Assembly: GCF_001304615.2 (NCBI RefSeq)
Contig: NZ_CP032683.1
Location: 1,736,001 to 1,800,000 of the forward strand
From: Methanosarcina flavescens
GTDB lineage: Archaea > Halobacteriota > Methanosarcinia > Methanosarcinales > Methanosarcinaceae
Length of the DNA: 64,000 nucleotides
Reading direction: 5' to 3'
Part shown: positions 1 to 64,000 of the stretch, in pieces
Layout of the letters: each line of letters starts with the position of its first letter
Position numbering within the stretch: the first letter of the stretch is position 1
Made by a program: the position numbers and the translations under genes
The notes under the pieces: model-generated
What the model saw: the letters and a program-made list of their open reading frames with translations, nothing else
What the model was told of the DNA's origin: nothing
Databases searched by the model: none

Positions 1-1
1 G

Positions 2-625
2 CACCGTCTGATTGAAACTATCAAAGAGCATAGTGATTTCTCAATCGTGACTGCAGACCTTCCTGAGTTCGTGCCTGTATTTATCGAAGAGCCTGATGAA
101 TTTCTCGATGCCCTTAATTTCGATAGGCAAATTTTCTCTGCCGAGATCATAATTACTTACTCACTGCATCCGGATCTGACATCAGCAATTGCAAAGCTTG
201 CGGCAGAAGCTGGTGTGCGTACCCTTATAGTTCCGGGTGGGCCGTCCAGAGCTTCAGTTCCCGAACTCAAAAAGATCTCTGAAGCTTCAGGCATGGATAT
301 AGAAGTAGATGAAATCTGCTGCAGTCTTGAGCCCAATGCTTTCAATAAGCCGTTTACGGATCTCTTTGGGTCTCCTATTCTGGAGGTAAAGACAAAAGAC
401 GGAAAGATTGCCGACGTCAAGGTAATAAAGGGGGCTCCATGCGGGAGTACCTGGCATATGGCGAAAGAAATAGTTGGAATGGAGATAAAGGATGCGCCTC
501 CAAGAGCTGGACTGTATATCCAGCATTACCCCTGCAGAGCGGCACGTGGCGACTTTGGAGGAATCCATGAATCAGGGGAACTGCATAAGCAGGCATTCAT
601 AAGAGCCCTTGAAAATGAGGAGTGA
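2..625 (+). CDS. DUF166 family protein (5' end outside window)
   Basis: The reading frame is open from base 2, so the true start lies before the window; the GTG at 47 is internal because the residues before it (HRLIETIKEH...) continue the family N-terminus. DUF166 proteins are archaeal, mostly from methanogens, and have no settled function; some are annotated as thymidylate synthase without good support. Visible conserved features are cysteine-containing stretches: EICCSLEP, APCGSTWH and HYPCRAARG, which could bind a metal or cluster. It ends at TGA 623-625. A DUF2111 gene follows on the same strand after a 113-base gap that contains a long hairpin. Family call is good; function is unknown. 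Confidence 0.75.
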   Translation, partial: HRLIETIKEHSDFSIVTADLPEFVPVFIEEPDEFLDALNFDRQIFSAEIIITYSLHPDLTSAIAKLAAEAGVRTLIVPGGPSRASVPELKKISEASGMDIEVDEICCSLEPNAFNKPFTDLFGSPILEVKTKDGKIADVKVIKGAPCGSTWHMAKEIVGMEIKDAPPRAGLYIQHYPCRAARGDFGGIHESGELHKQAFIRALENEE

Positions 626-659
626 GTATATATTCTTTGAAAAAATATATTGTAAATAT

Positions 660-721
660 GACCGGAAAGTGGGATTCAACTTTTCATTCGTGAGAAGCCC
701 TACTTTTTGTTCTGCCCGGTC
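660..721 (+). other. 62-nt elongated hairpin between DUF166 and DUF2111
   Basis: Three nested stems can be drawn: GACCGG (660-665) with CCGGTC (716-721), AAAGTGGG (666-673) with CCCTACTTT (698-706, one bulge), and CTTTTCA (680-686) with TGAGAAG (691-697) closed by a TTCG tetraloop. It lies 17 bases before the GTG of the next gene. It may be a terminator for DUF166, a processing signal or a leader structure. Confidence 0.5.
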
Positions 722-738
722 TCCAGTTATTCACGGGG

Positions 739-1131
739 GTGAAAAAGATTACTACCCTATCTATCTCAGAAGACTCAGGGCCTGAAGACCTTGAGGCAAT
801 AGCAATCGCAGTACACTCGGTCACCGGACTCCCTACGACAATTCGCAGCCTCAAGCGAAAAGGGCTTCGCCTGGAAAAAGGGGAAATCCTTGATAGGGAC
901 TACACAGGACCTGTGCTCGAAAAAGTATTGAAAACAAATGAAGTTATCCACGAAGTTCCTACAGAAGGCGTATACAGGGGAAAACATGTGGTTGTTGCTC
1001 CCATTCGCTCAAAAGACGGGAAAGTTATTGCAGCTCTCGGGATTGTGGATATACTGGCTATCATAGACCTGCAGTCCATTTTTCAAGAATATACCTCAAT
1101 ATTGCAAGAGGTTGAGGACTCAAAGAAATGA
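739..1131 (+). CDS. DUF2111 family protein
   Basis: A 130-residue soluble protein matching the DUF2111 family of methanogens; no biochemical role is known to me. The sequence reads as one small alpha/beta domain (GLPTTIRSLKRKGLRLEKG...VVVAPIRSKDGKVIAALGIVDI), which resembles a ligand- or signal-sensing fold, but that is inference. The start is a GTG at 739 preceded by a GGGG tract. It follows DUF166 on the same strand, so the two may be co-transcribed or separated by the hairpin at 660-721. The gene ends against the convergent mtd gene, with a shared stem-loop between them. Confidence 0.75.
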   Translation: MKKITTLSISEDSGPEDLEAIAIAVHSVTGLPTTIRSLKRKGLRLEKGEILDRDYTGPVLEKVLKTNEVIHEVPTEGVYRGKHVVVAPIRSKDGKVIAALGIVDILAIIDLQSIFQEYTSILQEVEDSKK

Positions 1132-1195
1132 GGCAGGTAAAGAAATAAACGGGTAATAATTGCTTTATACTCAGACGGATAATTAAAAAGTGGTT

Positions 1196-1246
1196 ATTGG
1201 AGGATCTGTCTCTCTTATTTACAGTGAAATTCTTGTATCCTCCAAT
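1196..1246. terminator. Stem-loop between convergent DUF2111 and mtd
   Basis: A perfect 10-bp stem, ATTGGAGGAT (1196-1205) with ATCCTCCAAT (1237-1246), encloses a 31-nt loop. It sits between two genes that point at each other, so it could end transcription or stabilise 3' ends on both strands. Confidence 0.45.
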
Positions 1247-1281
1247 TAAGCTTCTGATTTTAACCTTAAGGTTATCCGGGA

Positions 1282-2112
1282 TTACTGTGGCTTTTCGTAT
1301 AATTTTACTTTTTTCAGCAGAGTACCGTTCTTTGCATGGGGCTGCCTGAATACAGTATCATTGGATTTTTCAATTTCTCTTGCCTGTGTTGCAAGCTGCG
1401 CAGCAGCTTCCATTATCTCATGTCCGGCTGCTGCTGTAAGGCACACCTGTTCGATTTCTTTTAACATGAAACATGCGGGGAAATTAACCTGTGCTACTTT
1501 CTCAGCCATATGAAGAGCAGCCAGAGCTTTTGCTTTTGCATAAGGGTTTGCAAAGCCAGCATGCTCAACACATTTCTCAGGTTTTGCAAAAATGTGTGGG
1601 AGCTCCAGTTCCTTTCCTGATCTGCCAGATGCAACCTGGTCGGTTACCTTATCCAGTTCTTCCTGAATGAGTCTAACAACACCACAAATGGATAGCACTT
1701 TCATTGCATCGGAGTTGAAGGATGCCATCTCCACTGGGTCAAGGAACTCTCTCTTTGCTCCGATAAGAGGGTCTACCGGAAGAATTATATACCCGAAGCC
1801 TTCCTGCTCAAGAGCTTCTCTGGCTTCTTTCTTTGTTGGGCCATCTGAGACTACAATACAAGGGACGTCTTTCCAGATCTCACGAGCCGCAGTGGGACCC
1901 GGAGCTGCTGCATTCGGGCTGATAATTACCACGAAATCTGCATTCCACTGTTTGAAACTTTCACTATCAGCAGCTTCGGCAGGGCTCATCTTAGCCCCTG
2001 TACCAAATACACGTACTATAATCCCTTCTCTAGCTGCAATTTCATCCTGGATCAGATTGATAACCTGGCTCATTCCCAGGTTGCCCATTTTTATAAAACC
2101 TATGTTGACCAT
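1282..2112 (-). CDS. mtd: F420-dependent methylene-tetrahydromethanopterin dehydrogenase
   Basis: Mtd interconverts methylene- and methenyl-tetrahydromethanopterin (tetrahydrosarcinapterin in Methanosarcina) with coenzyme F420. It is a cytosolic step of methanogenesis and runs in the oxidative direction when methanol is disproportionated. The protein matches the family over its full length, about 276 residues, beginning VNIGFIKMGNLGMSQVINL and including SPNAAAPGPTAAREIW and FGYIILPVDPLIGAKREFLDP. I place the start at the ATG at 2112; a TTG three codons upstream is also in frame but gives an atypical N-terminus. The gene stands alone on the minus strand with a TATA-like tract near 2210-2222. 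Confidence 0.95.
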   Translation of the reverse strand: MVNIGFIKMGNLGMSQVINLIQDEIAAREGIIVRVFGTGAKMSPAEAADSESFKQWNADFVVIISPNAAAPGPTAAREIWKDVPCIVVSDGPTKKEAREALEQEGFGYIILPVDPLIGAKREFLDPVEMASFNSDAMKVLSICGVVRLIQEELDKVTDQVASGRSGKELELPHIFAKPEKCVEHAGFANPYAKAKALAALHMAEKVAQVNFPACFMLKEIEQVCLTAAAGHEIMEAAAQLATQAREIEKSNDTVFRQPHAKNGTLLKKVKLYEKPQ

Positions 2113-2516
2113 TTTTCTCAAAATCCTTTGTTAACCAATTTCTTCAATAATGGAATTCCTAAAGGGTTTATAATCCTTTTGGCAATCTTCGTTCCTTATC
2201 AAACTTATTTTATAAATATATATGTAATTTATAATTATTATTCAGTATGTTTTTGATTTCCTCCGAAAAGCTTAAAAGGGATGCGATTTATTTCACTCAA
2301 AAACGTTGACATCAATGCTGTTGTTTTGCGGTTTTGTTTCACAGGACCCGTATTATAATTTGAAAACTTTATCCGTTGGTGGGCTTTTAATGTCAGGGCA
2401 AATACATTATATTGAGTTGCGGGGGTACCTTTGAAGGAGGTACACCAGGCAGCGTGCCCTTTTTCGGGAATCATCCCGCTATATTTAATAATTATTCAGG
2501 TCCAGGTTTTGATTGA
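2113..2516. promoter_or_regulatory. Divergent promoter region of mtd and serB
   Basis: The 404-base gap between divergent genes holds an AT-rich tract at 2205-2240 (minus-strand TATA for mtd, implying a leader near 70 nt) and GCTATATTTAATAAT around 2479-2492 on the plus strand, about 30 bases before the serB GTG, which suggests a very short serB leader. A 78-codon minus-strand frame at 2238-2474 has no recognisable product and was not called. Confidence 0.45.
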
Positions 2517-3221
2517 GTGAACTGTCCTACGTACAATTCTACTGAAAACAAAATGATTGTTTTTGATATGGATAGCACCCTTATAGACGCTGAGACTATC
2601 GATGAGCTCGCCAGGGCTGCAGGTGTTGTAAGCAAAGTAGAGGAGATTACAAAGAGAGCGATGTATGGCGACCTTGATTTCGAGCAAGCGCTTATCGAAA
2701 GGGTCAGACTTCTTAAGGGACTTCCCCTCGAAACTGCCCTTGACGCGGTAGACAAAATCAATCTGATGCCGGGAGCGGCAGAACTTATCCTCTACGTCAA
2801 AAGTAGGGGCTATAAGACTGCAATGATCTCAGGCGGATTTACTATCTCTGCTGATGTAATAGGTAAAGTGCTTGGTGTCGATTTCATTGTTTCCAACGAA
2901 CTGCTTGTGGAAGACGGCTGCCTTACAGGCAAAGTTGTCGGCCCTATCACACAGAGCGACTCAAAAGCAAAGGTATTTGAGGAACTTACCCGGCTCAACG
3001 GAGTCCGGCCGGAGCAGTGTGTGGTTGTCGGGGACGGCGCAAATGATGCCTGTATTTTTGAGAAGGCAGGTTTTGCAATAGCTTTCAATCCCAAGCCCAT
3101 CCTGAGGGAATATGCGGATGTGGTCATAACAAAAAAAGATCTCAGAGCCGTTATCCCTGTTCTTGAATCTCTTTCTTATCAATGTTGTAATCAGGCACAG
3201 CATGTCGACATCGAACAGTAG
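2517..3221 (+). CDS. serB: Phosphoserine phosphatase (HAD family)
   Basis: SerB removes phosphate from phosphoserine in the last step of serine synthesis. The HAD motifs are all visible: motif I VFDMDSTLID near residues 15-24 (nucleophile and acid/base Asp), motif II SGGF, the conserved lysine in SDSKAK, and motif III/IV VVGDGANDACIF. The length of 234 residues is normal for archaeal SerB. The start is GTG at 2517, placed by the end of homology and by a TATA box about 30 bases upstream. A coiled-coil protein gene follows 49 bases downstream on the same strand. Confidence 0.9.
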   Translation: MNCPTYNSTENKMIVFDMDSTLIDAETIDELARAAGVVSKVEEITKRAMYGDLDFEQALIERVRLLKGLPLETALDAVDKINLMPGAAELILYVKSRGYKTAMISGGFTISADVIGKVLGVDFIVSNELLVEDGCLTGKVVGPITQSDSKAKVFEELTRLNGVRPEQCVVVGDGANDACIFEKAGFAIAFNPKPILREYADVVITKKDLRAVIPVLESLSYQCCNQAQHVDIEQ

Positions 3222-3270
3222 AACTACCAAAATGCCAGCTTTTTTGCTGGATCGGGAGGCACACTAAGAG

Positions 3271-4128
3271 ATGCTAAAAGAACTGCAGAAAAAAAGATCA
3301 GATTTGAAGAACATTTCTGAAGAATCCAAGGAAAAAAGAAATGCTTTAAACGCAGAGGCCAGCGCCCTCGCTGCAAAGCGTAATGAGCTGAACAAGAAGA
3401 CAAAAGACCTTATCAATGAAGCCCAGGAATTAAAAGTCCTCAGGGACGAAATCAACGAGAAGGTCAGCGAATACAAAAATAAACGCGACGAAACCAATGC
3501 CAGGGCAAACGAACTCTTTGCAAAGGCTGATGCCATCAGAAAACAGAACAACCTGGGTGGCCCATCGATAAAAGCCCTGAGAAAAGATATTGATCGCCTT
3601 GAATTTGCCCAGCAGACTGAAGTCCTGAGCACAAGCAAGGAAAGGGAACTCGTTGGCAAGATTACTCAGCTTCAAAAACAATACCAGGTCAAAAAAGTCC
3701 AGCTTGAGAGCAACCTCGAACTGAAGAACATTCTGGACGAAGCCCAGAAGATCCGGGATGAAGCCTCAGAATTCCACAACCAGCTGGCTGAATATGCCAG
3801 ACAGGCTCAGGAATACCATGAGAAGATGATTGCTGCTTTCAAAGAGGCTGACAGAACCAGGGCAGAGTCTGACATTGCCCATCGGGAATTTGTAAAAGCC
3901 CAGGAAGCAGCTGACGAACAGCACAAGATTTTCATCAATGCTCAGAAGGAAATTCGGGAGCTTGACAAAGAAATCTTTAAACTCAAAAAGAAAGACAAAG
4001 AAGGAAAGTCCCGAGTTGTCAAGTCCGAGCTTCAGAAGGATGCTAAATCCATCTTCGAAAAGTTCAAGGGCGGAGCAAAACTCACCACTGAAGACCTTAT
4101 GACTCTTCAAAGGTCGGGTTTAGTCTAA
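3271..4128 (+). CDS. Archaeal coiled-coil protein (COG1340-like)
   Basis: A 285-residue, highly charged protein that is almost entirely predicted coiled coil: repeated K/E/A/L-rich heptads from residue 1 to about 250, with no membrane segment or cofactor motif. It resembles the uncharacterised archaeal coiled-coil family COG1340, which is often found next to serB in Methanosarcina-type genomes. A short C-terminal tail (KFKGGAKLTTEDLMTLQRSGLV) looks globular and may be a docking segment. The start ATG at 3271 follows a GGGAGG Shine-Dalgarno sequence. Its role is unknown; structural or scaffold functions are only suggested by the fold. Confidence 0.8.
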   Translation: MLKELQKKRSDLKNISEESKEKRNALNAEASALAAKRNELNKKTKDLINEAQELKVLRDEINEKVSEYKNKRDETNARANELFAKADAIRKQNNLGGPSIKALRKDIDRLEFAQQTEVLSTSKERELVGKITQLQKQYQVKKVQLESNLELKNILDEAQKIRDEASEFHNQLAEYARQAQEYHEKMIAAFKEADRTRAESDIAHREFVKAQEAADEQHKIFINAQKEIRELDKEIFKLKKKDKEGKSRVVKSELQKDAKSIFEKFKGGAKLTTEDLMTLQRSGLV

Positions 4129-4535
4129 CTTATCTAGTAAAAAAATTAGCTGAAAAGTACCAATTTCCGTTGCAGGTCGAGATAGATCTGCACTCCTATT
4201 TTTCCGACCTGCTCTATACTTGCCACTGATTCTATCTTTCCCAGATTGATTCTTCTTACACTTTCCGATTTTCTATATTATTGTCAGTTACAGTTTCAGT
4301 GTTTTGTATCCCAGGCTTGTTTAGTTACCACTTTTTTTATTTTAAAAAAAGAACCAAAGAACAAGAAAAAAATAAAAAGAGGTTATAACTTATTTGTGCT
4401 TTGCCTGAAATTTTCAATTATTATTTTTTTCAATTGTCATTCTCAATCTATTCTCAGACTCTCCACTATGTTCCTAAAATTATTGTAAAAGATTAAGAAT
4501 TACTCTCAATCCAGAGCTTTCATTAGTTTTTCGAT
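4129..4535. terminator. Convergent gap with 8-bp stem-loop at 4172-4212
   Basis: This 407-base spacer separates convergent genes. GCAGGTCG (4172-4179) pairs with CGACCTGC (4205-4212) around a pyrimidine-rich loop. The rest is AT-rich with no supported gene; an 80-codon frame at 4246-4488 is low-complexity and was rejected. Confidence 0.4.
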
Positions 4536-5675
4536 TTATTCAGGGAGTTTCAGATATTTTTCCCTGAATTCGGGATTCCTCATAAGGCAGCACTTTGCAT
4601 TATATACAGGATCTTCCCTGATCTTTTTCCAGACATCCTTTATCCTGTCTCTATGGACGTTTCCATAAGGAATCGGGATACAGGCGCAGGGGAGAATATC
4701 CCCTTCTGGGGTGATATGGAGCCACTTACGGCCTGCCATACAGCCTGTAGTCTTCATAACCTGAGGGATGGGAAAGACTCTGGGGCCTTCTTTCCCCCTG
4801 GCTCTGGATACGAAATTATCAAATTTTCTCAAGTCTTTTGGAGTCATTATTTCGGAGGCGTGATCCATCCACCTGCCAGTGGGGACTATCTCGTAAAAGG
4901 AAAGTTCGTGGACTTTGAGTTTGGATGCAAGAGCATATAGTTCATCAAGCTCGTTCACATTGTCTCTGGAAAGCACAACATATATATTTACAAGGAGCCC
5001 TGCATTAACTCCGTTTTTGACGGCTTCAACTGCACTTTTAAAAACTCCTTTTCTGCCCCTTACGTAATCATGTTTCTCTTCGTATGCGCTGTCAAAGCTG
5101 ACAGTAAGGGAATAAAGCCCTGCTTCTTTCAGGCTGCTGGCACGCTCTTGGGTCAGCCCTGCCCCCGAGGTGAACACGCCTGTAATAGCTTTCTCAGGAT
5201 TAACATACCTTATCAGATCTTCTAGACCCTGATATGTAAGGGGCTCGCCTCCATCAAAGATCACGAAGGTTGCGCCCATCTCAAGTACCTGGTCTATTAT
5301 GGATTTTACGGTTTCGGGGGCAAGTTTTTTCCGGTTTTTCGTGTCAGGCAGAGCACAGTGGATACAGTTGTTAGGGCATTCTTCAGTAATGGATATAGTT
5401 ACCTGGTCCGGAATCATTTTTCCCAGAATGGAAAAAAACTGGCTTTTTACCAGGCGGTCAAAACCCGGGCTTGGTACCGAGGGCATCCAGGTTGAGCAGA
5501 TGAGCCTGTCTGCCTCTGTTTTTACAGGCTTTTCACCTTCAAAAAGTGAAAGATATTTTTCAAGGCTTTTTCTCATAAGGACGGATGCAGCCCCGCTGAT
5601 TTTCATCCTCATGTATCCGTCTTCGATTTCGGTATAAACTCTAAGAATCGGGCTTTTAAAGAAGTCGTATTGCAT
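4536..5675 (-). CDS. Radical SAM protein with C-terminal SPASM-like cysteines
   Basis: Radical SAM enzymes cleave S-adenosylmethionine with a [4Fe-4S] cluster. The CxxxCxxC motif is Cys100-Cys104-Cys107 (CPNNCIHC), followed by the glycine-rich SAM site FDGGEPL. The C-terminal region has further cysteines (GCMAGRKW, PCACIPI, KCCLM) in a SPASM-like arrangement, which usually binds extra Fe-S clusters. About 95 N-terminal residues before the radical SAM core are unassigned. The gene is the last of a minus-strand set UbiA - reductase - radical SAM, 73 bases after the reductase gene. That context suggests modification of a prenylated or aromatic molecule; the substrate is not visible from sequence. 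Confidence 0.85.
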   Translation of the reverse strand: MQYDFFKSPILRVYTEIEDGYMRMKISGAASVLMRKSLEKYLSLFEGEKPVKTEADRLICSTWMPSVPSPGFDRLVKSQFFSILGKMIPDQVTISITEECPNNCIHCALPDTKNRKKLAPETVKSIIDQVLEMGATFVIFDGGEPLTYQGLEDLIRYVNPEKAITGVFTSGAGLTQERASSLKEAGLYSLTVSFDSAYEEKHDYVRGRKGVFKSAVEAVKNGVNAGLLVNIYVVLSRDNVNELDELYALASKLKVHELSFYEIVPTGRWMDHASEIMTPKDLRKFDNFVSRARGKEGPRVFPIPQVMKTTGCMAGRKWLHITPEGDILPCACIPIPYGNVHRDRIKDVWKKIREDPVYNAKCCLMRNPEFREKYLKLPE

Positions 5676-5748
5676 ATTGCTTCCTGCACCTGATAGTTGA
5701 TGCTAATGTCAGTATAAGTTCTGTTCTCTTGCTCTTTTAAACTTCAGT

Positions 5749-6906
5749 TTATCTATTCCTCAGAAGTGCTCTGCACTTTAAGATAGCAGAAGGTTTTTTC
5801 TTTAGCATGAATGCAAAAACTTGCATTGCCTGCTCAATTGAGCTTCCATGAATAAATGAAAGATCCTCTTTTTCAAAAATCTTTACCATCTCATCAATTT
5901 CCCTATCCGTCATTTTTCTGAGGGTCTCAAGCCCTATACGTCCCAGGTAATGCTCTGCTTTAAATTCTCTTTCCCAGATCCTTCGGTACTCTAAAAGGGC
6001 AGATTTAGAGACATTTCTTTTTTTTACGGCATCTGCAGCCACATCACCACAGATCTGGCCTGCCCTCATCGCATAGCCTATTCCTGACTGACCTGCTGCT
6101 CCACCAGCAACCATTATCCCGTCGGTTATGTATTCTTTCGGAATTGTTACTATGGGGTCTCCACCGGAAAGCTTTCTTACAACCTCAAGATCTTTGAGCC
6201 CTTTAAGCTTTTTGAAATTCTCAACCCAGGCATTAAGGTAAGGCGTTGCGTCCGTTCCACATCTGCGTACATAGGCTCCAATTGCGGCATTATCGCCTCC
6301 TCTTGGGGCATATGTAGTCTTCCATCCAGGGGCATGATTTCCTATGTAATACTCAAACATCTTCGGTTTACCAAGCCCGGGGCTTTTAATATCTAATTCA
6401 ATTCCCCACGCAATATCTTCAGGATATCTCATTGTTTTCAGGCCCAGAAGGGAAGCCAGTTTTGAGTTTATACCGTCGGCAATAATAACCAGTTTTGAGG
6501 TGAATATCCCGCCAGAGGTGTTGACAATAAAATTCTCATCTTCTCTGTGGATCTCCTGAACTTTAATTCCTTCTCGAAGGTCTACGCCGGCTTTTATTAT
6601 TTTCTTCGCATAAAACCTATCAAAAGCGGTTTTATCAATCGCATATCCGGGAGCTTCAACCTCCACTATCCTTCCTGACGGGGAAATAATCTTCATACCT
6701 TTGAGATAATGCGTCACATAGGAAGGATCCACTTTCTCTCCACATTTATCGAACATCCCCTTAAAAAACGAATTTGCAGGATGGGGAGGATGCCCTATTT
6801 TCTCTTTTTTTTCCAGTAAAAGAACTGACGATCCTTTTTCACAGGCATTCCTTGCAGCCATCAGCCCTGCAGGAGATGCCCCTACTACAATAATATCTGC
6901 ATCCAT
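5749..6906 (-). CDS. Geranylgeranyl reductase family flavoprotein
   Basis: FAD-dependent reductase of the geranylgeranyl reductase / digeranylgeranylglycerophospholipid reductase family, which saturates isoprenoid double bonds. The N-terminal dinucleotide-binding motif VVGASPAGLMAARNA is followed by the family features LEKKEKIGHPPHPAN, IADGINSKLASLLG and GDNAAIGAY, and a second FAD motif VAGGAAGQSGIGYAMRAGQICGD. The length of 385 residues is normal. It begins 14 bases after the UbiA prenyltransferase gene and is clearly in its operon. It could act on archaeal lipids or on the side chain of methanophenazine, whose first isoprene unit is saturated; sequence alone does not decide. Confidence 0.85.
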   Translation of the reverse strand: MDADIIVVGASPAGLMAARNACEKGSSVLLLEKKEKIGHPPHPANSFFKGMFDKCGEKVDPSYVTHYLKGMKIISPSGRIVEVEAPGYAIDKTAFDRFYAKKIIKAGVDLREGIKVQEIHREDENFIVNTSGGIFTSKLVIIADGINSKLASLLGLKTMRYPEDIAWGIELDIKSPGLGKPKMFEYYIGNHAPGWKTTYAPRGGDNAAIGAYVRRCGTDATPYLNAWVENFKKLKGLKDLEVVRKLSGGDPIVTIPKEYITDGIMVAGGAAGQSGIGYAMRAGQICGDVAADAVKKRNVSKSALLEYRRIWEREFKAEHYLGRIGLETLRKMTDREIDEMVKIFEKEDLSFIHGSSIEQAMQVFAFMLKKKPSAILKCRALLRNR

Positions 6907-6920
6907 TTTTCTCTACCTTT

Positions 6921-7871
6921 TTACCAGAGAATGGAGGTGTATGCTCCTGCGTAAATGCACAGCATGACATCCAGAATCATTGATCCGAACATAATAGCTC
7001 TGTAATTTGAGCCATTAAGGAAAAGTGTGCCGCCCCTCTCAGGAGTAGGATGTTTAATAAAATCAAGACACTGGGTAAGCATCCAGAGTCCCGAAGCAAG
7101 GGCTCCTGCAAAATACACAGGTCCGAGTTGAGCTGACCACCCTATTATCACGGAAGCGATAACTCCCACAATCCACCAGAAGGTAACGAATCTGGCAGTA
7201 AAGGGAATTCCAAAGGTCACAGGCAGAGTAGGTGCACCTTTCAATCTGTCCCCTTCCACATCTCTGGAAACTCCTCCGAGGGTAAAGGCCCAATCAGTAA
7301 CGCATATCATTAGCCCGAAGCAAATAGCTGGCAAAGGGAGAATCACCCCATCACTGCCTTTCAAGATTCCTGCAGGGTCAAAGGCAAGCCAGACACCGAC
7401 AGGCACCAGCCCGTATGAAATACCCACTGGTAGGAAGCTGAGAAAGGTATTTCTTTTTGCAAAGACCGAGTAGAAAGTGATAATTCCGGCTGCAATAAAA
7501 AGGACAAAGAGAGACTCAGGGTTGAGATAAGCAGCTGCGGCGCCAGCAACTCCTAATAAAAAGAGGGCATAAGCGAGTGCAGAATTCTTTGAAACTCTGG
7601 AAGAAGGCAGAGGTCGGTCAGGCAGGTTGATTGTATCGATGTCAATATCGCAGCAGTCATTGAATACGTATGAACTTGTAATAGCTGCAAAGCCGCCTAT
7701 TACTGCAATTAGAAAGGGAAGAAACTCAGGAAGCCCTCCGGTCGCCAGATAGGAAGCAAGGATCGCACTCGAGGCAGGTAGGGTAAGATCCATGTAGTAG
7801 AGTTCGGGTCTCAACAGCCGCAGATAGGGACTGAGTTCGCCAATTTTTGCTGTAAGGGACAAAAGTTTCAC
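6921..7871 (-). CDS. UbiA family prenyltransferase
   Basis: An integral membrane prenyltransferase of the UbiA superfamily with about eight or nine hydrophobic segments. Both Asp-rich motifs are present: NDCCDIDID starting at Asn71, followed by NLPDRPLPS, and DVEGDRLKGAPTLP in the second half. These bind the Mg-diphosphate of a polyprenyl donor. Members make quinones, haem O, chlorophylls and archaeal lipids (DGGGP synthase). It is the first gene of the minus-strand operon with the reductase and radical SAM genes. I favour a redox-carrier or lipid prenylation role, with methanophenazine as the most interesting candidate acceptor. The start ATG at 7871 is the first in frame. Confidence 0.85.
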   Translation of the reverse strand: MKLLSLTAKIGELSPYLRLLRPELYYMDLTLPASSAILASYLATGGLPEFLPFLIAVIGGFAAITSSYVFNDCCDIDIDTINLPDRPLPSSRVSKNSALAYALFLLGVAGAAAAYLNPESLFVLFIAAGIITFYSVFAKRNTFLSFLPVGISYGLVPVGVWLAFDPAGILKGSDGVILPLPAICFGLMICVTDWAFTLGGVSRDVEGDRLKGAPTLPVTFGIPFTARFVTFWWIVGVIASVIIGWSAQLGPVYFAGALASGLWMLTQCLDFIKHPTPERGGTLFLNGSNYRAIMFGSMILDVMLCIYAGAYTSILW

Positions 7872-8076
7872 CTAAACTTTTCAGATTTATACGGGAGTTT
7901 TTGTATCAGAACTTTGCATTCTGACTTTCTCCCTGCTCAAAGGGTTCTTTGCAGATAATTCTATAAAGGTTTGCACTTCAAAAAAGTTTTCTTTTTAACT
8001 TTTTAAGACGGATTTTGATTTGAGTAAGTCTCAAGGACTTACGAGTTTCCGGCGTCGTTAATGAACCCTTCAATGT

Positions 8077-9549
8077 TTATTCTTTTCTCCAGTCTTCTCT
8101 GTATACCAGTTTTGCTTTTTTGTTTATCTCGTCAATCAGCGGGTGACTGAACTCCTTCTCGCAGATAAAAGTAAACTCAGCCTGCGGGTTCAGTTCCATC
8201 AGTTTAAGGGTGTTTGAAAGAGCTGTGTTAAGGGCCTCATAATCCGGGAATTTCGGAACTTCGGCATTGAAGGGATACACTTCTTCCATTTCGGCAGGAA
8301 ATGCCCCGAAAGGCGCTTTGAAGATAAGAGTATGATCATAATCCTTCTCTCCTTTTACAGAGGTCGTTCGAATTATTACTGAGCCTTCCAAGTTGAACCT
8401 ATCCAGCCGTTTTCCAAAGCGAAGAACTTCGGGACGGGAAGCGGATTCTGGCCCGCAGTAGAAGAAAGTGCCTTTTGTAGCCGGATCAAGTTGCTCAAGC
8501 CAGGGAGAATGGCTATAAAGCTCTTTTAACCCATCAAGAAGTTTCGGGTGAGCACGGCAGCGCTGCTCCACAAGTTCGAGCAGTTTTCCATCTTTTATAC
8601 ATTGTTTAATCAGCCGGATCTCAGCAAAGGTCGCGTAAAGGTTATGCCTTCCCAGGAGTTCTTCCCGGTTGTCGGCTTTTCTCAGTTCGTCGGCACTGTA
8701 TCTTGAGCAGACCGGACAGGAGCAGGGCAGATAATTTAATTTTTCAACATGGTAAGTCCCATTTACAGTAATATAGCGCCCATCCTTGGCGTAAATGGCG
8801 TAAGCTGCAGAATCAAAAAGATCACAGCCCAGGGCTACTGCAAGGGCGAACATCATGGGATGGCCTGCCCCGAAGAGATGGACCGGGGAAGCTGGAGAAA
8901 GCCCTTTTTTGGATGCGGCGATCACGTCAACAAGTTCTGCGTAACGGTAGGCTTCCATGAGCGGAACAACGGCACCCAGGGGATAAACTTCAAAATGAAG
9001 ATCTTTAAGGTAGGAAGCAGCTTTCTCCCTTAATTCAGGATAAGTCGAACCCTGGACCGGACCTGCCAGAAGCTGCTCGCCCTGAATAAACCTGCGGGCT
9101 GCCTCAAGTCGTTCGGCTGTGACCGCAAGTTCTTCTTCAGCCCTCCTGAAGTGAACATCAGGAGGCGTAGGGATATCCAACGGGACAATTATATCGCTTC
9201 CTATTTTTTGCTGGAACCCGAGAATTTCCTCATTCGTAACCTCCACCGATCCGTATACGGAAAGCTGGAAGGAGCCCGAATCCGTCATGATGGGCCCGTC
9301 AAAGTCCAAGAGTCCGTGTAGCCCTTTTTCAAGGGCGACACTTCTCAGTTCTTCCTTGCGGTAGATAATATAAGAATTGGTAATCAGAATTTCTGCCCCG
9401 AAGTTTCGCATTTCCTTCGGGGGGATAAGCTGAATGTTTGGATTAATTACAGGCATGACGGTAGGTGTCTCAACAGTCCCGTGGGGAGTCCTGAGCCTGC
9501 CTATCCTGCCGCCTGCATCTTTATCGAGAATTTCGAATATTGCTGACAT
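8077..9549 (-). CDS. tgtA: tRNA-guanine(15) transglycosylase (archaeosine)
   Basis: TgtA swaps guanine-15 of tRNA for preQ0, the first tRNA step in making archaeosine. The N-terminal catalytic domain shows MTDSGSFQLSVYG (catalytic Asp region) and GCDLFDSAAYAIYAKDGRY (nucleophile region); a zinc site follows in LPCSCPVCSRYSADEL with a downstream histidine. The protein is about 490 residues, so the C-terminal domains are at least partly included, but I do not recognise a full PUA domain; it may be encoded elsewhere. A TATA-like element at 9579-9587 would place transcription start near 9558, which favours the ATG at 9549 over the one at 9564. Confidence 0.92.
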   Translation of the reverse strand: MSAIFEILDKDAGGRIGRLRTPHGTVETPTVMPVINPNIQLIPPKEMRNFGAEILITNSYIIYRKEELRSVALEKGLHGLLDFDGPIMTDSGSFQLSVYGSVEVTNEEILGFQQKIGSDIIVPLDIPTPPDVHFRRAEEELAVTAERLEAARRFIQGEQLLAGPVQGSTYPELREKAASYLKDLHFEVYPLGAVVPLMEAYRYAELVDVIAASKKGLSPASPVHLFGAGHPMMFALAVALGCDLFDSAAYAIYAKDGRYITVNGTYHVEKLNYLPCSCPVCSRYSADELRKADNREELLGRHNLYATFAEIRLIKQCIKDGKLLELVEQRCRAHPKLLDGLKELYSHSPWLEQLDPATKGTFFYCGPESASRPEVLRFGKRLDRFNLEGSVIIRTTSVKGEKDYDHTLIFKAPFGAFPAEMEEVYPFNAEVPKFPDYEALNTALSNTLKLMELNPQAEFTFICEKEFSHPLIDEINKKAKLVYREDWRKE

Positions 9550-9707
9550 GCCGGGGTTATACATGCCACTCAGATATATTTATCTTTGGGAATTCTTGAG
9601 AAACCAGGGCATAGTCTGGCGAACTATCCAGGCTTCCTCAGCAATCTCGTCCCAGAAGTCGGATAACCTTATAGAGGAAATAGATTTTTGCTCCTGAATT
9701 TCTTACT

Positions 9708-10295
9708 TTAATCTTCTTTAGCTCGCGGCATGGCAATAATTTCCCGAACCTGTAGGGAGAAGAAGTCCCCACTGTGGGCTGGCCTGAGGACAAGGGCTAC
9801 ATCTGCACCCCATCTTGTGCCTCCTATAGCTATAATCTCCGTGTTGTCGGAAACAGGAATATAACCTGAATCAGCCGCCATAATTGCGACTTCAATAGCT
9901 ACTTTAAAACCTTTCCCGAAGAGAGATCTGAGGGTATCAGAAATTACTTCTACTCGTGAATAGCCACCAAATTTCTTTGTTATGGAGCGCTCAATTCCGG
10001 AAAACATATGAGATTGAGTGGTAATTACCGCCCCAAGAGCTTCGAGTTTCTTTCTGTATTCTTCTTCCACTTCCCATTCGCCTTTTTCTTTCTGCCCGTA
10101 CTGGTGGCTTATTCCAATAACTTTTATGCCGCTTCCTTTTACTGCTTCTGCCATTTTCAGTGCGGTTTTTCCGCTGGTGCTTGCCACTACAATATGGGAG
10201 ATCTGAAGTTCTGCAGCCCTTTTTGCTGCCGCTTCAATAACGGCTTCCGTATTCAGTTCCCCTACGTTGTCAAAATAAAGAATAGATTTTTCCAC
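9708..10295 (-). CDS. Pyruvate kinase alpha/beta-domain-like protein (COG1751 type)
   Basis: A 195-residue protein resembling the C-terminal alpha/beta (allosteric) domain of pyruvate kinase standing alone, without the catalytic barrel. Typical segments are FDNVGELNTEAVIEAAAKRA, VVASTSGKTALKMAEAV, GIKVIGISHQYG and a glycine-rich end EIIAIGGTRWGADVALVLRPA. The stand-alone family occurs in archaea and some bacteria and its function is unknown; a small-molecule sensing role is only suggested. It is divergent from the PAC2-like gene. The ATG at 10295 is preceded by AGGAGG. Confidence 0.8.
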   Translation of the reverse strand: MEKSILYFDNVGELNTEAVIEAAAKRAAELQISHIVVASTSGKTALKMAEAVKGSGIKVIGISHQYGQKEKGEWEVEEEYRKKLEALGAVITTQSHMFSGIERSITKKFGGYSRVEVISDTLRSLFGKGFKVAIEVAIMAADSGYIPVSDNTEIIAIGGTRWGADVALVLRPAHSGDFFSLQVREIIAMPRAKED

Positions 10296-10663
10296 GAATT
10301 TTTTCCTCCTGTACTTGAGCTTTTTTCCCTTCCATGAGTTCTTTTACGGTTCTTTCTATCTATTATATTCTTATCGATTTACTTCTATAGAATAGGATCT
10401 CGGTCAAGCCTTCCATTGGAGAAAAAAAGCCTGAATTTATTATCTGGGAGCATCTGAATTATTTATTTCTGTCAGGAGAAAAGATATATAACAAAAGGAT
10501 TCTCTTTTATCAAAAGGGGTTGTGGCGTTTGGAAACCTGGGGTTGTTGCGAATTTCAGTTAGTGTGTATGTAGGAGTAGTGCAGACCCAGTCTTTAGAGA
10601 AACTTGTTTATCTAGGATTAGATTAGATATAATCTAGGGGTTTTATTTCGCCGAGGTGGTTAT
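10296..10663. promoter_or_regulatory. Divergent promoter region before the PAC2-like gene
   Basis: A good TATA element, AAGATATATAAC at about 10480-10491, lies upstream of the plus-strand gene and implies a leader of about 150 nt. The minus-strand gene has AT-rich candidates near 10350-10370. No gene or clear hairpin was seen. Confidence 0.4.
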
Positions 10664-11410
10664 TTGTCAAATACAGATTACGACAACAATGATGTAAAAA
10701 TTATTACAAAACCTGTGCAATCACAAAATCCTGTTCTGATTGAAGGTTTTCCTGGAATCGGGCTTGTGGGGAATATTGCAAGTCAGCATATAATAGAAGA
10801 ATTGAGAATGGAATATATCGGCTCTATTGACTCAAGGTATTTCCCCTCAATTGCAGTGCTTTATGAGGGGCTTATAAATATGCCTGTGAGGATTTACGAG
10901 AAAGTGGAACATAACCTGATTGTTGTAATCTCCGATATTCCTATCAGTCATACTGTTTCCTACGATGTTAGTAACGCTCTGGTGGACTGGGCTGAGTCCA
11001 TCAACGTAAGAGAAATTGCTTCCATTGCAGGAATTGCCATATTGAACGGGGGGCATAAAGTCTTCGGGGCAGCCACCACTCCAGAAATGTTGAGCAGAAT
11101 CAGGGACAAGGTAGAAATTTTCCAAATGGGAACAATCTCCGGGATATCGGGCAGCGTGATGGCTGAATGTTTGCAACGTGGAATTCCTGCATTTAGCTTA
11201 CTTGGCGCTACCAGAACCCAAAATCCTGATCCAAGGGCTGCTTCTGCTGTTATTGAGGTCTTAAATGAACTCTATGGACTTTCAATAAGTACGGCTCGGC
11301 TCATAGAGCAGGCCGAGCGTATAGAGACCGAACTCCAGAGGCTTGCTGAAGATGTTCAGACTGTAGAGCAGAAAGGAGAAGTAAAGAAGGAGTTCCCAAT
11401 GTACGGGTGA
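10664..11410 (+). CDS. Proteasome assembly chaperone (PAC2) family protein
   Basis: Archaeal PAC2-superfamily protein (COG2047 type), related to eukaryotic proteasome assembly chaperones; a proteasome role in archaea is plausible but not certain for this member. Conserved features are NPVLIEGFPGIGLVGNIASQHII near the N-terminus, YFPSIAVLYEG, the glycine-rich ISGISGSVMAECLQRGIPAFSLLGATR, and a C-terminal helical stretch rich in E/Q/R. The start is TTG at 10664 with GAGGTGG about six bases upstream, which decides it. It is followed after 4 bases by the DUF473 gene, so the two are very likely one operon. Confidence 0.85.
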   Translation: MSNTDYDNNDVKIITKPVQSQNPVLIEGFPGIGLVGNIASQHIIEELRMEYIGSIDSRYFPSIAVLYEGLINMPVRIYEKVEHNLIVVISDIPISHTVSYDVSNALVDWAESINVREIASIAGIAILNGGHKVFGAATTPEMLSRIRDKVEIFQMGTISGISGSVMAECLQRGIPAFSLLGATRTQNPDPRAASAVIEVLNELYGLSISTARLIEQAERIETELQRLAEDVQTVEQKGEVKKEFPMYG

Positions 11411-11414
11411 TCTC

Positions 11415-11804
11415 ATGGAGTACATCGCGTTAACAGGAATTGCTGATTCTCTTATCGAGGTTCTGAAGAGACATCGTCTCAGGACTCTTGAGATTCGGAG
11501 TCCTCAAAACTTCGTAGGAGTACTCGGGCTTAACGCAGGAGACAGTGTTCTCTTGACCTCTACCAGCCTCCAAGATCTCACGGATGGGACTCAGGGTCTC
11601 ATAGCAAAAGTTGTGAAGAAGCAGGTTTCAGTCCATTCTGTTATCAGTTCGAACGAACTCTATATCGAAGAACGAGAAGCCATGTCCGCCCGCATCCAGC
11701 TTGAGTGCAGATGCATAGCAAGGATAAAAAATGTTATCTCAAACGAACTTGGAAAACCCGTTAGGGTAGATGCCAGGGAAATCTCATGCTATGAAGCCAG
11801 ATAA
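11415..11804 (+). CDS. DUF473 family protein
   Basis: A 129-residue archaeal protein matching DUF473, whose function is unknown. It is a compact alpha/beta protein without membrane segments: EYIALTGIADSLIEVLKRHRLRTLEIRSP at the N-terminus and ECRCIARIKNVISNELGKPVRVDAREISCYEAR at the C-terminus. The three cysteines (two in ECRC) are not in a classical metal motif. It starts 4 bases after the PAC2-like gene and probably shares its promoter and translation coupling. A perfect palindrome at 11852-11877 lies beyond its stop. Confidence 0.75.
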   Translation: MEYIALTGIADSLIEVLKRHRLRTLEIRSPQNFVGVLGLNAGDSVLLTSTSLQDLTDGTQGLIAKVVKKQVSVHSVISSNELYIEEREAMSARIQLECRCIARIKNVISNELGKPVRVDAREISCYEAR

Positions 11805-11851
11805 CAGTCAATATGAAGCTAGATAAGACAGCTTCTAAAAAGAGAAGTATC

Positions 11852-11877
11852 AGAGTGCTGGAAATTTCCAGCACTCT
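11852..11877. terminator. Perfect 26-bp palindrome between convergent genes
   Basis: The arm AGAGTGCTGGAAA is followed directly by its exact reverse complement TTTCCAGCACTCT. It lies between the convergent DUF473 and thermosome genes, where a bidirectional terminator is expected; a protein-binding site is the alternative. Confidence 0.55.
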
Positions 11878-11905
11878 TGGATTTAAAATGTCTACCTAAA
11901 ATTAT

Positions 11906-13537
11906 TTATATTTCTTCAGGCATTTCGCCGCCAGGGCCACCTGGACCCGGACCTGCTTTTCCTTCGCCAACTGAGGCAATTACATCATCAATTCTGAGAA
12001 TCATGATTGCTGCCTCAGTAGCTGCATTGATTGCCTGTGTCTTGACTCTTAGAGGTTCGACAACGTTGTTCTCGAACATGTCCTCGACTTTGCCGGTATA
12101 GACATTGAGCCCTTCACGCTTGTTACCTTTCTCATGCTGGGAGCGCATTTCCACAAGCATGTCAATCGGGTCAAGTCCTGCGTTTTCTGCAAGGGTGTGA
12201 GGAATAACCTCAAGAGACTCGGCAAATTTCATTACAGCAAGCTGCTCCCTGCCTTTAAGGGTTGCTGCATATTCCTTGAGTCTGAGGGACAGTTCGATCT
12301 CGGGTGAGCCACCGCCCACAACAATCTTCTGGTCTTCGAGAGCAACGCCCACCACTCTGAGAGCATCTTCGAGTGCTCTTTCAAGTACTTCCACAACATG
12401 CTCGGTTCCGCCGCGCAGAAGAATTGAAGTGGCTTTGCTATCCTTGCAGCCTGTGACGAAGGTCATCCTTGAGCCTGTAACGTCTTTCTCTTCAACAAGC
12501 CCTGCGTAGCCAAGGTCGGACTCTTCAATCTCGTCAATGCTGGTGATAATCCTTGCACCTGTTGCGCGGGAAAGCTTATCCATGTCGCTCTTCTTTACCC
12601 TGCGCATGGCGAAGATTCCTGCTTTTGTCAGATAATACTGAGCAAGGTCATCAATTCCCTTCTGGCAGAAGACAACGTTTGCACCTGTGTTGATTACCTT
12701 ATCCACAATTTCCCTGAGCATTGCTTCTTCCTGGTCTAAGAAGAGCTGCATCTGGTCAGGAGTAGTGATCTTTATTTCTGCTTTGGTCTCGGTCTTCTTG
12801 AGTTCTATGGGCACGCTTAAGAGCAAGACTTTTGCATTCTCCACGACTTCAGGCATGGCTGTGTGGACGCGCTCTTTGTCGATAATTACACCCTCAACAA
12901 TCTCGGAGTCCTTGATGCTTCCGCCCGGTCTCTTTTCGACCTTGACGTCCTCGATGTCTACAGTGATCTTCCCATCTTCGCTTCTCTCAGCAACTGAGGT
13001 CACAGCCTTGACAGCAAGACTGGAAAGATGCTCCTTGTGGGCTTCTGCACCTTTTCCTGTTATGGCTGTTGCTGCAATCTTTTTGAGAGTTTCGGTGTCT
13101 TCTGGAGATGCACTGATAGTGATGGTATCGATTATCTTTATAGCCTGATCTGCTGCAAGCCTGTAACCGTTTGCGATTATTGTGGGGTGGACTCCGCTTT
13201 CCAGCAGGTCTTCAGCCTTTGTCAGGAGTTCCCCTGCAAGTACGGCTGCGGTGGTGGTTCCGTCTCCGACTTCGGCATCCTGAGTCTTGGCTACTTCCAC
13301 GATCATCTTTGCACCCGGGTGCTCGATGTCCATTTCTTTGAGGATTGTTGCTCCATCGTTGGTGATAACAACGTCACCTAAGGAGTCTACAAGCATCTTG
13401 TCCATACCCTTGGGCCCAAGAGTGGTTCTTACCGCTTCAGCAACCGCTTTTGCGGCCATAATATTGCTGTGCTGGGCATCGGAACCATGGGTTCTCTTGC
13501 TGCCTTCCCTTAAAATAAAGATCGGTTGTGCTGCCAA
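11906..13537 (-). CDS. ths: Thermosome subunit (group II chaperonin)
   Basis: ATP-driven protein-folding chaperonin subunit, assembling as a two-ring cytosolic complex. The sequence has the full family pattern: [30 protein letters not shown], the ATPase motif [15 protein letters not shown], and the second nucleotide-binding region [13 protein letters not shown]. The C-terminus ends with a Gly-rich [15 protein letters not shown] tail, as in other thermosomes. Methanosarcina species carry several thermosome paralogues; I cannot say which this is. The start ATG at 13537 follows AAGGAGATTG. A minus-strand TATA-like CTTATATAG occurs near 13645-13655. Confidence 0.95.
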
Positions 13538-13991
13538 GCTTCAATCTCCTTTTATGATTATGAATTTTTATAAATTTTTATTAATTGTATTCCTGAGCAC
13601 GTTACCTTTGTGCGTAATTTTCCTATTCTTAATGCAAGCACTTCTATATAAGAATTACTCTAGAGCAGAGATTTCTGGTTTAAAAACAGAGCTTCTTGAG
13701 CCTTTTAATAACATTTTAAGGTCATTTTCCCTGGTACACCAGGTCGAAAACCTCAGTCTCCTGATTCGGAGGCTACCTACTATAAAAACCTGCAGTGAAT
13801 TGGATAATGAAAATAGTCTGTTAGAAACCTGTGAGAGAAGTTTGGCTGATATGTAAGAGCTTTCTATTGGTAGCTTTTAAAAATAAAACTTTAAAAAATC
13901 TAAAAGGTTCAGACATCACTGCCATTATCTGTGGCATGAGTTCAACCACAAGGTCAGTTTATAAAAATTCAAAAAATAAAGCCACCGAACT
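13538..13991. promoter_or_regulatory. Spacer with thermosome promoter
   Basis: The 454-base gap holds the minus-strand TATA-like element at about 13645-13655, giving a leader near 90 nt. The rest, 13700-13990, lies downstream of the NapH-like gene and shows CTGGTACACCAG (13730-13741), a short palindrome. A plus-strand open frame crossing 13551-13856 was considered and rejected. Confidence 0.35.
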
Positions 13992-14609
13992 TTAGAAACT
14001 TAGGGCATCTTTAGGACAGGCACTCACACAGCGTCCGCATTTGATACAGTCAGGTTTTATATCATTCTCGCGGATTTTAAGTTGCATTGGGCAAACCTTA
14101 TCACATTTGCTGCAGTTGATGCATTTTTCATATACGAGTTTAAGGGAATACTTCTTTCCGCCAATAAGGCGCTGAGCTGTTCCCATTGGGCAGAAAGAAC
14201 ACCAGGTTCTCGGGCTCAGGTAAATGCCCAGAAAAACAGCGATTGCAGTTGTCACCAGACACATGGTTACAAACACCATGCCTATTTTCTCAAAAGTATT
14301 GAGGTTTCCGAGAATGCTTGTAATCCTGTACCCCATAAAACTCATTAGCAGGAAAAAGATTGGCAGGCGGACCCACAGGCTCCGTAGAGTGTCTGGGATC
14401 TTCTTTTTCCTTGAGATTTTATCGACCCAGAAATCAACAAAGCTACCCCTGGGGCAGAGATTTCCGCAGAACCAGCGACCTCTGAAAGGACTGCTCAGGA
14501 AGATCGCGGCAAAAATCAGCAGCATGAAATACCCAAGTGCCGGATACCAGAGACCCCCGATAGAAACAATAAGAACCAGAACTCCCAGGTAAGGTGTTAT
14601 TTTAAGCAA
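13992..14609 (-). CDS. Membrane 4Fe-4S protein, NapH/NosR-like
   Basis: A membrane-bound ferredoxin-like protein of 205 residues. Four hydrophobic segments are visible (about residues 5-22, 25-40, 87-105 and 110-130). Two CxxxCP motifs, CGNLCPRG and CSFCPMG, follow the NapH/NosR pattern, and the C-terminus has two classical clusters, CINCSKCDKVCP and CIKCGRCVSACP. Such proteins pass electrons between membrane carriers and soluble enzymes; the partner here is not clear. The gene begins 6 bases after the HTH regulator gene, so the pair form an operon probably controlled by that regulator. A redox- or metal-related stress role is inference. Confidence 0.85.
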   Translation of the reverse strand: MLKITPYLGVLVLIVSIGGLWYPALGYFMLLIFAAIFLSSPFRGRWFCGNLCPRGSFVDFWVDKISRKKKIPDTLRSLWVRLPIFFLLMSFMGYRITSILGNLNTFEKIGMVFVTMCLVTTAIAVFLGIYLSPRTWCSFCPMGTAQRLIGGKKYSLKLVYEKCINCSKCDKVCPMQLKIRENDIKPDCIKCGRCVSACPKDALSF

Positions 14610-14615
14610 ATTAAA

Positions 14616-14975
14616 TCAGCCTCCATTTTCCCATTTTTCAAGTTCCTGTCCTAGCCGGTCGGCCCAGGAATTCACCACAGTCATTATGATATTTTTTATT
14701 TTAGCCCTTGAATTGACCTTATACTTGAAAACATAACCTCCCCCGTCCAGGTTTTGTTGCGACCTCTGAAGAATTTCCTTTTCATGTAATTTTTTGACGG
14801 AGCGCTGGATTGTAGAAATATCCAGTTTCAGAACTTTTGAAAGATGATCTGTGCCAACCCATTGCTCTTTTTCATTTAAGAAGTATTTCATAACATTCAG
14901 GTCTGCCTTTGTAAGGTTAAGGGCGCACTTGATCACATCTTCGATTTTGAACTCTTTACAGGCAAAGTCTATCAT
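14616..14975 (-). CDS. MarR/TrmB-like winged-helix regulator
   Basis: A 119-residue DNA-binding protein. The central part LTKADLNVMKYFLNEKEQWVGTDHLSKVLKLDISTIQRSVKKLHEKEILQRSQ is a clear winged helix-turn-helix with the recognition helix at DISTIQRSVKKL, followed by a beta wing (GGGYVFKYKV). Two cysteines occur in the first 20 residues (FACKEF, VIKCAL), so redox or metal sensing is possible. It precedes the NapH-like gene by 6 bases. AGAGGGA upstream of the ATG at 14975 supports the start. A palindrome and related half-sites flank its TATA box, suggesting it represses its own operon. Confidence 0.8.
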   Translation of the reverse strand: MIDFACKEFKIEDVIKCALNLTKADLNVMKYFLNEKEQWVGTDHLSKVLKLDISTIQRSVKKLHEKEILQRSQQNLDGGGYVFKYKVNSRAKIKNIIMTVVNSWADRLGQELEKWENGG

Positions 14976-14994
14976 TTCGATCCCTCTAGAGTGC

Positions 14995-15074
14995 TACAGT
15001 ACTGTAATATTATTGCCGTAGTATATATACGATGTCAAGTACTGTATTCTCCAGCCAAAAACAGGAAGTACTGC
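14995..15074 (-). promoter_or_regulatory. Promoter and repeated AGTACTG operator of the HTH/NapH-like operon
   Basis: A TATA element reads TATATA at 15021-15030 on the minus strand. A perfect 12-bp palindrome, TACAGTACTGTA, covers 14995-15006, where the transcription start is expected. Two more AGTACTG copies lie upstream at 15038-15046 and 15067-15073. This is a typical repressor layout; the likely binder is the adjacent regulator. Confidence 0.6.
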
Positions 15075-15235
15075 ATTTTTTATTATTGCTTTCGCGTTGC
15101 CGGTGTGCAAAAATAAAAATATTCCATAAGAAGATGGGAGGCAAAATGAAGGTATAATCTCTTATTTTTATCTTAAAAAAGATATCTATCTTCATACATT
15201 CAGCTCATTAAAATCCACAAGTGCTCTAGAAAAAG

Positions 15236-15263
15236 CCGGCAGGTTTCTCCTTTTTCCTGCCGG
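15236..15263 (-). terminator. Terminator of sufCB
   Basis: On the minus strand CCGGCAGG and CCTGCCGG (8 bp) enclose a 12-nt loop and are followed, after a C, by a short T run. It lies 30 bases beyond the sufB stop. Confidence 0.6.
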
Positions 15264-15293
15264 ATTAACAAACCCTTTTTAAGGTTATTCTGA

Positions 15294-16517
15294 TTACATT
15301 CCAAAGGCTGTCTGTGCGATTGTGTTCTCGATTTCGTTTTTCAGTTCCTCTGGTATTCCTCTTATTCCGACGTCCAGGAATCCGCGCACTATCATGCCTA
15401 CGGCTTCGTCTTCGTTAAGGCCTCTTGCCATCAGGTATTCCACCTGGTCTTTAGCAATTTTCCCTACGGCAGCCTCGTGCGTAAGTTCGACATCATCTAC
15501 GTTTGCCTCAAGGATGGGAATTGCAAGCTGGCTTCCTTTATCGGTAAGGACAAGCCCTTTGCATTCAAGGTGTCCTTTTGCTCCTTTTGCATTGCCTATC
15601 ATTTCCCCTCTCGCAACTATCTTTCCCCCGATTGTGATAGTTCTTGAAATGAGTTCGGCTTTCGTACCAGGCGCATTAAAAACTGCCCTGCTTCCGAGAT
15701 CAAGTTCGGAGCCTGAATGGGCAATGGCTATAGTATTTAGTCTGGTTACTGCACCTTCTCCTTCGAGTTTGACAGTCGGGTAGGTCTGGACTGAACGAAC
15801 CGGTTTTAAGCAGACATAGTTGCTTACGTAGGTTCCTCCTTCTTCCACATGGATTACTGTCCTTGGCCTGACACCTATCTGCTCAGCCCAATTATGGATC
15901 ATTGTAAAATTCAGAGTTGCACCTTTCTTTACGTACATCTCGGAAATTCCAAGGTGCAAGCCTTCTTCCACTTCTTTTTTAGCCGTACAGCCTGTAATTA
16001 TGTCAAGGCTAGCTCCCTCTTCGACTATAACAATGTTATGCACGGTCTGGAAAGCTCTGTCACTGCCAAGTAGAAGGCAGGTCTGGACCGGCATGGACGA
16101 TTTCTTGCCAGGAGGCACCCGGATAAAGTATCCGTCTGCATCTTCAAGGTAAGTTTTTGCCGTGTATTTGTCAGTATCAACAGCTACAAGCTTCCAAGAA
16201 TATTCTTTGAGCCACTCATATTTTTGAAGGGCTTTCCGGGTGGACATAAGTTCTACATTCTTATCTTTCAGGGAAGAATGGGAAACCGCATTATCAAGCA
16301 CCAGCAGACTGCCGGACCGGCCTTCTTCACTGGGTATTACTCCTACCTGGAGTAGGGTTCTTTTGCTCTCCTCATCAAGGGTCTGGAGGTCTTCTATAGG
16401 CTTGCTGACCCTGGAACCTTCCTCAAACTTCTCCAGTTCAAAGTCCTCTCCGAATGCCGCCTTTTTCTCGGCTGCCTCTTCTGCTCTTTTTTTCAGGTTC
16501 ACATCATCATTTTGCAT
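15294..16517 (-). CDS. sufB: Fe-S cluster scaffold protein SufB/SufD family
   Basis: SufB-type scaffold on which Fe-S clusters are built together with the ATPase SufC. The protein is about 407 residues and has the beta-helix core (repeated short strands such as GSELDLGSRAVFNAPGTKAELISRTITIGGKIVARGEMIGNAKGAKGHLECKGLVL) and the conserved C-terminal segment LEANVDDVELTHEAAVGKIAKDQVEYLMARGLNEDEA. It overlaps the end of sufC by 19 bases, indicating translational coupling. I use the ATG at 16517 (MQNDD); an ATG three codons earlier at 16526 is also possible. Archaea commonly have this minimal SufBC system without SufD, SufS or SufE. Confidence 0.9.
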   Translation of the reverse strand: MQNDDVNLKKRAEEAAEKKAAFGEDFELEKFEEGSRVSKPIEDLQTLDEESKRTLLQVGVIPSEEGRSGSLLVLDNAVSHSSLKDKNVELMSTRKALQKYEWLKEYSWKLVAVDTDKYTAKTYLEDADGYFIRVPPGKKSSMPVQTCLLLGSDRAFQTVHNIVIVEEGASLDIITGCTAKKEVEEGLHLGISEMYVKKGATLNFTMIHNWAEQIGVRPRTVIHVEEGGTYVSNYVCLKPVRSVQTYPTVKLEGEGAVTRLNTIAIAHSGSELDLGSRAVFNAPGTKAELISRTITIGGKIVARGEMIGNAKGAKGHLECKGLVLTDKGSQLAIPILEANVDDVELTHEAAVGKIAKDQVEYLMARGLNEDEAVGMIVRGFLDVGIRGIPEELKNEIENTIAQTAFGM

Positions 16518-17242
16518 TCCAAACACTCCTCGTACCCTTTGCTCTTAATCTCTTCCAGCATTTTCAGAGGATTCCCTGAACACATGATTGTTCCGTTACA
16601 GAGAATATACCCTCTATCTGCGGTTACATAATCAAGGACCTGACCGGTGTGTGTAATTATAAGGGCTGATTTTCCTCTTATGCAGCTTTCACCAGGGCAA
16701 CTTATGCCTTCTTCAAGTAATTCTTTTATTGTCAGTCCAACCTGTTCTATGCTTACAAGATCTACTCCCGATTCGGGTTCATCCAGGAGATAAAGGTCCG
16801 GATTCTGGGCTGCAAGTTGCAAAAGTTCGGAACGTTTTATTTCTCCTCCAGAAAAGCCCACATTTACGTCCCTATCAAGAAAACGATCCATGTTGAGGTT
16901 TTTAGCAAGAGTCCCAGGATCTCTCTCTCCTTCCGATACCACTTTTATAAGATCTCTGAGTTTAATCCCGGACATATCTGGCGGGCGTTGCATCATAATT
17001 CCTAGTCCGCGACGGGCTCTCTCATCCACTGGCAGGCTGGTAATATCTTCTCCCTTAAAGAGAATTCTGCCTTTTACAACTTTATACTCGCTAAAGCCCA
17101 TAATCGTTCTCATCAGAGCTGACTTTCCGGCTCCGTTTGGCCCAAAAAGCACATTGGTATATCCCTTCTTGACTTCGAGGTTTACGTCGTGAAGCAAGGT
17201 TTTTCCATCAACCTCTACAGTCAGATCCTCTATTTCCAGCAT
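16499..17242 (-). CDS. sufC: Fe-S assembly ATPase SufC
   Basis: Cytosolic ABC-type ATPase that drives Fe-S assembly on SufB. Walker A is GPNGAGKSAL near residue 35, the signature is VGFSGGEIKRSELLQ, and Walker B is PDLYLLDEPESGVDL, followed by the switch histidine in LIITHTG. The length of 247 residues is normal. An unusual cysteine-containing insert, EEGISCPGESCIRGKSALIIT, precedes the last strand, and the C-terminus is also cysteine-rich (EECLECKMMM), so metal binding is possible. It is the first gene of the two-gene minus-strand operon. Confidence 0.92.
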   Translation of the reverse strand: MLEIEDLTVEVDGKTLLHDVNLEVKKGYTNVLFGPNGAGKSALMRTIMGFSEYKVVKGRILFKGEDITSLPVDERARRGLGIMMQRPPDMSGIKLRDLIKVVSEGERDPGTLAKNLNMDRFLDRDVNVGFSGGEIKRSELLQLAAQNPDLYLLDEPESGVDLVSIEQVGLTIKELLEEGISCPGESCIRGKSALIITHTGQVLDYVTADRGYILCNGTIMCSGNPLKMLEEIKSKGYEECLECKMMM

Positions 17243-17637
17243 CGATACTTCTCCCTTTATTTCTTTTTTATACGGGTTTCCTCTTCATTTTGCCCGTTGT
17301 CGAAAAAACAATATAAATTATCCTCTTTAAAGTAAGTTCCACATAGCAGGAAAACAGCGAAAGTCGAATAATATGATCCTTTGCATGACTCCCACTATCC
17401 CTCATCAAATCTTTTATTCTTTTTATAGGACATTATATTTCTAATTATACATTATTTGTAAATCTTATGTATTGATTAGAATTAAAATCTTAAATTTTAG
17501 AATTTTTTAGAGCTTGACTTGTGTCCAGGCTTAAAATTAAAAATCCTAAGAAATTCTTCGGAACAATCTCTGTTTTCATATCTATTAGACCAAAAATTTT
17601 ATTAATAACATGGTAATTCTGCAAGAAAACTAATTTA
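17243..17637. promoter_or_regulatory. Spacer with sufCB promoter
   Basis: This 395-base AT-rich gap has a minus-strand TATA-like TTTATATTG near 17308-17318, about 70 bases before sufC. From 17400 to 17637 it is the AT-rich 3' region of the metallo-beta-lactamase gene. No other feature was seen. Confidence 0.35.
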
Positions 17638-18297
17638 TCAAAGATCCAGGCATAAACCGACTTCGATTTCTATGAATTCCTTCGGGAAAAGTTCTTTAAT
17701 CCTTTCTATGTGGGCGGTACAGTGGCCTGCTGCTATGACTCTCATCCCTCTCAGCCTTTCAAATTCCTCGCTATCGTGAAGCCCTCCGAGAATTCCCTTT
17801 ATCCTTCCATAACGGCTGGCACTATTCAGAATTGCAGCAAGCCCTGGGTGAGCGCAACCTGTAAGTACATAACACCCATCTCCAGTATCCAGAGCTAGCG
17901 CCTGCTCCTTTACTTTGTTTCCAAGTTCTCCTGTACTCATGATTCCCTGAGAAATTTTGGCAGGCTCCTTTATCTCAATAAGAGTAGCCCTTTTCTTAAT
18001 TTCCCTTTTCAAATTCTCCGAAAAAGAAGCGGGGACATAGACCTCAAGCCCGGGATTTGCCTGAAGAATCTCGGGAAGGCCTCCTATATGGTCCCAGTGC
18101 TGGTGGGAGAGAATTAGTTTTCTGATGCCTGCAGGCTCAATCTTGAGTTTCTTCAAATTTTCTAGAAGGAGTGGCCCATCCCAGCCGGTATCGAAAAGAA
18201 GGGTTTCGTAATTTGTTTGAATAAGAGTTGCAAAGCCCCAGCTTCCTGTAAAATCCTGACTGGCTTTATTGCCGTAAACAATAGTAAGCCTGAACAT
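17638..18297 (-). CDS. Metallo-beta-lactamase fold protein (COG1237-like)
   Basis: A 219-residue metal-dependent hydrolase-like protein. The metal-binding motif is SHQHWDHIGGLPE, with further ligands likely in LTGCAHPGL and AAGHCTAH. The sequence resembles the branch annotated as beta-ribofuranosylaminobenzene 5'-phosphate / dihydropterin synthase-related hydrolases, found in many methanogens, but the substrate is not known. The stop is 7 bases... the gene start lies 7 bases after nrpR ends, so both are probably one transcript. I treat any link between it and nitrogen control as only positional. Confidence 0.75.
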   Translation of the reverse strand: MFRLTIVYGNKASQDFTGSWGFATLIQTNYETLLFDTGWDGPLLLENLKKLKIEPAGIRKLILSHQHWDHIGGLPEILQANPGLEVYVPASFSENLKREIKKRATLIEIKEPAKISQGIMSTGELGNKVKEQALALDTGDGCYVLTGCAHPGLAAILNSASRYGRIKGILGGLHDSEEFERLRGMRVIAAGHCTAHIERIKELFPKEFIEIEVGLCLDL

Positions 18298-18304
18298 CCT
18301 TTCC

Positions 18305-19276
18305 TCAGATTTCAGTCATACTCTTATATTCCATAAGAGTAGAAACAGGATTTGTCTTGATTTTAATTCCTGTCTCTTCAAGGGCACAGATGCCGTTAAT
18401 GCCTCCTACGATCGAAATTCCGAACTTTCCGGTTTCTACAGGCGCCCCAAACAGGGTTTCATCAATCCCCCCCGGAGGGAAGCAACCTCCAAGGCCTACC
18501 TTCTCCGCGCTTTTGATAACTTCTTTAGCCCTGTCATAAGCCGAGGAATTAATCTGCCGCATATTGGCAAGGATTTTACCGTCCCCTCTCTCAAGCACAT
18601 CAAGGACAGAAGTAGTCTTTCTGCTCATGAAAATTTGTATGGGGTCGATTGAGGTTCCGCTGTAGGAAATTAAATCTAAAAACCGTACAGGCTTTCGGTT
18701 TTCCATCTGGAGAATTCCGCCGTAGGCAGGTTCCACGGGGATGCCTGCTTTGAGAAGAAGCCCGTCAAAAACAACACTGCACACTGTAGCTAGCCCGATT
18801 TTTCCAGGAGGAAGGGAAACTGCTTCCTCGTCTTCCTCGATTATCCTTACTCTGGAGCTTATCATATACCCTTCGTGTGCAGTATATGAGATCACTTCAA
18901 TAACAGCCTCTAAATCGTCCTTATCAAAGTACGAGATATTCACGGGTACTACTCCGTCATTGGTCTCGGGATTGTATGTGGTTCCGTACGCCGTTTCTTC
19001 TATTCGGGATATTACAAAACCAAATCGGTCTGCAATCAAGGCATCACTCATCTCCCTTTCTCCCAGTTCGGTAAGTGTACGCCCTGCATACCCGTGTTTG
19101 CATGTGAACCCTCTCTCATCCAGGATCCTCAGATGGTAGCGGACAGCCCGTTCTCCTATATCATAGCCCCGGTTATTAAGTTCGTCAGCTATTGCCCGGG
19201 CACCTATAGGTTTGTCACTCTCGTGAATCACCCTCATAATTTCAATGAGTTTTCGCTCAATTTGCGGATCCATCAT
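18305..19276 (-). CDS. nrpR: NrpR-type nitrogen repressor (HTH + one NrpR domain)
   Basis: NrpR represses nitrogen-assimilation genes in methanogens and is released by 2-oxoglutarate. The N-terminal winged helix (residues about 5-70: IERKLIEIMRVIHESDKPIGARAIADELNNRGYDIGERAVRYHLRIL) is followed by one NrpR (DUF128) domain with GKIGLATVCSVVFDGLLLKAGIPVEPAYGG, GTSIDPIQIF and GLGGCFPPGGIDE. One HTH plus one domain corresponds to the NrpRI type, which in Methanosarcina works with a second protein. The start is set at the ATG at 19276 (MMDPQ); a longer open frame reaches 19357 but reads atypically. The upstream gap contains an array of hairpins. Confidence 0.9.
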   Translation of the reverse strand: MMDPQIERKLIEIMRVIHESDKPIGARAIADELNNRGYDIGERAVRYHLRILDERGFTCKHGYAGRTLTELGEREMSDALIADRFGFVISRIEETAYGTTYNPETNDGVVPVNISYFDKDDLEAVIEVISYTAHEGYMISSRVRIIEEDEEAVSLPPGKIGLATVCSVVFDGLLLKAGIPVEPAYGGILQMENRKPVRFLDLISYSGTSIDPIQIFMSRKTTSVLDVLERGDGKILANMRQINSSAYDRAKEVIKSAEKVGLGGCFPPGGIDETLFGAPVETGKFGISIVGGINGICALEETGIKIKTNPVSTLMEYKSMTEI

Positions 19277-19447
19277 GTTTAACACCGTTATACTTGATAA
19301 AATGAATTTTATGTAATTGCGACGGGGCTTTAAAATTTTCGAATAGTATTTGAGCAAAACCTATTCTTTTTTAGCTTGCTGAAAACGAATTCAACTGTTA
19401 TTTAAATTCAATTATAGTAAATCTTTTCGTAGTAAATATATTTTTGT

Positions 19448-19619
19448 CTCCCGAGTCCCGTCTCGGGAGGATGGCCCGAATTGTGCTTCGGGATCACAGA
19501 AAATCGGAGATTTTCTCGGAGTTGCGATATAATCGCAGCAGTACGCTGCCCTTTTTCGCGCCCTGCTTCGTTTCGCTCAAAAGGGATAACTTATGGACAA
19601 GAGTAACGGTTTCTCGTTA
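19448..19619. repeat. Run of seven consecutive hairpins upstream of nrpR
   Basis: Arms and spacers: CTCCCGA/TCGGGAG (19448-19469), CCCGAA/TTCGGG (19475-19492), GAAAATC/GATTTTC (19499-19515), TGCGAT/ATCGCA (19523-19537), GCAG/CTGC (19538-19549), CCCTTTT/AAAAGGG (19549-19585) and TAACG/CGTTA (19604-19619). The stems are perfect and almost back to back; this part is more GC-rich than the flanks. It lies between nrpR and the end of the zinc-ribbon gene. It could be an interspersed palindromic element or a structured RNA. Confidence 0.6.
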
Positions 19620-19714
19620 TGCAGAAGGGTAACTAGAAAAGCATCATTATTTTTGCCCACTCAAGCAGAATAATTGTATGAACGAATATAACCAGACCGT
19701 AGAGTTATATTATT

Positions 19715-20245
19715 TCATACAATTTTTATAATGCCGGGTTGGGGAGAGTAGAGGTCTCCGGTTTCGAGAAGGGCTTTGAGGATTGATTCGAATCTTTCCT
19801 GAGATATTCCTTTTTCGATGGCTTTCTGTCGGAGTTCGCTTTTTTCAATTTTTCCACCTGCAGTTTTCAGGATTTCAAGAAGGGTTAATTTAGGGTCTTT
19901 TTTAGGGGGAAGCCCGCTAGATGGGGGTTTTTCTGGGAGTTTAAATACTTTTATTGGGGTTTTAGTTTCGAGGTCCCGGTGTTCAGAGGCTTTGGAGGAG
20001 GGCAACGAAAATGTTTCATCGCCTTTTCCTGAGATTTCTGCTTGCAGGCGGGTTCGGAAAAGTACGGCGTCTTCGAGTTCTTCGGAGGAGTGAAATACCC
20101 TGAGTTTTCGGGTTTCGAGGAGAGCACCGCAGTGCTGGCATTTCAGGGCCTTTTTTCCGGTTTCAGTAATCTGTGCATGCTGCCGGCATTTAGGGCAGAC
20201 TATTACTGCATAACGAGCATTCTTTCGCTTTTCTCCAAACTCCAG
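19715..20245 (-). CDS. Zinc-ribbon protein, DUF5817-like, with apparent CTG start
   Basis: The frame continues in phase directly after the TGA of the cis-prenyltransferase-like gene. It has no ATG and no GTG, and its only TTG is at 20005, well inside the conserved part. A CTG at 20245 preceded by AAGGTGAT is the best start, giving about 176 residues beginning EFGEKRKNARYAVIVCPKC. Residues about 15-40 form a zinc ribbon, CPKCRQHA...CQHCGALL, and the C-terminal 60 residues look like a small winged helix (LTLLEILKTAGGKIEKSELRQKAIEKGISQERFESILKALLETGDLY). The architecture suggests nucleic-acid binding. Automated calls would shorten it to the TTG. Confidence 0.7.
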   Translation of the reverse strand: MEFGEKRKNARYAVIVCPKCRQHAQITETGKKALKCQHCGALLETRKLRVFHSSEELEDAVLFRTRLQAEISGKGDETFSLPSSKASEHRDLETKTPIKVFKLPEKPPSSGLPPKKDPKLTLLEILKTAGGKIEKSELRQKAIEKGISQERFESILKALLETGDLYSPQPGIIKIV

Positions 20246-20251
20246 TCCAAA

Positions 20252-20926
20252 TCACCTTCCGTATCTTCTCTGTCTTTTCTGGAAATCTCTCATCACCCTG
20301 AGAAGGTCAAGCCTTCGCACGTCTTTCCAGTTGACATCTGTAAAATACAGTTCCGAATAAACTGACTGCCAGACAAGGAAATCCGAAAGCTTCTGTCCTC
20401 CCGAACGGATCATGATATCAGGCTCGTGATTAACAAGGAGATGGGACTCCAGCATTTTTTCATCCACTTCCTCAGGTCTGACAGATCCTGCCTTAACTTC
20501 GCCAAGGATGGCCAGTACAGCCCTGGTAATTTCATTTCTTCCTCCAAATCCCAGTGATACATAAACGAAAAAATCCTTTCCGGATGAAGTGACATTTACT
20601 TCTCCGTCAACGCCATGAATTCTATAACCTGTACCTTCCGGAAGATCTGAGAAACTTTCTTCCAGCCGGGCTTGGAGAGTTGACGCAATCTCTGATTTCA
20701 AGGACAAATCCGTTTTCAGGATATCTACGTAGATGCTCACAAGTTCGGCCCCGAACCTTCTAAAAATGTCAAGCGCGGATAATAGTCTCTCCAGTCCTTT
20801 AGGATCGAAAAGGTCAGTTTCCTTGAGTATAATTGCCACATGCCTGGGAATATTTGAAGGCATCCTGGCTATCTGCCAGGCAAGGAACCTTTCATAAAAC
20901 GGATATGCAAAAGAAAGTAAGTCCAT
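20252..20926 (-). CDS. Divergent cis-prenyltransferase (UppS-like) lacking the catalytic Asp motif
   Basis: A 224-residue member of the undecaprenyl diphosphate synthase family, which makes polyprenyl carriers for glycosylation. The C-terminal motif IMIRSGGQKLSDFLVWQSVYSELYFTDVNW is well kept, but the usual N-terminal HVAIIMDGNRRW motif is replaced by HVAIILKETDLF, so the catalytic Asp and its neighbours are missing. Eukaryotic Nus1/NgBR subunits show the same pattern and act with a catalytic partner, and heteromeric enzymes are known in Methanosarcina. This is probably such an accessory subunit. It lies between ychF and the zinc-ribbon gene on one strand. Confidence 0.8.
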   Translation of the reverse strand: MDLLSFAYPFYERFLAWQIARMPSNIPRHVAIILKETDLFDPKGLERLLSALDIFRRFGAELVSIYVDILKTDLSLKSEIASTLQARLEESFSDLPEGTGYRIHGVDGEVNVTSSGKDFFVYVSLGFGGRNEITRAVLAILGEVKAGSVRPEEVDEKMLESHLLVNHEPDIMIRSGGQKLSDFLVWQSVYSELYFTDVNWKDVRRLDLLRVMRDFQKRQRRYGR

Positions 20927-21028
20927 CTGGAAAATATCCTCCCTGACAAGCTAAAACAATCCACTATTTCATCTTTTCCGTTGTTATAAAGCTTCAGGCT
21001 TTTCCAGATAACAAGTTTTTAGGTTTGC

Positions 21029-22213
21029 TTATTTTGCAGTGGACACGATCTTGATAACGTCCCCGTTTTTCAATTCATGCTTTTCCCCAAGCCTCAGCCT
21101 TGTCCTTGCATCTACTGCATACAAGAATCGGTCCCCGATTTCGGTATGGATCTGGTAAGCAAGATCACGGCATGCAGAGCCTCTTTTCATAAGGTAGGCA
21201 TCAGGGAGAATATTCCCTTTTTTATCGGACCATTTTCCTTCATCTTCCACAGGATATACGACAATAAGATCAAGAAGTTCAAAAACAGTCCTATTTATGC
21301 ATTCCTGGACGCCTGTACTGCCAAGCCTTTCAATCACTTTCTGAATAGCTTCAAGCCCTTTTTTCTGAGCTTTTGTAAGCTCCCCTCCAAGTATCTCGAA
21401 CTTCTGATCTCCGGGACTATACTTTATAAGCCCATTTTTTGCTGCAGATTTAAGTGCAAGTTCAGCTGCTGCGCTTGTAGGCACCACTATTCTGTCAAGA
21501 TCTTTAAGCCTATCCAGGTTTCCTCTTGGGGCAATGTCGGCTTTATTTGCGGCGATAAGCAAAGGCTTGCTGATCTCCCGCATTGCATCACAGAGCCGGA
21601 TCATATCATCTTCGCTCCATTTAATATGATCAAGCCTTGCCAGCCCTGTTTCTGTTAAAGCGGCGTTTACATGAGATTCTCTTATTCCTGCTCCCGCAAG
21701 CTGTTCTGCAATTACGACTTCGAGCTTGAGCCCTTCAGCCTGGATCTTTCTGGCAAGCTTGACCCAGTTTCTTTCCAGAATACCATAAAGCCACATCGTA
21801 ATCTCCCTGTTCAGGAAAGCTACATCCTCAAGGGGGTCATGATCTCCGATGTCTACAGGATTGCCCTCGGCGTCGGTCCCGCCTGAGGCGTCTACTACAT
21901 GAATTATCGCCTGAGCCTGCCGGAGTTCATCCAGAAAAGTGTTTCCAAGTCCTCTTCCTTTATATGCATCAGGGACAAGCCCGGCAACATCAATTATATC
22001 AATCGGGACAAGCCTGACCCCATCCACACACTTTCCACATCTCTTTTCCTTCTCTTTGCAGGGGCATTCTACCCGTACATAGGTAACTCCGTGGTTGGCA
22101 TTGATAGTAGTAAAAGGATAATTTGCAATTTCAACATCTGCAAGTGTAGCAGCTTTGAAAAAAGTGGATTTCCCCGCATTGGGTTTTCCTGCAAGTCCTA
22201 TAGTCATCGACAT
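21029..22213 (-). CDS. ychF: YchF/Ola1-related GTPase (OBG family) with TGS domain
   Basis: A P-loop NTPase of the OBG/YchF group, ribosome-associated in other organisms. G1 is GLAGKPNAGKSTF at residue 5, G2 lies in NYPFTTINAN, G3 is DVAGLVPDAYKGRGLG and G4 is NKAD. A cysteine-rich insert CPCKEKEKRCGKC (residues about 53-65) is typical of the archaeal branch and may bind zinc. The C-terminal TGS domain ends AVDARTRLRLGEKHELKNGDVIKIVSTAK. The length of 394 residues is normal. It heads the minus-strand set ychF - cis-prenyltransferase-like - zinc-ribbon, with about 100 bases between the first two genes. Confidence 0.9.
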   Translation of the reverse strand: MSMTIGLAGKPNAGKSTFFKAATLADVEIANYPFTTINANHGVTYVRVECPCKEKEKRCGKCVDGVRLVPIDIIDVAGLVPDAYKGRGLGNTFLDELRQAQAIIHVVDASGGTDAEGNPVDIGDHDPLEDVAFLNREITMWLYGILERNWVKLARKIQAEGLKLEVVIAEQLAGAGIRESHVNAALTETGLARLDHIKWSEDDMIRLCDAMREISKPLLIAANKADIAPRGNLDRLKDLDRIVVPTSAAAELALKSAAKNGLIKYSPGDQKFEILGGELTKAQKKGLEAIQKVIERLGSTGVQECINRTVFELLDLIVVYPVEDEGKWSDKKGNILPDAYLMKRGSACRDLAYQIHTEIGDRFLYAVDARTRLRLGEKHELKNGDVIKIVSTAK

Positions 22214-22386
22214 AAATTATAAAATCTAACTTGTTGCATTTAATCTTTATTGATAGTGATGCCGGAGAAATATGGTTTTGTCCAACCAATTTTCGTGCAG
22301 GGCAGAGCAGTAAAATTGCGGTTGAGCCTGCTCTTGAGGAATAAAGTTTATATCCTTGAATGTGCTTATCAGTGTTGCTCGCTTGC

Positions 22387-22458
22387 GTCCCGATAGGGTA
22401 GTGGATATCCTTAAGGCCTGCGGAGCCTTAGACCTGAGTTCAAGTCTCAGTCGGGACG
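22387..22458 (+). tRNA. tRNA-Arg (anticodon GCG)
   Basis: A full cloverleaf can be drawn: acceptor GTCCCGA/TCGGGAC, D arm with AGTGGAT loop, anticodon stem AAGGC/GCCTT around CTGCGGA (anticodon GCG, reading CGC), variable AGAC, T arm CTGAG/CTCAG with loop TTCAAGT. The discriminator is G at 22458; CCA is not encoded. No intron is seen. The pyrimidine-rich sequence after it may end transcription. Confidence 0.92.
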
Positions 22459-22703
22459 TAAATCTTATTTCTCATTTTCTTCTCTTCACGCTTTTCATCC
22501 TACTCCCTTTTATTTCTATCTTTGTTTCTCATTTAATTCCCTATTTTGTTTCAATTTTCAATTCAATTCTTCGTTTCTATGCTGTTTTTCCTCATCAATT
22601 TTCATCCACCCTCCCTTAAATCAAAAAGATAATGAACATAAGCTGAACTTATATTATAATCATCAAAAGATATGTATTATAAACATCAGAAGATGGGATC
22701 TTT

Positions 22704-23123
22704 ATGAACGGGAAAATTCTGATTTTGCTGGTAACGCTTGTATTTTTATTTGCCTCAGGCTGTGCTGAGGAAGATAATACATCATCTGTACCTGATGACC
22801 CCGATATCCCAGTACCGGAAGCCGGCGAGGATATATCGTCTGGAGAAAATATGCCTTTAAAATCTGGAGAGAGCCATATTGTCCGTCTTGGAAATCTCGG
22901 AGTGGTAACTCCTGCGGAACTTAATATTCCAAAAGGCGACATCATCTCCTGGTAGAACGAAAAAAGACAGGGCAATTACGCGCTTGTAAGTGAGGACGGG
23001 CTATTTCCGGACGAAAAACTTTCATACAGGGTACCTTTCATGTACACTTTCAATGAAGCCGGAACCTACAGCTTTGTTGTCAAAGATGTCCCTGGAATGA
23101 ACACTATGATAAGTGTGAACTGA
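22704..23123 (+). CDS. Cupredoxin-like lipoprotein with in-frame TAG (possible pyrrolysine)
   Basis: The ATG at 22704 opens a signal peptide with lipobox (ILILLVTLVFLFASGC), then an acidic linker (EEDNTSSVPDDPDIPVPEAGED). At codon 84 (22953-22955) there is a TAG inside ...LNIPKGDIISW-TAG-NEKRQGNYALVSED..., after which the same frame runs 55 more codons to TGA at 23121. The part after TAG completes the beta-sandwich (FMYTFNEAGTYSFVVKDVPGMNTMISVN) expected of a plastocyanin-like domain, so the whole 139-codon frame reads as one gene. The usual copper ligands are missing. Methanosarcina decodes UAG as pyrrolysine, so readthrough is plausible; a nonsense mutation is the alternative. Confidence 0.7.
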
Positions 23124-23166
23124 AATCCTCATATCTGCCCGGTGTTATGGTTTACCAGATTTCCCT

Positions 23167-23199
23167 CCCGGCAGAAGATGATACTAACCTCCAGCCGGG
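23167..23199 (+). terminator. Terminator of the TAG-containing gene
   Basis: CCCGGC (23167-23172) pairs with GCCGGG (23194-23199), followed by a pyrimidine-rich TTTCTTCTCTTTTA tract. It lies 44 bases beyond the distal TGA stop, not after the internal TAG, which agrees with the longer gene. Confidence 0.5.
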
Positions 23200-23257
23200 T
23201 TTCTTCTCTTTTATTCGGAATATCTGGTAATTCATGTTCAGGATACGGGAGAGATTC

Positions 23258-24046
23258 TCAGATTTTGGTAATAGGCCTTGCTATATTTTTGTAATGGTTG
23301 AAGAGATCTCTTCCCCATTTGAGTGCACTTTCATCAAAACTTACCAGATTATGATTGTAATATATCCCGCTGTTACAGAAAAGAGAGAGCGCCATAAACT
23401 TTTCCGTGACTATGCTTGAAGCAATTTTCATATTGTTATTATTGCAAACATAGAGTCTGGTATATTTCAGGTTCAGGAAGTGCTCAAGTTCCTTTTTGTA
23501 ATCGTTGAGCATTCTGTCATAAACGTACTCTGTAAATACCAGAGTTATATCCGTACCCTTTGCGGCAAGTTCTATGCATAAGGAAGGATAAATAGGCAGG
23601 AAAAAGGAGGATGTGATCATCACTTTCTCAGACTCGGAAAGATGTTTTACAACTTCTTTGGGATATTCGAAAACGTGGTTCCGGTCAGGATTTACTTCAA
23701 TATAGTCCCCAAGCTTTCCGATCTCATCCAGAAACTCAGAAGGAATTGACGTCATATCCTGGTTTATCCAGTAATCGTGGTTTTTATCTAAAACGTTAAA
23801 TGTTTCCAGAATTGTCTTCATCTTTGGAACCAGAATTTCTCCGATACTGGAAAGTTTGTAGAGCCTGTTACTCTCAACAATAAGATCGTTCTTCATCAGT
23901 ATCTTTATCTGGGTCATTATCGGGCTTGAGCGGACATCAAGTGTACTTTTGATCTCTTCGATGTTCTTGGGTCCGTCCAGAAGCAGTAAAAGTAGATTTT
24001 TCCTTTTTTCTGAAAGAAAGAGAACATCCAGTAATGATGACTCCAT
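23258..24046 (-). CDS. Msr-like transcriptional regulator (wHTH + FilR1/DUF1724)
   Basis: One of three related regulators in the window. The N-terminal winged helix (SEKRKNLLLLLLDGPKNIEEIKSTLDVRSSPIMTQIKILMKNDLIVESNRLYKLSSIGE) is followed by the C-terminal FilR1/DUF1724 domain (WINQDMTSIPSEFLDEIGKLGDYIEVNP...GRDLFNHYK). In Methanosarcina, proteins of this type (Msr) control methanol methyltransferase genes. The start is the ATG at 24046, which has GAGAGGG upstream; an earlier in-frame codon gives an atypical N-terminus. It lies downstream of a second copy and near the mta genes, so regulation of these is a reasonable inference. Confidence 0.85.
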   Translation of the reverse strand: MESSLLDVLFLSEKRKNLLLLLLDGPKNIEEIKSTLDVRSSPIMTQIKILMKNDLIVESNRLYKLSSIGEILVPKMKTILETFNVLDKNHDYWINQDMTSIPSEFLDEIGKLGDYIEVNPDRNHVFEYPKEVVKHLSESEKVMITSSFFLPIYPSLCIELAAKGTDITLVFTEYVYDRMLNDYKKELEHFLNLKYTRLYVCNNNNMKIASSIVTEKFMALSLFCNSGIYYNHNLVSFDESALKWGRDLFNHYKNIARPITKI

Positions 24047-24383
24047 CTGATTCCCTCTCTTAGGTCTCATCCTATTATATCTGACATTGCATATATCTCT
24101 ATACCAGAAGACTCTTAACTTCTTACACCTTTACTCCTTACCATTTAAATTTTTGATGAGCAAAGGACATTTGGGGACGCATAGCTGGAATATAAAGAGA
24201 ATTACCGTTTTCATTCAACTGAATATTATATAATTATTTTTATTGCTTTTTTGTGGTTTCATAGAAACTTGATCTTGCAGTTTTCTTAGAGTGTTTCTTT
24301 TTCCGAATTACTGGGACTATAATGATCTCTGGAGTTAGCTGAGATTTAGAAATATCCTGGGTTCATCTACATCCTTATTCCCT
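24047..24383. promoter_or_regulatory. Spacer with promoter of the first Msr-like gene
   Basis: A minus-strand TATA-like AGATATATGC at about 24088-24097 implies a leader near 25 nt. The remaining 280 bases are AT-rich 3' region of the next Msr-like gene; no gene is seen. Confidence 0.35.
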
Positions 24384-25169
24384 TCATATCTTATTTACCT
24401 GTCTTGAAAGTCTCTTGAAGTAATCAAACAGTTCCTGACCCCATGAAAGGGCGCTCTGTTCAAAGCTCATAATGAACTGCTGGTCAAACTTACCGTTCTT
24501 GTCAAAAAGCCCTAGCAGCATTATCCTATCGGTTACGGTCACTTCAGTAAGTTTAATTCCTTCTTTGGAAACATACAGGCTAACATTATCCATATCCATT
24601 AATTCATTTATCATATCTGATTGTTCGTTTGAGAGATGGTCCCAGACAGACTGGGTAAAATTCAGGGAAAGTTCGGCATCTTTCCTGCCGAGCTCAACGT
24701 ACAGCGGAAGATAGGCGGGGTTAAAATAAGAAGCAAAAGTTGAAGCTCGCTTTGCATTGCTCATATTTTCAATAATTTTCGGAGAGGGTTCATAGATATG
24801 GTTCAGGTCAGGCTCTATAAGGATACAATCCCCAAGTTCGGATATTTGTTCCAGCAAATGGCGCGGGATTGCGTTCAGGTCATGACCTGTCCAGTAAGAG
24901 TTATTTTTCTCCACTACCTCAAGAGCGCTTATCAGGGGCTTTATCTTCTTGATTATGAACTCTCCCAGGACTGTGAGTTTATACATTTTGTCTTCCTGGA
25001 TAACAAGATCATTATCTATCAGTTTTTTTATCTGGGGAAGGATCGATGTGGCTGTAACATCAAGTGCGTCCTTGATCTCGTCAATATTTTTTGAGCCGCT
25101 ATCCAGAAATAGAAGAAGGTTTTTTCTCTTATCGGAGCGGAAAACAAGGTCAATAAGTGAAGAACCCAT
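24384..25169 (-). CDS. Msr-like transcriptional regulator (second copy)
   Basis: A 261-residue paralogue of the preceding regulator with the same two-part build: winged helix (SDKRKNLLLFLDSGSKNIDEIKDALDVTATSILPQIKKLIDNDLVIQEDKMYKLTVLGE) and FilR1/DUF1724 domain (YWTGHDLNAIPRHLLEQISELGDCILIEPDLNHIYEPSPK...QSALSWGQELFDYFKRL). Pairs of such proteins regulate one mtaCB operon in M. acetivorans, so this tandem pair fits joint control of the nearby mtaCB. The ATG at 25169 has a modest AAGTAAGAG sequence upstream. The first seven residues of both copies are alike, which supports the start. Confidence 0.85.
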   Translation of the reverse strand: MGSSLIDLVFRSDKRKNLLLFLDSGSKNIDEIKDALDVTATSILPQIKKLIDNDLVIQEDKMYKLTVLGEFIIKKIKPLISALEVVEKNNSYWTGHDLNAIPRHLLEQISELGDCILIEPDLNHIYEPSPKIIENMSNAKRASTFASYFNPAYLPLYVELGRKDAELSLNFTQSVWDHLSNEQSDMINELMDMDNVSLYVSKEGIKLTEVTVTDRIMLLGLFDKNGKFDQQFIMSFEQSALSWGQELFDYFKRLSRQVNKI

Positions 25170-25309
25170 ATTCTCTTACTTCCTGTTATTCAGTAGCTTG
25201 CAGTTAAAGCCGATCCTTCTTTCCGGCAGGCTGGTTCCTTGGCTGTTCATGTTCAAATTGAGCATTTCTCCGGCTTTTAAATTAACGCTTTATATGTAAA
25301 TAATATTAT

Positions 25310-27238
25310 TTAATAAGTTATGACCCCAGGGGTGCAGGTCCCTACAAAAACTATTTTCGTCTCCATTGGTGTCTGCTTCCAGCCAGGGGGAGAAAGATAT
25401 TCTACGCTTGTGTCTATTTTTATCGAGCTTTCCGGAAGTCCAAAGTCTTTCATTGAATCCAGGATGAGTTCTTCGCCAACTTTATGTGAATATTCTACTG
25501 CCATTCGATATTGCTCGAATTTTTTCCTTCCTGCAGGAGTAAACACCAGGAAATTCTGGTCAGGGTTTTCCATTGAGGATGGCCTGATAATTATCTCAAT
25601 TCTTTTAATTCCTTTTCCTACGAGCGCTCCAACTGCATTTCCTACCCTTGCCTGCTCGGGAACTATAATCTCTGCATCAATGAGAGCCTTAATTTCCTCA
25701 TAATAAGCCTTTACGGGGCCTCCGAGCATGACTATAGGAATATTCAGCTTGTACTGGACAGGCATCTCTTCCTCAAGCAGTTTCTTTATCCCATCTTTTC
25801 CCCTGCCTTCCATGATGAAGGACATCAGGCTGTAAGCCATATTTTTTGCAACCTGCTGCTTTACTTTCTTGCAAAATGCGTGAGTTCCCATTTGAGTGAA
25901 ACGTGAAAGCTTTTTGGCTCCGATCTGAGCAGCTTCTACATCCCATTCGGTATATTCCCCCAGCACATGAAGGGCATCAGTTGGTGTAAAGCCTATAGCC
26001 TGGATCGCTCGCTGCTGAATCAATGAATCGAGAACTGCCGGAGATGGAAACCTCCTCATCTTATTTAAAATCTCATGGATAGAGAGAGGTTCGTCTTTTA
26101 TGTATTCAAGTAATTTCCTCTCGATTTCTGTAGGATTAATGGGATCTGTTCCAGTACTGACAAAGAATTTGGTAGGCTGGATATGCTCATTGAGCATGGT
26201 TCTCAGGGGTACGGGGTTTTTTTCCAGTTTTTCCTTGAAATTAGGGTACTGTACGGCAGCAAAACAGAGAGGCATAACTCTTCTCGGGCCTATCCTGATA
26301 CATTTTTTAAACCACACATGACTATCTCCTCCATTTGCCGAACTCTCTATCTTTATTGCCTTTACGCTGGTTTGCCAGCCTCCCACAACTGCTCCTTTCT
26401 CACAGAGCTTAGGGTTTCCCTTTTTTATTAAGGAAACATCTGTGCTTGTCCCTCCTACATCTATAACGGCGCAGGTATCCAGTCCTGAGAGGTAAGAGGC
26501 TCCCATAACACTTGCTGCGGGACCTGAGAATATGGTTTCAATGGGACGCAGCTTTGCACCTTTTATATCTATAACCGAGCCGTCACATTTCAGCATAAGA
26601 ATTTTTGCATCAAGTTTTCTCTTCTTTACTTCTGCCATGATGGAATGGATAAACTGGTAGGTTATCGGAATTAGTTGGGCGTTTAGAATGGCTGTGGCTG
26701 CCCTTTCGTAAGCTCCAAGCTCCTGGGAAAGCTCGTGCCCACAAACTACAGGATGTCCTGTCAATTTAAGGATTGTCTGTTTAACTTTAAGCTCATGTTC
26801 CGGATTTCTTGTGCTGAAATACGAAGATACCGCAAATGCAGAGACTTTCTTTTTGAGGCTTACTGCAAACTGTTCTACGGCAGTAAGGTCAAGAGGATGC
26901 AGCTCATCTCCGTCGCTGTCATGCCCTCCTCTTACAGTAATACAGTAATCTGCGGGAAGCTCTCTTGGGACGGTATAGTTCCCTACAAGGATCAGACCAA
27001 CAGGATATCCTGTTCTTTCAAGAATAGTATTTGTTGACAGGGTTGTAGAAACCGATACGAGTTTTACTTTTTTAAGGTACTCCGGATTCAGTTTGTCAAT
27101 AGCATTTCGAATTCCGACCATAAGGTCCGGATATGTAGTAGTTGCCTTACTAGTATCTAAAATCCGGCTGTCCGAATCTCTTAAAATTACAGCATCTGTG
27201 TAGGTTCCGCCTGCGTCAATACCCAGACTATATTGCAT
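25310..27238 (-). CDS. Hydantoinase/oxoprolinase (HyuA-like) family protein
   Basis: A 642-residue ASKHA-fold protein resembling hydantoinase/oxoprolinase subunit A. Features are the N-terminal phosphate motif LGIDAGGTYTDAVI, STTLSTNTIL, and the second phosphate motif AVIDVGGTSTDVSLI, followed by GAVVGGWQTSVKAIKIESSANGGDSHVW and a C-terminal domain. Bona fide family enzymes hydrolyse cyclic amides with ATP, but no HyuB partner is seen here. Its position close to mtaCB suggests a role tied to methyltransfer, perhaps ATP-dependent like RamA, which also has an ASKHA core. It follows the larger paralogue by 152 bases on the same strand. Confidence 0.8.
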   Translation of the reverse strand: MQYSLGIDAGGTYTDAVILRDSDSRILDTSKATTTYPDLMVGIRNAIDKLNPEYLKKVKLVSVSTTLSTNTILERTGYPVGLILVGNYTVPRELPADYCITVRGGHDSDGDELHPLDLTAVEQFAVSLKKKVSAFAVSSYFSTRNPEHELKVKQTILKLTGHPVVCGHELSQELGAYERAATAILNAQLIPITYQFIHSIMAEVKKRKLDAKILMLKCDGSVIDIKGAKLRPIETIFSGPAASVMGASYLSGLDTCAVIDVGGTSTDVSLIKKGNPKLCEKGAVVGGWQTSVKAIKIESSANGGDSHVWFKKCIRIGPRRVMPLCFAAVQYPNFKEKLEKNPVPLRTMLNEHIQPTKFFVSTGTDPINPTEIERKLLEYIKDEPLSIHEILNKMRRFPSPAVLDSLIQQRAIQAIGFTPTDALHVLGEYTEWDVEAAQIGAKKLSRFTQMGTHAFCKKVKQQVAKNMAYSLMSFIMEGRGKDGIKKLLEEEMPVQYKLNIPIVMLGGPVKAYYEEIKALIDAEIIVPEQARVGNAVGALVGKGIKRIEIIIRPSSMENPDQNFLVFTPAGRKKFEQYRMAVEYSHKVGEELILDSMKDFGLPESSIKIDTSVEYLSPPGWKQTPMETKIVFVGTCTPGVITY

Positions 27239-27390
27239 ATCAAAACAGCCCCATTTTTAATTTATGTTACGTGATTCATGTCCTTTTTCAGCCGTACACA
27301 TATTTTTATCCGGAATTGTAAAATTATTCCTCAAGATATATATCCCTGCTTATAATATCCAGCTGCATATACCCTGCTCTATCTTGTCCA

Positions 27391-29406
27391 TCAAGCCGAA
27401 ATCGAGGTTTTAGGGGTTCCTATTCCTACGAAAACAAGATTTGTTTCCAGGGGTGCATCAGTCCAGCCGCTTGGCGCCAGGTGTTTTCTGCTTACATCTA
27501 TTCTAATGTTCTCCTTTTGAAGTCCTGCGTTCACCATATAATCCATAACTAGCTGCCTTCCGAGCTTCTCCGCATACTCAACGGCTTCACTATAAACTTC
27601 AAATTTTTTTCTCTCAGAAGGAGAAAAAACAATGAACTCATTTTTCGTTTCATACTGCATGATACCTTCTGCAGAGCACTTCTCATGAGCTTCATAATCA
27701 AAATTTTCAGCTTCAGCTTCGTGGGATATTGGGATCACTTTTGTTTTTATAAGAATCTCCACTCTTTTAATTCCTTTTCCAACAAGGGCTCCAACAGCAT
27801 TGCCTACCTCAGCATACTCGGGAACTATAAAATCAGCATTGATCAGGCTTTTCAGATTCTCAACATATGCCCTTGCAGGTCCTCCGAGAAGCACTATAGG
27901 AATTTCCACACTGAAGCGGGTAAAATTCCTTCCCAGGAGAACTCTGTCAATTTCACTTCTCGGCATTCCTTCTATAAGGTAGGCAATAAGATCCTCGGCA
28001 ATATTACGTGCAACCCTGCGTTTTGCTTCAGTACTGAAAGCCTCAGGGCTCTGCTTCAATATTCTCCCGAGCATGGAAGCTCCGATTGTTGCGGCTTCTA
28101 CATCCCATTCGGTATATTCCCCAAGCACATGCAGGGCGTCGGTCGGTGTGAAGCCTATTGCCTGGATTAACCTTTTTTGGATCAATGAATCCAGTATAGA
28201 CGGAGAAGGACGTTTTTTCAGTGCTACGAGCAAGTCTCCGAAGGAAACAGGTTCTTTTCCGATATGCCTGTAGATTTCCCGCTCTCCTGCCCTCAATTCT
28301 ATAGGTCTGAAGCCTGTTCTGACATAAAACTTCGTTACCTGAATGCTCTCACAGAGATATCCTTTTGCAACCCTGTTACGTTTCAATTTTTCCTTAAAAC
28401 CGGGATATATAACCGAAGCCCGGCAAAGCGGGATCACACGGCGAGGACCAATATAGATGCGGTCGCCTTTTACCCAGACATGGCTGTCTCCGCCAGTTGC
28501 TGAGGTTTCCATACGGATAGCTTTTACACGGGTTTGCCAGCCTCCTACAACTGCACCAGAATTACTGAGTTGAGGAAGCCCGTTCACCATCATAGCTACG
28601 TCCGTGCTCGTGCCACCGACATCGATCATAGCACAGGTATCGAATTTGCTGAGGTAAGACGCGCCTACAAGGCTTGCAGCAGGTCCAGAGAATATGGTTT
28701 CGATAGGTTTTTCCAGGGCTTCTTCTATTCCCACAACTGAGCCGTCGCATTTCAGCATAAGCATATTCGCATTAATACCTCTGATCTCAAATTCCTTGAT
28801 TATTGCCTGGATAAACTTATGAGTAATAGGAATTAGCTGTGCGTTAAGAAATGCAGTTATAGCTCTTTCGTAGGCTCCAAGATCCTGGGAAAGTTCGTGC
28901 CCGCAAACTACAGGATGTCCTGTAAGATCCTTTACGGCTTTTTTGACAGCAAGCTCATGTTCAGGGTTGCGGTTGCTGAAATATGAAGAAACCGCAAAAG
29001 CCGAAACTTTTTCTTTTACCCTGAGAGCAAATTCTTCTACAGAATCGAGGTCAAGAGCCTTCAGTTCCTCTCCGTCACTATTATGCCCTCCGGAGACCGC
29101 CACCCAGTAGTCTGTAGGAAGCTTCTCAGGAATTACATAGTCTCCTACCATAATCAGCCCTACAGGAAAGCCCGTACCTTCCAAAATAGTGTTTGTAGAA
29201 AGGGTTGTAGATACGGATACAAGTTTAATGTCCTTTAGATACTCAGGATTCAGCATGTCAATAGCATTTTTCATTCCAGGGAGAGGATCGGGATAGGTAG
29301 TAAGTGCTTTACTGGATTCGACCACAGATCCGTCCGAATCTCTAACGATAACGGCATCAGTATAAGTGCCCCCTGCATCGATTCCAAGACTGAAGTGCAT
29401 TTTCAA
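27391..29406 (-). CDS. Hydantoinase/oxoprolinase (HyuA-like) family protein, paralogue
   Basis: A 671-residue paralogue of the following gene; the two align along almost their whole length, for example LGIDAGGTYTDAVIVRDSDG and CAMIDVGGTSTDVAMM, with conserved AFAVSSYFSNRNPEHEL and GFTPTDALHVLGEYTEWDVEAA. It differs by about 25 extra residues near 570-600 (IPISHEAEAENFDYEAHEKCSAEG). The duplication must be old, since the neighbours' DNA has diverged. The start ATG at 29406 is preceded by AAAAGAGG. Substrate is unknown; the tandem arrangement suggests a hetero-oligomer or functional divergence. Confidence 0.8.
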   Translation of the reverse strand: MKMHFSLGIDAGGTYTDAVIVRDSDGSVVESSKALTTYPDPLPGMKNAIDMLNPEYLKDIKLVSVSTTLSTNTILEGTGFPVGLIMVGDYVIPEKLPTDYWVAVSGGHNSDGEELKALDLDSVEEFALRVKEKVSAFAVSSYFSNRNPEHELAVKKAVKDLTGHPVVCGHELSQDLGAYERAITAFLNAQLIPITHKFIQAIIKEFEIRGINANMLMLKCDGSVVGIEEALEKPIETIFSGPAASLVGASYLSKFDTCAMIDVGGTSTDVAMMVNGLPQLSNSGAVVGGWQTRVKAIRMETSATGGDSHVWVKGDRIYIGPRRVIPLCRASVIYPGFKEKLKRNRVAKGYLCESIQVTKFYVRTGFRPIELRAGEREIYRHIGKEPVSFGDLLVALKKRPSPSILDSLIQKRLIQAIGFTPTDALHVLGEYTEWDVEAATIGASMLGRILKQSPEAFSTEAKRRVARNIAEDLIAYLIEGMPRSEIDRVLLGRNFTRFSVEIPIVLLGGPARAYVENLKSLINADFIVPEYAEVGNAVGALVGKGIKRVEILIKTKVIPISHEAEAENFDYEAHEKCSAEGIMQYETKNEFIVFSPSERKKFEVYSEAVEYAEKLGRQLVMDYMVNAGLQKENIRIDVSRKHLAPSGWTDAPLETNLVFVGIGTPKTSISA

Positions 29407-29645
29407 CCTCTTTTACGAGTTATATGAGATTTCCTAGAGTTTGAGAATGTTTGAAACCAGGATAATTAATCTCATCTTGGTAATTTATGAAATTCAGATT
29501 CTTCTGATCCAGCCTGTTAAACCTGTTATTACATAAAGTCTTGATAGCTGTTAAATCTTGCAATAGAGGAATGGGTAGTTGCCAGGCTTAAAGGCTATAT
29601 ATTACTTTCTGAATTTTCGGTTTTCATATCTGGGTTTTTGCATCA

Positions 29646-29936
29646 TTATTGCCGTATTATTATTTTATTTTTTCTATATTTTATCTTGTAACATAAATTT
29701 ATTTTTTTATTCTCTCCCTTCAGAGGTCTGCTTGCGATAGAAAAATCCAGGAGTCTTATATATTTATTGATAAATTCTAACAAGGAACAGGTTGTATCGG
29801 CAAGAAGCAAAGCGCTGTTTGTCGAAAGCTCGGAGAGCAGTTTACAAAGAGTGAACCCAGGCTCAAAACAAGCTTTGTATAAAGCTCTGTGTAATAATAC
29901 ATTTTCCATCTCTTTGAATTTTTCATCCACTCTCAT
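29646..29936 (-). CDS. Small hypothetical protein, doubtful
   Basis: A 96-codon frame (MRVDEKFKEMENVLLHRALYKACFEPGFTLCKLLSELSTNSALLLADTTCSLLEF...). The first two thirds look protein-like and mainly helical, while the last 25 residues are Lys/Ile/Asn-rich as expected of AT-rich spacer translated by chance. The upstream GTGGAT is only a weak ribosome site. I recognise no family. It may be a small gene, a remnant or chance. Confidence 0.25.
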   Translation of the reverse strand: MRVDEKFKEMENVLLHRALYKACFEPGFTLCKLLSELSTNSALLLADTTCSLLEFINKYIRLLDFSIASRPLKGENKKINLCYKIKYRKNKIIIRQ

Positions 29937-30032
29937 TTGAAATCCACTATTAATTGGTTTTTATAGTCTTCTTTTGTAAAACGGACCTTTCTTCAGGCAA
30001 ATAAAAACAAAAAAAATCTTTAAAAATTAAAC

Positions 30033-30251
30033 AGACCCTCGAATGCCTGTATTTTCTCTTAACGCGGTCATACAAAGGAGTTTAGCCATTCAGACAGCAG
30101 TATTCTGGAGGACTGAAAACACCGATCTGAAGTCCGTGCTTGCCTGAAAGTTTATCCTGATTGCTTCTTCGGTTTTTTCCTGCTATTTTTATGGGTTTCA
30201 TACAGATTTCGAGGTTGGCGCAGGTTCTTTTCCCCAGGTGTTCGAGGGTCT
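30033..30251. repeat. 219-bp segment bounded by 17-bp inverted repeats
   Basis: AGACCCTCGAATGCCTG (30033-30049) and CAGGTGTTCGAGGGTCT (30235-30251) match in inverted orientation at 15 of 17 positions. No frame or target-site duplication is visible. Next to it is a 14-bp direct tandem repeat, GGGTCTTATTTATT, at 30246-30259 and 30260-30273. A small miniature-transposon-like element or an RNA stem are possible. Confidence 0.4.
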
Positions 30252-30297
30252 TATTTATTGGGTCTTATTTATTATTAGTAAATGCTGATTACTTATC

Positions 30298-30882
30298 TTA
30301 GAGCGGGATTACAGTTTTTCCGTGGATCTCGTTCATTACCGTGCCCACAGCTATATACAGGGCCCCAAGACCCATAACAAGTCCTACATAACCAGCTACT
30401 ACAAGCAACCCTGCACTTCCGGTTGCATTTACAACAGCCAGCAACATGAATAATAAAAATAACGTAACAAACACAAACTGAAGAGCACGGATTCCGATTT
30501 TCATAGTAACTAACAGCATAACAAAGGTATAAACGCCCCAGATAAAGAGATACGCAGCCATAGCAGTTCCGGAGGAGGCATCAGCCCAGCCGATTGCAGG
30601 CATAATAAGCAATCCTGCCAGCGAGAACCAGAATAGGCCGAAAGCTGAGAATGCAGTCCCTGCAAAAATATCTCCTTTTTTCCAGGACATAATTCCTGCA
30701 AATACCTGAGCAAACCCACCCAGAAATATTGCCATGGAGACAATCATTGATTCTACGGGGTATATCCCTATGTAGCTCAGACTCAACAGAATTGCGGCAA
30801 GTCCAAGGCCAGTAAAACCAAGGGGAGCAGCATTTGCAGTCTTGTCAACTATTATGGTAGCAGTTCCTACGTTTTCACTCAT
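30298..30882 (-). CDS. AceP/SatP (GPR1/FUN34/YaaH) family membrane protein
   Basis: A six-helix membrane protein of about 194 residues of the acetate-uptake (AceTr) family, recognised by NAAPLGFTGLGLAAILLSL at the N-terminus and AYLFIWGVYTFVMLLVTMKIG. Family members move acetate, succinate or similar small acids. The start is the ATG at 30882 with GGTGG upstream; a TTG five codons earlier is less likely. It is 56 bases after mtaB on the same strand and probably the last gene of the mtaCB transcript. A link with methanol use is known from gene order only; the real substrate here is unclear. Confidence 0.85.
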   Translation of the reverse strand: MSENVGTATIIVDKTANAAPLGFTGLGLAAILLSLSYIGIYPVESMIVSMAIFLGGFAQVFAGIMSWKKGDIFAGTAFSAFGLFWFSLAGLLIMPAIGWADASSGTAMAAYLFIWGVYTFVMLLVTMKIGIRALQFVFVTLFLLFMLLAVVNATGSAGLLVVAGYVGLVMGLGALYIAVGTVMNEIHGKTVIPL

Positions 30883-30938
30883 TGTTCCACCTGACAAAGC
30901 CTTTTTTCCAAAAAATCGAAAAAAAAGAAGTTTAGGGC

Positions 30939-32324
30939 TTAGAGCCCATAGTTTTCGGATTTGAAAACTGCAACTTCCTGTTTGAACTTGGTCAGATTGT
31001 CGCTCATGAACTTGTCAGCATCATCGGTGAGGGCCTCGAGATCAGCCTTAACCTTTGCAAGTGCATTGGTCTCGAATCTTGTGAGTTTGAGCTTGCCAGA
31101 GTTGACACCCTCTTCAATGATATTGCAACATTCGATTGCAGCGTTCCTTGATCTGAGATAGTTGTTCTCTCCATCCTTTGCGATTGCCTGTCCGATCTTG
31201 TAGGCGTTGTCGTATGCAAGCACATAGCCCTGTGGATCTCTGTACTTGTCAGAGAGCACGAGAATGTCCCTGAGGTCCTTTGCCTTTCCAGTTTTAAGGG
31301 CAACATTCATCATGGAACAGTCGTATGCCAGGGTCTCGGACCAGCACTGGACAGTCGTACCACCAAACTCACCGTGGTATTCAACGGACTCGTTGGACCA
31401 GAGGTCACAGCACTGCATAACCAGGTTACCCATGAGGTCAGAGTGAGCACAGGTTGAGGTCTTACCTTCCTGAGTGATCGGGACACCTGCAATGGCCTTT
31501 ATGATAGTATTCTCGTAACCACAATCCTTTCCGGGTCCTATTGCACCGGCTTCGTATGCACAGAGGGATCTTGCTGCTGAGATTGCCCTTGCAACGATTG
31601 CAGTCGTGTGGGCAAGGTTCTTGTCAAGCAGACCACCTGCAATAAACATTGCTGTGTTTGCCTGGGCACAGTCAGTGTCACCGGCTGCTACGGTGCCAGT
31701 CTTCCTTGCTACTGCTGCAATGTCGGACCAGATCATTTCCATGTCCATGCTACCGAGCACGCCGATGCCGAAGAGAATACCTGCAGTGTCGTTTCTCAGG
31801 ATAGAATAGTCGAAGACTTCCTTACCACCCATGCTCTCTACAGAAAGCAGGTCTGCACCATTTGTGGCAACTTGCTCAAAAGCTTCCATAAAGACGCTGT
31901 ACTTGTCTCCCCTGAGCTGGAGGTAGTCACGGTCTTCACGAATGTCACCTATTGTGTGGCGGAGTGCGCATTTTATGCCGTACTCGTCATGGTATTCTTC
32001 CATGATTGTCTTCTGGGCATGTGCAACAGCTCCTCCCCAATCAGGGTTGTTTGACATCTGCTGAACGTGTTCGGTTTCAAGCACTACAGAGGGAGCTCCG
32101 ATCTGAACCATCCTTGCCATAATGTCGGTGGTGATCCTTTCATACTCTTTTACGAGTTTGTCTTTAGATGCACCGGCTCCAGGTCTTGGGGCATAGTTAA
32201 CTTCGGGGGATGTGTATCCTCCACCAATCTCAAGGCCGAGACCTGCTTTTACAGGGAATTTTGACTGCCCGAAAATCAGATCATCTGCATTAGCATAAGC
32301 CATCGAAGTGTATTTTTTTACCAT
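30939..32324 (-). CDS. mtaB: Methanol:corrinoid methyltransferase MtaB
   Basis: MtaB transfers the methyl group of methanol to the cobalt of MtaC. The 461-residue sequence is a close match to Methanosarcina MtaB (MVKKYTSMAYANADDLIFGQSKFPV...). The zinc ligands known for the family are visible as Glu in ESMGGKEVFDY, Cys in GDTDCAQANTAMF and Cys in IGPGKDCGYEN. It lies 13 bases after mtaC with a GGAGGGAGC ribosome site, in the same operon. Methanosarcina have several mtaCB copies with different expression; I cannot name which isozyme this is. Confidence 0.97.
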   Translation of the reverse strand: MVKKYTSMAYANADDLIFGQSKFPVKAGLGLEIGGGYTSPEVNYAPRPGAGASKDKLVKEYERITTDIMARMVQIGAPSVVLETEHVQQMSNNPDWGGAVAHAQKTIMEEYHDEYGIKCALRHTIGDIREDRDYLQLRGDKYSVFMEAFEQVATNGADLLSVESMGGKEVFDYSILRNDTAGILFGIGVLGSMDMEMIWSDIAAVARKTGTVAAGDTDCAQANTAMFIAGGLLDKNLAHTTAIVARAISAARSLCAYEAGAIGPGKDCGYENTIIKAIAGVPITQEGKTSTCAHSDLMGNLVMQCCDLWSNESVEYHGEFGGTTVQCWSETLAYDCSMMNVALKTGKAKDLRDILVLSDKYRDPQGYVLAYDNAYKIGQAIAKDGENNYLRSRNAAIECCNIIEEGVNSGKLKLTRFETNALAKVKADLEALTDDADKFMSDNLTKFKQEVAVFKSENYGL

Positions 32325-32337
32325 TTTTGCTCCCTCC

Positions 32338-33114
32338 TCAGTGTTTGTGGAATTCCTCTCTTAATGCTGTGATATCTGTAGTACCTGCAACAATCGCATC
32401 AGCAATCTTGGGGGCGTCTGCAGCTTCTTCACCATAAACTCCAAGTTCATACTGAGACACGAAGTCCTGGTTCACAGCACCGCCACCGCATGCGAATGGA
32501 ATCTTTATTCCCTTTTCAAGGAGTTTATCGTTAACTTCCTTGAATGCATACATGGTGGTGGTCATGAGGGCAGTACCTGTGAGCATTATTGGCTTCTCTT
32601 TCTCGACTGCAGCGATTACTTCGTCTACAGGGACATCTCTTCCGAGGTCAACTACCTCGTAGCCGTTTGCTCTCAGGAGGGCAGCGACAATGTTCTTTCC
32701 AATGTCATGGACGTCACCTTCTGCAACATGGCAGACAACCTTACCTTTTGGCTCGGGAACTTCGGTGGTCTGGCTCTTACAGAATTCGATACCTTCAAGC
32801 ATTGCATCTGCAGACATCATAACGTTCGGGAGGAAAATGATACCATCATCGTAGAGCTGGGTTACAACTCCCATGCCTACCATGAGGGCATCGTCAATAA
32901 GGTCGATTGGCTTCTTGCCTGCATCGATTGCGGCCTGGAGACCCTCGATAACGTCATCTTCTTCTCCTTCAAAGATGGCTTTTGCAATCGGGTAGATGAG
33001 TTCATCCCTGGGGTAAAGCTCTTCTGCGGCTTCGTCAGGTGTCATTTCCTTTTCGAGGGCGACGTTGTAACGTACTAATATGCCATCGATATCTTCCAGT
33101 TTCAAATCCAACAT
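32338..33114 (-). CDS. mtaC: Methanol corrinoid protein MtaC
   Basis: Corrinoid carrier that is methylated by MtaB and demethylated by MtaA. The N-terminal helical cap (residues 1-110) is followed by the B12-binding domain with DVHDIGKNIVAALLRANGYEVVDLGRDVP, whose His (DxHxxG) is the lower cobalt ligand, and by LTGTALMTTTMYAFKEV and PFACGGGAVNQDFV. It has 258 residues, as expected. The ATG at 33114 has GGAGGTTAAAAT upstream. It is the first gene of mtaC-mtaB-AceP, and more than 1 kb of non-coding DNA precedes it. Confidence 0.97.
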   Translation of the reverse strand: MLDLKLEDIDGILVRYNVALEKEMTPDEAAEELYPRDELIYPIAKAIFEGEEDDVIEGLQAAIDAGKKPIDLIDDALMVGMGVVTQLYDDGIIFLPNVMMSADAMLEGIEFCKSQTTEVPEPKGKVVCHVAEGDVHDIGKNIVAALLRANGYEVVDLGRDVPVDEVIAAVEKEKPIMLTGTALMTTTMYAFKEVNDKLLEKGIKIPFACGGGAVNQDFVSQYELGVYGEEAADAPKIADAIVAGTTDITALREEFHKH

Positions 33115-34365
33115 ATTTTAACCTCCATTTAGCTAAAAGGTCTCGGATTGCTCAGATCCTTAACCTGCAAATACATCCCTATGAAGTTCTCAAACCTTTT
33201 TAGCCGAAAACTTCTTGAATACAATGTCAATGAATTCGAAACCTCCAAGATCGAATTCCTTCCATTGAGGGGTTGGGTAATCTTTTGGTGGTGTACTGGC
33301 TATTCAGCAAGCTGAATTTCAGTCCTTTTTCTCGCTTTCAAGCTATTTTAAAGGGGTTTTTTAGTTTCCAGGTTCACAGACCTTCAATCTTCTGTTCCCT
33401 GGTTTAAGGGACCTTTTTCCAGTTAATTCAGATAGGTGTACTCCCTTTTATTATTCAGGGATGCACTTGCAGATCACAGTTGGATTTAATTGCATATACC
33501 TTCACCGATGCTAATTTTTGAAAAGCTGTAATTTTATAATTCTCATTTCAATTTTCTCTGCAAATGATTTTATAAAAAACAAGATTTTTTTTGTCCCCGT
33601 TGATCTAAACAATGGAATCAAAATTTACAGGGCAATTATTCCTTTATCAGGGAAATTCTTTATTGCAGAGGGTGAAGATATGGAGATTGTTATTTTGAGC
33701 GCTGGAGGTTATCAAGTAGATTTGAATTTATTGGTAATTTGAAACAGGCAAAAATAAGGTGGTCAAAGCATAGTTTTGAAAGCATACAAATGAAATTGAT
33801 ATTCTCTCCAGTTCCCCCAAAGATAACCTGATTTTCTGGTTTCTGCAGAAAATACATCAGAGCTTCTAAAATTTGGATCTTTTGATTATTCTGGGGCTTA
33901 ATAACTTTGAGCTTTTTGCCGTTTTTCAATCTTTTTTTAAACAGAAGTTGAACATTTCCCTCAAAGGTTATTCTGGTTCTGTCTCCAATTTTTTAAGCAG
34001 ACTTCTATTGATCTATGTGATGTCCTGCTGTTAACCCAGAGCCAGATTCTTCATAATGTCTGAAAGGTTACTTTTCTCTCGATCTGAGGGTCGTCTTCCG
34101 GACGAAAACCGATGACTATTTTATAGTATATAAGGTTTTTGTGTGACAGGATACGACTGCCCCTGAACCGAAAACTTGTTTCCTTCGCAATTGTCGTACT
34201 TAAAAAGCTGCTGCCACCTGGCTATATAGCCTGACCTGCTTTTTCTGCTTTATGGTATAAAGGTTGCTCAAGAAAACCAGTTAAAACTATGGCAATCAGT
34301 TAAAATTACAAAGATTAGTTATACTATAAAAACAATTAAAAAAGGACGTGAGGAAATATTAACTT
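33115..34365 (-). promoter_or_regulatory. Promoter and long leader region of mtaCB
   Basis: The best minus-strand TATA element is CCTTATATAC at about 34125-34136. If it is the promoter, transcription starts near 34108 and the mtaC leader is close to 1 kb. Just beyond the expected start, on the plus strand GGTCGTC (34089-34095) and GGACGAAAACC can fold into a hairpin. The leader region is AT-rich with no supported gene; a 79-codon minus frame at 33690-33929 was rejected. The part above 34140 is the 3' region of the CobW-type gene. Confidence 0.45.
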
Positions 34366-35541
34366 TCACTCACGCGTTTCTTCGTCTTTGTCTTTACTTT
34401 TAATATTCGAAATCCTCTGCGCATGCCCATGATTTCCAGGTTTACTATTCTCGTGATGCCCATGTTCATGATCATGGTTCAGCTTGGGTTTACTGACTTT
34501 TATTCCTTTTCTTTCAAAGACTTCCTCGACTGAACGGTTTACAGCTCCCTTAAGGGCTTTCTTCTCAACGTTTGAGACTGCAGAGAGGATTTTAAGTGTG
34601 GGGACGGCTCCTTCCTTTGATTTGATTACATCTTCCTGGGGCTCTTCGTAATATATTGTAACACTCTGTTTCACAGTTTCCGATCCATTGTCCAGGAAGA
34701 GTTTGATATGTCCTACGAATTCGGGATTTAGTTTCTGCACTTTCGCTTTTATCGTATTCACCAATTCGGTTGTTAATTCCCTTGCAGCGTCAGTGCTGAG
34801 ATCCCCATTTTCAACCTCAAATTCAGCCGAGTAGCTGCCTACTTTTGAAGCTTCAATAGAACTTTCGAGTTCCTGCAGTGTGGAGAGTTTGGCTTCTCCT
34901 GTAAATTCAGCACTCGGGACTCTTTCGGACACTCCTTCAAGATCCGGGAGCACTATTCGCATGAAATTTTCAAATCTTTCGTCCGTATCCTTTCCTGAAA
35001 GAAGGACTACTCTGGCATTCGGATTAAGCTGCTGCACCGATGCTTCAAGAATGGGAAGACGGATAGGCTCTATCAGGTCTACCTTGTTTATTCCCAGAAT
35101 TTCCGCATCAATAATCTGCCTCATGGCAAAATCTTTAACTTCTTTCATAAGGTACTTGAAACGGCTGCCGTCAATCAGGGTCACAAGGGGAGCAATTCTT
35201 ACCTGCTCGCCAAGGTTCATGAGTTCAATCTCATCCCTGATTACGTGCGGGAAGGCAATGCCTGTGGGTTCGATCATCAGGATATCAGGTTTGTATTCCT
35301 TTGCAAGAAGAGTAACGGTCGTCCTTAATCCTACTTTCAGGGAACAGCAAATGCACCCGCTTGTGATCTCTTTCGTATCAAACCCGAATCTCTTTATAAC
35401 GTCTCCATCAATCCCTATTTCGCCAATCTCGTTCACGATAATGGCAACTTTCTTCCCTTTTTCTGCCAGGTACTTGCCCATATTGAGAATAGTGGTGGTT
35501 TTCCCGCTTCCCAGAAACCCCCCCACCACAATGACCTGCAC
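34366..35541 (-). CDS. CobW/P47K family GTPase (G3E), possible metallochaperone
   Basis: A G3E-type GTPase of about 391 residues. The P-loop is VVGGFLGSGKTTT near the N-terminus, the CxCC metal site is SGCICCSLK, and the guanine motif is NKVD. The C-terminal tail is rich in histidine (LNHDHEHGHHENSKPGNHGHAQ), typical of metal storage or delivery. Family members deliver Zn, Co or other metals. Its place between mtaC and the RamA-like gene suggests cobalt or zinc supply for corrinoid methyltransferases. I start at the GTG at 35541 because GGGAGGA lies six bases before it; an ATG at 35559 overlaps that ribosome site. Confidence 0.85.
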   Translation of the reverse strand: MQVIVVGGFLGSGKTTTILNMGKYLAEKGKKVAIIVNEIGEIGIDGDVIKRFGFDTKEITSGCICCSLKVGLRTTVTLLAKEYKPDILMIEPTGIAFPHVIRDEIELMNLGEQVRIAPLVTLIDGSRFKYLMKEVKDFAMRQIIDAEILGINKVDLIEPIRLPILEASVQQLNPNARVVLLSGKDTDERFENFMRIVLPDLEGVSERVPSAEFTGEAKLSTLQELESSIEASKVGSYSAEFEVENGDLSTDAARELTTELVNTIKAKVQKLNPEFVGHIKLFLDNGSETVKQSVTIYYEEPQEDVIKSKEGAVPTLKILSAVSNVEKKALKGAVNRSVEEVFERKGIKVSKPKLNHDHEHGHHENSKPGNHGHAQRISNIKSKDKDEETRE

Positions 35542-35615
35542 GTTTTCTCCTCCCTTCATCTTGCTTATTGCTTATTTCCCTTTATGCGTTTTTACTCTCA
35601 ATAAACTTGTCTTCT

Positions 35616-37235
35616 TTATTTTCCTACCACTGTCAGGTTTTCCCATTTAAACCTGTCACTTGGACAGGCATGAAGGCAGCGCTGGCAGTTTGCGCCATCA
35701 CAGAGGTCAGTCCTTATTTTTACAAACCCGTTGTCTTCCATTCTAAGGGCTCCGTTAGGGCAAACCTTTACGCACTTATGGCAGCCTTCACATTCTCCAA
35801 TTACCATTGTAAGGTAAGTTCCAACCCTTTCAAGTACCTCAAGCCCTTCTTCTCCGAGTTCGGGAATATCTCTTTCAAATTGACGATCAATTTTGAGAAT
35901 ATCAGAAGGTTCGCTGATCATGGGAAGTTTTTTCTTTTTCAGAAACTTCTGAAGCATCTTGAAAGCCATACCCTCATTCCAGAAAGCAAGTTCCAGCAAA
36001 TAAGCTTCCTTAAATGCCTCGGAGGTTGCAAACATCACATGGGTACCCACTATTTCCTTTGCAATCGCCTGCAGTTCCCAGAGCCTGTCTTCAGAAAGCA
36101 GGATTTCCCTGGCAATGGTAAGAGAAGTATTTCCTATCTGGGAGACATAACTCGCATTGTAAGGAATCATTCCTACCTTGTGGGCCTTTGCAGCGTCCAT
36201 ATAAGTGCCCGCAGCTCCTGACATGTGAGCGGCCTGCAGATCTTCCATCTCTATGCCTGCGGCTGCACAGAGAGTGATATGTCCGGCTCTTATCGCCCCT
36301 ATTGCTCTCCCGGCTGCAATAAGGTCTTTACTCGTGAATTTTATCCCGTCCTGTAGATGGATAATGCCATCCGGTGTTTGAATCTTTGGCAGCATAATGA
36401 GCTTATTTCTCATGCCCGTCTCTATAAGGGCAATGACTCCTGTACCTGTAATGCCCTTTGCAGTCAGTTCTCCTTTCTCCACGACTTCCCCGGTTTTAGG
36501 ATTTACAAGGTCGGCTTTTGTGGTCTTCATATCCCGGTCAAGTACATAGCAGCGCAGGTTTTCGCCCTCAAATTCAACGTCGCAAATTGTATGAGGAGAA
36601 GCAATAGACCCATATTCTATCTCCTGGCCCTCAAGCGCAGGTCCTGCGGCAGCTGACCCGGTATATATAACGCCATTTGCTTTAAGAGCCATTTCTGCGT
36701 TTGTCCCGTAATCCGTTGCAATCGCTATCTCATTGTTCTCAATCATGCCGGCCTTTACAATAAGTGCAAGCGCATCGGCTCCGACTTCATGTTTAATTGC
36801 CGGAGGTACTAATAGTTTACAGTTTACGGCTTCCTCAAAACCATCGATTCCGGACAGAGGTATTACGCGGGCATCTCTATTCTGCTCTTCGATATGGTAT
36901 TTTTGCTTTTTACGCTCGCCTGCATATGCCAAATCTTCGATTGGAATACCTTGGAATATGGAAAGCTGGATAGGGTTTCCGCAGATTGAAAATCTCTCCA
37001 TTTCTGCCAAGTTTACATTCAGCTCGGTCAGGATATTTTTTACGGCTGTTACCGAAAGTTCGTGAGCCTTATCAAGCCCATAATGAATTGCAAAATCAAG
37101 ATGGTCCATTACATTTGCTCCGGGTAAGGGATTTCGCAGCGTTATGACCGTCTTTTTGATTTTGCCGCTTTCCAGGTCAATCTTCTGGGCCCTAAAACCG
37201 CTAGTACCCAGGTCAATTGCAACTCCGGTTCTCAT
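35616..37235 (-). CDS. RamA-like corrinoid-activation protein (ASKHA + 2 [4Fe-4S])
   Basis: A 539-residue protein with the same size and plan as RamA, which reduces inactive Co(II) corrinoid proteins to Co(I) with ATP. The body (GVAIDLGTSGFRAQKIDL..., IAIATDYGTNAEMALK, GITGTGVIALIETG) is an ASKHA-type ATPase of the DUF4445 group. The C-terminus has two [4Fe-4S] sites, CEGCHKCVKVCP and CDGANCQRCLHACP. Its position between the CobW-type gene and mtaA suggests that it serves the methanol system; substrate preference between methanol and methylamine corrinoid proteins cannot be read from sequence. The ATG at 37235 is preceded by GGAGG. Confidence 0.88.
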   Translation of the reverse strand: MRTGVAIDLGTSGFRAQKIDLESGKIKKTVITLRNPLPGANVMDHLDFAIHYGLDKAHELSVTAVKNILTELNVNLAEMERFSICGNPIQLSIFQGIPIEDLAYAGERKKQKYHIEEQNRDARVIPLSGIDGFEEAVNCKLLVPPAIKHEVGADALALIVKAGMIENNEIAIATDYGTNAEMALKANGVIYTGSAAAGPALEGQEIEYGSIASPHTICDVEFEGENLRCYVLDRDMKTTKADLVNPKTGEVVEKGELTAKGITGTGVIALIETGMRNKLIMLPKIQTPDGIIHLQDGIKFTSKDLIAAGRAIGAIRAGHITLCAAAGIEMEDLQAAHMSGAAGTYMDAAKAHKVGMIPYNASYVSQIGNTSLTIAREILLSEDRLWELQAIAKEIVGTHVMFATSEAFKEAYLLELAFWNEGMAFKMLQKFLKKKKLPMISEPSDILKIDRQFERDIPELGEEGLEVLERVGTYLTMVIGECEGCHKCVKVCPNGALRMEDNGFVKIRTDLCDGANCQRCLHACPSDRFKWENLTVVGK

Positions 37236-37530
37236 ATCTTAACCTCCTCCAAAAAAGTTTAAGATTTATTCAACCAGTATCTCAAACATATTCTGTGTTT
37301 AATATATTTTAATAAGTTTTATGCTGAATAAGCTATCAAGCTATTTATACTGAATCCTGTGTTCGGATAAGTCCTCCTAAACTCACAGTCTGTAAGGCCC
37401 CGGATCTGGAGTACTCACTCCGCCTGTCAAAACAAGAAAAACAAAGTGGAGCACGATATCCAGAAGCTCTAAAGAATTATAGAGCCCGGGACTGTGCCCC
37501 TGAAAAAATAAGGGGATTTTTAGTGCCTTT
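37236..37530 (-). terminator. Spacer with candidate terminators of mtaA
   Basis: Downstream of the mtaA stop, on the minus strand, CCCCT/AGGGG (about 37497-37515) and GCTCTA/TAGAGC (about 37467-37486) form two small hairpins; the first has a T run in its loop. The half nearest the RamA-like gene is AT-rich and may hold its promoter. Confidence 0.4.
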
Positions 37531-38556
37531 TCAGGCGTAGTACTCATCTCTTGCTGCGACCAGTGCTTTGATATTATCGAGGGGGGTCATAGGTGCAATA
37601 CCACAGCCTGGTGCGAGTACATCAATTCCGCCTTCAAGAGCTTCTTTTGCTTCAGCTTTTATCTTGTCAATAGGTCCAGGCAGCAGAGTGAAAGGACTGG
37701 AAATATTTCCTACTAATCTTGCTCTGTCTCCGATTACTTCCTTACCCTTCTTTACACTGCCTATCTTTTCTTCAACGCTGAGACCTTCGAAGCCGCAGTC
37801 TGCCATATCACTGAGAATAGGGTTAACATTTCCACAGACGTGGAGGACAGTTATTGAGTTCACACTAGCGGAGAACTTCTGCAGCCTTGGCTTGAGATAC
37901 TGCCTGAAGGAGTCAGGGCTCATGAGATCAGGGGAAGCTACAGGGTCTGCAATGGCAATAACGTCTGCGCCTGCTTCGACCATTGCATTTGCGTACATTA
38001 TTGCAGCTTCAGTGGCAAGATCCAGAGCCTGCTGGAAAAGATCAATCTTTTTAATGGACCACTTCATGAAGGATTTTACACTTACCAGGTCAGAGGCGAC
38101 TGTAACCGGACCTTCCATACCGCCAATAATTGGCACGTCAGGACCTACTTTTTCCCTGACTATTTTTATGGCTTCGAGTACAACAGGGATTCTGCCTTTC
38201 TGCAGGAGGTCTGCAGGAATGGATGCACCTTCAAGGTCCTTGGGGTAAGGGTGACCTGTAACAGAAGGCTGCCTGTTCTTGGTACCCATGTTGATTTCAC
38301 AGCCCATAGCTTCAACAAGAACGGTAAGACAATAGGGAAGCCTTACAGCCTCGAGTCCGCTAAGCTCATAGTTGGCAATTGCCAGCTTTGCCATGAGTTC
38401 GGGGTCAGAATGAGCTTCAGGCCAGGGGGCTCCGACTTCATCCATAAGTTCTACAATCCCGGTCTGGGTCACGGAGCAAACAGGTACTTTGTCAACTGGC
38501 TTCCCTTCAAGGGCAGCTAAGAGTCTCGTTTTGAGTGTAAATTCGCTCATAGTCAT
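37531..38556 (-). CDS. mtaA: Methylcobamide:CoM methyltransferase MtaA
   Basis: MtaA transfers the methyl group from MtaC to coenzyme M, giving methyl-CoM. The 341-residue sequence matches Methanosarcina MtaA end to end (MTMSEFTLKTRLLAALEGKPVDKVPVCSVTQTGIVELMDEVGAPWPEAH), which separates it from MtbA, the methylamine enzyme. Zinc ligands are the His and Cys of LHVCGNVNP and the Cys of LAPGCGIAPMTP. It is alone or first in a minus-strand unit with its own TATA box. The start ATG at 38556 is the one used by homologues. Confidence 0.96.
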   Translation of the reverse strand: MTMSEFTLKTRLLAALEGKPVDKVPVCSVTQTGIVELMDEVGAPWPEAHSDPELMAKLAIANYELSGLEAVRLPYCLTVLVEAMGCEINMGTKNRQPSVTGHPYPKDLEGASIPADLLQKGRIPVVLEAIKIVREKVGPDVPIIGGMEGPVTVASDLVSVKSFMKWSIKKIDLFQQALDLATEAAIMYANAMVEAGADVIAIADPVASPDLMSPDSFRQYLKPRLQKFSASVNSITVLHVCGNVNPILSDMADCGFEGLSVEEKIGSVKKGKEVIGDRARLVGNISSPFTLLPGPIDKIKAEAKEALEGGIDVLAPGCGIAPMTPLDNIKALVAARDEYYA

Positions 38557-39344
38557 ACCTTTCTTTAGATTTATCGATTTGCATTTATTTTTATTATAAT
38601 TTTATAGTCTACTTGATAATATTATATAGACTTTTCAATCCAAATATCTCATTCTCCGGACTGAGAGTCCATAACTTAGAAATACAGTAGAAATCACAGG
38701 TTTCGCCTGAGAAACCAACAGTGCCTCTGGATTTCCTTCCTGCCTCTCCCTAGCAGGGATGAGAACAGCGACAGTAAAAACAATTCTCAGGCTCCTTACG
38801 ATTTCGTTAAAGTGCGGTATTTTTTTAGTTAACAACTTATAAAAGCTATTTGTCAAGAATTTTTTTTTGCTATTTCTTTGATAAATATGGTCATAAATTT
38901 TGACCTCATAGTTCTATGCTCTATGCCAGCTAGACGCCCAAATTTTTTACTTATCCTGATAGTTTACAGGTTATGTACTGGATTTGATACTTAAAATTAT
39001 TTTCTTAAAATTTTGTTAGTGAATATACGAATAATATATGTTTTGAGATCAATTCTTTCTACTTATTCTTCTAAGATTAAAGCGGATTTTAACCATATTT
39101 GCTATTTCAGATCTTTTTTTCCGTCATACAAGCTCCAAAAGCTTTTATCTGGTGAAAAAGAGTCTGTATTTATACTTGTTCTTAAATATAGAGAAATTGT
39201 TTTGGCAAGACTGTTTGAGAAAACTTTTATATAGATTATAATTTAATTTATTCTGTTAGTGTTGTCCTATAATCTTCCTATAGATCCCAACCCAACCTTA
39301 TTTCCAGACTCAGTTAACCCGAAACCCGTCATCGAGTTTAAACT
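38557..39344. promoter_or_regulatory. Divergent promoter region of mtaA and the histidine kinase
   Basis: Minus-strand TATA: TCTATATAATATT at about 38620-38632, about 65 bases before mtaA. Upstream of it are short palindromes, including GGTTTC/GAAACC (38699-38716), possible regulator sites. Plus-strand TATA for the kinase: TTTTATATAG at about 39224-39233. Two short frames (38635-38856 minus and 39013-39234 plus) are not supported. Confidence 0.45.
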
Positions 39345-41525
39345 ATGAAAGTTAGTGGAAAGATCCTTGTTATCATCTATATTATCTTTGCTCTTCTCAT
39401 TTCAGTTGTTATTTTTGCATCCCAGAGCATTCTCTATTCCAGTTTTTCCGATCTGCAGGAAAAAGAGGCAGCTGAAAACGTAGAGAGGGTAAAGGATATT
39501 ATTGATCTCCAGGTTCTACACCTTGAAGGCATCAATTCTGCTCTTTCTTCAAGGGATGATGTCAGAGCTTTAATGCTCAATCAGCACCCTCAAAGTCTCA
39601 GTGAGACTGCAGTAGACGATATTTTTTCCGTCAGTGGTTGCGACTTCATTTTTCTTGTAAACAGTTCAGGGAGTATTGTTTATTCCAAAGTCTCGGATTC
39701 AGGAGTATCTACTAATGCTTCTATTCTTCCCGACGTGCTTCAGAGAATAGATGATGGCAGTCTCCTCTGTAAAGAGGCTGAGACTCCTTTAAAAGGTTTA
39801 ATCATGCTGGAAAACGAGCCTGCATTTATCTCCAGTCAACCTGTGCTTGCAGCGTCCGGAATTAACGAAGTCTCAGGTACGATCATTCTTGGAAAAAAAT
39901 TTGATTCTAGTTTCATTGAATCCATCCAGAAAAGTACAGGAAGTACGGTTACCCTTTACAATCTTAAAGATTCTTCACTTGATTTCCAGCAAGCTATTTT
40001 TGAAAGCAAAAATCCGAATTTCATGTATAATGAAACCGGAGACCGAGTTACAAGCTATTCTGTCATTAAAGATATTTCCGGAAGTCCGATTGTTGTAATC
40101 CAGTCTGACACCGCCAGCACTATCTATGCCGAGGGACAGAAGGTTCTCCGATACCTGGTATTTTTACTTTTGCTCGCAGGACTTATTACTGGGGCTAGTT
40201 TTAAGTTTCTTCTTGACAGGGAAGTGATATCCCGGATAGTCGCAATTGATAATTTTGTGAGAAAGGCGAGGACAGATGAGAATTTCTCCGAACGATTTTC
40301 TGTGGATGGGGATGATGAACTCTCAAGGCTGTCTGAAGGAATAAACCAGACACTTGACCGCCTGAGAACTACTTCTGATAAGTTCAAAGCTCAGGAACAT
40401 GAAAAAATGGTGATTCTCGATTCTCTCACTGAACTTGTAGTCTTTATGGATTCCGAGTTGAAAATAATATGGTTGAATAAAGCGGCTCTTGACCACATGG
40501 GCATGAAACTTGAAGACGTTATCGGGCGAAATTATCAGGACATATATATATTATATAAAGAGAAACCAGGCAAATCTCCTGTATTGAGAGTATTGGAGTC
40601 CGGGAATGAAGAGTTCGGGGAAGTAGTTACCATGGACGGGAAGACCTGGGCAGTTAGCGCAATTCCCATAAAGAATGAAGATGGCAAGATTACCGGGATT
40701 CTGAAAACAGGTCTAGATATCACTACACATCGGCGTTCGGAAGAAAAATTGCTTCAGGCAAAACTTGAAGCTGAAGCCGCCAATAATACCAAAAGTGAAT
40801 TTCTTGCAAACATGAGCCATGAGTTGAGAACGCCTTTGAATTCCATTATAGGATTTTCGGATATTCTCCTTGAGAAGGCTTTTGGCGAGCTTAATGAAAA
40901 GCAGTACAAATACGTAAGCAATATTTCTACAAGTGGGAAGCATTTGCTGATGCTCATAAACGATATTCTTGACCTTTCAAAAGTAGAAGCCGGAAGAATG
41001 GAACTCCACTATAGTGAGTTTTCGATCAACTCCATTTTTGAAGAAGTTAAAGCCGTTCTTTCTCCTCTTATGCAGGTAAAAGCTCTTGAAGTGACTTTTA
41101 ATATAGAATCCGACCTTACTACGCTTGAGGCCGACAGAGGTCGACTGATTCAGATACTTTACAACCTTATAAGCAATGCAATCAAATTTACCCCAGCCGG
41201 TGGAAAAGTCTTGATCTACTGCAAGAAGAGCGGCAATCGAGCGCTTATTTCAATCATAGATACCGGTATAGGCATTTCTGCTGAAGATCAGTTAAAACTT
41301 TTCCAGCCCTTTACCCAACTTAGTAAGTCAGCAACCAAACAATACTGCGGCACAGGACTTGGACTTGCTCTTGTGAAGAAGCTCGTGAGCCTGCATCAGG
41401 GAGATATCTGGGTTGAGAGCGAACCTGGGAAAGGCAGCAACTTCACCTTTGCGATTCCTCTCAGGAAACCCTTAGAGCTCAGAAAAGCCAAAGAGATGGA
41501 ACTTGAATGTAATGATAGAGTTTGA
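39345..41525 (+). CDS. Membrane sensor histidine kinase (extracytoplasmic sensor, HAMP, PAS)
   Basis: A 726-residue sensor kinase. Two membrane segments, residues about 8-28 and 268-290, enclose an extracytoplasmic sensing region (Cache/CHASE-like). A HAMP linker, a PAS domain (about 345-465; LVVFMDSELKIIWLNKAALDHMG), a HisKA domain with the phospho-accepting His492 (NMSHELRTPLNS) and an HATPase domain (NLISNAIKFTPAGG, DTGIGIS, GTGLGLALVKKL) follow. The start ATG at 39345 fits the first membrane helix. Two response regulator genes follow directly, and an Msr-like gene ends against them. A role in methylotrophic gene control is inferred from location. Confidence 0.9.
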   Translation: MKVSGKILVIIYIIFALLISVVIFASQSILYSSFSDLQEKEAAENVERVKDIIDLQVLHLEGINSALSSRDDVRALMLNQHPQSLSETAVDDIFSVSGCDFIFLVNSSGSIVYSKVSDSGVSTNASILPDVLQRIDDGSLLCKEAETPLKGLIMLENEPAFISSQPVLAASGINEVSGTIILGKKFDSSFIESIQKSTGSTVTLYNLKDSSLDFQQAIFESKNPNFMYNETGDRVTSYSVIKDISGSPIVVIQSDTASTIYAEGQKVLRYLVFLLLLAGLITGASFKFLLDREVISRIVAIDNFVRKARTDENFSERFSVDGDDELSRLSEGINQTLDRLRTTSDKFKAQEHEKMVILDSLTELVVFMDSELKIIWLNKAALDHMGMKLEDVIGRNYQDIYILYKEKPGKSPVLRVLESGNEEFGEVVTMDGKTWAVSAIPIKNEDGKITGILKTGLDITTHRRSEEKLLQAKLEAEAANNTKSEFLANMSHELRTPLNSIIGFSDILLEKAFGELNEKQYKYVSNISTSGKHLLMLINDILDLSKVEAGRMELHYSEFSINSIFEEVKAVLSPLMQVKALEVTFNIESDLTTLEADRGRLIQILYNLISNAIKFTPAGGKVLIYCKKSGNRALISIIDTGIGISAEDQLKLFQPFTQLSKSATKQYCGTGLGLALVKKLVSLHQGDIWVESEPGKGSNFTFAIPLRKPLELRKAKEMELECNDRV

Positions 41526-41526
41526 G

Positions 41527-42417
41527 ATGAGCAAAGCAGCAGCACTTTCAGTAAAAGAAAGTGCGGAGGATTTGCAGGAAGAACTCGAGATGCCCGAAGT
41601 CTACTTACCTAGAGAGGAAGACTCTAAACAGGAACTTGTCCTGGTAGTCGAAGATGACAAAAGTTCCAATAAACTTCTCTCAGTTATTATTAAGGACGCT
41701 GGATACAGTGTAGCTACCCTTTATAGCGGAAAAAATGTTTTGAGGGTTGCAAAGAACCTGAAACCCGATATTATTACCCTAGATGTTTTCCTGCCGGACA
41801 CTAATGGCGGGCTTGTTTTGAAGCAATTGAAGAATGATCCTCACACAGCTTCCATACTTGTGTTTATCATCCCCATGACTAATAACAACGAGCTTGGAAT
41901 TACACTTGGAGCAACATACTCCTTTACAAAACCGATAAAAAGGGTTGAGCTGGTAAATTCCCTCAAAGAAATTACTGGGAAGTTCCGGTTCGAATTTCCT
42001 AAAGTTCTTATCGTGGATGATGATGGATATACTGTAGAACTGCTAAGCTCAATGATTGAGTCCGAAGGTTTTGAGGTTATCAAAGCTTACAGTGGAAGGG
42101 AGGGCCTACAAAAGCTTTTCTCAAACCCTCAGCCGGACATACTGATTGTTGACCTCATGATGCCGGAAATCAGTGGGTTTGACCTGATATCCAGCATGAG
42201 AGCTGATATACGTACAAAAGATATCCCTCTTATTGTATGCACTTCCAGCGAACTTACCGGGAAGAATCTTGAAGAATTGAACAATGAACTGAAAAGTTAC
42301 CTTATTTCTATTATGAAAAAGGGCACTTTCGGAAGAAAAGAGTTAATTAATAGAATAGAACAATTAGCTATGCTGAAGAGGCTTAATGATGAAGAAAATC
42401 CTTATTGTCGAAGATAA
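41527..42417 (+). CDS. Response regulator with two receiver domains
   Basis: A protein of about 296 residues with two receiver (REC) domains and no DNA-binding output. REC1 (residues about 38-155) has VVEDDKSSNK and the candidate phospho-Asp86 in ITLDVFLPD; its usual lysine appears in SFTKPIK. REC2 (about 160-285) has LIVDDDGYT and Asp209 in LIVDLMMPEISG. In place of a final KPF motif it has IMKKGTFG. The ATG at 41527 follows the kinase stop by 1 base; in-frame starts at 41503 (TTG) and 41512 (ATG) would overlap the kinase gene. It is likely a phosphorelay component. Confidence 0.85.
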   Translation: MSKAAALSVKESAEDLQEELEMPEVYLPREEDSKQELVLVVEDDKSSNKLLSVIIKDAGYSVATLYSGKNVLRVAKNLKPDIITLDVFLPDTNGGLVLKQLKNDPHTASILVFIIPMTNNNELGITLGATYSFTKPIKRVELVNSLKEITGKFRFEFPKVLIVDDDGYTVELLSSMIESEGFEVIKAYSGREGLQKLFSNPQPDILIVDLMMPEISGFDLISSMRADIRTKDIPLIVCTSSELTGKNLEELNNELKSYLISIMKKGTFGRKELINRIEQLAMLKRLNDEENPYCRR

Positions 42418-42763
42418 TCCAATGAACATGGAACTGATTATGGATCTTCTGGAACTATACGGGCACAATATAACTAAAGCCGAAGATGGAATAAAGGCGC
42501 TTGAACGCCTTGCTGAAGAAAAGTTCGATCTTATTCTGCTAGATATACAACTTCCAAAGATGGATGGGCTTGAAGTTCTCGATCGAATTAAGAAGAACCC
42601 TGCGACTGTAGATATCCCTGTGATAGCAGTTACGGCCCATGCTATGAAAGGCAGTGAGGAGCATTTCATAGAAATGGGCTGTGTGGACTATGTCTCCAAA
42701 CCCATTGATATTCACAAATTCAGGGCTTTGATAGGTAAGTATCTGGACGAAAGCTCATCCTGA
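42386..42763 (+). CDS. Single-domain response regulator
   Basis: A 125-residue stand-alone receiver domain: ILIVEDNPMNMELIMDLLELYGHN, phospho-Asp53 in LILLDIQLPKMDG, the Thr in IAVTAHAMKG and the Lys in VSKPIDI. It has no output domain and overlaps the previous regulator gene by 32 bases, so the three genes kinase - double REC - REC form one operon. Stand-alone receivers often act as relays or bind other proteins; a partner among the Msr-like regulators is possible but not shown. The two genes downstream are convergent. Confidence 0.88.
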   Translation: MMKKILIVEDNPMNMELIMDLLELYGHNITKAEDGIKALERLAEEKFDLILLDIQLPKMDGLEVLDRIKKNPATVDIPVIAVTAHAMKGSEEHFIEMGCVDYVSKPIDIHKFRALIGKYLDESSS

Positions 42764-42777
42764 CTTCGAAAGGGGGG

Positions 42778-43563
42778 TTATAGTTTCTCCAGTCGTGTGG
42801 AGAGGTCTTTATAATGCAAAAAGAGTTCTTCACACCATTTGAGTGCGCTTTCATCAAAACTCATGAGCCGTTGATGGTCGAACTTTCCTTTTTTGTCGAA
42901 AAGCACAAGCGAGCAGAAACGCTCTGTCACCACGTTTTTGAGGGTTACATTTTTGTCACAGACATATATCTGAACGTTTTCTGATTCCACAAGATATTTC
43001 AGATCTTCGTAGTAATCCTTTTTCATCCTGTCAAAAACGGGTTCTGTCAGGATAAGACATACTGCAGCTCCTTTTCCTGCAAGTTCCAGGTACATCTCAA
43101 CGTGAAGAGGATTGAAATATGAAAGGAACATTTTTACATCTTTTGATTCCAAAAGATTCTTTTTAAAATCTTCAGGTACTTCAAAAAGTCGGTTAAGGTC
43201 GGCTTCAAGCATGAAATAGTTCCCCAGCTCATCAATCCTGTTAAGAAGATGTTCGGGAATTGCAGAAAAGTCATGATTTGTCCAATAATCGTAATTCTCC
43301 TCAAAAACTCTTACAGTATTCAGTAGAGGTTCCATTTTTTCGACTACTATCTCTCCCATCTCGGAGAGCCTATAGGTATTTCTCTCATCCTGTACTATTA
43401 GACGTCCTTCTTTTAACTTTTTGATCTGGGGCATAATTGATGTCGAATTGACATTGAGAGCCGTTTTTATTTCATCTCCTGTTTTAGGCCCCTCTTCCAG
43501 CAAGAGCAATACATCTTTCCTTTTTTCTGAAAGAAATGCCAGATCAATAAGTGATACTTTCAT
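42778..43563 (-). CDS. Msr-like transcriptional regulator (third copy)
   Basis: A 261-residue paralogue of the two regulators at 23-25 kb: wHTH (SEKRKDVLLLLEEGPKTGDEIKTALNVNSTSIMPQIKKLKEGRLIVQDERNTYRLSEMGE) plus FilR1/DUF1724 domain (YWTNHDFSAIPEHLLNRIDELGNYFMLEADLNRLFEVPEDF...ESALKWCEELFLHYKDL). It is convergent with the two-component operon, with a 14-base gap. In Methanosarcina such proteins activate or repress particular mtaCB isozyme operons; this one lies on the mtaA side. The ATG at 43563 is the only reasonable start. Confidence 0.87.
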   Translation of the reverse strand: MKVSLIDLAFLSEKRKDVLLLLEEGPKTGDEIKTALNVNSTSIMPQIKKLKEGRLIVQDERNTYRLSEMGEIVVEKMEPLLNTVRVFEENYDYWTNHDFSAIPEHLLNRIDELGNYFMLEADLNRLFEVPEDFKKNLLESKDVKMFLSYFNPLHVEMYLELAGKGAAVCLILTEPVFDRMKKDYYEDLKYLVESENVQIYVCDKNVTLKNVVTERFCSLVLFDKKGKFDHQRLMSFDESALKWCEELFLHYKDLSTRLEKL

Positions 43564-43902
43564 TCTATTCCATCTCCCCGGGAAGTTTTTAGGTATAAAG
43601 AGATACTTCTCCTTTATTTCTTTTCAGAAAGCGGTCTGAGTTAGCAAAAATTCTCTCTTCCTCCAGAAGAACTTTGAAGGAACTTCTCGCAGTTATTACT
43701 GCGCTACTTTTCAATTGATCCTTTATATCTTTTTCCAAAAAGCATTTATTTTCTTTAAGTTAAATGCTTTTTTCCAGTTCTTCCTGCTTTTATTCTATCT
43801 TTTTAAAAGTTCTTTTCCAAATTTATTTTTTTTATTCTCAGGCTTTTTCTCTTAGGTTGCTTTCAGGATTACTTTTGGCCAGATCCATCGTCCCTACGAC
43901 CT

Positions 43903-44205
43903 TTCACATTTTTGAATCCTCAACAATACAGGATTCATAAACTCTGACACTAAGTTCTCTACAGCAAATTTTGCTGCCTTTATACTGATTTTTGAGAAAT
44001 TTTTGATTAGCTCATAAATGTAGGGCAACTCATTTATTATTTCTGGATTAAACTTCTCAGGGCATTCTGTAACAATAAGCTTTTTAAGGGTATTCTTTTG
44101 AGAACAGGACTTCTAAAGACACTTCGTAAATTTTCGGCTTTACCCATGAATTCATTCGGAAGTTTGTTCTCAAATATATTCTCTCCGGAATAAGAAGTAA
44201 CGCCC
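43903..44205 (-). pseudogene. Frameshifted remnant of an unidentified gene
   Basis: Two minus-strand frames join into one protein-like sequence: first SGENIFENKLPNEFMGKAENLRSVFRSPVLKR, then, after a frameshift near 44095, NTLKKLIVTECPEKFNPEIINELPYIYELIKNFSKISIKAAKFAVENLVSEFMNPVLLRIQKCERS and stop. An AGGAGGG lies just upstream near 44220 but no start codon is in frame. The amino-acid composition looks like a real helical protein. I do not recognise the family. Confidence 0.4.
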
Positions 44206-44336
44206 TCGGAATATTATTCCCTCCTATTTATAATTTTCTTTCTATCGTTATTAGTTTCCACATTGTACCGAAAAGGACGTAAGAAAGATTCACCTGAGCC
44301 TTATCTGGAAAATTTTTTTAGAAAAAACTTTTTCTT

Positions 44337-44359
44337 AAAAACTTTTGTCAAAAGTTTTT
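44337..44359. terminator. 10-bp A/T hairpin
   Basis: AAAAACTTTT and AAAAGTTTTT pair around GTC. It lies about 190 bases beyond the end of the RibD-like gene and is flanked by T-rich sequence on both strands; a terminator is possible. Confidence 0.35.
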
Positions 44360-44550
44360 GATTTTTCTCTCTTTCTTATGTAGAGGAGACCAGGTAGATT
44401 ATCCTGAAGCCTTTTTTACCAGGGCAAAGATGCCTCACAGGATCTCTTATTTATAAAGATAATCTTCGCTACTGTAGTGGGCTTAGTATTCAGGGTCACT
44501 TAGATCTGTTAAGTTTAAAGACCTGTACTAAAACCGCGTACTCAGTTATC

Positions 44551-45222
44551 TCATTCTTTCAAAACTTGGTAGACAAGGTGCACGTACTGCTTTTCTACAA
44601 TTTGATTTTTTAAGAGTTCAAGTCGTGTACCACTTTTCTCCAGGGTTCTGAAGAGATTTGTCCCGTTTCTTCCTGCAATCTCAGGTGTAATAATCAGGCT
44701 GATCTCTTCGACGAGCCCATGCTCGAGCAATATACTGTTTAGAACCCCACCACTGTCCGAAACTACAAGTTCGAACCCATACCTTTCGTTTGCAACTTCC
44801 AGTGCATGCCTGATATTTACGCGATCTGCGCCGGTCCGGATAAAGTCATAGTTCCTCTCTTTGAGGTAATTGATGTAGCCTTCAGGGGTCTTTTCCGAGA
44901 CGAGGACGATTACATCTTTGCTGTACTCGGAACGCCTGAAAACGTGCATTAATCCTTCAAGGATTCCTCTTGAGTCTGCAATCAACCAGTATGCTCTGGG
45001 ATCATCGGGCTGGATCTCAGGCTTCTTGAAATCCAATTCCTCTTCAGGCGGAATTATTTCACAGAAAAACTGGGTTCCGGTTCTTGCAGTGTTCGAACCG
45101 ACTATTATGGCATCGGGCTGATAACCGCTCAGGAGTTTATAGTGAACATCAAGATTTGCTTCGAAGCCTGTGGTGGAGCCATCGAGACTTATACTGTTGT
45201 GAATGATTAATTTCGGTATCAT
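44551..45222 (-). CDS. RibD C-terminal / dihydrofolate-reductase-fold protein
   Basis: A 223-residue reductase resembling 2,5-diamino-6-ribosylamino-pyrimidinone 5'-phosphate reductase of archaeal riboflavin and F420 precursor synthesis, or a paralogue. Family features are the N-terminal PKLIIHNSISLDGSTTGFEANLDVHY, the DAIIVGSNTART nucleotide site and the C-terminal SDSGGVLNSILLEHGLVEEISLIITPEIAG. The distance from the canonical enzyme is enough that another pteridine-like substrate is possible. It stands alone, divergent from the ABC exporter. The ATG at 45222 follows AGGAGATAAT. Confidence 0.8.
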   Translation of the reverse strand: MIPKLIIHNSISLDGSTTGFEANLDVHYKLLSGYQPDAIIVGSNTARTGTQFFCEIIPPEEELDFKKPEIQPDDPRAYWLIADSRGILEGLMHVFRRSEYSKDVIVLVSEKTPEGYINYLKERNYDFIRTGADRVNIRHALEVANERYGFELVVSDSGGVLNSILLEHGLVEEISLIITPEIAGRNGTNLFRTLEKSGTRLELLKNQIVEKQYVHLVYQVLKE

Positions 45223-45382
45223 ATTATCTCCTGAATTTCCTTATTTCTCTCTAGTTGAGTTCCATTAATCTCTTTAATGCCGGACAGTTACTTTAATTAA
45301 ATGGCGAATGAGCTTTTGCTTCCATTAGAGTTTTCAATAATATCGAATAAACTTATTTTATATTGGAATGTATTTAATCTGG

Positions 45383-46294
45383 ATGCATACTGTGGAATTT
45401 CAAAGCGTATCAAAGTCCTTCTCAGAAAAGAGCATCGTTAAAGATATTTCGTTTTCAATGAGGCGGGGTGAGATCTTCGGGCTACTTGGTCCAAACGGGG
45501 CAGGAAAGACAACACTTATCAGGCTTCTTCTTGACATTATCAGGCCGGACACCGGGGAAATAAATGTCTTTGGGAAACTCCTTAACCCGACTGCAAAGAA
45601 CAGGATAGGATATCTTCCTGAAGAAAGGGGACTGTACAGAAAAACAGAACTTCTGGATATGCTGGTCTATCTTGCACAACTTAAAGGCATGCCCAAAAAA
45701 CAGGCTCATTTAAACGCCGAATCCCTGCTTAAATCCCTGGATTTCTATCAATATAAGAACAAAAAAGTTGAAGAACTTTCCAAAGGGATGCAGCAGCAAA
45801 TTCAGTTTCTTTCTGCGATTATCCATGACCCTGAACTTATAATTCTTGACGAACCCTTTTCAGGGCTCGATCCCGTGAACACGAAGATCGTTAAAACTAA
45901 GATCCTGGACCTCAGGGCAGCAGGAAAAACAGTAATCCTTTCCACACACATGATGGAGCAGGCCCAGACCCTCTGCAACAGGATTCTTATGCTCAATAAA
46001 GGTAGGAGAGTACTTTACGGCACTGTGGAAGAAATCAGGAGGGAACATGGAAGGAACTCTCTGATTGTAGAGCTTGCAGAAAAAGAAGATTTGAACGCAA
46101 TTAGGGAAATTTCAGGTATAAAAAAAATAACAGAATCCGGAAAGTTGATTGAAATCTTTCCTGAGATGGGAATAAATGCACAGATCCTGCTTGAAGAACT
46201 TGTTCGGAGAACAAACATCCTCCGTTTTGAGCAGTCACTTCCTTCTTTGAATGATATCTTTATTGAGACTCTGGAGAGTGCTCTCAATGAGTAA
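45383..46294 (+). CDS. ABC transporter ATPase, NatA-like
   Basis: ATPase subunit of an ABC-2 type exporter. Walker A is LLGPNGAGKTTLIRLL, the signature is VEELSKGMQQQIQFL, Walker B is PELIILDEPFSGLDPVN and the switch is LSTHMME. The C-terminal 90 residues (LIVELAEKEDLNAIREISGIKKI...) form the accessory domain seen in NatA-like proteins. I use the ATG at 45383 (MHTVEFQ); another ATG lies five codons before. It overlaps the permease gene by 8 bases (ATGAGTAA), so the two are translated together. Substrate is unknown; sodium or a drug-like compound are usual guesses. Confidence 0.88.
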   Translation: MHTVEFQSVSKSFSEKSIVKDISFSMRRGEIFGLLGPNGAGKTTLIRLLLDIIRPDTGEINVFGKLLNPTAKNRIGYLPEERGLYRKTELLDMLVYLAQLKGMPKKQAHLNAESLLKSLDFYQYKNKKVEELSKGMQQQIQFLSAIIHDPELIILDEPFSGLDPVNTKIVKTKILDLRAAGKTVILSTHMMEQAQTLCNRILMLNKGRRVLYGTVEEIRREHGRNSLIVELAEKEDLNAIREISGIKKITESGKLIEIFPEMGINAQILLEELVRRTNILRFEQSLPSLNDIFIETLESALNE

Positions 46295-47540
46295 TTTTCC
46301 CGAAAAAACTTTCATTATTGCCAGGCACGAGTTCTTGAAGACAATCAAGCATAAAGAATTTCTTTTTATGACTTTCCTCTTTCCTCTCCTACTTACGGGG
46401 ATCAGTCTCCTTCCAGCAATAATCTCAGAAACGACTCCGGCTGAAGACCAGAAAGTAGGTTATATTGATATGACTGACACCTTCGAATTTCCGGAATCTG
46501 TCCGAAATGAAGGTATTTCTCTGAGACCTTCTGAAGCAGAAACCTCAGTTATTGAATTTGTAAAGTACAGTGAAATCTCCGAAGCGAGGCAGGCTTTACA
46601 GACGGGCCTGATTTCTTCTTATCTTATTATCCCCGAAAATTTTCTTGAGACCGGGACAATAGAACTGTATAGCCTCAAAAAAGAGGCGCCTGTGCCAGAC
46701 ATTGAACTGTCGGCCGAGCTCTCGGATATTGTTATTACCTCCCTCCTTAAGGACAAAGTTGATGAGCTCATTCTCAACAGAGTTCGGGATCCGGTTAACA
46801 TGAAGTTTTATAATGTAGGGGAAAATGGAGAACCTTCTGAACAAAGGCTTACCGAAATGTTTGCCAGCTTTGGACTTCCTATTCTTACAGCCTTTCTCCT
46901 CCTTTTCAGTATTTTCTCTTCATCCGGATTTCTGCTTCGTGGCGTTGCCGAGGAAAAAGAGAATCGAATAATCGAGATCCTGCTTTCCTCTGCTACCCCT
47001 TCCGAAATTCTTACAGGCAAAATCGCAGGCCTTGGTGCAGTCGGTCTCTTGCAGATTCTTATCTGGCTTGCGGCAATAGTGTTCGGAAGTGGGTATGCCC
47101 TTCCTGTAAATATCGAGCCTTTTACTCTCTTACTCGCTCTCATCTACTTCGTGTTTGGCTTCATCTTTTTTGCCAGTTTAATGGCAGGAATCGGGGCGAT
47201 AACGAGTTCTCTTCAGGAGAGCCAGCAAGTTGCAGGAATTTTGACGTTTACAGCCGCAACTCCTCTTATATTCATGCAGCCGCTCCTTACAAATCCAGAT
47301 AGTCCATTTTCAGTTTTTCTTTCCCTCTTTCCTCTTACCTCGCCAGTAGCCATGCTTGCCAGAATGGGGGTTACTGTTGTGCCTCTTTATCAGATCCTTG
47401 CCAGCATATTAATTCTATTCGTCTCGGTTCATGGAGTGATTCTGCTCTCCAGCCGGCTTTTCAGGGCTTACCTGCTGATGTATGGAAAAAGGCCTGAGCT
47501 GCGGGAAATCCTGAAAAATATTAAAGCAGGAAGCAAGTGA
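46287..47540 (+). CDS. ABC-2 type permease, NatB-like
   Basis: Membrane subunit of the same exporter, about 417 residues. One N-terminal membrane helix (FLFMTFLFPLLLTGISLLPAII) is followed by a large external domain (about residues 45-195) and five or six C-terminal helices containing the ABC-2 motif GVAEEKENRIIEILLSSATPSEILTGKIAG. The start ATG at 46287 overlaps the ATPase stop; an in-frame upstream extension is not protein-like. The external domain resembles the DUF-type segment of NatB/YhaP proteins. A stem-like GC drop follows the stop; no further gene belongs to the operon. Confidence 0.87.
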   Translation: MSNFPEKTFIIARHEFLKTIKHKEFLFMTFLFPLLLTGISLLPAIISETTPAEDQKVGYIDMTDTFEFPESVRNEGISLRPSEAETSVIEFVKYSEISEARQALQTGLISSYLIIPENFLETGTIELYSLKKEAPVPDIELSAELSDIVITSLLKDKVDELILNRVRDPVNMKFYNVGENGEPSEQRLTEMFASFGLPILTAFLLLFSIFSSSGFLLRGVAEEKENRIIEILLSSATPSEILTGKIAGLGAVGLLQILIWLAAIVFGSGYALPVNIEPFTLLLALIYFVFGFIFFASLMAGIGAITSSLQESQQVAGILTFTAATPLIFMQPLLTNPDSPFSVFLSLFPLTSPVAMLARMGVTVVPLYQILASILILFVSVHGVILLSSRLFRAYLLMYGKRPELREILKNIKAGSK

Positions 47541-48279
47541 TCAGATAAGCTTCGAGTACTCTAGATAGTATCGGAGCCTGCTCTAATTGAAAGAAAAAAG
47601 TCAAAGAATTATTAATGAAAGAAGAAACTCAAGAAACCGGACTCGCTGAAGACTGTTGAGAACAATGCCACAGGCTAATTGATTGGGTCCAATTCGCAGG
47701 ACAAAAAATCAGGTAAACGAGGTCTACTGATATAGACGTCTGACACTACATAAAGAATTAAATATTCTATCGTTAGTTTTTTATAATATTAGTTATATAC
47801 TTATAATTGGTTCATAAGGGAGTGCTATGAAATGAAGGAAAATGCCGGACAGCTTCAAAACTGATCCAGTAATGAACTTCGTTTACATAGAACCTTATGA
47901 ACCACCTCACTGATTTACCCAGCGCTTAAATCTATAAATTGTGTTTTTCTCAGGTTTTTATTTTCTGATTTTCATCTTTGCTGTATTTTATTCTTTGATT
48001 TTCATCTCTGATTCTCATCTCTAATCTCCATCTCTGATCTCCATCTCTGCTGTAAATCTAGCAATCTCTCTTTTCTACAGAGCTACCTGGCTACTTTATT
48101 TAGATATTCCGACCAATGTAGAGACCTTGAAAGCAAATCGAGAAATTATACTTACTTTCTCTTGCAAATTTCTTGAATCTGGCAAATGTTAGGATCAGGA
48201 ACTATTTTAACATTATATGGACGATTTTCAGGTATCTTAGATCATAATATAGAAGGTATAGAAGGAATGTGCCTAAGTT
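47541..48279. repeat. 739-base spacer with pyrimidine-rich short repeats at 47960-48055
   Basis: From about 47960 to 48055 the plus strand repeats variants of TCATCTCTGATTC (for example TTCATCTCTGATTC, CATCTCTAATCTC, CATCTCTGATCTC, CATCTCTGCTG). The purine-rich strand lies on the minus side. No gene is visible; a TATA-like element for the flavin reductase may lie at about 48205-48250. Confidence 0.4.
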
Positions 48280-49070
48280 ATGAGGATCCTGGTTATCATG
48301 GGAAGCCCGCGAAAAGGCAATACCTATAGAGCGGTAAAGAAAATTGAAGAATACATGCGGTCTATGGACAACGTTGAATTCGAATACCTGATGCTCAAAG
48401 ATGCATGCCTGTCGCAGTGTCGCGGCTGTTATGTCTGTCTTGCAAAGGGTGAAGAGTATTGTCCATTTAAAGATGGAGTTCCCCTTATCGAACAAAAGAT
48501 GCATGCCGCCGATGGCGTGATCTTTGCTTCACCTGTTTATGGTATGAATGTTTCTGCACTCATGAAAATCTTTGTTGACCGATTTTCTTATATTTTCCAC
48601 CGACCCCGTTTTTTGATAAAAAAGCTCTTCTTCTCTCCACTACAGGCGCTGTGGGTCTTAAGGAAGTTCTCGATTACCTTAAACTGGTAGCTGATATATG
48701 GGGTTTTGAGGTATCCCAAAGTATTGGTCTTATAACTCCCCCAGGTATGATCTCCAAAAAACAAGAGCAGGAAAATAACCGGAAACTTGAAAAAGCCGCA
48801 CTTGAGTTCTACAATTCCTTCCAGAAAAAACGGCGCTCTCCGGGACTTAAAGATGTACTGGTTTTTCGTGCGCAGAAGGCAAGTTTTGGCAAACCTGGGT
48901 ACACTGGTTCTGCTGATTATGCTTACTGGAAAGAAAAAGGCTGGCTCAACCCGGAAGCAAAGTATTACATGGATGTACCTGTTAATCCTGTTTACAATGC
49001 CATTGGCTGGATCTCTGAACAGATAATAAGAAGAAAAATGGAAAAAGAGATAGCTGAATTAGGAGAATAA
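48280..49070 (+). pseudogene. NAD(P)H-dependent FMN reductase family gene with a frameshift
   Basis: The flavodoxin-like start (MRILVIMGSPRKGNTYRAVKKIEEYM), CRGCYVCLAKGEEYCPFKD and ADGVIFASPVYGMNVSALMKIFVDRFSYIFHRPR run in one frame to about 48612. The rest (DKKALLLSTTGAVGLKEVLDYLKLVADIWGFEV...) is one base out, ending at 49070. The break is at a run of six T's (CCCGTTTTTTGAT); one more T, or a -1 slip there, restores a normal protein of about 263 residues. The clean distal frame suggests a recent mutation, a sequencing error or programmed frameshifting. The family reduces flavins or quinone-like compounds and often has Fe-S cysteines as here. Confidence 0.75.
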
Positions 49071-49295
49071 ACTCTTTCTTTTTTAAAATTCCTGTAGAGA
49101 TGTAGGATATAATATCCAAGGCTTTAAATTCAAGATTTTAATATAAAATCATCGTCTTATCTTTTTAAGAAATAATTTGTAATTTATTCTTTAAATACCT
49201 CAAGATACAATAAAAATACATTATTAATATTTAATTGTTTTTCGATTTTAAAACATTTCCTATGAAAATAACTTTTGTTAAGAAACAATTTTTCG

Positions 49296-49620
49296 TATAA
49301 TTAATTTAAAATAACAATCGGGACATTGTATAATATAACGGGAGCAAACAGGTCAAAGAAATGAGAAAATCGGTATGGTATGTGAGAAAAGCGCTATCCG
49401 GGAGGAGTTGATTCTACTCCGAGTATACTTGAGGGGGTATATCTTGGGAGACGGTGCAGATACAGAGAGAAATACAACTCTTTCTGGAGTTCCTCCTGTG
49501 TACGATAAAAATTGCCCGGAAGAGATTGATTCCATTCCGAAATAAAACTTGATGGGAGCATATATTTGGAGCGACTGTATCGGGGGCTACAGTAAGCAGG
49601 AATTAACTCTTCCGGCGTTC
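49296..49620 (+). ncRNA. Structured non-coding element, locus A (two tandem copies)
   Basis: Promoter-like TATAATTAATTTAAAATAA (49296-49314) is shared exactly with locus C. Copy A1 is closed by a 13-bp stem, CCGGGAGGAGTTG (49398-49410) with CAACTCTTTCTGG (49475-49487), and has a hairpin GTATAC / 8-nt loop TTGAGGGG / GTATAT (49423-49442). Copy A2 is closed by CCGGAAGAG (49516-49524) and CTCTTCCGG (49607-49615), and has hairpin ACTGTA / TCGGGGGC / TACAGT (49574-49593) after a TTGATGGG segment. The copies share order and loop sequences with loci B and C. Confidence 0.65.
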
Positions 49621-50161
49621 CTTCAATCTTTTGTCAATAATCTTTTTTCCAGTATTTAATTGATTCTAATTAATCAAACTCTGACCTGTAGTTAGAATTT
49701 GTGTGCTCTTTTATACTCTCAAGTTCCTTTTTAAAGTCTTGCTATGCCTGCACAGCTATAGCCTGCACAGCTAGCTATATACACATATAAGTAGACAGGC
49801 AAGTTCAAGAACTCTTTATTGTTTGGATTTTCTCTTCTTTCGATTTAATAAGAATAGATTCTTTCCTTACTTTTTAACTTTGTTTATTAATAAAAATAGT
49901 TCGAAATCCTTTATTTTTCTAAAGGCGCTACCCAGTATAAATGATTCTTCCGAGGAGATTTGTAAACGTATAATTTGATCTTTTTATGACCTCGTAAAAC
50001 AGGTCTATATAAGTAACTCTGCCAATAAAAACATTTTTCAGCCGTCTTTTAAGTTATATTTATTTCTTCGTTCTCTCCCATGAAAAGTTCCTCCATCGAT
50101 AATTTTATAAATCACTTGCTTATATGAATTTAACCGAAATAAATTATCTTGCTTAATTATC

Positions 50162-50183
50162 GATATGTAGGTCCTAACATATC
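50162..50183. promoter_or_regulatory. Distal operator-like site upstream of fmdE
   Basis: GATATGT and ACATATC are separated by exactly 8 bases. The core TATGT-N8-ACATA is the same as at the two sites closer to fmdE. Its centre is 164 bp from the next site, twice the 83-bp spacing between the other two. Confidence 0.4.
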
Positions 50184-50325
50184 CCTGAAATTCAGGTATG
50201 GGACTGTGTCCTGTTACTTTTGCCTCATGCTTGAAGTTTTGGGGAGTTGGATCTATTGACCCAGCCCTGTAAAATTGGCTGATTTTCCTGTCAAAAAATA
50301 ACTTAAGATATGTTGCTTCCACTCT

Positions 50326-50347
50326 GTTATGTTTACTTCTACATAAC
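50326..50347. promoter_or_regulatory. Middle operator site upstream of fmdE
   Basis: GTTATGT, 8-base spacer, ACATAAC: a perfect 7-bp inverted repeat of the same design as the promoter-proximal site and the modA site. Confidence 0.6.
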
Positions 50348-50389
50348 CTGATACATCGGACCCCTACACCTTTTGGCAAATTTTGCCCG

Positions 50390-50431
50390 AGTTTCCGTAT
50401 TTATCAGCGTTATGTCTGAACATACATAACG
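50390..50431 (+). promoter_or_regulatory. fmdE promoter with proximal operator
   Basis: A TATA-like CCGTATTTATC (about 50395-50405) is followed at 50408-50431 by CGTTATGT, 8 bases (CTGAACAT) and ACATAACG, a perfect 8-bp inverted repeat. The site covers the expected transcription start, which fits repression. The same sequence, with one change in the arm, lies at the modA promoter. Arms resemble ModE-type molybdate operators. Confidence 0.65.
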
Positions 50432-50446
50432 GTTAGATTCACGGCG

Positions 50447-51058
50447 GTGTCTACATTGCATAAAAATTCAGATGAAGAAAAACACCAGATGGGGACAATC
50501 CTGGAGCAAGTAACAGACCCTGAGTTGCTTTCCCAAATTGAAAGAGTAGTCTCCTTTCATGGTTTCCTTACCTCTGGGGCATTAATTGGCATTCAGATGC
50601 TCAATATTGCAAGGAGGGAGCTCGATATCCAGAATGGGGAGCGTATATACGTGACCTGCGAGACAAAAAGCTGCATGCCTGATCCGTTTCAAATCCTTGC
50701 GGGAGCCACCATTGGGAACAACGGATTGAAGATCAATAATCTGGGAAAAATGGCAGTTACGGTAAACAAACAGGCGCCTGAAGGAGTGCACAGCATTAAA
50801 GGCATCCGAATAATCCTCGATCCTGAGAAGACTAAAGCCTATCCTAAACTCCATGCCTGGTACCTTAATACTGAAAAATTTCCTCATGTAGAAATTGTGC
50901 CTATCCTCCTAGATGCAGGGGAAAAAGTGTATTCCTGGAAACTTGTAGATATAGAAGTTCCAGTCCGGCAGAAAAAGCGTATACAGTGCTGTAAAAATTG
51001 CAATGAAATGTTCGTTCAGCATGACAATGAACTGTTGTGCGGCGCATGCACAGAATAA
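50447..51058 (+). CDS. fmdE: Formylmethanofuran dehydrogenase subunit E
   Basis: FmdE family protein of 203 residues, first gene of the fmdEFACDB operon. The N-terminal FmdE domain includes SFHGFLTSGALIGIQMLNIARREL and the cysteine motif VTCETKSCMPDPFQILAGATIGN; the C-terminus is a zinc finger, CCKNCNEMFVQHDNELLCGAC. The exact role in the enzyme is unclear, although fmdE is always linked to it. The start is GTG at 50447, about 20 bases after the expected transcription start; an ATG at 50489 is possible. Expression is probably controlled by the operator at 50408-50431. Confidence 0.92.
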   Translation: MSTLHKNSDEEKHQMGTILEQVTDPELLSQIERVVSFHGFLTSGALIGIQMLNIARRELDIQNGERIYVTCETKSCMPDPFQILAGATIGNNGLKINNLGKMAVTVNKQAPEGVHSIKGIRIILDPEKTKAYPKLHAWYLNTEKFPHVEIVPILLDAGEKVYSWKLVDIEVPVRQKKRIQCCKNCNEMFVQHDNELLCGACTE

Positions 51059-51076
51059 CATTAAGAGGTAAACGAA

Positions 51077-52117
51077 ATGCAAGATGATATGCGATTGTCT
51101 GTCTTTGCCGAAAAAAAAGACAAGCAGCTGGTCTACAAGCCTGAAAAATGCATTGGCTGCGGGACCTGCGTACAGGCATGCCCTAAAGGTAATTTGTCTG
51201 TGGGAGCTGTGGGAGCTATAAAAAGAGGGTTGCTGGATGCGGATTTCCTCGAAGTAAAGAAAAGTGAAGAGTGCCTTGTCTGTGGGATTTGTGCGAAAGT
51301 TTGCCCCACAGGCGCTCTTGAGTTGAAACAGGAAGGAAAATCCCTCACTGACATGTCCTACCTTTTCAGGGCAATGAAACCGACGTCAGTAAATGAAAGC
51401 TGCGTCCACTGCGGACTTTGTGAGGATATTTGTCCCAGAGGCTGTATTGAAATAAAACGTGAAATTTCAGAGGATGGACATCTGAAGCTGGTCGGAAGGA
51501 CCCATATTGATTTGGATTGTTGTGTCCACTGTGGCTGGTGCGCTGCGGTGTGCCCTGTGAATGCAATTTCTGTGGAAAAGCCCTTTGAGGGCCGCTGGAT
51601 AAGGGATGAGAATATCTGTCAGACCTGCCATACCTGTGTGGAAGTCTGTCCTGCAAATGCCATTTTCAATAAAAAGGCTAAGCCTGGAGAAAGAGTTGAA
51701 AAAATAAGTCACCGTCCTGATGCTTGCATTTACTGCGGGGCATGTGCAGTTTCCTGCCCTGTTAACGCAATTGATGTCAGAAAAACTGCAATTCTCCCGA
51801 ATGTTGAGAAAAAGACAGTTCTTGAGAAAAAGTTGCTTGAAACTCCTGTTCCTGAGGCTCTGCTCCGCACCTGCCTGGAAACGGATGAAAACGCATGTCT
51901 GGGCTGTGGGAATTGTGTTATCGTCTGTCCAGTAAATGCTCTCAATAGCCATGAACTTGCTGCAGGGTACCTGAACGATATGGACGAGAAAACCCTTCTT
52001 GAGGTTAAGAACGGGAGGATTTCGGTAGTAGACCAGGACTGCTGCGGAGCAGATGGAGCCTGTGCCCTCATATGCCCTGTTGATGCGATCCGGCTTGTAA
52101 AAAGAGAGGTGGAATAA
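51077..52117 (+). CDS. fmdF: Formylmethanofuran dehydrogenase subunit F (polyferredoxin)
   Basis: A 346-residue polyferredoxin that passes electrons to or from the dehydrogenase. Eight cysteine groups can be counted, starting with CIGCGTCVQACP, CLVCGICAKVCP and CVHCGLCEDICP and ending with CLGCGNCVIVCP and CCGADGACALICP, so up to eight [4Fe-4S] clusters. It follows fmdE by 18 bases, with an AAGAGG ribosome site, and is followed at once by fmdA. No membrane segment is seen, so it acts in the cytosol. Confidence 0.95.
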   Translation: MQDDMRLSVFAEKKDKQLVYKPEKCIGCGTCVQACPKGNLSVGAVGAIKRGLLDADFLEVKKSEECLVCGICAKVCPTGALELKQEGKSLTDMSYLFRAMKPTSVNESCVHCGLCEDICPRGCIEIKREISEDGHLKLVGRTHIDLDCCVHCGWCAAVCPVNAISVEKPFEGRWIRDENICQTCHTCVEVCPANAIFNKKAKPGERVEKISHRPDACIYCGACAVSCPVNAIDVRKTAILPNVEKKTVLEKKLLETPVPEALLRTCLETDENACLGCGNCVIVCPVNALNSHELAAGYLNDMDEKTLLEVKNGRISVVDQDCCGADGACALICPVDAIRLVKREVE

Positions 52118-53872
52118 ATGGCAGGAACTATTGCAATCAAGAATGGATGTGTCTTTGATCCCCTGAACGAAATAAAAGGAGAAATAATGGATGTTTTTAT
52201 CAAAGACGGAAAAGTTGTAAGAGAGCTCTCTACGGCCGAACTGAAAGACGCAAAGGTTATTGATGCCTCTGGTATGACGGTTATGCCCGGAGGAGTTGAT
52301 TCTCACTCTCACGTTGCAGGGGCAAAAGTTAACACCGGCAGGTCGATGCGTCCTGAAGACCATTATAAATCAAATCTCCAGAAGACATCACTCACCCATT
52401 CAGGTTCAGGTTACACGGTTCCCTCAGTATACAAACAGGGGTACGATTACGCAGCAATGGGCTATACAACAGTTTTTGAAGCTGCCGTTCCTCCTTTTGA
52501 AGCTCGCCACACCCATGAGGAGATGCGTGCAACTCCGCTCCTTGATATGGGGGGATACCTGGTACTAGGAAACAACTTCTTTTTGATGCGCTACTTCAGG
52601 GACGGAGACATGGAAAAGGCTGCTGCTTACGTAGCCTGGATGATGAAAACTCACAAAACCTATGGAATAAAGTGTGTCAATCCTGCAGGAGTAGAAAACT
52701 GGGGCTGGGGTAAAAATATAAGTTCTCTCGATGAAGCCAATATCCATTTCGAGATTACCCCGAGAGAAGTAATAAAAGGGCTTACTGAGGTAAATGAGCT
52801 TCTTGGAATGCCTATGCCTATCCATCTGCATGCAAATAATCTGGGACACCCTGGCTGCTATGCAATTACCAAGGATTCTCTGAAAATTCCTGATGGAGTA
52901 AAAACCACACAAAACATGGACGTGGAATGGGCTGAAACCAAACTTAACCCTGCAAGGGACCGTTCTGTATACCTCACTCATCTAATGTTCAACAGTTTTG
53001 CAGGCACCACCTGGGCAGACTGCGAGTCCGGAGTAAAAGATATTGCAGATTATGTAAACAACAAAGATCACGTAGTAATCGACAGTGGATGCACTCCTTT
53101 TGGGGAAGCAACCGTTATGACGGGTGACGGTCCTGCCATTCACGACCTTTACACGCTTACGGGAAACAAATGGTCTAATACTGATGTTGAGATGGAATGT
53201 GGTTCAGGTGTCCTGCCATTCACTTACCTCAAATCCAACCCTGTGCACAGCCTGCAGTGGGCAATGGGGCTTGAATGTCTCCTGCTTATCAACGACACCT
53301 GGAAAACAATCATGACTACGGACAGCCCCAATGGCGGGCCGTTTACAAAATACCCTGAAGTTATGACCTGGCTCATGTCCGAAGCTTTCAGGAAACAGAC
53401 TTTCAGTGAGTGCCATAAATGGGCAAATGACAGGAGTGAACTCGGAGGCGTAAACCGGGAACTTTCCCTCTATGATATTGCGATCCTTACCAGAGCCAAT
53501 CCTGCAAAGACCATTGGAATGGTGCACAGGAAAGGTTCTCTTGGAGTTGGTGCTGACGGAGACGTTACAGTTTATAACATAAATCCCCAGCAGCTTGATG
53601 CAAACAACTACGAAACTCTTCTAAAAGCCTTCAGGAAAGCAGAATACACTGTAAAAGATGGCGAAATAGTGGTTGTAAAAGGAGAGGTTGTGTCCCTGCC
53701 TGAAAAGCGGACTTACTATTCTGAAGTACATGTAGAAAACGAGCGGGAAAAGGAAATGCTAGCTGATGTAAAGAACTGGTTCAGGTATTATACTCTGGGC
53801 TTTGCTAATTACCCGACTCCAGAGAAATATCTGGAAAATCCAACTCCCATACAGGTTAACGGTGAGAGGTGA
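52118..53872 (+). CDS. fmdA: Formylmethanofuran dehydrogenase subunit A
   Basis: The amidohydrolase-like subunit that hydrolyses or forms formylmethanofuran with a binuclear zinc site; the formate travels to the FmdB site. The zinc motif is GGVDSHSHVAGAK, with further histidines in MPIHLHANNLGHPG and a conserved Asp in DSGCTPFGEA. The 584-residue length and ending match the family. It begins directly after the fmdF stop, with a GAGGTGG ribosome site in the fmdF end, so translation is coupled. Confidence 0.96.
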   Translation: MAGTIAIKNGCVFDPLNEIKGEIMDVFIKDGKVVRELSTAELKDAKVIDASGMTVMPGGVDSHSHVAGAKVNTGRSMRPEDHYKSNLQKTSLTHSGSGYTVPSVYKQGYDYAAMGYTTVFEAAVPPFEARHTHEEMRATPLLDMGGYLVLGNNFFLMRYFRDGDMEKAAAYVAWMMKTHKTYGIKCVNPAGVENWGWGKNISSLDEANIHFEITPREVIKGLTEVNELLGMPMPIHLHANNLGHPGCYAITKDSLKIPDGVKTTQNMDVEWAETKLNPARDRSVYLTHLMFNSFAGTTWADCESGVKDIADYVNNKDHVVIDSGCTPFGEATVMTGDGPAIHDLYTLTGNKWSNTDVEMECGSGVLPFTYLKSNPVHSLQWAMGLECLLLINDTWKTIMTTDSPNGGPFTKYPEVMTWLMSEAFRKQTFSECHKWANDRSELGGVNRELSLYDIAILTRANPAKTIGMVHRKGSLGVGADGDVTVYNINPQQLDANNYETLLKAFRKAEYTVKDGEIVVVKGEVVSLPEKRTYYSEVHVENEREKEMLADVKNWFRYYTLGFANYPTPEKYLENPTPIQVNGER

Positions 53873-53876
53873 GGTC

Positions 53877-54737
53877 ATGACAGAGGGAGTTCTTATTGAT
53901 AAAGGCAGGATCGAAAGTGCTGGGAAAACGGGAGAAGTAGTTCTTATTCCTATAAAAGAGATTGACATTAAACTGGAAGCTGATGTTATTACACCTGATT
54001 CCTTTGCAGGCAAAAATGCTGAGGAAATCGGAAACCTGCGCGTATGGCAGGGGCCCAAGACTTATCCTCTTTCTGAGTTTTTTGAAGTAATCGGCAGTGG
54101 TGGCATTTCCGCAGCTGAAACCCTGATCCGTATAAAAGGCGATGCAATGAGGGTCAAAAGAATCGGAGAAGGCATGAGTGCGGGAAAAATCGAAATTGAA
54201 GGGTCTGCAGGCATGCATGTAGGTACCGGGATGAAAGGGGGCGAGATCGTAGTTTACGGAGATGCTGATTCCTGGGCTGGCATGGAAATGACAGGCGGAC
54301 TTCTGCACATTAAAGGCAATGCCGGAGATCATGTGGGCTGCGCATACAGGGGCAAATGGCACGGCATGAAAGGCGGACGCATTGTTATTGAAGGCTCGGC
54401 ACGGCACCAGCTCGGAGGCGGCATGGACGGCGGCGAAATTCTGGTAGAAGGTGACGTTGAAGGCTTCTGCGGAATTCGCCAGAATGGAGGACTTATTGTT
54501 GTTAAGGGCAAGGCTCTTCGTGGAGTAGGCGCTGAAATGGCAGGTGGAACCATAGTTATCGGAGGCAAAATAGAGCGTTTCTCCCCTGGTTTCGAATATG
54601 TTTCCATGGAAAACAGTGTCAAGGTTGGTGAAGTCGAGTTAATAGGTGAATTCAAGAAGTTCACAGGGGATTATGCAATCAGCAAGCGGGCGAAGGGAGC
54701 TCTCTACGTGGCTGCAAACACAAACCCGGAACTCTGA
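53877..54737 (+). CDS. fmdC: Formylmethanofuran dehydrogenase subunit C
   Basis: A structural subunit of about 286 residues with the GXGXG repeats found in glutamate synthase: GEGMSAGKIEIEGSAGMHVGTGMKGGEIVVYGDADSWAGMEMTGG and four further turns, forming a right-handed beta helix. It joins subunits A, B and D. The start ATG at 53877 has GAGGTC directly before it and lies 4 bases after fmdA; a longer in-frame extension back to 53802 overlaps fmdA and is not real. Confidence 0.94.
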   Translation: MTEGVLIDKGRIESAGKTGEVVLIPIKEIDIKLEADVITPDSFAGKNAEEIGNLRVWQGPKTYPLSEFFEVIGSGGISAAETLIRIKGDAMRVKRIGEGMSAGKIEIEGSAGMHVGTGMKGGEIVVYGDADSWAGMEMTGGLLHIKGNAGDHVGCAYRGKWHGMKGGRIVIEGSARHQLGGGMDGGEILVEGDVEGFCGIRQNGGLIVVKGKALRGVGAEMAGGTIVIGGKIERFSPGFEYVSMENSVKVGEVELIGEFKKFTGDYAISKRAKGALYVAANTNPEL

Positions 54738-54747
54738 GGTGAGAGAT

Positions 54748-55137
54748 ATGGAAGTATTACTCATTACCGGAAGTACAATTGACGAGGGCAGGCTTGCCAA
54801 AGGTGGGGATAAATTCACGGATGACTACACTAAGGAATGTGCATGCTGCTGGATTTCCCCTGCTGATTTTGTATCACTCTGTTCCCCTGATAAAGTGAAA
54901 GTAACAAGTGGGAATGGAAAACATTCTGTTGTTGTTTATACCAGATGTACTGATTCAGTCCAGCCAGGACAGGTTTTCATGCCAAGGGCTATCTGGTCGA
55001 ATATTGTCATTGATCCCGATACCCTTTCTACAGGATCTCCACTCTATAAGGGCGCCCCAGTGACAATTGAGCCCAGTGAAGAAGAAGTTCTTAGTGCCGA
55101 AGATGTAGTGTTGAAAGTTTATATCGGAGGGCAGTAA
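54748..55137 (+). CDS. fmdD: Formylmethanofuran dehydrogenase subunit D
   Basis: A 129-residue subunit with the molybdopterin-dinucleotide-binding fold (C-terminal domain of molybdopterin oxidoreductases): EVLLITGSTIDEGRLAKGGDKFTDDYTKECACCWISPADF and VQPGQVFMPRAIWSNIVIDPDTLSTGSP. It completes the cofactor site with FmdB. The ATG at 54748 follows GAGGTGAGAG, and the gene overlaps nothing; fmdB begins 2 bases after its stop. Confidence 0.94.
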   Translation: MEVLLITGSTIDEGRLAKGGDKFTDDYTKECACCWISPADFVSLCSPDKVKVTSGNGKHSVVVYTRCTDSVQPGQVFMPRAIWSNIVIDPDTLSTGSPLYKGAPVTIEPSEEEVLSAEDVVLKVYIGGQ

Positions 55138-55139
55138 GT

Positions 55140-56441
55140 ATGATTTACAAAAACATAGTCTGTCCTGTCTGCGGGGCAGCCTGTGATGATATCCAGGTTG
55201 AATTCGGAGACGGAAAGATAGAAGCCAAAAATGCATGTAAAATGGGAAATGCCAAATTTCAGGAGGTTGTGAGTTCCCACAGGCTAAGGCAGCCCCTTAT
55301 GAAAACTGAGGGAAAATTGTCGCCTGCCGCCTGGGATAAAGCTCTTGAAAAAGCTGCCGACATTCTTGTTTCGGCAAAGCGACCCCTGCTTTTCATGGGG
55401 AGCGAAACCTCATGCGGAGCCCATGAAATCGGGCTCAAGATAGGGGAATACCTTGGTGCTATTGTTGACTCCAATGCTACAATCTGCCACGGACCAACCG
55501 CTATGGGAATCCAGGAATCAGGAAAAGTCGGTGCAACTGAAGGTCAGAAGAAAAACAGGGGGGATCTAATAGTTTATTGGGGAACCAATCCTCTTGAATC
55601 CATGCCAAGGCAGATGTCAAGATACGCAGTTTTCCCGCGTGGTTACTGGACAAAACGCGGGCGTTTCGACAGGACTGTTATCACTGTGGATCCAAGAAGA
55701 ACTCCAACTGCTGTAGCTTCCGACCTGCATGTCCAGCTTAAACCCAATTCGGATTACGAACTTATCAGTGCACTTCTTACTCTGCTGCACGGGAAAACTC
55801 CTCACCCTTCAGTGGAAGAGATAACAGGAGTCCCAATCTGTGTCATGGAAGAAATGCTGGATATGATGAAGAACTGCAACTTCGGGGCAATATCAGTAGG
55901 TCTTGGTCTTTCCTCCTCTATTGGAAAGCATAGAAACGCTGAAATTGCCATGAATCTCGTAAAGGAGCTGAACAACTACGCAAAGTTCACTCTTGGAGCT
56001 CTTCGCGGCCACTGTAACGTGGCAGGCTTCAACCAGGTTGCTTCCTACATGTACGGTTACCCCTTCGGGCTTGACTTCACACGCGGATACCCACGTTACA
56101 ACCCCGGGGAATTTACAACCGTGGACTTGCTGCGGGAAAAAGATGTGGATGCAGCTCTTGTGATGTGCGCTGATCTTGTCTGCCACATCCCTGCAGATTG
56201 CGCTTCTTACCTCGCCAAAATTCCAATGGTCTGCCTGGATATTGCTCCCTGCCCGACCACGGCTGCTTCGGATGTCGTGCTTCCTGGGGTCATTGATGCC
56301 ATGGAATGTGATGGGACTTTCTACAGGCTAGATGATGTGGCTGTGCACTTTGAACCTTTTACGAGTTCGCCTTTTGAGTTCACAAAGAGCAATGAGGATA
56401 CTTTGAAACAGCTCTTTGAGAAGATAAAAGCAAGGAAGTAA
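55140..56441 (+). CDS. fmdB: Formylmethanofuran dehydrogenase subunit B (molybdopterin subunit)
   Basis: The catalytic subunit with bis-molybdopterin guanine dinucleotide and one [4Fe-4S] cluster, about 433 residues. N-terminal cluster cysteines are CPVCGAACDD and Cys in KNACKMGN. The metal ligand is most likely the Cys of NATICHGPTAMG, so this is not a selenocysteine form. The rest of the protein has GTNPLESMPRQMSRYAVFPRG and NVAGFNQVASYMYGYPFG. Whether the metal is Mo or W is decided by the operon type and neighbours; the adjacent Mod transporter and operator favour Mo. It is the last gene of fmdEFACDB, followed by a terminator. Confidence 0.95.
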   Translation: MIYKNIVCPVCGAACDDIQVEFGDGKIEAKNACKMGNAKFQEVVSSHRLRQPLMKTEGKLSPAAWDKALEKAADILVSAKRPLLFMGSETSCGAHEIGLKIGEYLGAIVDSNATICHGPTAMGIQESGKVGATEGQKKNRGDLIVYWGTNPLESMPRQMSRYAVFPRGYWTKRGRFDRTVITVDPRRTPTAVASDLHVQLKPNSDYELISALLTLLHGKTPHPSVEEITGVPICVMEEMLDMMKNCNFGAISVGLGLSSSIGKHRNAEIAMNLVKELNNYAKFTLGALRGHCNVAGFNQVASYMYGYPFGLDFTRGYPRYNPGEFTTVDLLREKDVDAALVMCADLVCHIPADCASYLAKIPMVCLDIAPCPTTAASDVVLPGVIDAMECDGTFYRLDDVAVHFEPFTSSPFEFTKSNEDTLKQLFEKIKARK

Positions 56442-56507
56442 AAGTTGCAGTTCTCTTTCTGCACCGAAAGAAAAAATACTGAAAAAAGTGATTTCTTTAT
56501 TTAAAAT

Positions 56508-56544
56508 GGAATGTATGACATCTCTTACATTCCAAATCTTTTTT
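56508..56544 (+). terminator. Terminator of the fmd operon
   Basis: GGAATGTA (56508-56515) pairs with TACATTCC (56526-56533), followed by AAATC and a run of T's. It is 66 bases beyond the fmdB stop. Confidence 0.7.
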
Positions 56545-56588
56545 ACAATTCCCGGCTTTTCTTAAAGTTACTTCTTACAACATTTATG

Positions 56589-57503
56589 TCATTTTATAAC
56601 ATTTATGTCATTTTTTCTGAACGCAACCTTTTCCCCACAGTACTGGTGCAGTTTTTTCGTACCTCCAGCTTCACTTACCACCGTAAGCATTGTTAAGGGA
56701 TCAAAGATTCTGGTACCCATTATTGCAGTAATCTCTCTCTCGAAAAACGGGGTAGGGTAAAGAGGGGCGCTTGGACCGAGCAGGATTACTTCCCTTGCTG
56801 CCCCCCGGAGGGAGAGGAGTTCGTCAAAAGTCCTGTTGGCTAGAGTACTTGCACTGAGGATGATTATATCTGACACAGGGAAGATTTCTCTGGCTTTTCC
56901 CGAGGGCAGGGTTCTGGTTTGAGGAGCTTCGATTTCACGCTTTTCAAGGACTGTGAGTTTATTGGTTACTTTCAGGATTTTGGGGATAAGAGGTCCAAAA
57001 TAACCTACCATTGCAACTCGATCTTCAGGTTTTATAAGGTCAAGGGCATCCAGGTTTGAGATGGGAAAGTTCTCAGGTTTAAGATCCCATAGCATGTGGG
57101 AAAGCGCATTTGCAGTTGCAATCCCGATTGCAGCTTCAAGAGGGTTTTCTGACAGGGCAAATTCAAGCAGTTTATCAGCGGTTTTACCTTTCAGAAAGCC
57201 CGCAAAACCAAGGGCAGGGCAGCAGGAAAACTCGTAAAGAGGAGTGCAGACGACGCCTCCGTAACCGTTTGAGAGCAGGACTCCGGTATATGCGAGCCCT
57301 ATTCTGATATCCTTTACTTCGATTTTCTCAAGGGCAGAACCCAGATCATTTTTCAGAGCATTTACAAGGGCTGGCAGGATTTCAGTTTCTTCTTTTCCCT
57401 CTCTTTTAATTCCATTTTTTACATTTTTTCCTTCTCTTTTTGGAGGTTTTGCCCCACCAAGGTGCTCTGTTTCCGACATCGTTTCACCTATCATTTTTTT
57501 CAT
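56589..57503 (-). CDS. DUF364 (heavy-metal chelation) protein in the mod operon
   Basis: A 304-residue protein with a DUF4213-like N-terminal part and a C-terminal DUF364 Rossmann-like domain (MVGYFGPLIPKIL, ILSASTLANRTFDELLSLRGAAREVILLGPSAPLYPTPFF). DUF364 proteins are proposed to bind metals or metal chelates and are often next to molybdate genes in archaea. It overlaps modD by 4 bases, so it is the last gene of the operon. An AGGTGA precedes the ATG at 57479, so the shorter start is possible. The basic N-terminal stretch (KPPKREGKNVKNGIKREGKEE) is unusual. A role in molybdate or molybdopterin handling is inferred from position. Confidence 0.8.
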   Translation of the reverse strand: MKKMIGETMSETEHLGGAKPPKREGKNVKNGIKREGKEETEILPALVNALKNDLGSALEKIEVKDIRIGLAYTGVLLSNGYGGVVCTPLYEFSCCPALGFAGFLKGKTADKLLEFALSENPLEAAIGIATANALSHMLWDLKPENFPISNLDALDLIKPEDRVAMVGYFGPLIPKILKVTNKLTVLEKREIEAPQTRTLPSGKAREIFPVSDIIILSASTLANRTFDELLSLRGAAREVILLGPSAPLYPTPFFEREITAIMGTRIFDPLTMLTVVSEAGGTKKLHQYCGEKVAFRKNDINVIK

Positions 57504-58294
57504 CGGACCCTTTCGATCTTAGTTGTAAAATCAAGAGGATTTGCATAATAGGGAGCGCTTATAACAATAATATCGACAAAAGGAGCATATTCAGGGATAC
57601 TCTCCGCTTCAATTCCACCCACTGCAAGCTCAAGTTTAGGATTGAGTTTCTTAAGTTTGGGTCCCAGTTCCTGCAGTTCCTCCGGGGAAAGGTGGTCAAG
57701 GAGCATTATATCTGCCATCTCGGCATATTTGAACGCTTCTTCCCTGGTTCTGGGCTCGATTTCGATCTTTTTAAGGGCTCTGAGTTTACCCAGCTCTCCG
57801 GCGACTTCCAGGTGATTCTGGCTGATCTGGATGGAATCGCTGAGGGAGTTTCGGTGAATATCTCCTCCACCTGCCCGGACAGCTTTAAGCTCGAATATCC
57901 GGGATCCGGGATGAGTTTTCCGGCTTGTTGCAAGGACAAGGTCAGGGTTTGCCTTTCGTCCTGCGCTCACGAAAGAAGCGGTTTTTGTGGCAATAGCACA
58001 CATCAGGGAAAGAAAGGTCTGGGAAACCCTCCAGAATTTGAACAAAAGTTTGAGATCTCCTTCAGCTTCGAAAATTATATCTCCTGCTTTGAAGTTGTCG
58101 CCATCCTTGAGGTAAAGCAGGCACCTCAAGCCTTTTCTTTCAAAATAATCAGCAAGATCACCGGCGCAAGCACAGATTCCATTTTCTCTCGTAATAATCT
58201 TTATTTTCCCAATACCATATAATCTTAGCAGTTCCACACTCTCGTCCTGATAAGGGCAGTCCTCGTAAAAATAGAACTCAAAAAGGTCTATCAT
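57500..58294 (-). CDS. modD: ModD (quinolinate phosphoribosyltransferase-like)
   Basis: A 264-residue relative of nicotinate-nucleotide pyrophosphorylase (NadC) of the ModD type, which occurs in molybdate transport operons; its chemistry is unknown. Typical parts are YEDCPYQDESVELLRLYGI, CICAxxx-like VAAE region replaced by GICACAGDLADYFER, ATSRKTHPGSRIFELKAVRAGGGDIHRNSLSDSIQI and the C-terminal AVGGIEAESIPEYAPFVDIIVIS. It lies 67 bases after modC and overlaps the DUF364 gene. It should not be taken as NadC, given the operon. Confidence 0.85.
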   Translation of the reverse strand: MIDLFEFYFYEDCPYQDESVELLRLYGIGKIKIITRENGICACAGDLADYFERKGLRCLLYLKDGDNFKAGDIIFEAEGDLKLLFKFWRVSQTFLSLMCAIATKTASFVSAGRKANPDLVLATSRKTHPGSRIFELKAVRAGGGDIHRNSLSDSIQISQNHLEVAGELGKLRALKKIEIEPRTREEAFKYAEMADIMLLDHLSPEELQELGPKLKKLNPKLELAVGGIEAESIPEYAPFVDIIVISAPYYANPLDFTTKIERVR

Positions 58295-58361
58295 GATTTA
58301 CCTCATAGATTTTTTGTTTTTACTTTTCTATTTCCTTCCTGCTGGTTTTCCTGTGAATCAT

Positions 58362-59450
58362 TTACTTCCAATCAGTCCGTATCCCTGTCCTGCTAATTAT
58401 TCTGGCATTTGAGGCTTTGAATATGGCATAGATTTCTCTACCTGGTTCTAGATCAAGGATTTCGCATGATGTTGGTGTAATTACTACTTTGATTTCAGTA
58501 CTCCCTATTACTACTTCTACCACAACAAGATGCTCTTTTTTGAGAATTCCTGAAACTTTTCCTCTTAAAGTGTTCCGGGCTGAACTCTCCACCGCTGTCC
58601 GGGCAAGAATAATTTCTTCCGGACGGACAGAGACTGTAACCTTCTCCCCGGGCTCAGCCAGGTCTGCAGAGTAGACCTCCAGACCTTCGACTTCGAGTAC
58701 TGTGAGTTTTCCTCTTCGAGACTTTACCTCTCCTTTTATCACATTTGTGCCAAGGAATTCTGCAACAAAGTCAGGAGACGGTCTCCTAAATACAGTATCA
58801 GGGTCTCCTTCCTGCATCACCTCACCTTTTCTAATTACTATTACTCTGTTTGCCAGCATCCATATATCTTCAAAGTCATGAGTAACATGCAGTACAGTGG
58901 TGCGGTATTCGTGAATTGCTTTTTTCAGCAGACCCCGAAGTTTCTCCCGGGTTCTGGTATCGAGAGCGCTGAAAGGTTCATCAAGCAGGAGCAGTTTTGG
59001 TCTGACCACAAGGCTTCTTGCAAGGGCTACTCTCTGCTTCTCACCGCCACTCAAGGTTGCTGGTTTTCTGTGCAGAAGTCCACCAATTCCCAGGATTTCT
59101 GTTATTTGCCTGATTTCAGCCTCAACCTGTTTTTCGTTCCTGAGCTTCTTCCTCAGAGCATATGCTATGTTCTCGAAAACGTTCATATGTGGAAAAAGCA
59201 TGTGATCCTGATACACTATGCTAATTTGCCTCTTATCAGGAGAAAAGGCAGTTATCTCTCCTCCCTCAAGCAAAATCTTGCCTTTTTCAGGTGCGTAAAA
59301 CCCTATTATGGTCTCAAGCAGGAGGGTTTTGCCACTGCCGGAAGGGCCTATAAGCGCAACATAATCCCCTTTCTCAGCCCTGAAGTCTACATTATTGAGC
59401 TCGAAGCCTCCGACATCAAGGCAAAGGTCCCTAATTTCGAGAAAACTCAC
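58362..59450 (-). CDS. modC: Molybdate/tungstate ABC transporter ATPase
   Basis: ATPase of a molybdate- or tungstate-type importer. Walker A is LIGPSGSGKTLLLE, the signature is TLSGGEKQRVALARSL, Walker B is PKLLLLDEPFSALD, and the switch is HVTHDFED. After the ATPase domain (about 230 residues) comes a TOBE-type anion-binding domain (NTLRGKVSGILKKEHLVVVEVVIGSTEIKVVITPTSCEILDLEPG). The length of 362 residues is normal. It overlaps modB by 4 bases (ATGA). Mo versus W preference cannot be read from the sequence. Confidence 0.9.
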   Translation of the reverse strand: MSFLEIRDLCLDVGGFELNNVDFRAEKGDYVALIGPSGSGKTLLLETIIGFYAPEKGKILLEGGEITAFSPDKRQISIVYQDHMLFPHMNVFENIAYALRKKLRNEKQVEAEIRQITEILGIGGLLHRKPATLSGGEKQRVALARSLVVRPKLLLLDEPFSALDTRTREKLRGLLKKAIHEYRTTVLHVTHDFEDIWMLANRVIVIRKGEVMQEGDPDTVFRRPSPDFVAEFLGTNVIKGEVKSRRGKLTVLEVEGLEVYSADLAEPGEKVTVSVRPEEIILARTAVESSARNTLRGKVSGILKKEHLVVVEVVIGSTEIKVVITPTSCEILDLEPGREIYAIFKASNARIISRTGIRTDWK

Positions 59451-60253
59451 AGCTTTCCTCCTTCAAGCCTCTCAAAGCTTAGAATTGCAAGAAAAGCAAT
59501 TATCATTAGTAAAATTCCGCTTGTAATCGCCATTTCAAGGTTTCCATAGGAAATATTCAGGTAAAGGGTTACTGGCAGGACTTCGGTATACATGTACGAC
59601 CCTCCCGCAAGGACAAGCACGGCTCCAAACGACCCTATGCAGCGAGCAAAGGTGATAATTGCAGAGGCAAAAAGTCCACTTCGTGCCATGGGAAGGGTAA
59701 TTTTTCTGAAGGTCTCGAACTCTCCATATCCGAAACTCCTTGAGACCTGCTCATACCTTGGGCTAATACCTTCAAATGTAGAGTAAACAATTTTGACTGC
59801 ATAAGGAAAGGCGATAAAGAACTGTGCAACTATTATTCCTAACCTGCTAAAGGTCACATTAATTCCGAGAGTTTCAAGAGCAGGACCGAGAAAATTCTGT
59901 CCAAAGAGGAGAAGAAGAGCCAGACCCATCACCAGTTCCGGAAATGCCATTGGAAGCCCGAGAACTGTTTTTATCAGGGTTTTCCCGGGAAAGGTGAAGC
60001 GTGAGAGAGCGTAAGCTGTAGGCACGGAACAGCACATGACCAGAAGAGTTGAAAATGAGGCTGTCAGCATAGAGAGTTTCACGGAGTAAATTATCTCTTC
60101 CGAAAGCAGAGATGAGAGAAACTCTGAGGGTTTAAGGGCAAAAAACATAGTTCCAACAGTTGAGAATAATAATATTGCAAAGAAACAGGCAATCCCCACT
60201 GTTGCACTCTTGAATAAGGAGCGATTTACGGAGTGACTCTTTACAAAGCGCAT
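59447..60253 (-). CDS. modB: Molybdate/tungstate ABC transporter permease
   Basis: Membrane permease of 268 residues with about five or six helices and the EAA-type loop SRSFGYGEFETFRKITLPMARSGLFASAI that contacts ModC. FYPF-like PMAFPELVMGLALLLLFG and GSFGAVLVLAGGSYMYTEVLPVTLYL are typical of ModB/WtpB. Its start at 60253 overlaps the end of modA by 13 bases, and its end overlaps modC by 4 bases; the whole set is therefore one tightly packed operon. Confidence 0.9.
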   Translation of the reverse strand: MRFVKSHSVNRSLFKSATVGIACFFAILLFSTVGTMFFALKPSEFLSSLLSEEIIYSVKLSMLTASFSTLLVMCCSVPTAYALSRFTFPGKTLIKTVLGLPMAFPELVMGLALLLLFGQNFLGPALETLGINVTFSRLGIIVAQFFIAFPYAVKIVYSTFEGISPRYEQVSRSFGYGEFETFRKITLPMARSGLFASAIITFARCIGSFGAVLVLAGGSYMYTEVLPVTLYLNISYGNLEMAITSGILLMIIAFLAILSFERLEGGKL

Positions 60254-61089
60254 GGTTCAAAGCCCCATTTTTCCCAAGTCTCTGTCGCTTCCTCTCCTGA
60301 AATATAAGCGTTGAAAGCCTCTGCAAGTTCAGGGTCCTCAGTATACACAGAAACTGCTGTGGGTATGGTTTTGATCTCGTTTTTCTCTTCAGGGATCGGG
60401 ATCAATTGGATTTTTCCATTGGCTTCTCCCCAGTTTGCCATATCTTCCCAGATAATTGTTGCATCTACCTCTCCGGAAACAACATAGATAAGAAGCTGGT
60501 TTACCGTTGCAGTCCAGACGATTGTATTATTCTTGATTTCAGGAAGGATACCTGCCTGTGAACAGATTATTTCCGAAACTTTGCCTATTGCAGGTCCTTT
60601 CGGGTCTCCGAGAGCAAGCTTTGTACCGGGTTTTGCCAGGTCTTTAATTCCGGTCACGTTTGCAGGGTTTCCTTTAGGAACCGCAATCGCAGGGACGTGA
60701 AAGGTCACGTTTTTTACGCTCTCATTGAAAACATAGTGTCTGTTCATGGCCTGCTCGGTGTAATAGTAGTCGCCGGGGATGAAAATATCGCATTCCTTTG
60801 AAGCCAGAGTTCCAAATATTTCGGCACTTCCTCCGTAACGGACCTGAACTTTTGCTCCGGTCTCATTTTCGAAATTTCCAATTAATTCATTCATTGGCTT
60901 TATCAGCCCTGCTCCGGCGCAAACAGTGATTTGTCTTCCCTCAAAAGCATTCTTGCTTTCTCCAGAAACGGATACTGAAGGTTCTTTCTCAATGCATCCC
61001 GAGATGGGCAACATTGAAATCATAATCAGCAATAGGAGAAACATACATAGACCTTTCGAACACGTTTTTTTCTTGCAGGCTTTTTTCAT
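60241..61089 (-). CDS. modA: Molybdate/tungstate-binding lipoprotein
   Basis: Substrate-binding protein of about 282 residues. It starts with a Lys/Cys-rich tract (KKACKKKTCSKGLC) and a membrane helix that ends in the lipobox PISGC, so it is a membrane-anchored lipoprotein. The ModA/WtpA fold is seen in ITVCAGAGLIKPMNELIGNFENETGAKVQVRYGGSAEIF and ATIIWEDMANWGEANGKIQLIPIPEE. Methanosarcina-type proteins of this group bind molybdate or tungstate. I use the ATG at 61089; an in-frame extension to 61170 would cross the operator. It is the first gene of modABCD-DUF364. Confidence 0.9.
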   Translation of the reverse strand: MKKACKKKTCSKGLCMFLLLLIMISMLPISGCIEKEPSVSVSGESKNAFEGRQITVCAGAGLIKPMNELIGNFENETGAKVQVRYGGSAEIFGTLASKECDIFIPGDYYYTEQAMNRHYVFNESVKNVTFHVPAIAVPKGNPANVTGIKDLAKPGTKLALGDPKGPAIGKVSEIICSQAGILPEIKNNTIVWTATVNQLLIYVVSGEVDATIIWEDMANWGEANGKIQLIPIPEEKNEIKTIPTAVSVYTEDPELAEAFNAYISGEEATETWEKWGFEPCAL

Positions 61090-61119
61090 ACAGACACCTT
61101 TTTCAGTATGGAGTTTAAC

Positions 61120-61160
61120 TGTTATGTTTGAACATACATAACGGTTAATAAAGGTTTTTC
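61120..61160 (-). promoter_or_regulatory. modA promoter with operator shared with fmdE
   Basis: TGTTATGT, 8 bases (TTGAACAT) and ACATAACG at 61120-61143 form a 7-bp inverted repeat with the same spacing and 7 of 8 spacer bases as the proximal fmdE site. The minus-strand TATA-like CCTTTATTAACC lies just upstream near 61145-61156. The site covers the expected transcription start, as at fmdE. Confidence 0.65.
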
Positions 61161-61344
61161 TACAAACCAAGAATTTAACAATATTATAGAACAGTCTTAT
61201 GCCTTCACAGGGCCGTTTTAGAAATCTCTCCAGCGTCCCTGTTATTGGGCAGCACTTGTTAGAGAATAAACGCCAGGGCTCACTTTGATTATGATTTTTT
61301 TCGAAAAAATTAGTATTTGATTAAAGTTATTAAAAATATTCATA

Positions 61345-61417
61345 TAGTCCTGAGCGGATTCGAACCGCTGTCCCGGGCTCCAAAGGCCCGAAGGATTGAC
61401 CACTACCCTACAGGACT
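61345..61417 (-). tRNA. tRNA-Gln (anticodon TTG)
   Basis: Read on the minus strand: acceptor AGTCCTG/CAGGACT, D arm with AGTGGTCA, anticodon stem CGGGC/GCCCG around CTTTGGA (anticodon TTG), variable GGAC, T arm AGCGG/CCGCT with loop TTCGAAT, discriminator A at 61345. CCA is not encoded and no intron is seen. It is located upstream of the mod operon. Confidence 0.93.
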
Positions 61418-61664
61418 GCACGTTAAGGCTTTTACTTATAGATTAATTCATGTACTTAATTTTTGTGCCAGCTCGGGACTCTTTCGTGTTAATTTTTCCA
61501 GCCAGCTCCCTTTCTCTATATTTCCATCTTTTCTTTCTACATTTGCGCTTTGTATTAATTTTCCTTTAAGACTCTCAATCTCTTTATATTTATGAGTACA
61601 GTTCTTTCATGGCTTTGAAATATTTTCTACGAGACTGCTTTTCGCTTGCAAGCAATTTTTCAGA

Positions 61665-61875
61665 TAATAAATTTAAAATAATTTATTTCATTACTATATT
61701 GTGGAGCTGAAAGAGAAAGGGTATGATCGAATAGCGAAGTAGTGGGTTGTGACAGAATTGCCCGGGAGCTGGCTGTTCTTGCTTCAGGATATGTTTGATG
61801 GGAGCAGATTCCGGAAGCGGCTGTAGTGGGGGATACAGTAATGAACCAAATGCTCCCGGGCTTCTCTTCTTACCA
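61665..61875 (+). ncRNA. Structured non-coding element, locus B
   Basis: Upstream AAATTTAAAATAA (61669-61681) resembles the promoter of loci A and C. The closing stem is perfect: CCCGGGAGC (61761-61769) with GCTCCCGGG (61852-61860). Inside is TTGATGGGAGC (first hairpin region, 61794-61805), then hairpin CTGTA / GTGGGGGA / TACAG (61821-61838). A pyrimidine tract CTTCTCTTCTT follows. AATTGCCCG before the stem is shared with A2 and C. Confidence 0.65.
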
Positions 61876-62033
61876 GGATCTCAAGTCTCTTTGATAGTTT
61901 TTTAAATAACTTTTAATTTCGATTCTCTCTTTAATTTTAACAACTTTTTCTTAATTTTTCCCCTCTTAATAACTCTTCTTGTTTTCATATAACTTTAACT
62001 TTTATTTAGAAATCTTAAAAAGCATTCTTTACT

Positions 62034-62111
62034 TTTTCCTATCTTATTCTGTTTTTATCTTTTCCTACCTTATTTTGTTTTTATCTTTTCCTATCTTATT
62101 CTATTTTTATC
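62034..62111. repeat. Three 26-bp direct tandem repeats
   Basis: Units at 62034-62059, 62060-62085 and 62086-62111 follow the pattern TTTTCCTATCTTATTCTG plus TTTTTATC, with one to two changes each. A partial unit (TTATTCTG) follows. They lie between loci B and C. Confidence 0.75.
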
Positions 62112-62448
62112 TTATTCTGTTATTTCCGCTGTGACTTCCAGTACAGAGGGTTATTCTACTCCATATTCTCACCTCATGGTTCCAAAACATATTTTTGAGT
62201 AATTTTTATCTTTGCTGAGTCTTTTTCAGCATTTCGAAAAGCTGGAGATTTCTTTGAAGATTTTTATTGAAATTTCCAGTCAAATCATGAGATTCAAATT
62301 ACTCCATGTTCAAACTTTTTACTACTGGATTCTATTTTCAAGGCTTATTAATCCCCGGCTAATGCTAAAAACTCGTTTAATCCGAAATTATGCTTCGATT
62401 TTAAAACTTTCTATGCGATGGCATTTTTCGTTTGAGACTAATTTTTGA

Positions 62449-62660
62449 TATAATTAATTTAAAATAATTATGGGGACAATCATACACTGTAGTTGGGAGA
62501 GACAGAACGAGTGAGTAACGGGTATGAATAAGTTGTAAAGAATTGCCCGAGAGCTTTTGGTCCTGTTCTGAATCATATGCTTGGGGGAGCGTATCTTCGG
62601 GGCAACCGTATCGGGGGCTGCGGTAAGGGACATAAGGCTTTCGGGCTTTTTCTTACTCTT
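62449..62660 (+). ncRNA. Structured non-coding element, locus C
   Basis: Promoter-like TATAATTAATTTAAAATAA (62449-62467) is identical to locus A, and TTCGATTTTAAAAC lies exactly 55 bases before it in both. The closing stem is 13 bp: GCCCGAGAGCTTT (62545-62557) with AAGGCTTTCGGGC (62634-62646). Hairpin 1 is ATATGC / TTGGGGGA / GCGTAT (62575-62594); hairpin 2 is ACCGTA / TCGGGGGC / TGCGGT (62605-62624). A run of T's follows, as expected of a terminator. Confidence 0.7.
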
Positions 62661-62830
62661 CTTTAATTTCCTCTTTTAATTTATGTTTTCCTTATTTCGC
62701 TATAATTCTATTAACGGTTTTTACCATATCTTATCAGAATTCTGTCAAAGGTTTCGCTTTTGGATGGTATTTGCAGTCATCTCTCTTTATATGCAGTTTT
62801 CTATAAGCCCAAAAATCCGTGATTCTCAAT

Positions 62831-63022
62831 TCAATAGAATACAACTCTCGAAAATCCCTGGGACAGCTCTTCTCCCAGGAATTTTTCTATTTCCTTTTTG
62901 AGGTTCTCAATAGCTTCTTCGATGGTATTACCCTTGCAAATTATATCAGCTTCAGGACAGATTGAAACAAAGAAATCCTGTTCCTGACGGATAGTTGCAG
63001 AAAATGGAAACCAGATCGTCAC
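62831..63022 (-). CDS. HicB-like small protein, no HicA seen
   Basis: A 63-residue protein with the HicB/UPF0150 partial RNase-H-like fold: FSATIRQEQDFFVSICPEADIICKGNTIEEAIENLKKEIEKFLGEE. HicB proteins usually act as antitoxins to HicA or as stand-alone regulators. No HicA-like gene is seen on either side, and no DNA-binding C-terminus is present. The start is a GTG at 63022. The flanking DNA is non-coding or decayed, so it may be a relic or an orphan. Confidence 0.6.
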   Translation of the reverse strand: MTIWFPFSATIRQEQDFFVSICPEADIICKGNTIEEAIENLKKEIEKFLGEELSQGFSRVVFY

Positions 63023-63173
63023 ACTTTAAGATATCTATCAGTCCACTTTTAAGGATTTCTGTTCTCCCTGTCCTTTAAAACTGTTTTCTTGCAAAATTTC
63101 TCCGAGCGCAGGAATTTTTATACTTAATCGGGCATCAAATTCTAAATTTATGTCACCAGATTTGTGGGTCCTA

Positions 63174-63716
63174 TGATTACGCAGTATATTGTGTCCTATC
63201 CTGTGTCTTTACCTGACCTCTCAGTACTTATTCTTCTGGGCGTCTTTGTACTCACACTCAGGCAGGTCGGGTCTTTAAGGTTGTTAGCAGAAGGCATATT
63301 GAGATCGTAAGAAACATTGACTGGGCAACTCTCGTTTTTTCGTTTCAATATTTGTGCTAATGCAAAACGTGTGGGTTTCCGGAAATGCCAGGAACTGCTT
63401 GCAAGGATGTCTCCGCAGTTAGGCTCTGTATCAATGATCCTTGTGCTCAGTATTGGACTTAGCCAGCTAATTTCTAATGTCCCCTTTGTTGCGCTCTATC
63501 TGCCTGCCAGGGGAGTACAGTTTCTCAGGGACAGTTGATGGCTCTTGCTGCTGGAAGTACAATTGCAGGAAACCTTTTGATTCTGGGGACTGTGAGCAAC
63601 GTTATTATCCAGAATGCGGAAAAAGAGAGAAAAACTATTTCATTTGCCGAATTCTCTAGAATTGGGATCCTAATAACAATTTTAGATACTATTATCCATT
63701 TTATCTTTCTCTAACT
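63174..63716 (+). pseudogene. Decayed SLC13/ArsB-like anion transporter gene
   Basis: Three plus-strand fragments in different frames read in order like one membrane transporter: MITQYIVSYPVSLPDLSVLILLGVFVLTLRQVGSLRLLAEG, then MSPQLGSVSMILVLSIGLSQLISNVPFVALYLP, and finally LAAGSTIAGNLLILGTVSNVIIQNAEKERKTISFAEFSRIGILITILDTIIHFIFL. These match the end of SLC13/ArsB-type permeases (ISNVP and AxGSTIxGNLLILGxxSN motifs). Several frameshifts and missing parts mean it cannot be functional. Confidence 0.65.
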
Positions 63717-63819
63717 TTTAAAAGCCATAAATAATCTTATAATAAAATTAAAAGGCTTAATCTAGCCGTAAACCAAATTTAAAGGTTTAATAATTTTTAT
63801 TAGACCTACCTTTCCCCTT

Positions 63820-63902
63820 GAAGGAGTATATAAAAGGCTCAACCCTCCGATAAACTTGATATACTCAAAACACATACACTTTTTTTTGGAAGATATGAGA
63901 TC
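63820..63902 (+). promoter_or_regulatory. Strong TATA promoter of the last gene
   Basis: AGTATATAAAAGG at about 63826-63838 is a strong archaeal TATA element with a purine-rich flank. Transcription would start near 63860, leaving a leader near 40 nt. GGAAGATATGAGATC precedes the ATG at 63903. Confidence 0.6.
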
Positions 63903-64000
63903 ATGACCCAGAATAATTCAGATTCAAATACCAGATGCAGGCGTGTCCGGTGCACCGTACAGAAGAAGACCTTTGGGCCTGTTGAAGACCTTGAGACCTA
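63903..64000 (+). CDS. Start of an unidentified gene (cut by window end)
   Basis: The frame starts at ATG 63903 and reads TQNNSDSNTRCRRVRCTVQKKTFGPVEDLET before the window ends. The N-terminus has two cysteines among basic residues (RCRRVRC). About 30 residues are too few for me to name a family. The strong promoter upstream suggests a well-expressed gene. Confidence 0.6.
   Translation, partial: MTQNNSDSNTRCRRVRCTVQKKTFGPVEDLET

Follow-up and report, generated by a model that had tools for sequence, protein, structure and literature searches.

Structure of Locus C

The window, i.e., the whole stretch of DNA analyzed here, comprises 64 kb of the Methanosarcina flavescens genome, and locus C lies close to its 3′ end. 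On the plus strand, a conserved promoter (62417-62498; promoter model R3, E = 5e-18) is followed by a G/A-rich, largely unpaired 5′ leader of subtype GAGTGAGTAACGGGTATGAATAAG (62490-62539), the three-way-junction core of an RNA designated RNA C (62540-62651; model R2, E = 1e-23) and, after the closing stem, a pyrimidine tract (62647-62660). The promoter contains CAATTTTT-like direct repeats and a TATA-like box within 62456-62467; over 19 bases (TATAATTAATTTAAAATAA at 62449-62467) it is identical to that of locus A, as the original prediction had pointed out. Based on the distance to the box, transcription of RNA C, which is itself an inference, probably starts near 62490; the start is inferred, too. 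It also delimits the leader, which was characterized by a leader listing and k-mer enrichment. The pyrimidine tract, recognized by a C/T-rich composition 3′ of 111 copies of the RNA, is probably a terminator, a function which is likewise inferred.

In the MFE fold, the core is closed by a stem of 13 bp (62545-62557 with 62634-62646), in agreement with the stem proposed before. Hairpin 1 (P2, 62575-62594) reads ATATGC-TTGGGGGA-GCGTAT and hairpin 2 (P3, 62605-62624) ACCGTA-TCGGGGGC-TGCGGT, both on the plus strand. Each of these G-rich hairpins had been predicted to carry an 8-nt loop. Both were found; as a refinement, alignments support a U-A and a U-G pair inside the loop of hairpin 1, which probably narrow it, and its free part may be only 4-6 nt. 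Hairpin 2 differs from its counterpart in copy A2 (ACTGTA/TACAGT) in the paired manner claimed, one T-A pair being replaced by C-G and another by T-G at locus C. The fold is unusually stable (z = -5.4), with none of 200 dinucleotide-matched shuffles reaching the same stability.

Further copies are located upstream in the window, also on the plus strand. Copy B (61755-61866; R2, E = 2e-18) has its own promoter (61630-61711; R3, E = 3e-18). Locus A holds a tandem pair consisting of the degenerate copy A1 (49391-49494; R2, E = 6e-6) and copy A2 (49509-49622; R2, E = 1e-16), and a single promoter, the only one found for the two, serves both (49262-49315; R3, E = 5e-11). Compared to shuffles, fold z-scores are -4.4 for A2 and -4.3 for B, and only -1.8 for A1. 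The R2 E-values of C, B and A2 are those of copies belonging to the training set of this model. A1 was detected by the first covariance model (E = 3e-4; see below), in whose training set it was not included.

Family Size and Distribution

The RNA family is confined to the genus Methanosarcina and a single sister genus. The covariance-model search of Methanosarcina genomes that had been suggested on the basis of four copies revealed many more copies in which the pairing is kept. A first model, made from seven copies of the M. flavescens genome, detected 12 copies in this genome, five of them outside its training set, as well as 1-23 copies per genome in 30 of 31 Methanosarcina genomes. Mean identity among the M. 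flavescens copies is approximately 63%. A refined model built on 125 copies matched all 31 Methanosarcina genomes and all four genomes of the sister genus, resulting in approximately 280 copies in total, many of which form tandem clusters. According to this model, almost all Methanosarcina genomes have at least four copies; a single weak copy is present in the near-complete genome G024. No match was obtained with the refined model in 77 genomes from the other 12 genera of Methanosarcinaceae. Within a phylum sample of 393 genomes, 20 matched, every one of them being Methanosarcina or the sister genus. The named records hit in a pattern scan were Methanosarcina, except for one Methanosarcinaceae archaeon and one unclassified euryarchaeote.

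In two Methanosarcina genomes (G016 and G017; L053 and L052), the promoter model matches 16-34 times, but the RNA model only 6-9 times. Since promoter matches outnumber RNA matches, a diverged branch of the RNA was probably missed there.

Covariation and Loop Sequences

The claim of a multi-copy structured non-coding RNA with compensatory changes was borne out by the further copies found with the covariance model, whose sequence changes preserve the structure. In an alignment of 130 copies, 92.9% of the pair cells hold standard pairs, compared to 84.3% in shuffles. Double compensatory changes were observed at 34 of 36 base pairs, a value matched by none of 500 shuffles; slid registers likewise fall far short of the observed pairing. 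As this alignment had been fitted to the model, 36 copies were realigned with MAFFT without constraints and the structure was predicted de novo. P3, the arm P2 and the outer section of the closing stem reappeared, with double changes at 20 of 27 pairs, but the prediction from these 36 copies lacked the inner section of the closing stem and the base of P2. In our judgement, which is not a computed value, it is nearly certain that the family is a real structured RNA.

Stems and leaders vary, and the G-rich loops are the least variable part of the RNA. Across the 130 copies, the P2 loop is mostly TTGGGGGA, which is also the P3 loop of 71 copies; another 16 copies have TCGGGGGC in P3. A mimic of the Shine-Dalgarno sequence was considered as well and is disfavored, as GGAGG occurs in the P3 loop of only 2/130 copies.

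Promoter and Leader of the Family

The promoter consensus was derived from 64 distinct promoters. An 86-bp promoter precedes 112 of the 125 copies examined. It combines a TATA-like box with a proximal CAATTTTT element, and a second, distal match is mostly located 17-18 bp further upstream. Promoter and RNA models match the identical 35 of 112 family genomes. As a rule, each copy is a free-standing gene for an RNA of approximately 165 nt, its transcription being inferred. Across the family, the G/A-rich leaders fall into subtypes such as GGGGTATCATC, ATCTACCACA and GAGTGAGTAACGGGTATGAA. In one leader subtype (L013, upstream of 1501-1614, minus strand), GTGTGG and CCACAC could pair, which would add another hairpin upstream of the core.

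A Zinc-Ribbon Gene With the Same Promoter

Strong matches of the promoter model in the M. flavescens genome are limited to the RNA loci and a single additional site. There, the promoter belongs to a second class of gene, which encodes a zinc-ribbon protein of 46 aa with two CxxC motifs (MKYLKTCPKCQGNLELHSDGETQYCNICSYWTKTGTARLDSIMIYG; G000:C1:2822081-2822218, equal to L246:1501-1638, minus strand). Judged from this promoter sequence, the zinc-ribbon gene is a member of the promoter group of the RNA. At 11 loci in 10 genomes, one of them in the sister genus, a zinc-ribbon ORF follows an RNA copy of the same orientation after 56-110 nt, and at six further loci the gap is 821-897 nt. Two of the 11 close loci have a stop inside the ORF. 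In eight genomes, a gene of the zinc-ribbon family has the promoter, and in its leader just fragments of the RNA are left, or nothing recognizable. The gene thus keeps its promoter without the RNA fold, which its expression accordingly does not require.

The protein matches no family of Pfam or NCBIfam above cut-off; structure prediction gave a three-stranded model with moderate confidence. Of 112 Methanosarcinaceae genomes, 97 encode the zinc-ribbon family, which has several paralogues, and most of the genera concerned lack the RNA. Since it is distributed family-wide and mostly in genera without the RNA, the protein has a more ancient role, and its connection to the RNA may amount to no more than a borrowed promoter. 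Co-occurrence was rejected as evidence for a partner, as a family-wide protein is not singled out in this way. A conserved acidic ORF of 22 aa (MEYELEEVERDYIEFRKEMGEE) was seen 3′ of the zinc-ribbon ORF in L236, L237, L245, L246 and L249.

Genomic Neighbors

Neighboring genes were observed to be conserved in up to 9-10 genomes. The order DUF711-RNA-TPP-enzyme is kept in nine genomes, and relatives of copies B and C adjoin a CitMHS gene in nine genomes. At the TPP-enzyme locus, copies share 86% similarity among themselves and 68% with other copies; for nine of the ten copies there, the nearest relative occupies the same locus. A common function among the neighbor genes was not found, as these are diverse and only show positional orthology. 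Two neighbors in the window appear damaged. The CitMHS-type transporter gene beside locus C (63180-63710) looks broken by frameshifts, and a longer CitMHS reading frame stands beside RNA copies in nine other genomes. Upstream of locus A, a frameshift near 48640-48690 divides an FMN-reductase-like gene (48280-49073) into two frames; its C-terminal part has a relative which flanks RNA copies in L076 and L105.

Comparison With Known RNAs

A scan of the window with Rfam 15 at gathering score returned only two tRNAs and no family at the RNA loci, and a relaxed Rfam search gave nothing credible at these loci. The RNA had not been recognized as a named family before, and the Rfam result is consistent with this. 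A description of the family was not found in the literature searched, but small RNAs reported from M. mazei dRNA-seq may already include individual copies. Novelty is, therefore, claimed only in the sense that Rfam 15 does not list the family and the literature searched does not describe it.

In bacteria, CsrB and RsmZ are multiple, co-regulated RNAs which sequester a protein by repeated hairpins with a G-rich loop motif. The archaeal family resembles them in having several co-regulated RNAs and repeated hairpins with G-rich loops. It differs in that there are two hairpins in a three-way junction and that the loop is UUGGGGGA instead of ANGGA. Each RNA has two G-rich loops, many of which end in GGA, but there is no ANGGA consensus. 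LhrC of Listeria is reportedly a multicopy family of base-pairing sRNAs with several dispersed and tandem copies, a shared mode of control and C-rich loops. Multiple dispersed or tandem copies under a common promoter type are present in our family, too, but its G-rich loops contrast with C-rich ones that pair to the Shine-Dalgarno region, and fold and host are different.

Comparisons with RNAs known from Methanosarcina rest on published descriptions and not on sequence alignments. The sRNA162/sRNA171 of M. mazei is 191 nt long with the layout SL1-SL2-39-nt single-stranded linker-SL3, and is found as a single copy beside ArsR-family genes in M. acetivorans and M. barkeri (PMC3510493). It is similar to our family in being a structured intergenic RNA of comparable size in the same genus with conserved promoters (PMC3510493). 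The family described here, in contrast, forms a three-way junction with P2 and P3 and has many copies with diverse neighbors; identity was rejected on the basis of copy number and layout. For sRNA154, the description is that of one gene under nitrogen regulation, which carries a leaderless ORF of 20 aa at nt 4-66. Like our family, it is a structured RNA of Methanosarcina; it is regulatory and has two functional loops. An ORF of this type is absent at locus C, where the first ATG from approximately 62490 opens only four codons. Judged from the published descriptions, identity with sRNA154 was rejected, a single gene with a 20-aa ORF being opposed to a multi-copy RNA without such an ORF.

Possible Function

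The RNA very probably acts in trans, although this is inferred and the grade is our judgement rather than a computed value. Trans action on one constant partner is suggested by the unrelated neighbors, the tandem amplification and the near-constant loops on changing stems. As overall best explanation we propose, with a probability of roughly 0.4 (judged, not calculated), that the RNA is a co-regulated multi-copy RNA capturing an RNA-binding protein, by analogy to CsrB. The RNA copies and the one small zinc-ribbon gene would be switched on together via the shared upstream elements. Each RNA unit would lead from the conserved promoter through the short G/A-rich leader to the three-way junction of closing stem, P2 and P3, and end with the pyrimidine tract. 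The two G-rich hairpin loops would be the working surface; they are assumed to bind a single invariant partner because they are near-constant while stems and leaders change. Capture would be dose-dependent as in CsrB/RsmZ, with copy number and tandem copies supplying the binding sites. The common partner, like expression of the RNA, is inferred only, and both its protein nature and its identity are speculative. The co-expressed zinc-ribbon protein would be the first candidate, but without interaction data we consider it rather improbable that it is the partner, again by judgement and not by computation. An archaeal counterpart of Csr/Rsm in the full sense, where a genus-specific set of up to 23 co-regulated RNAs with two G-rich hairpins each would titrate a small RNA-binding protein, perhaps the 46-aa zinc-ribbon protein, and thereby set translation or stability of many mRNAs in Methanosarcina, is an analogy which we regard as conceivable, yet unlikely.

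The main rival of protein capture is base pairing to C-rich RNA. The G-rich loops, perhaps together with the variable leaders, could bind C-rich mRNA sites or a conserved RNA by base pairing and control translation or stability, a doubtful but serious possibility. Multicopy sRNAs, LhrC being one, are known as base-pairing regulators in bacteria, and the distinct leader subtypes are possibly seeds. Base pairing is also used by the Methanosarcina sRNA162 (PMC3510493) and by sRNA154. The loop complement TCCCCCAA is mildly over-represented, so that base pairing stays a candidate, with 97 sites in the genome against 55 for the reversed control, although approximately nine of these lie inside the family itself and the search for loop complements identified no target site. 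Nearly the same loop sequence across the genus speaks against this rival. Constant loops would also fit pairing with a constant RNA target.

Another role in an RNP or in housekeeping, with the junction as a scaffold, as a ribosome-associated RNA or as a dimer via its G tracts, would suit the conserved core with two G-rich loops, and two RNAs together would, by inference, provide four G tracts. Such a role is unlikely, as copies range from 1 to 23 between species and one near-complete genome has the single weak copy mentioned above, unlike housekeeping RNAs. Still less support remains for a cis-acting, riboswitch-like leader or attenuator of downstream genes. The RNA is directly upstream of the zinc-ribbon ORF at the 11 close loci, but this ORF is downstream of only 14 of 125 copies examined (within up to 1.6 kb), the remaining downstream neighbors are diverse, and the fold is dispensable for the gene in the eight genomes described above. 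Finally, a mobile or selfish, MITE-like repeat, which a dispersed multi-copy element of approximately 250 bp may recall and which had been named before as a possible objection, is hardly tenable, because copies keep their genomic neighbors across species, promoter and compensatory changes are maintained, and the sole match on a viral contig is a chance match in coding-like sequence.

Protein capture by a multi-copy RNA remains our preferred reading, and the findings suggest an undescribed regulatory RNA system in the methane-making Methanosarcina, which are model archaea. Only a small number of regulatory RNAs are understood in archaea, and the ones investigated in Methanosarcina are portrayed in the literature as single genes or as products of recent duplication. 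A family of many conserved copies behind a common promoter implies a shared signal, transcription factor and partner, which can be tested in genetically tractable methanogens. For the unnamed small zinc-ribbon protein found family-wide, the RNA family also provides a first handle.
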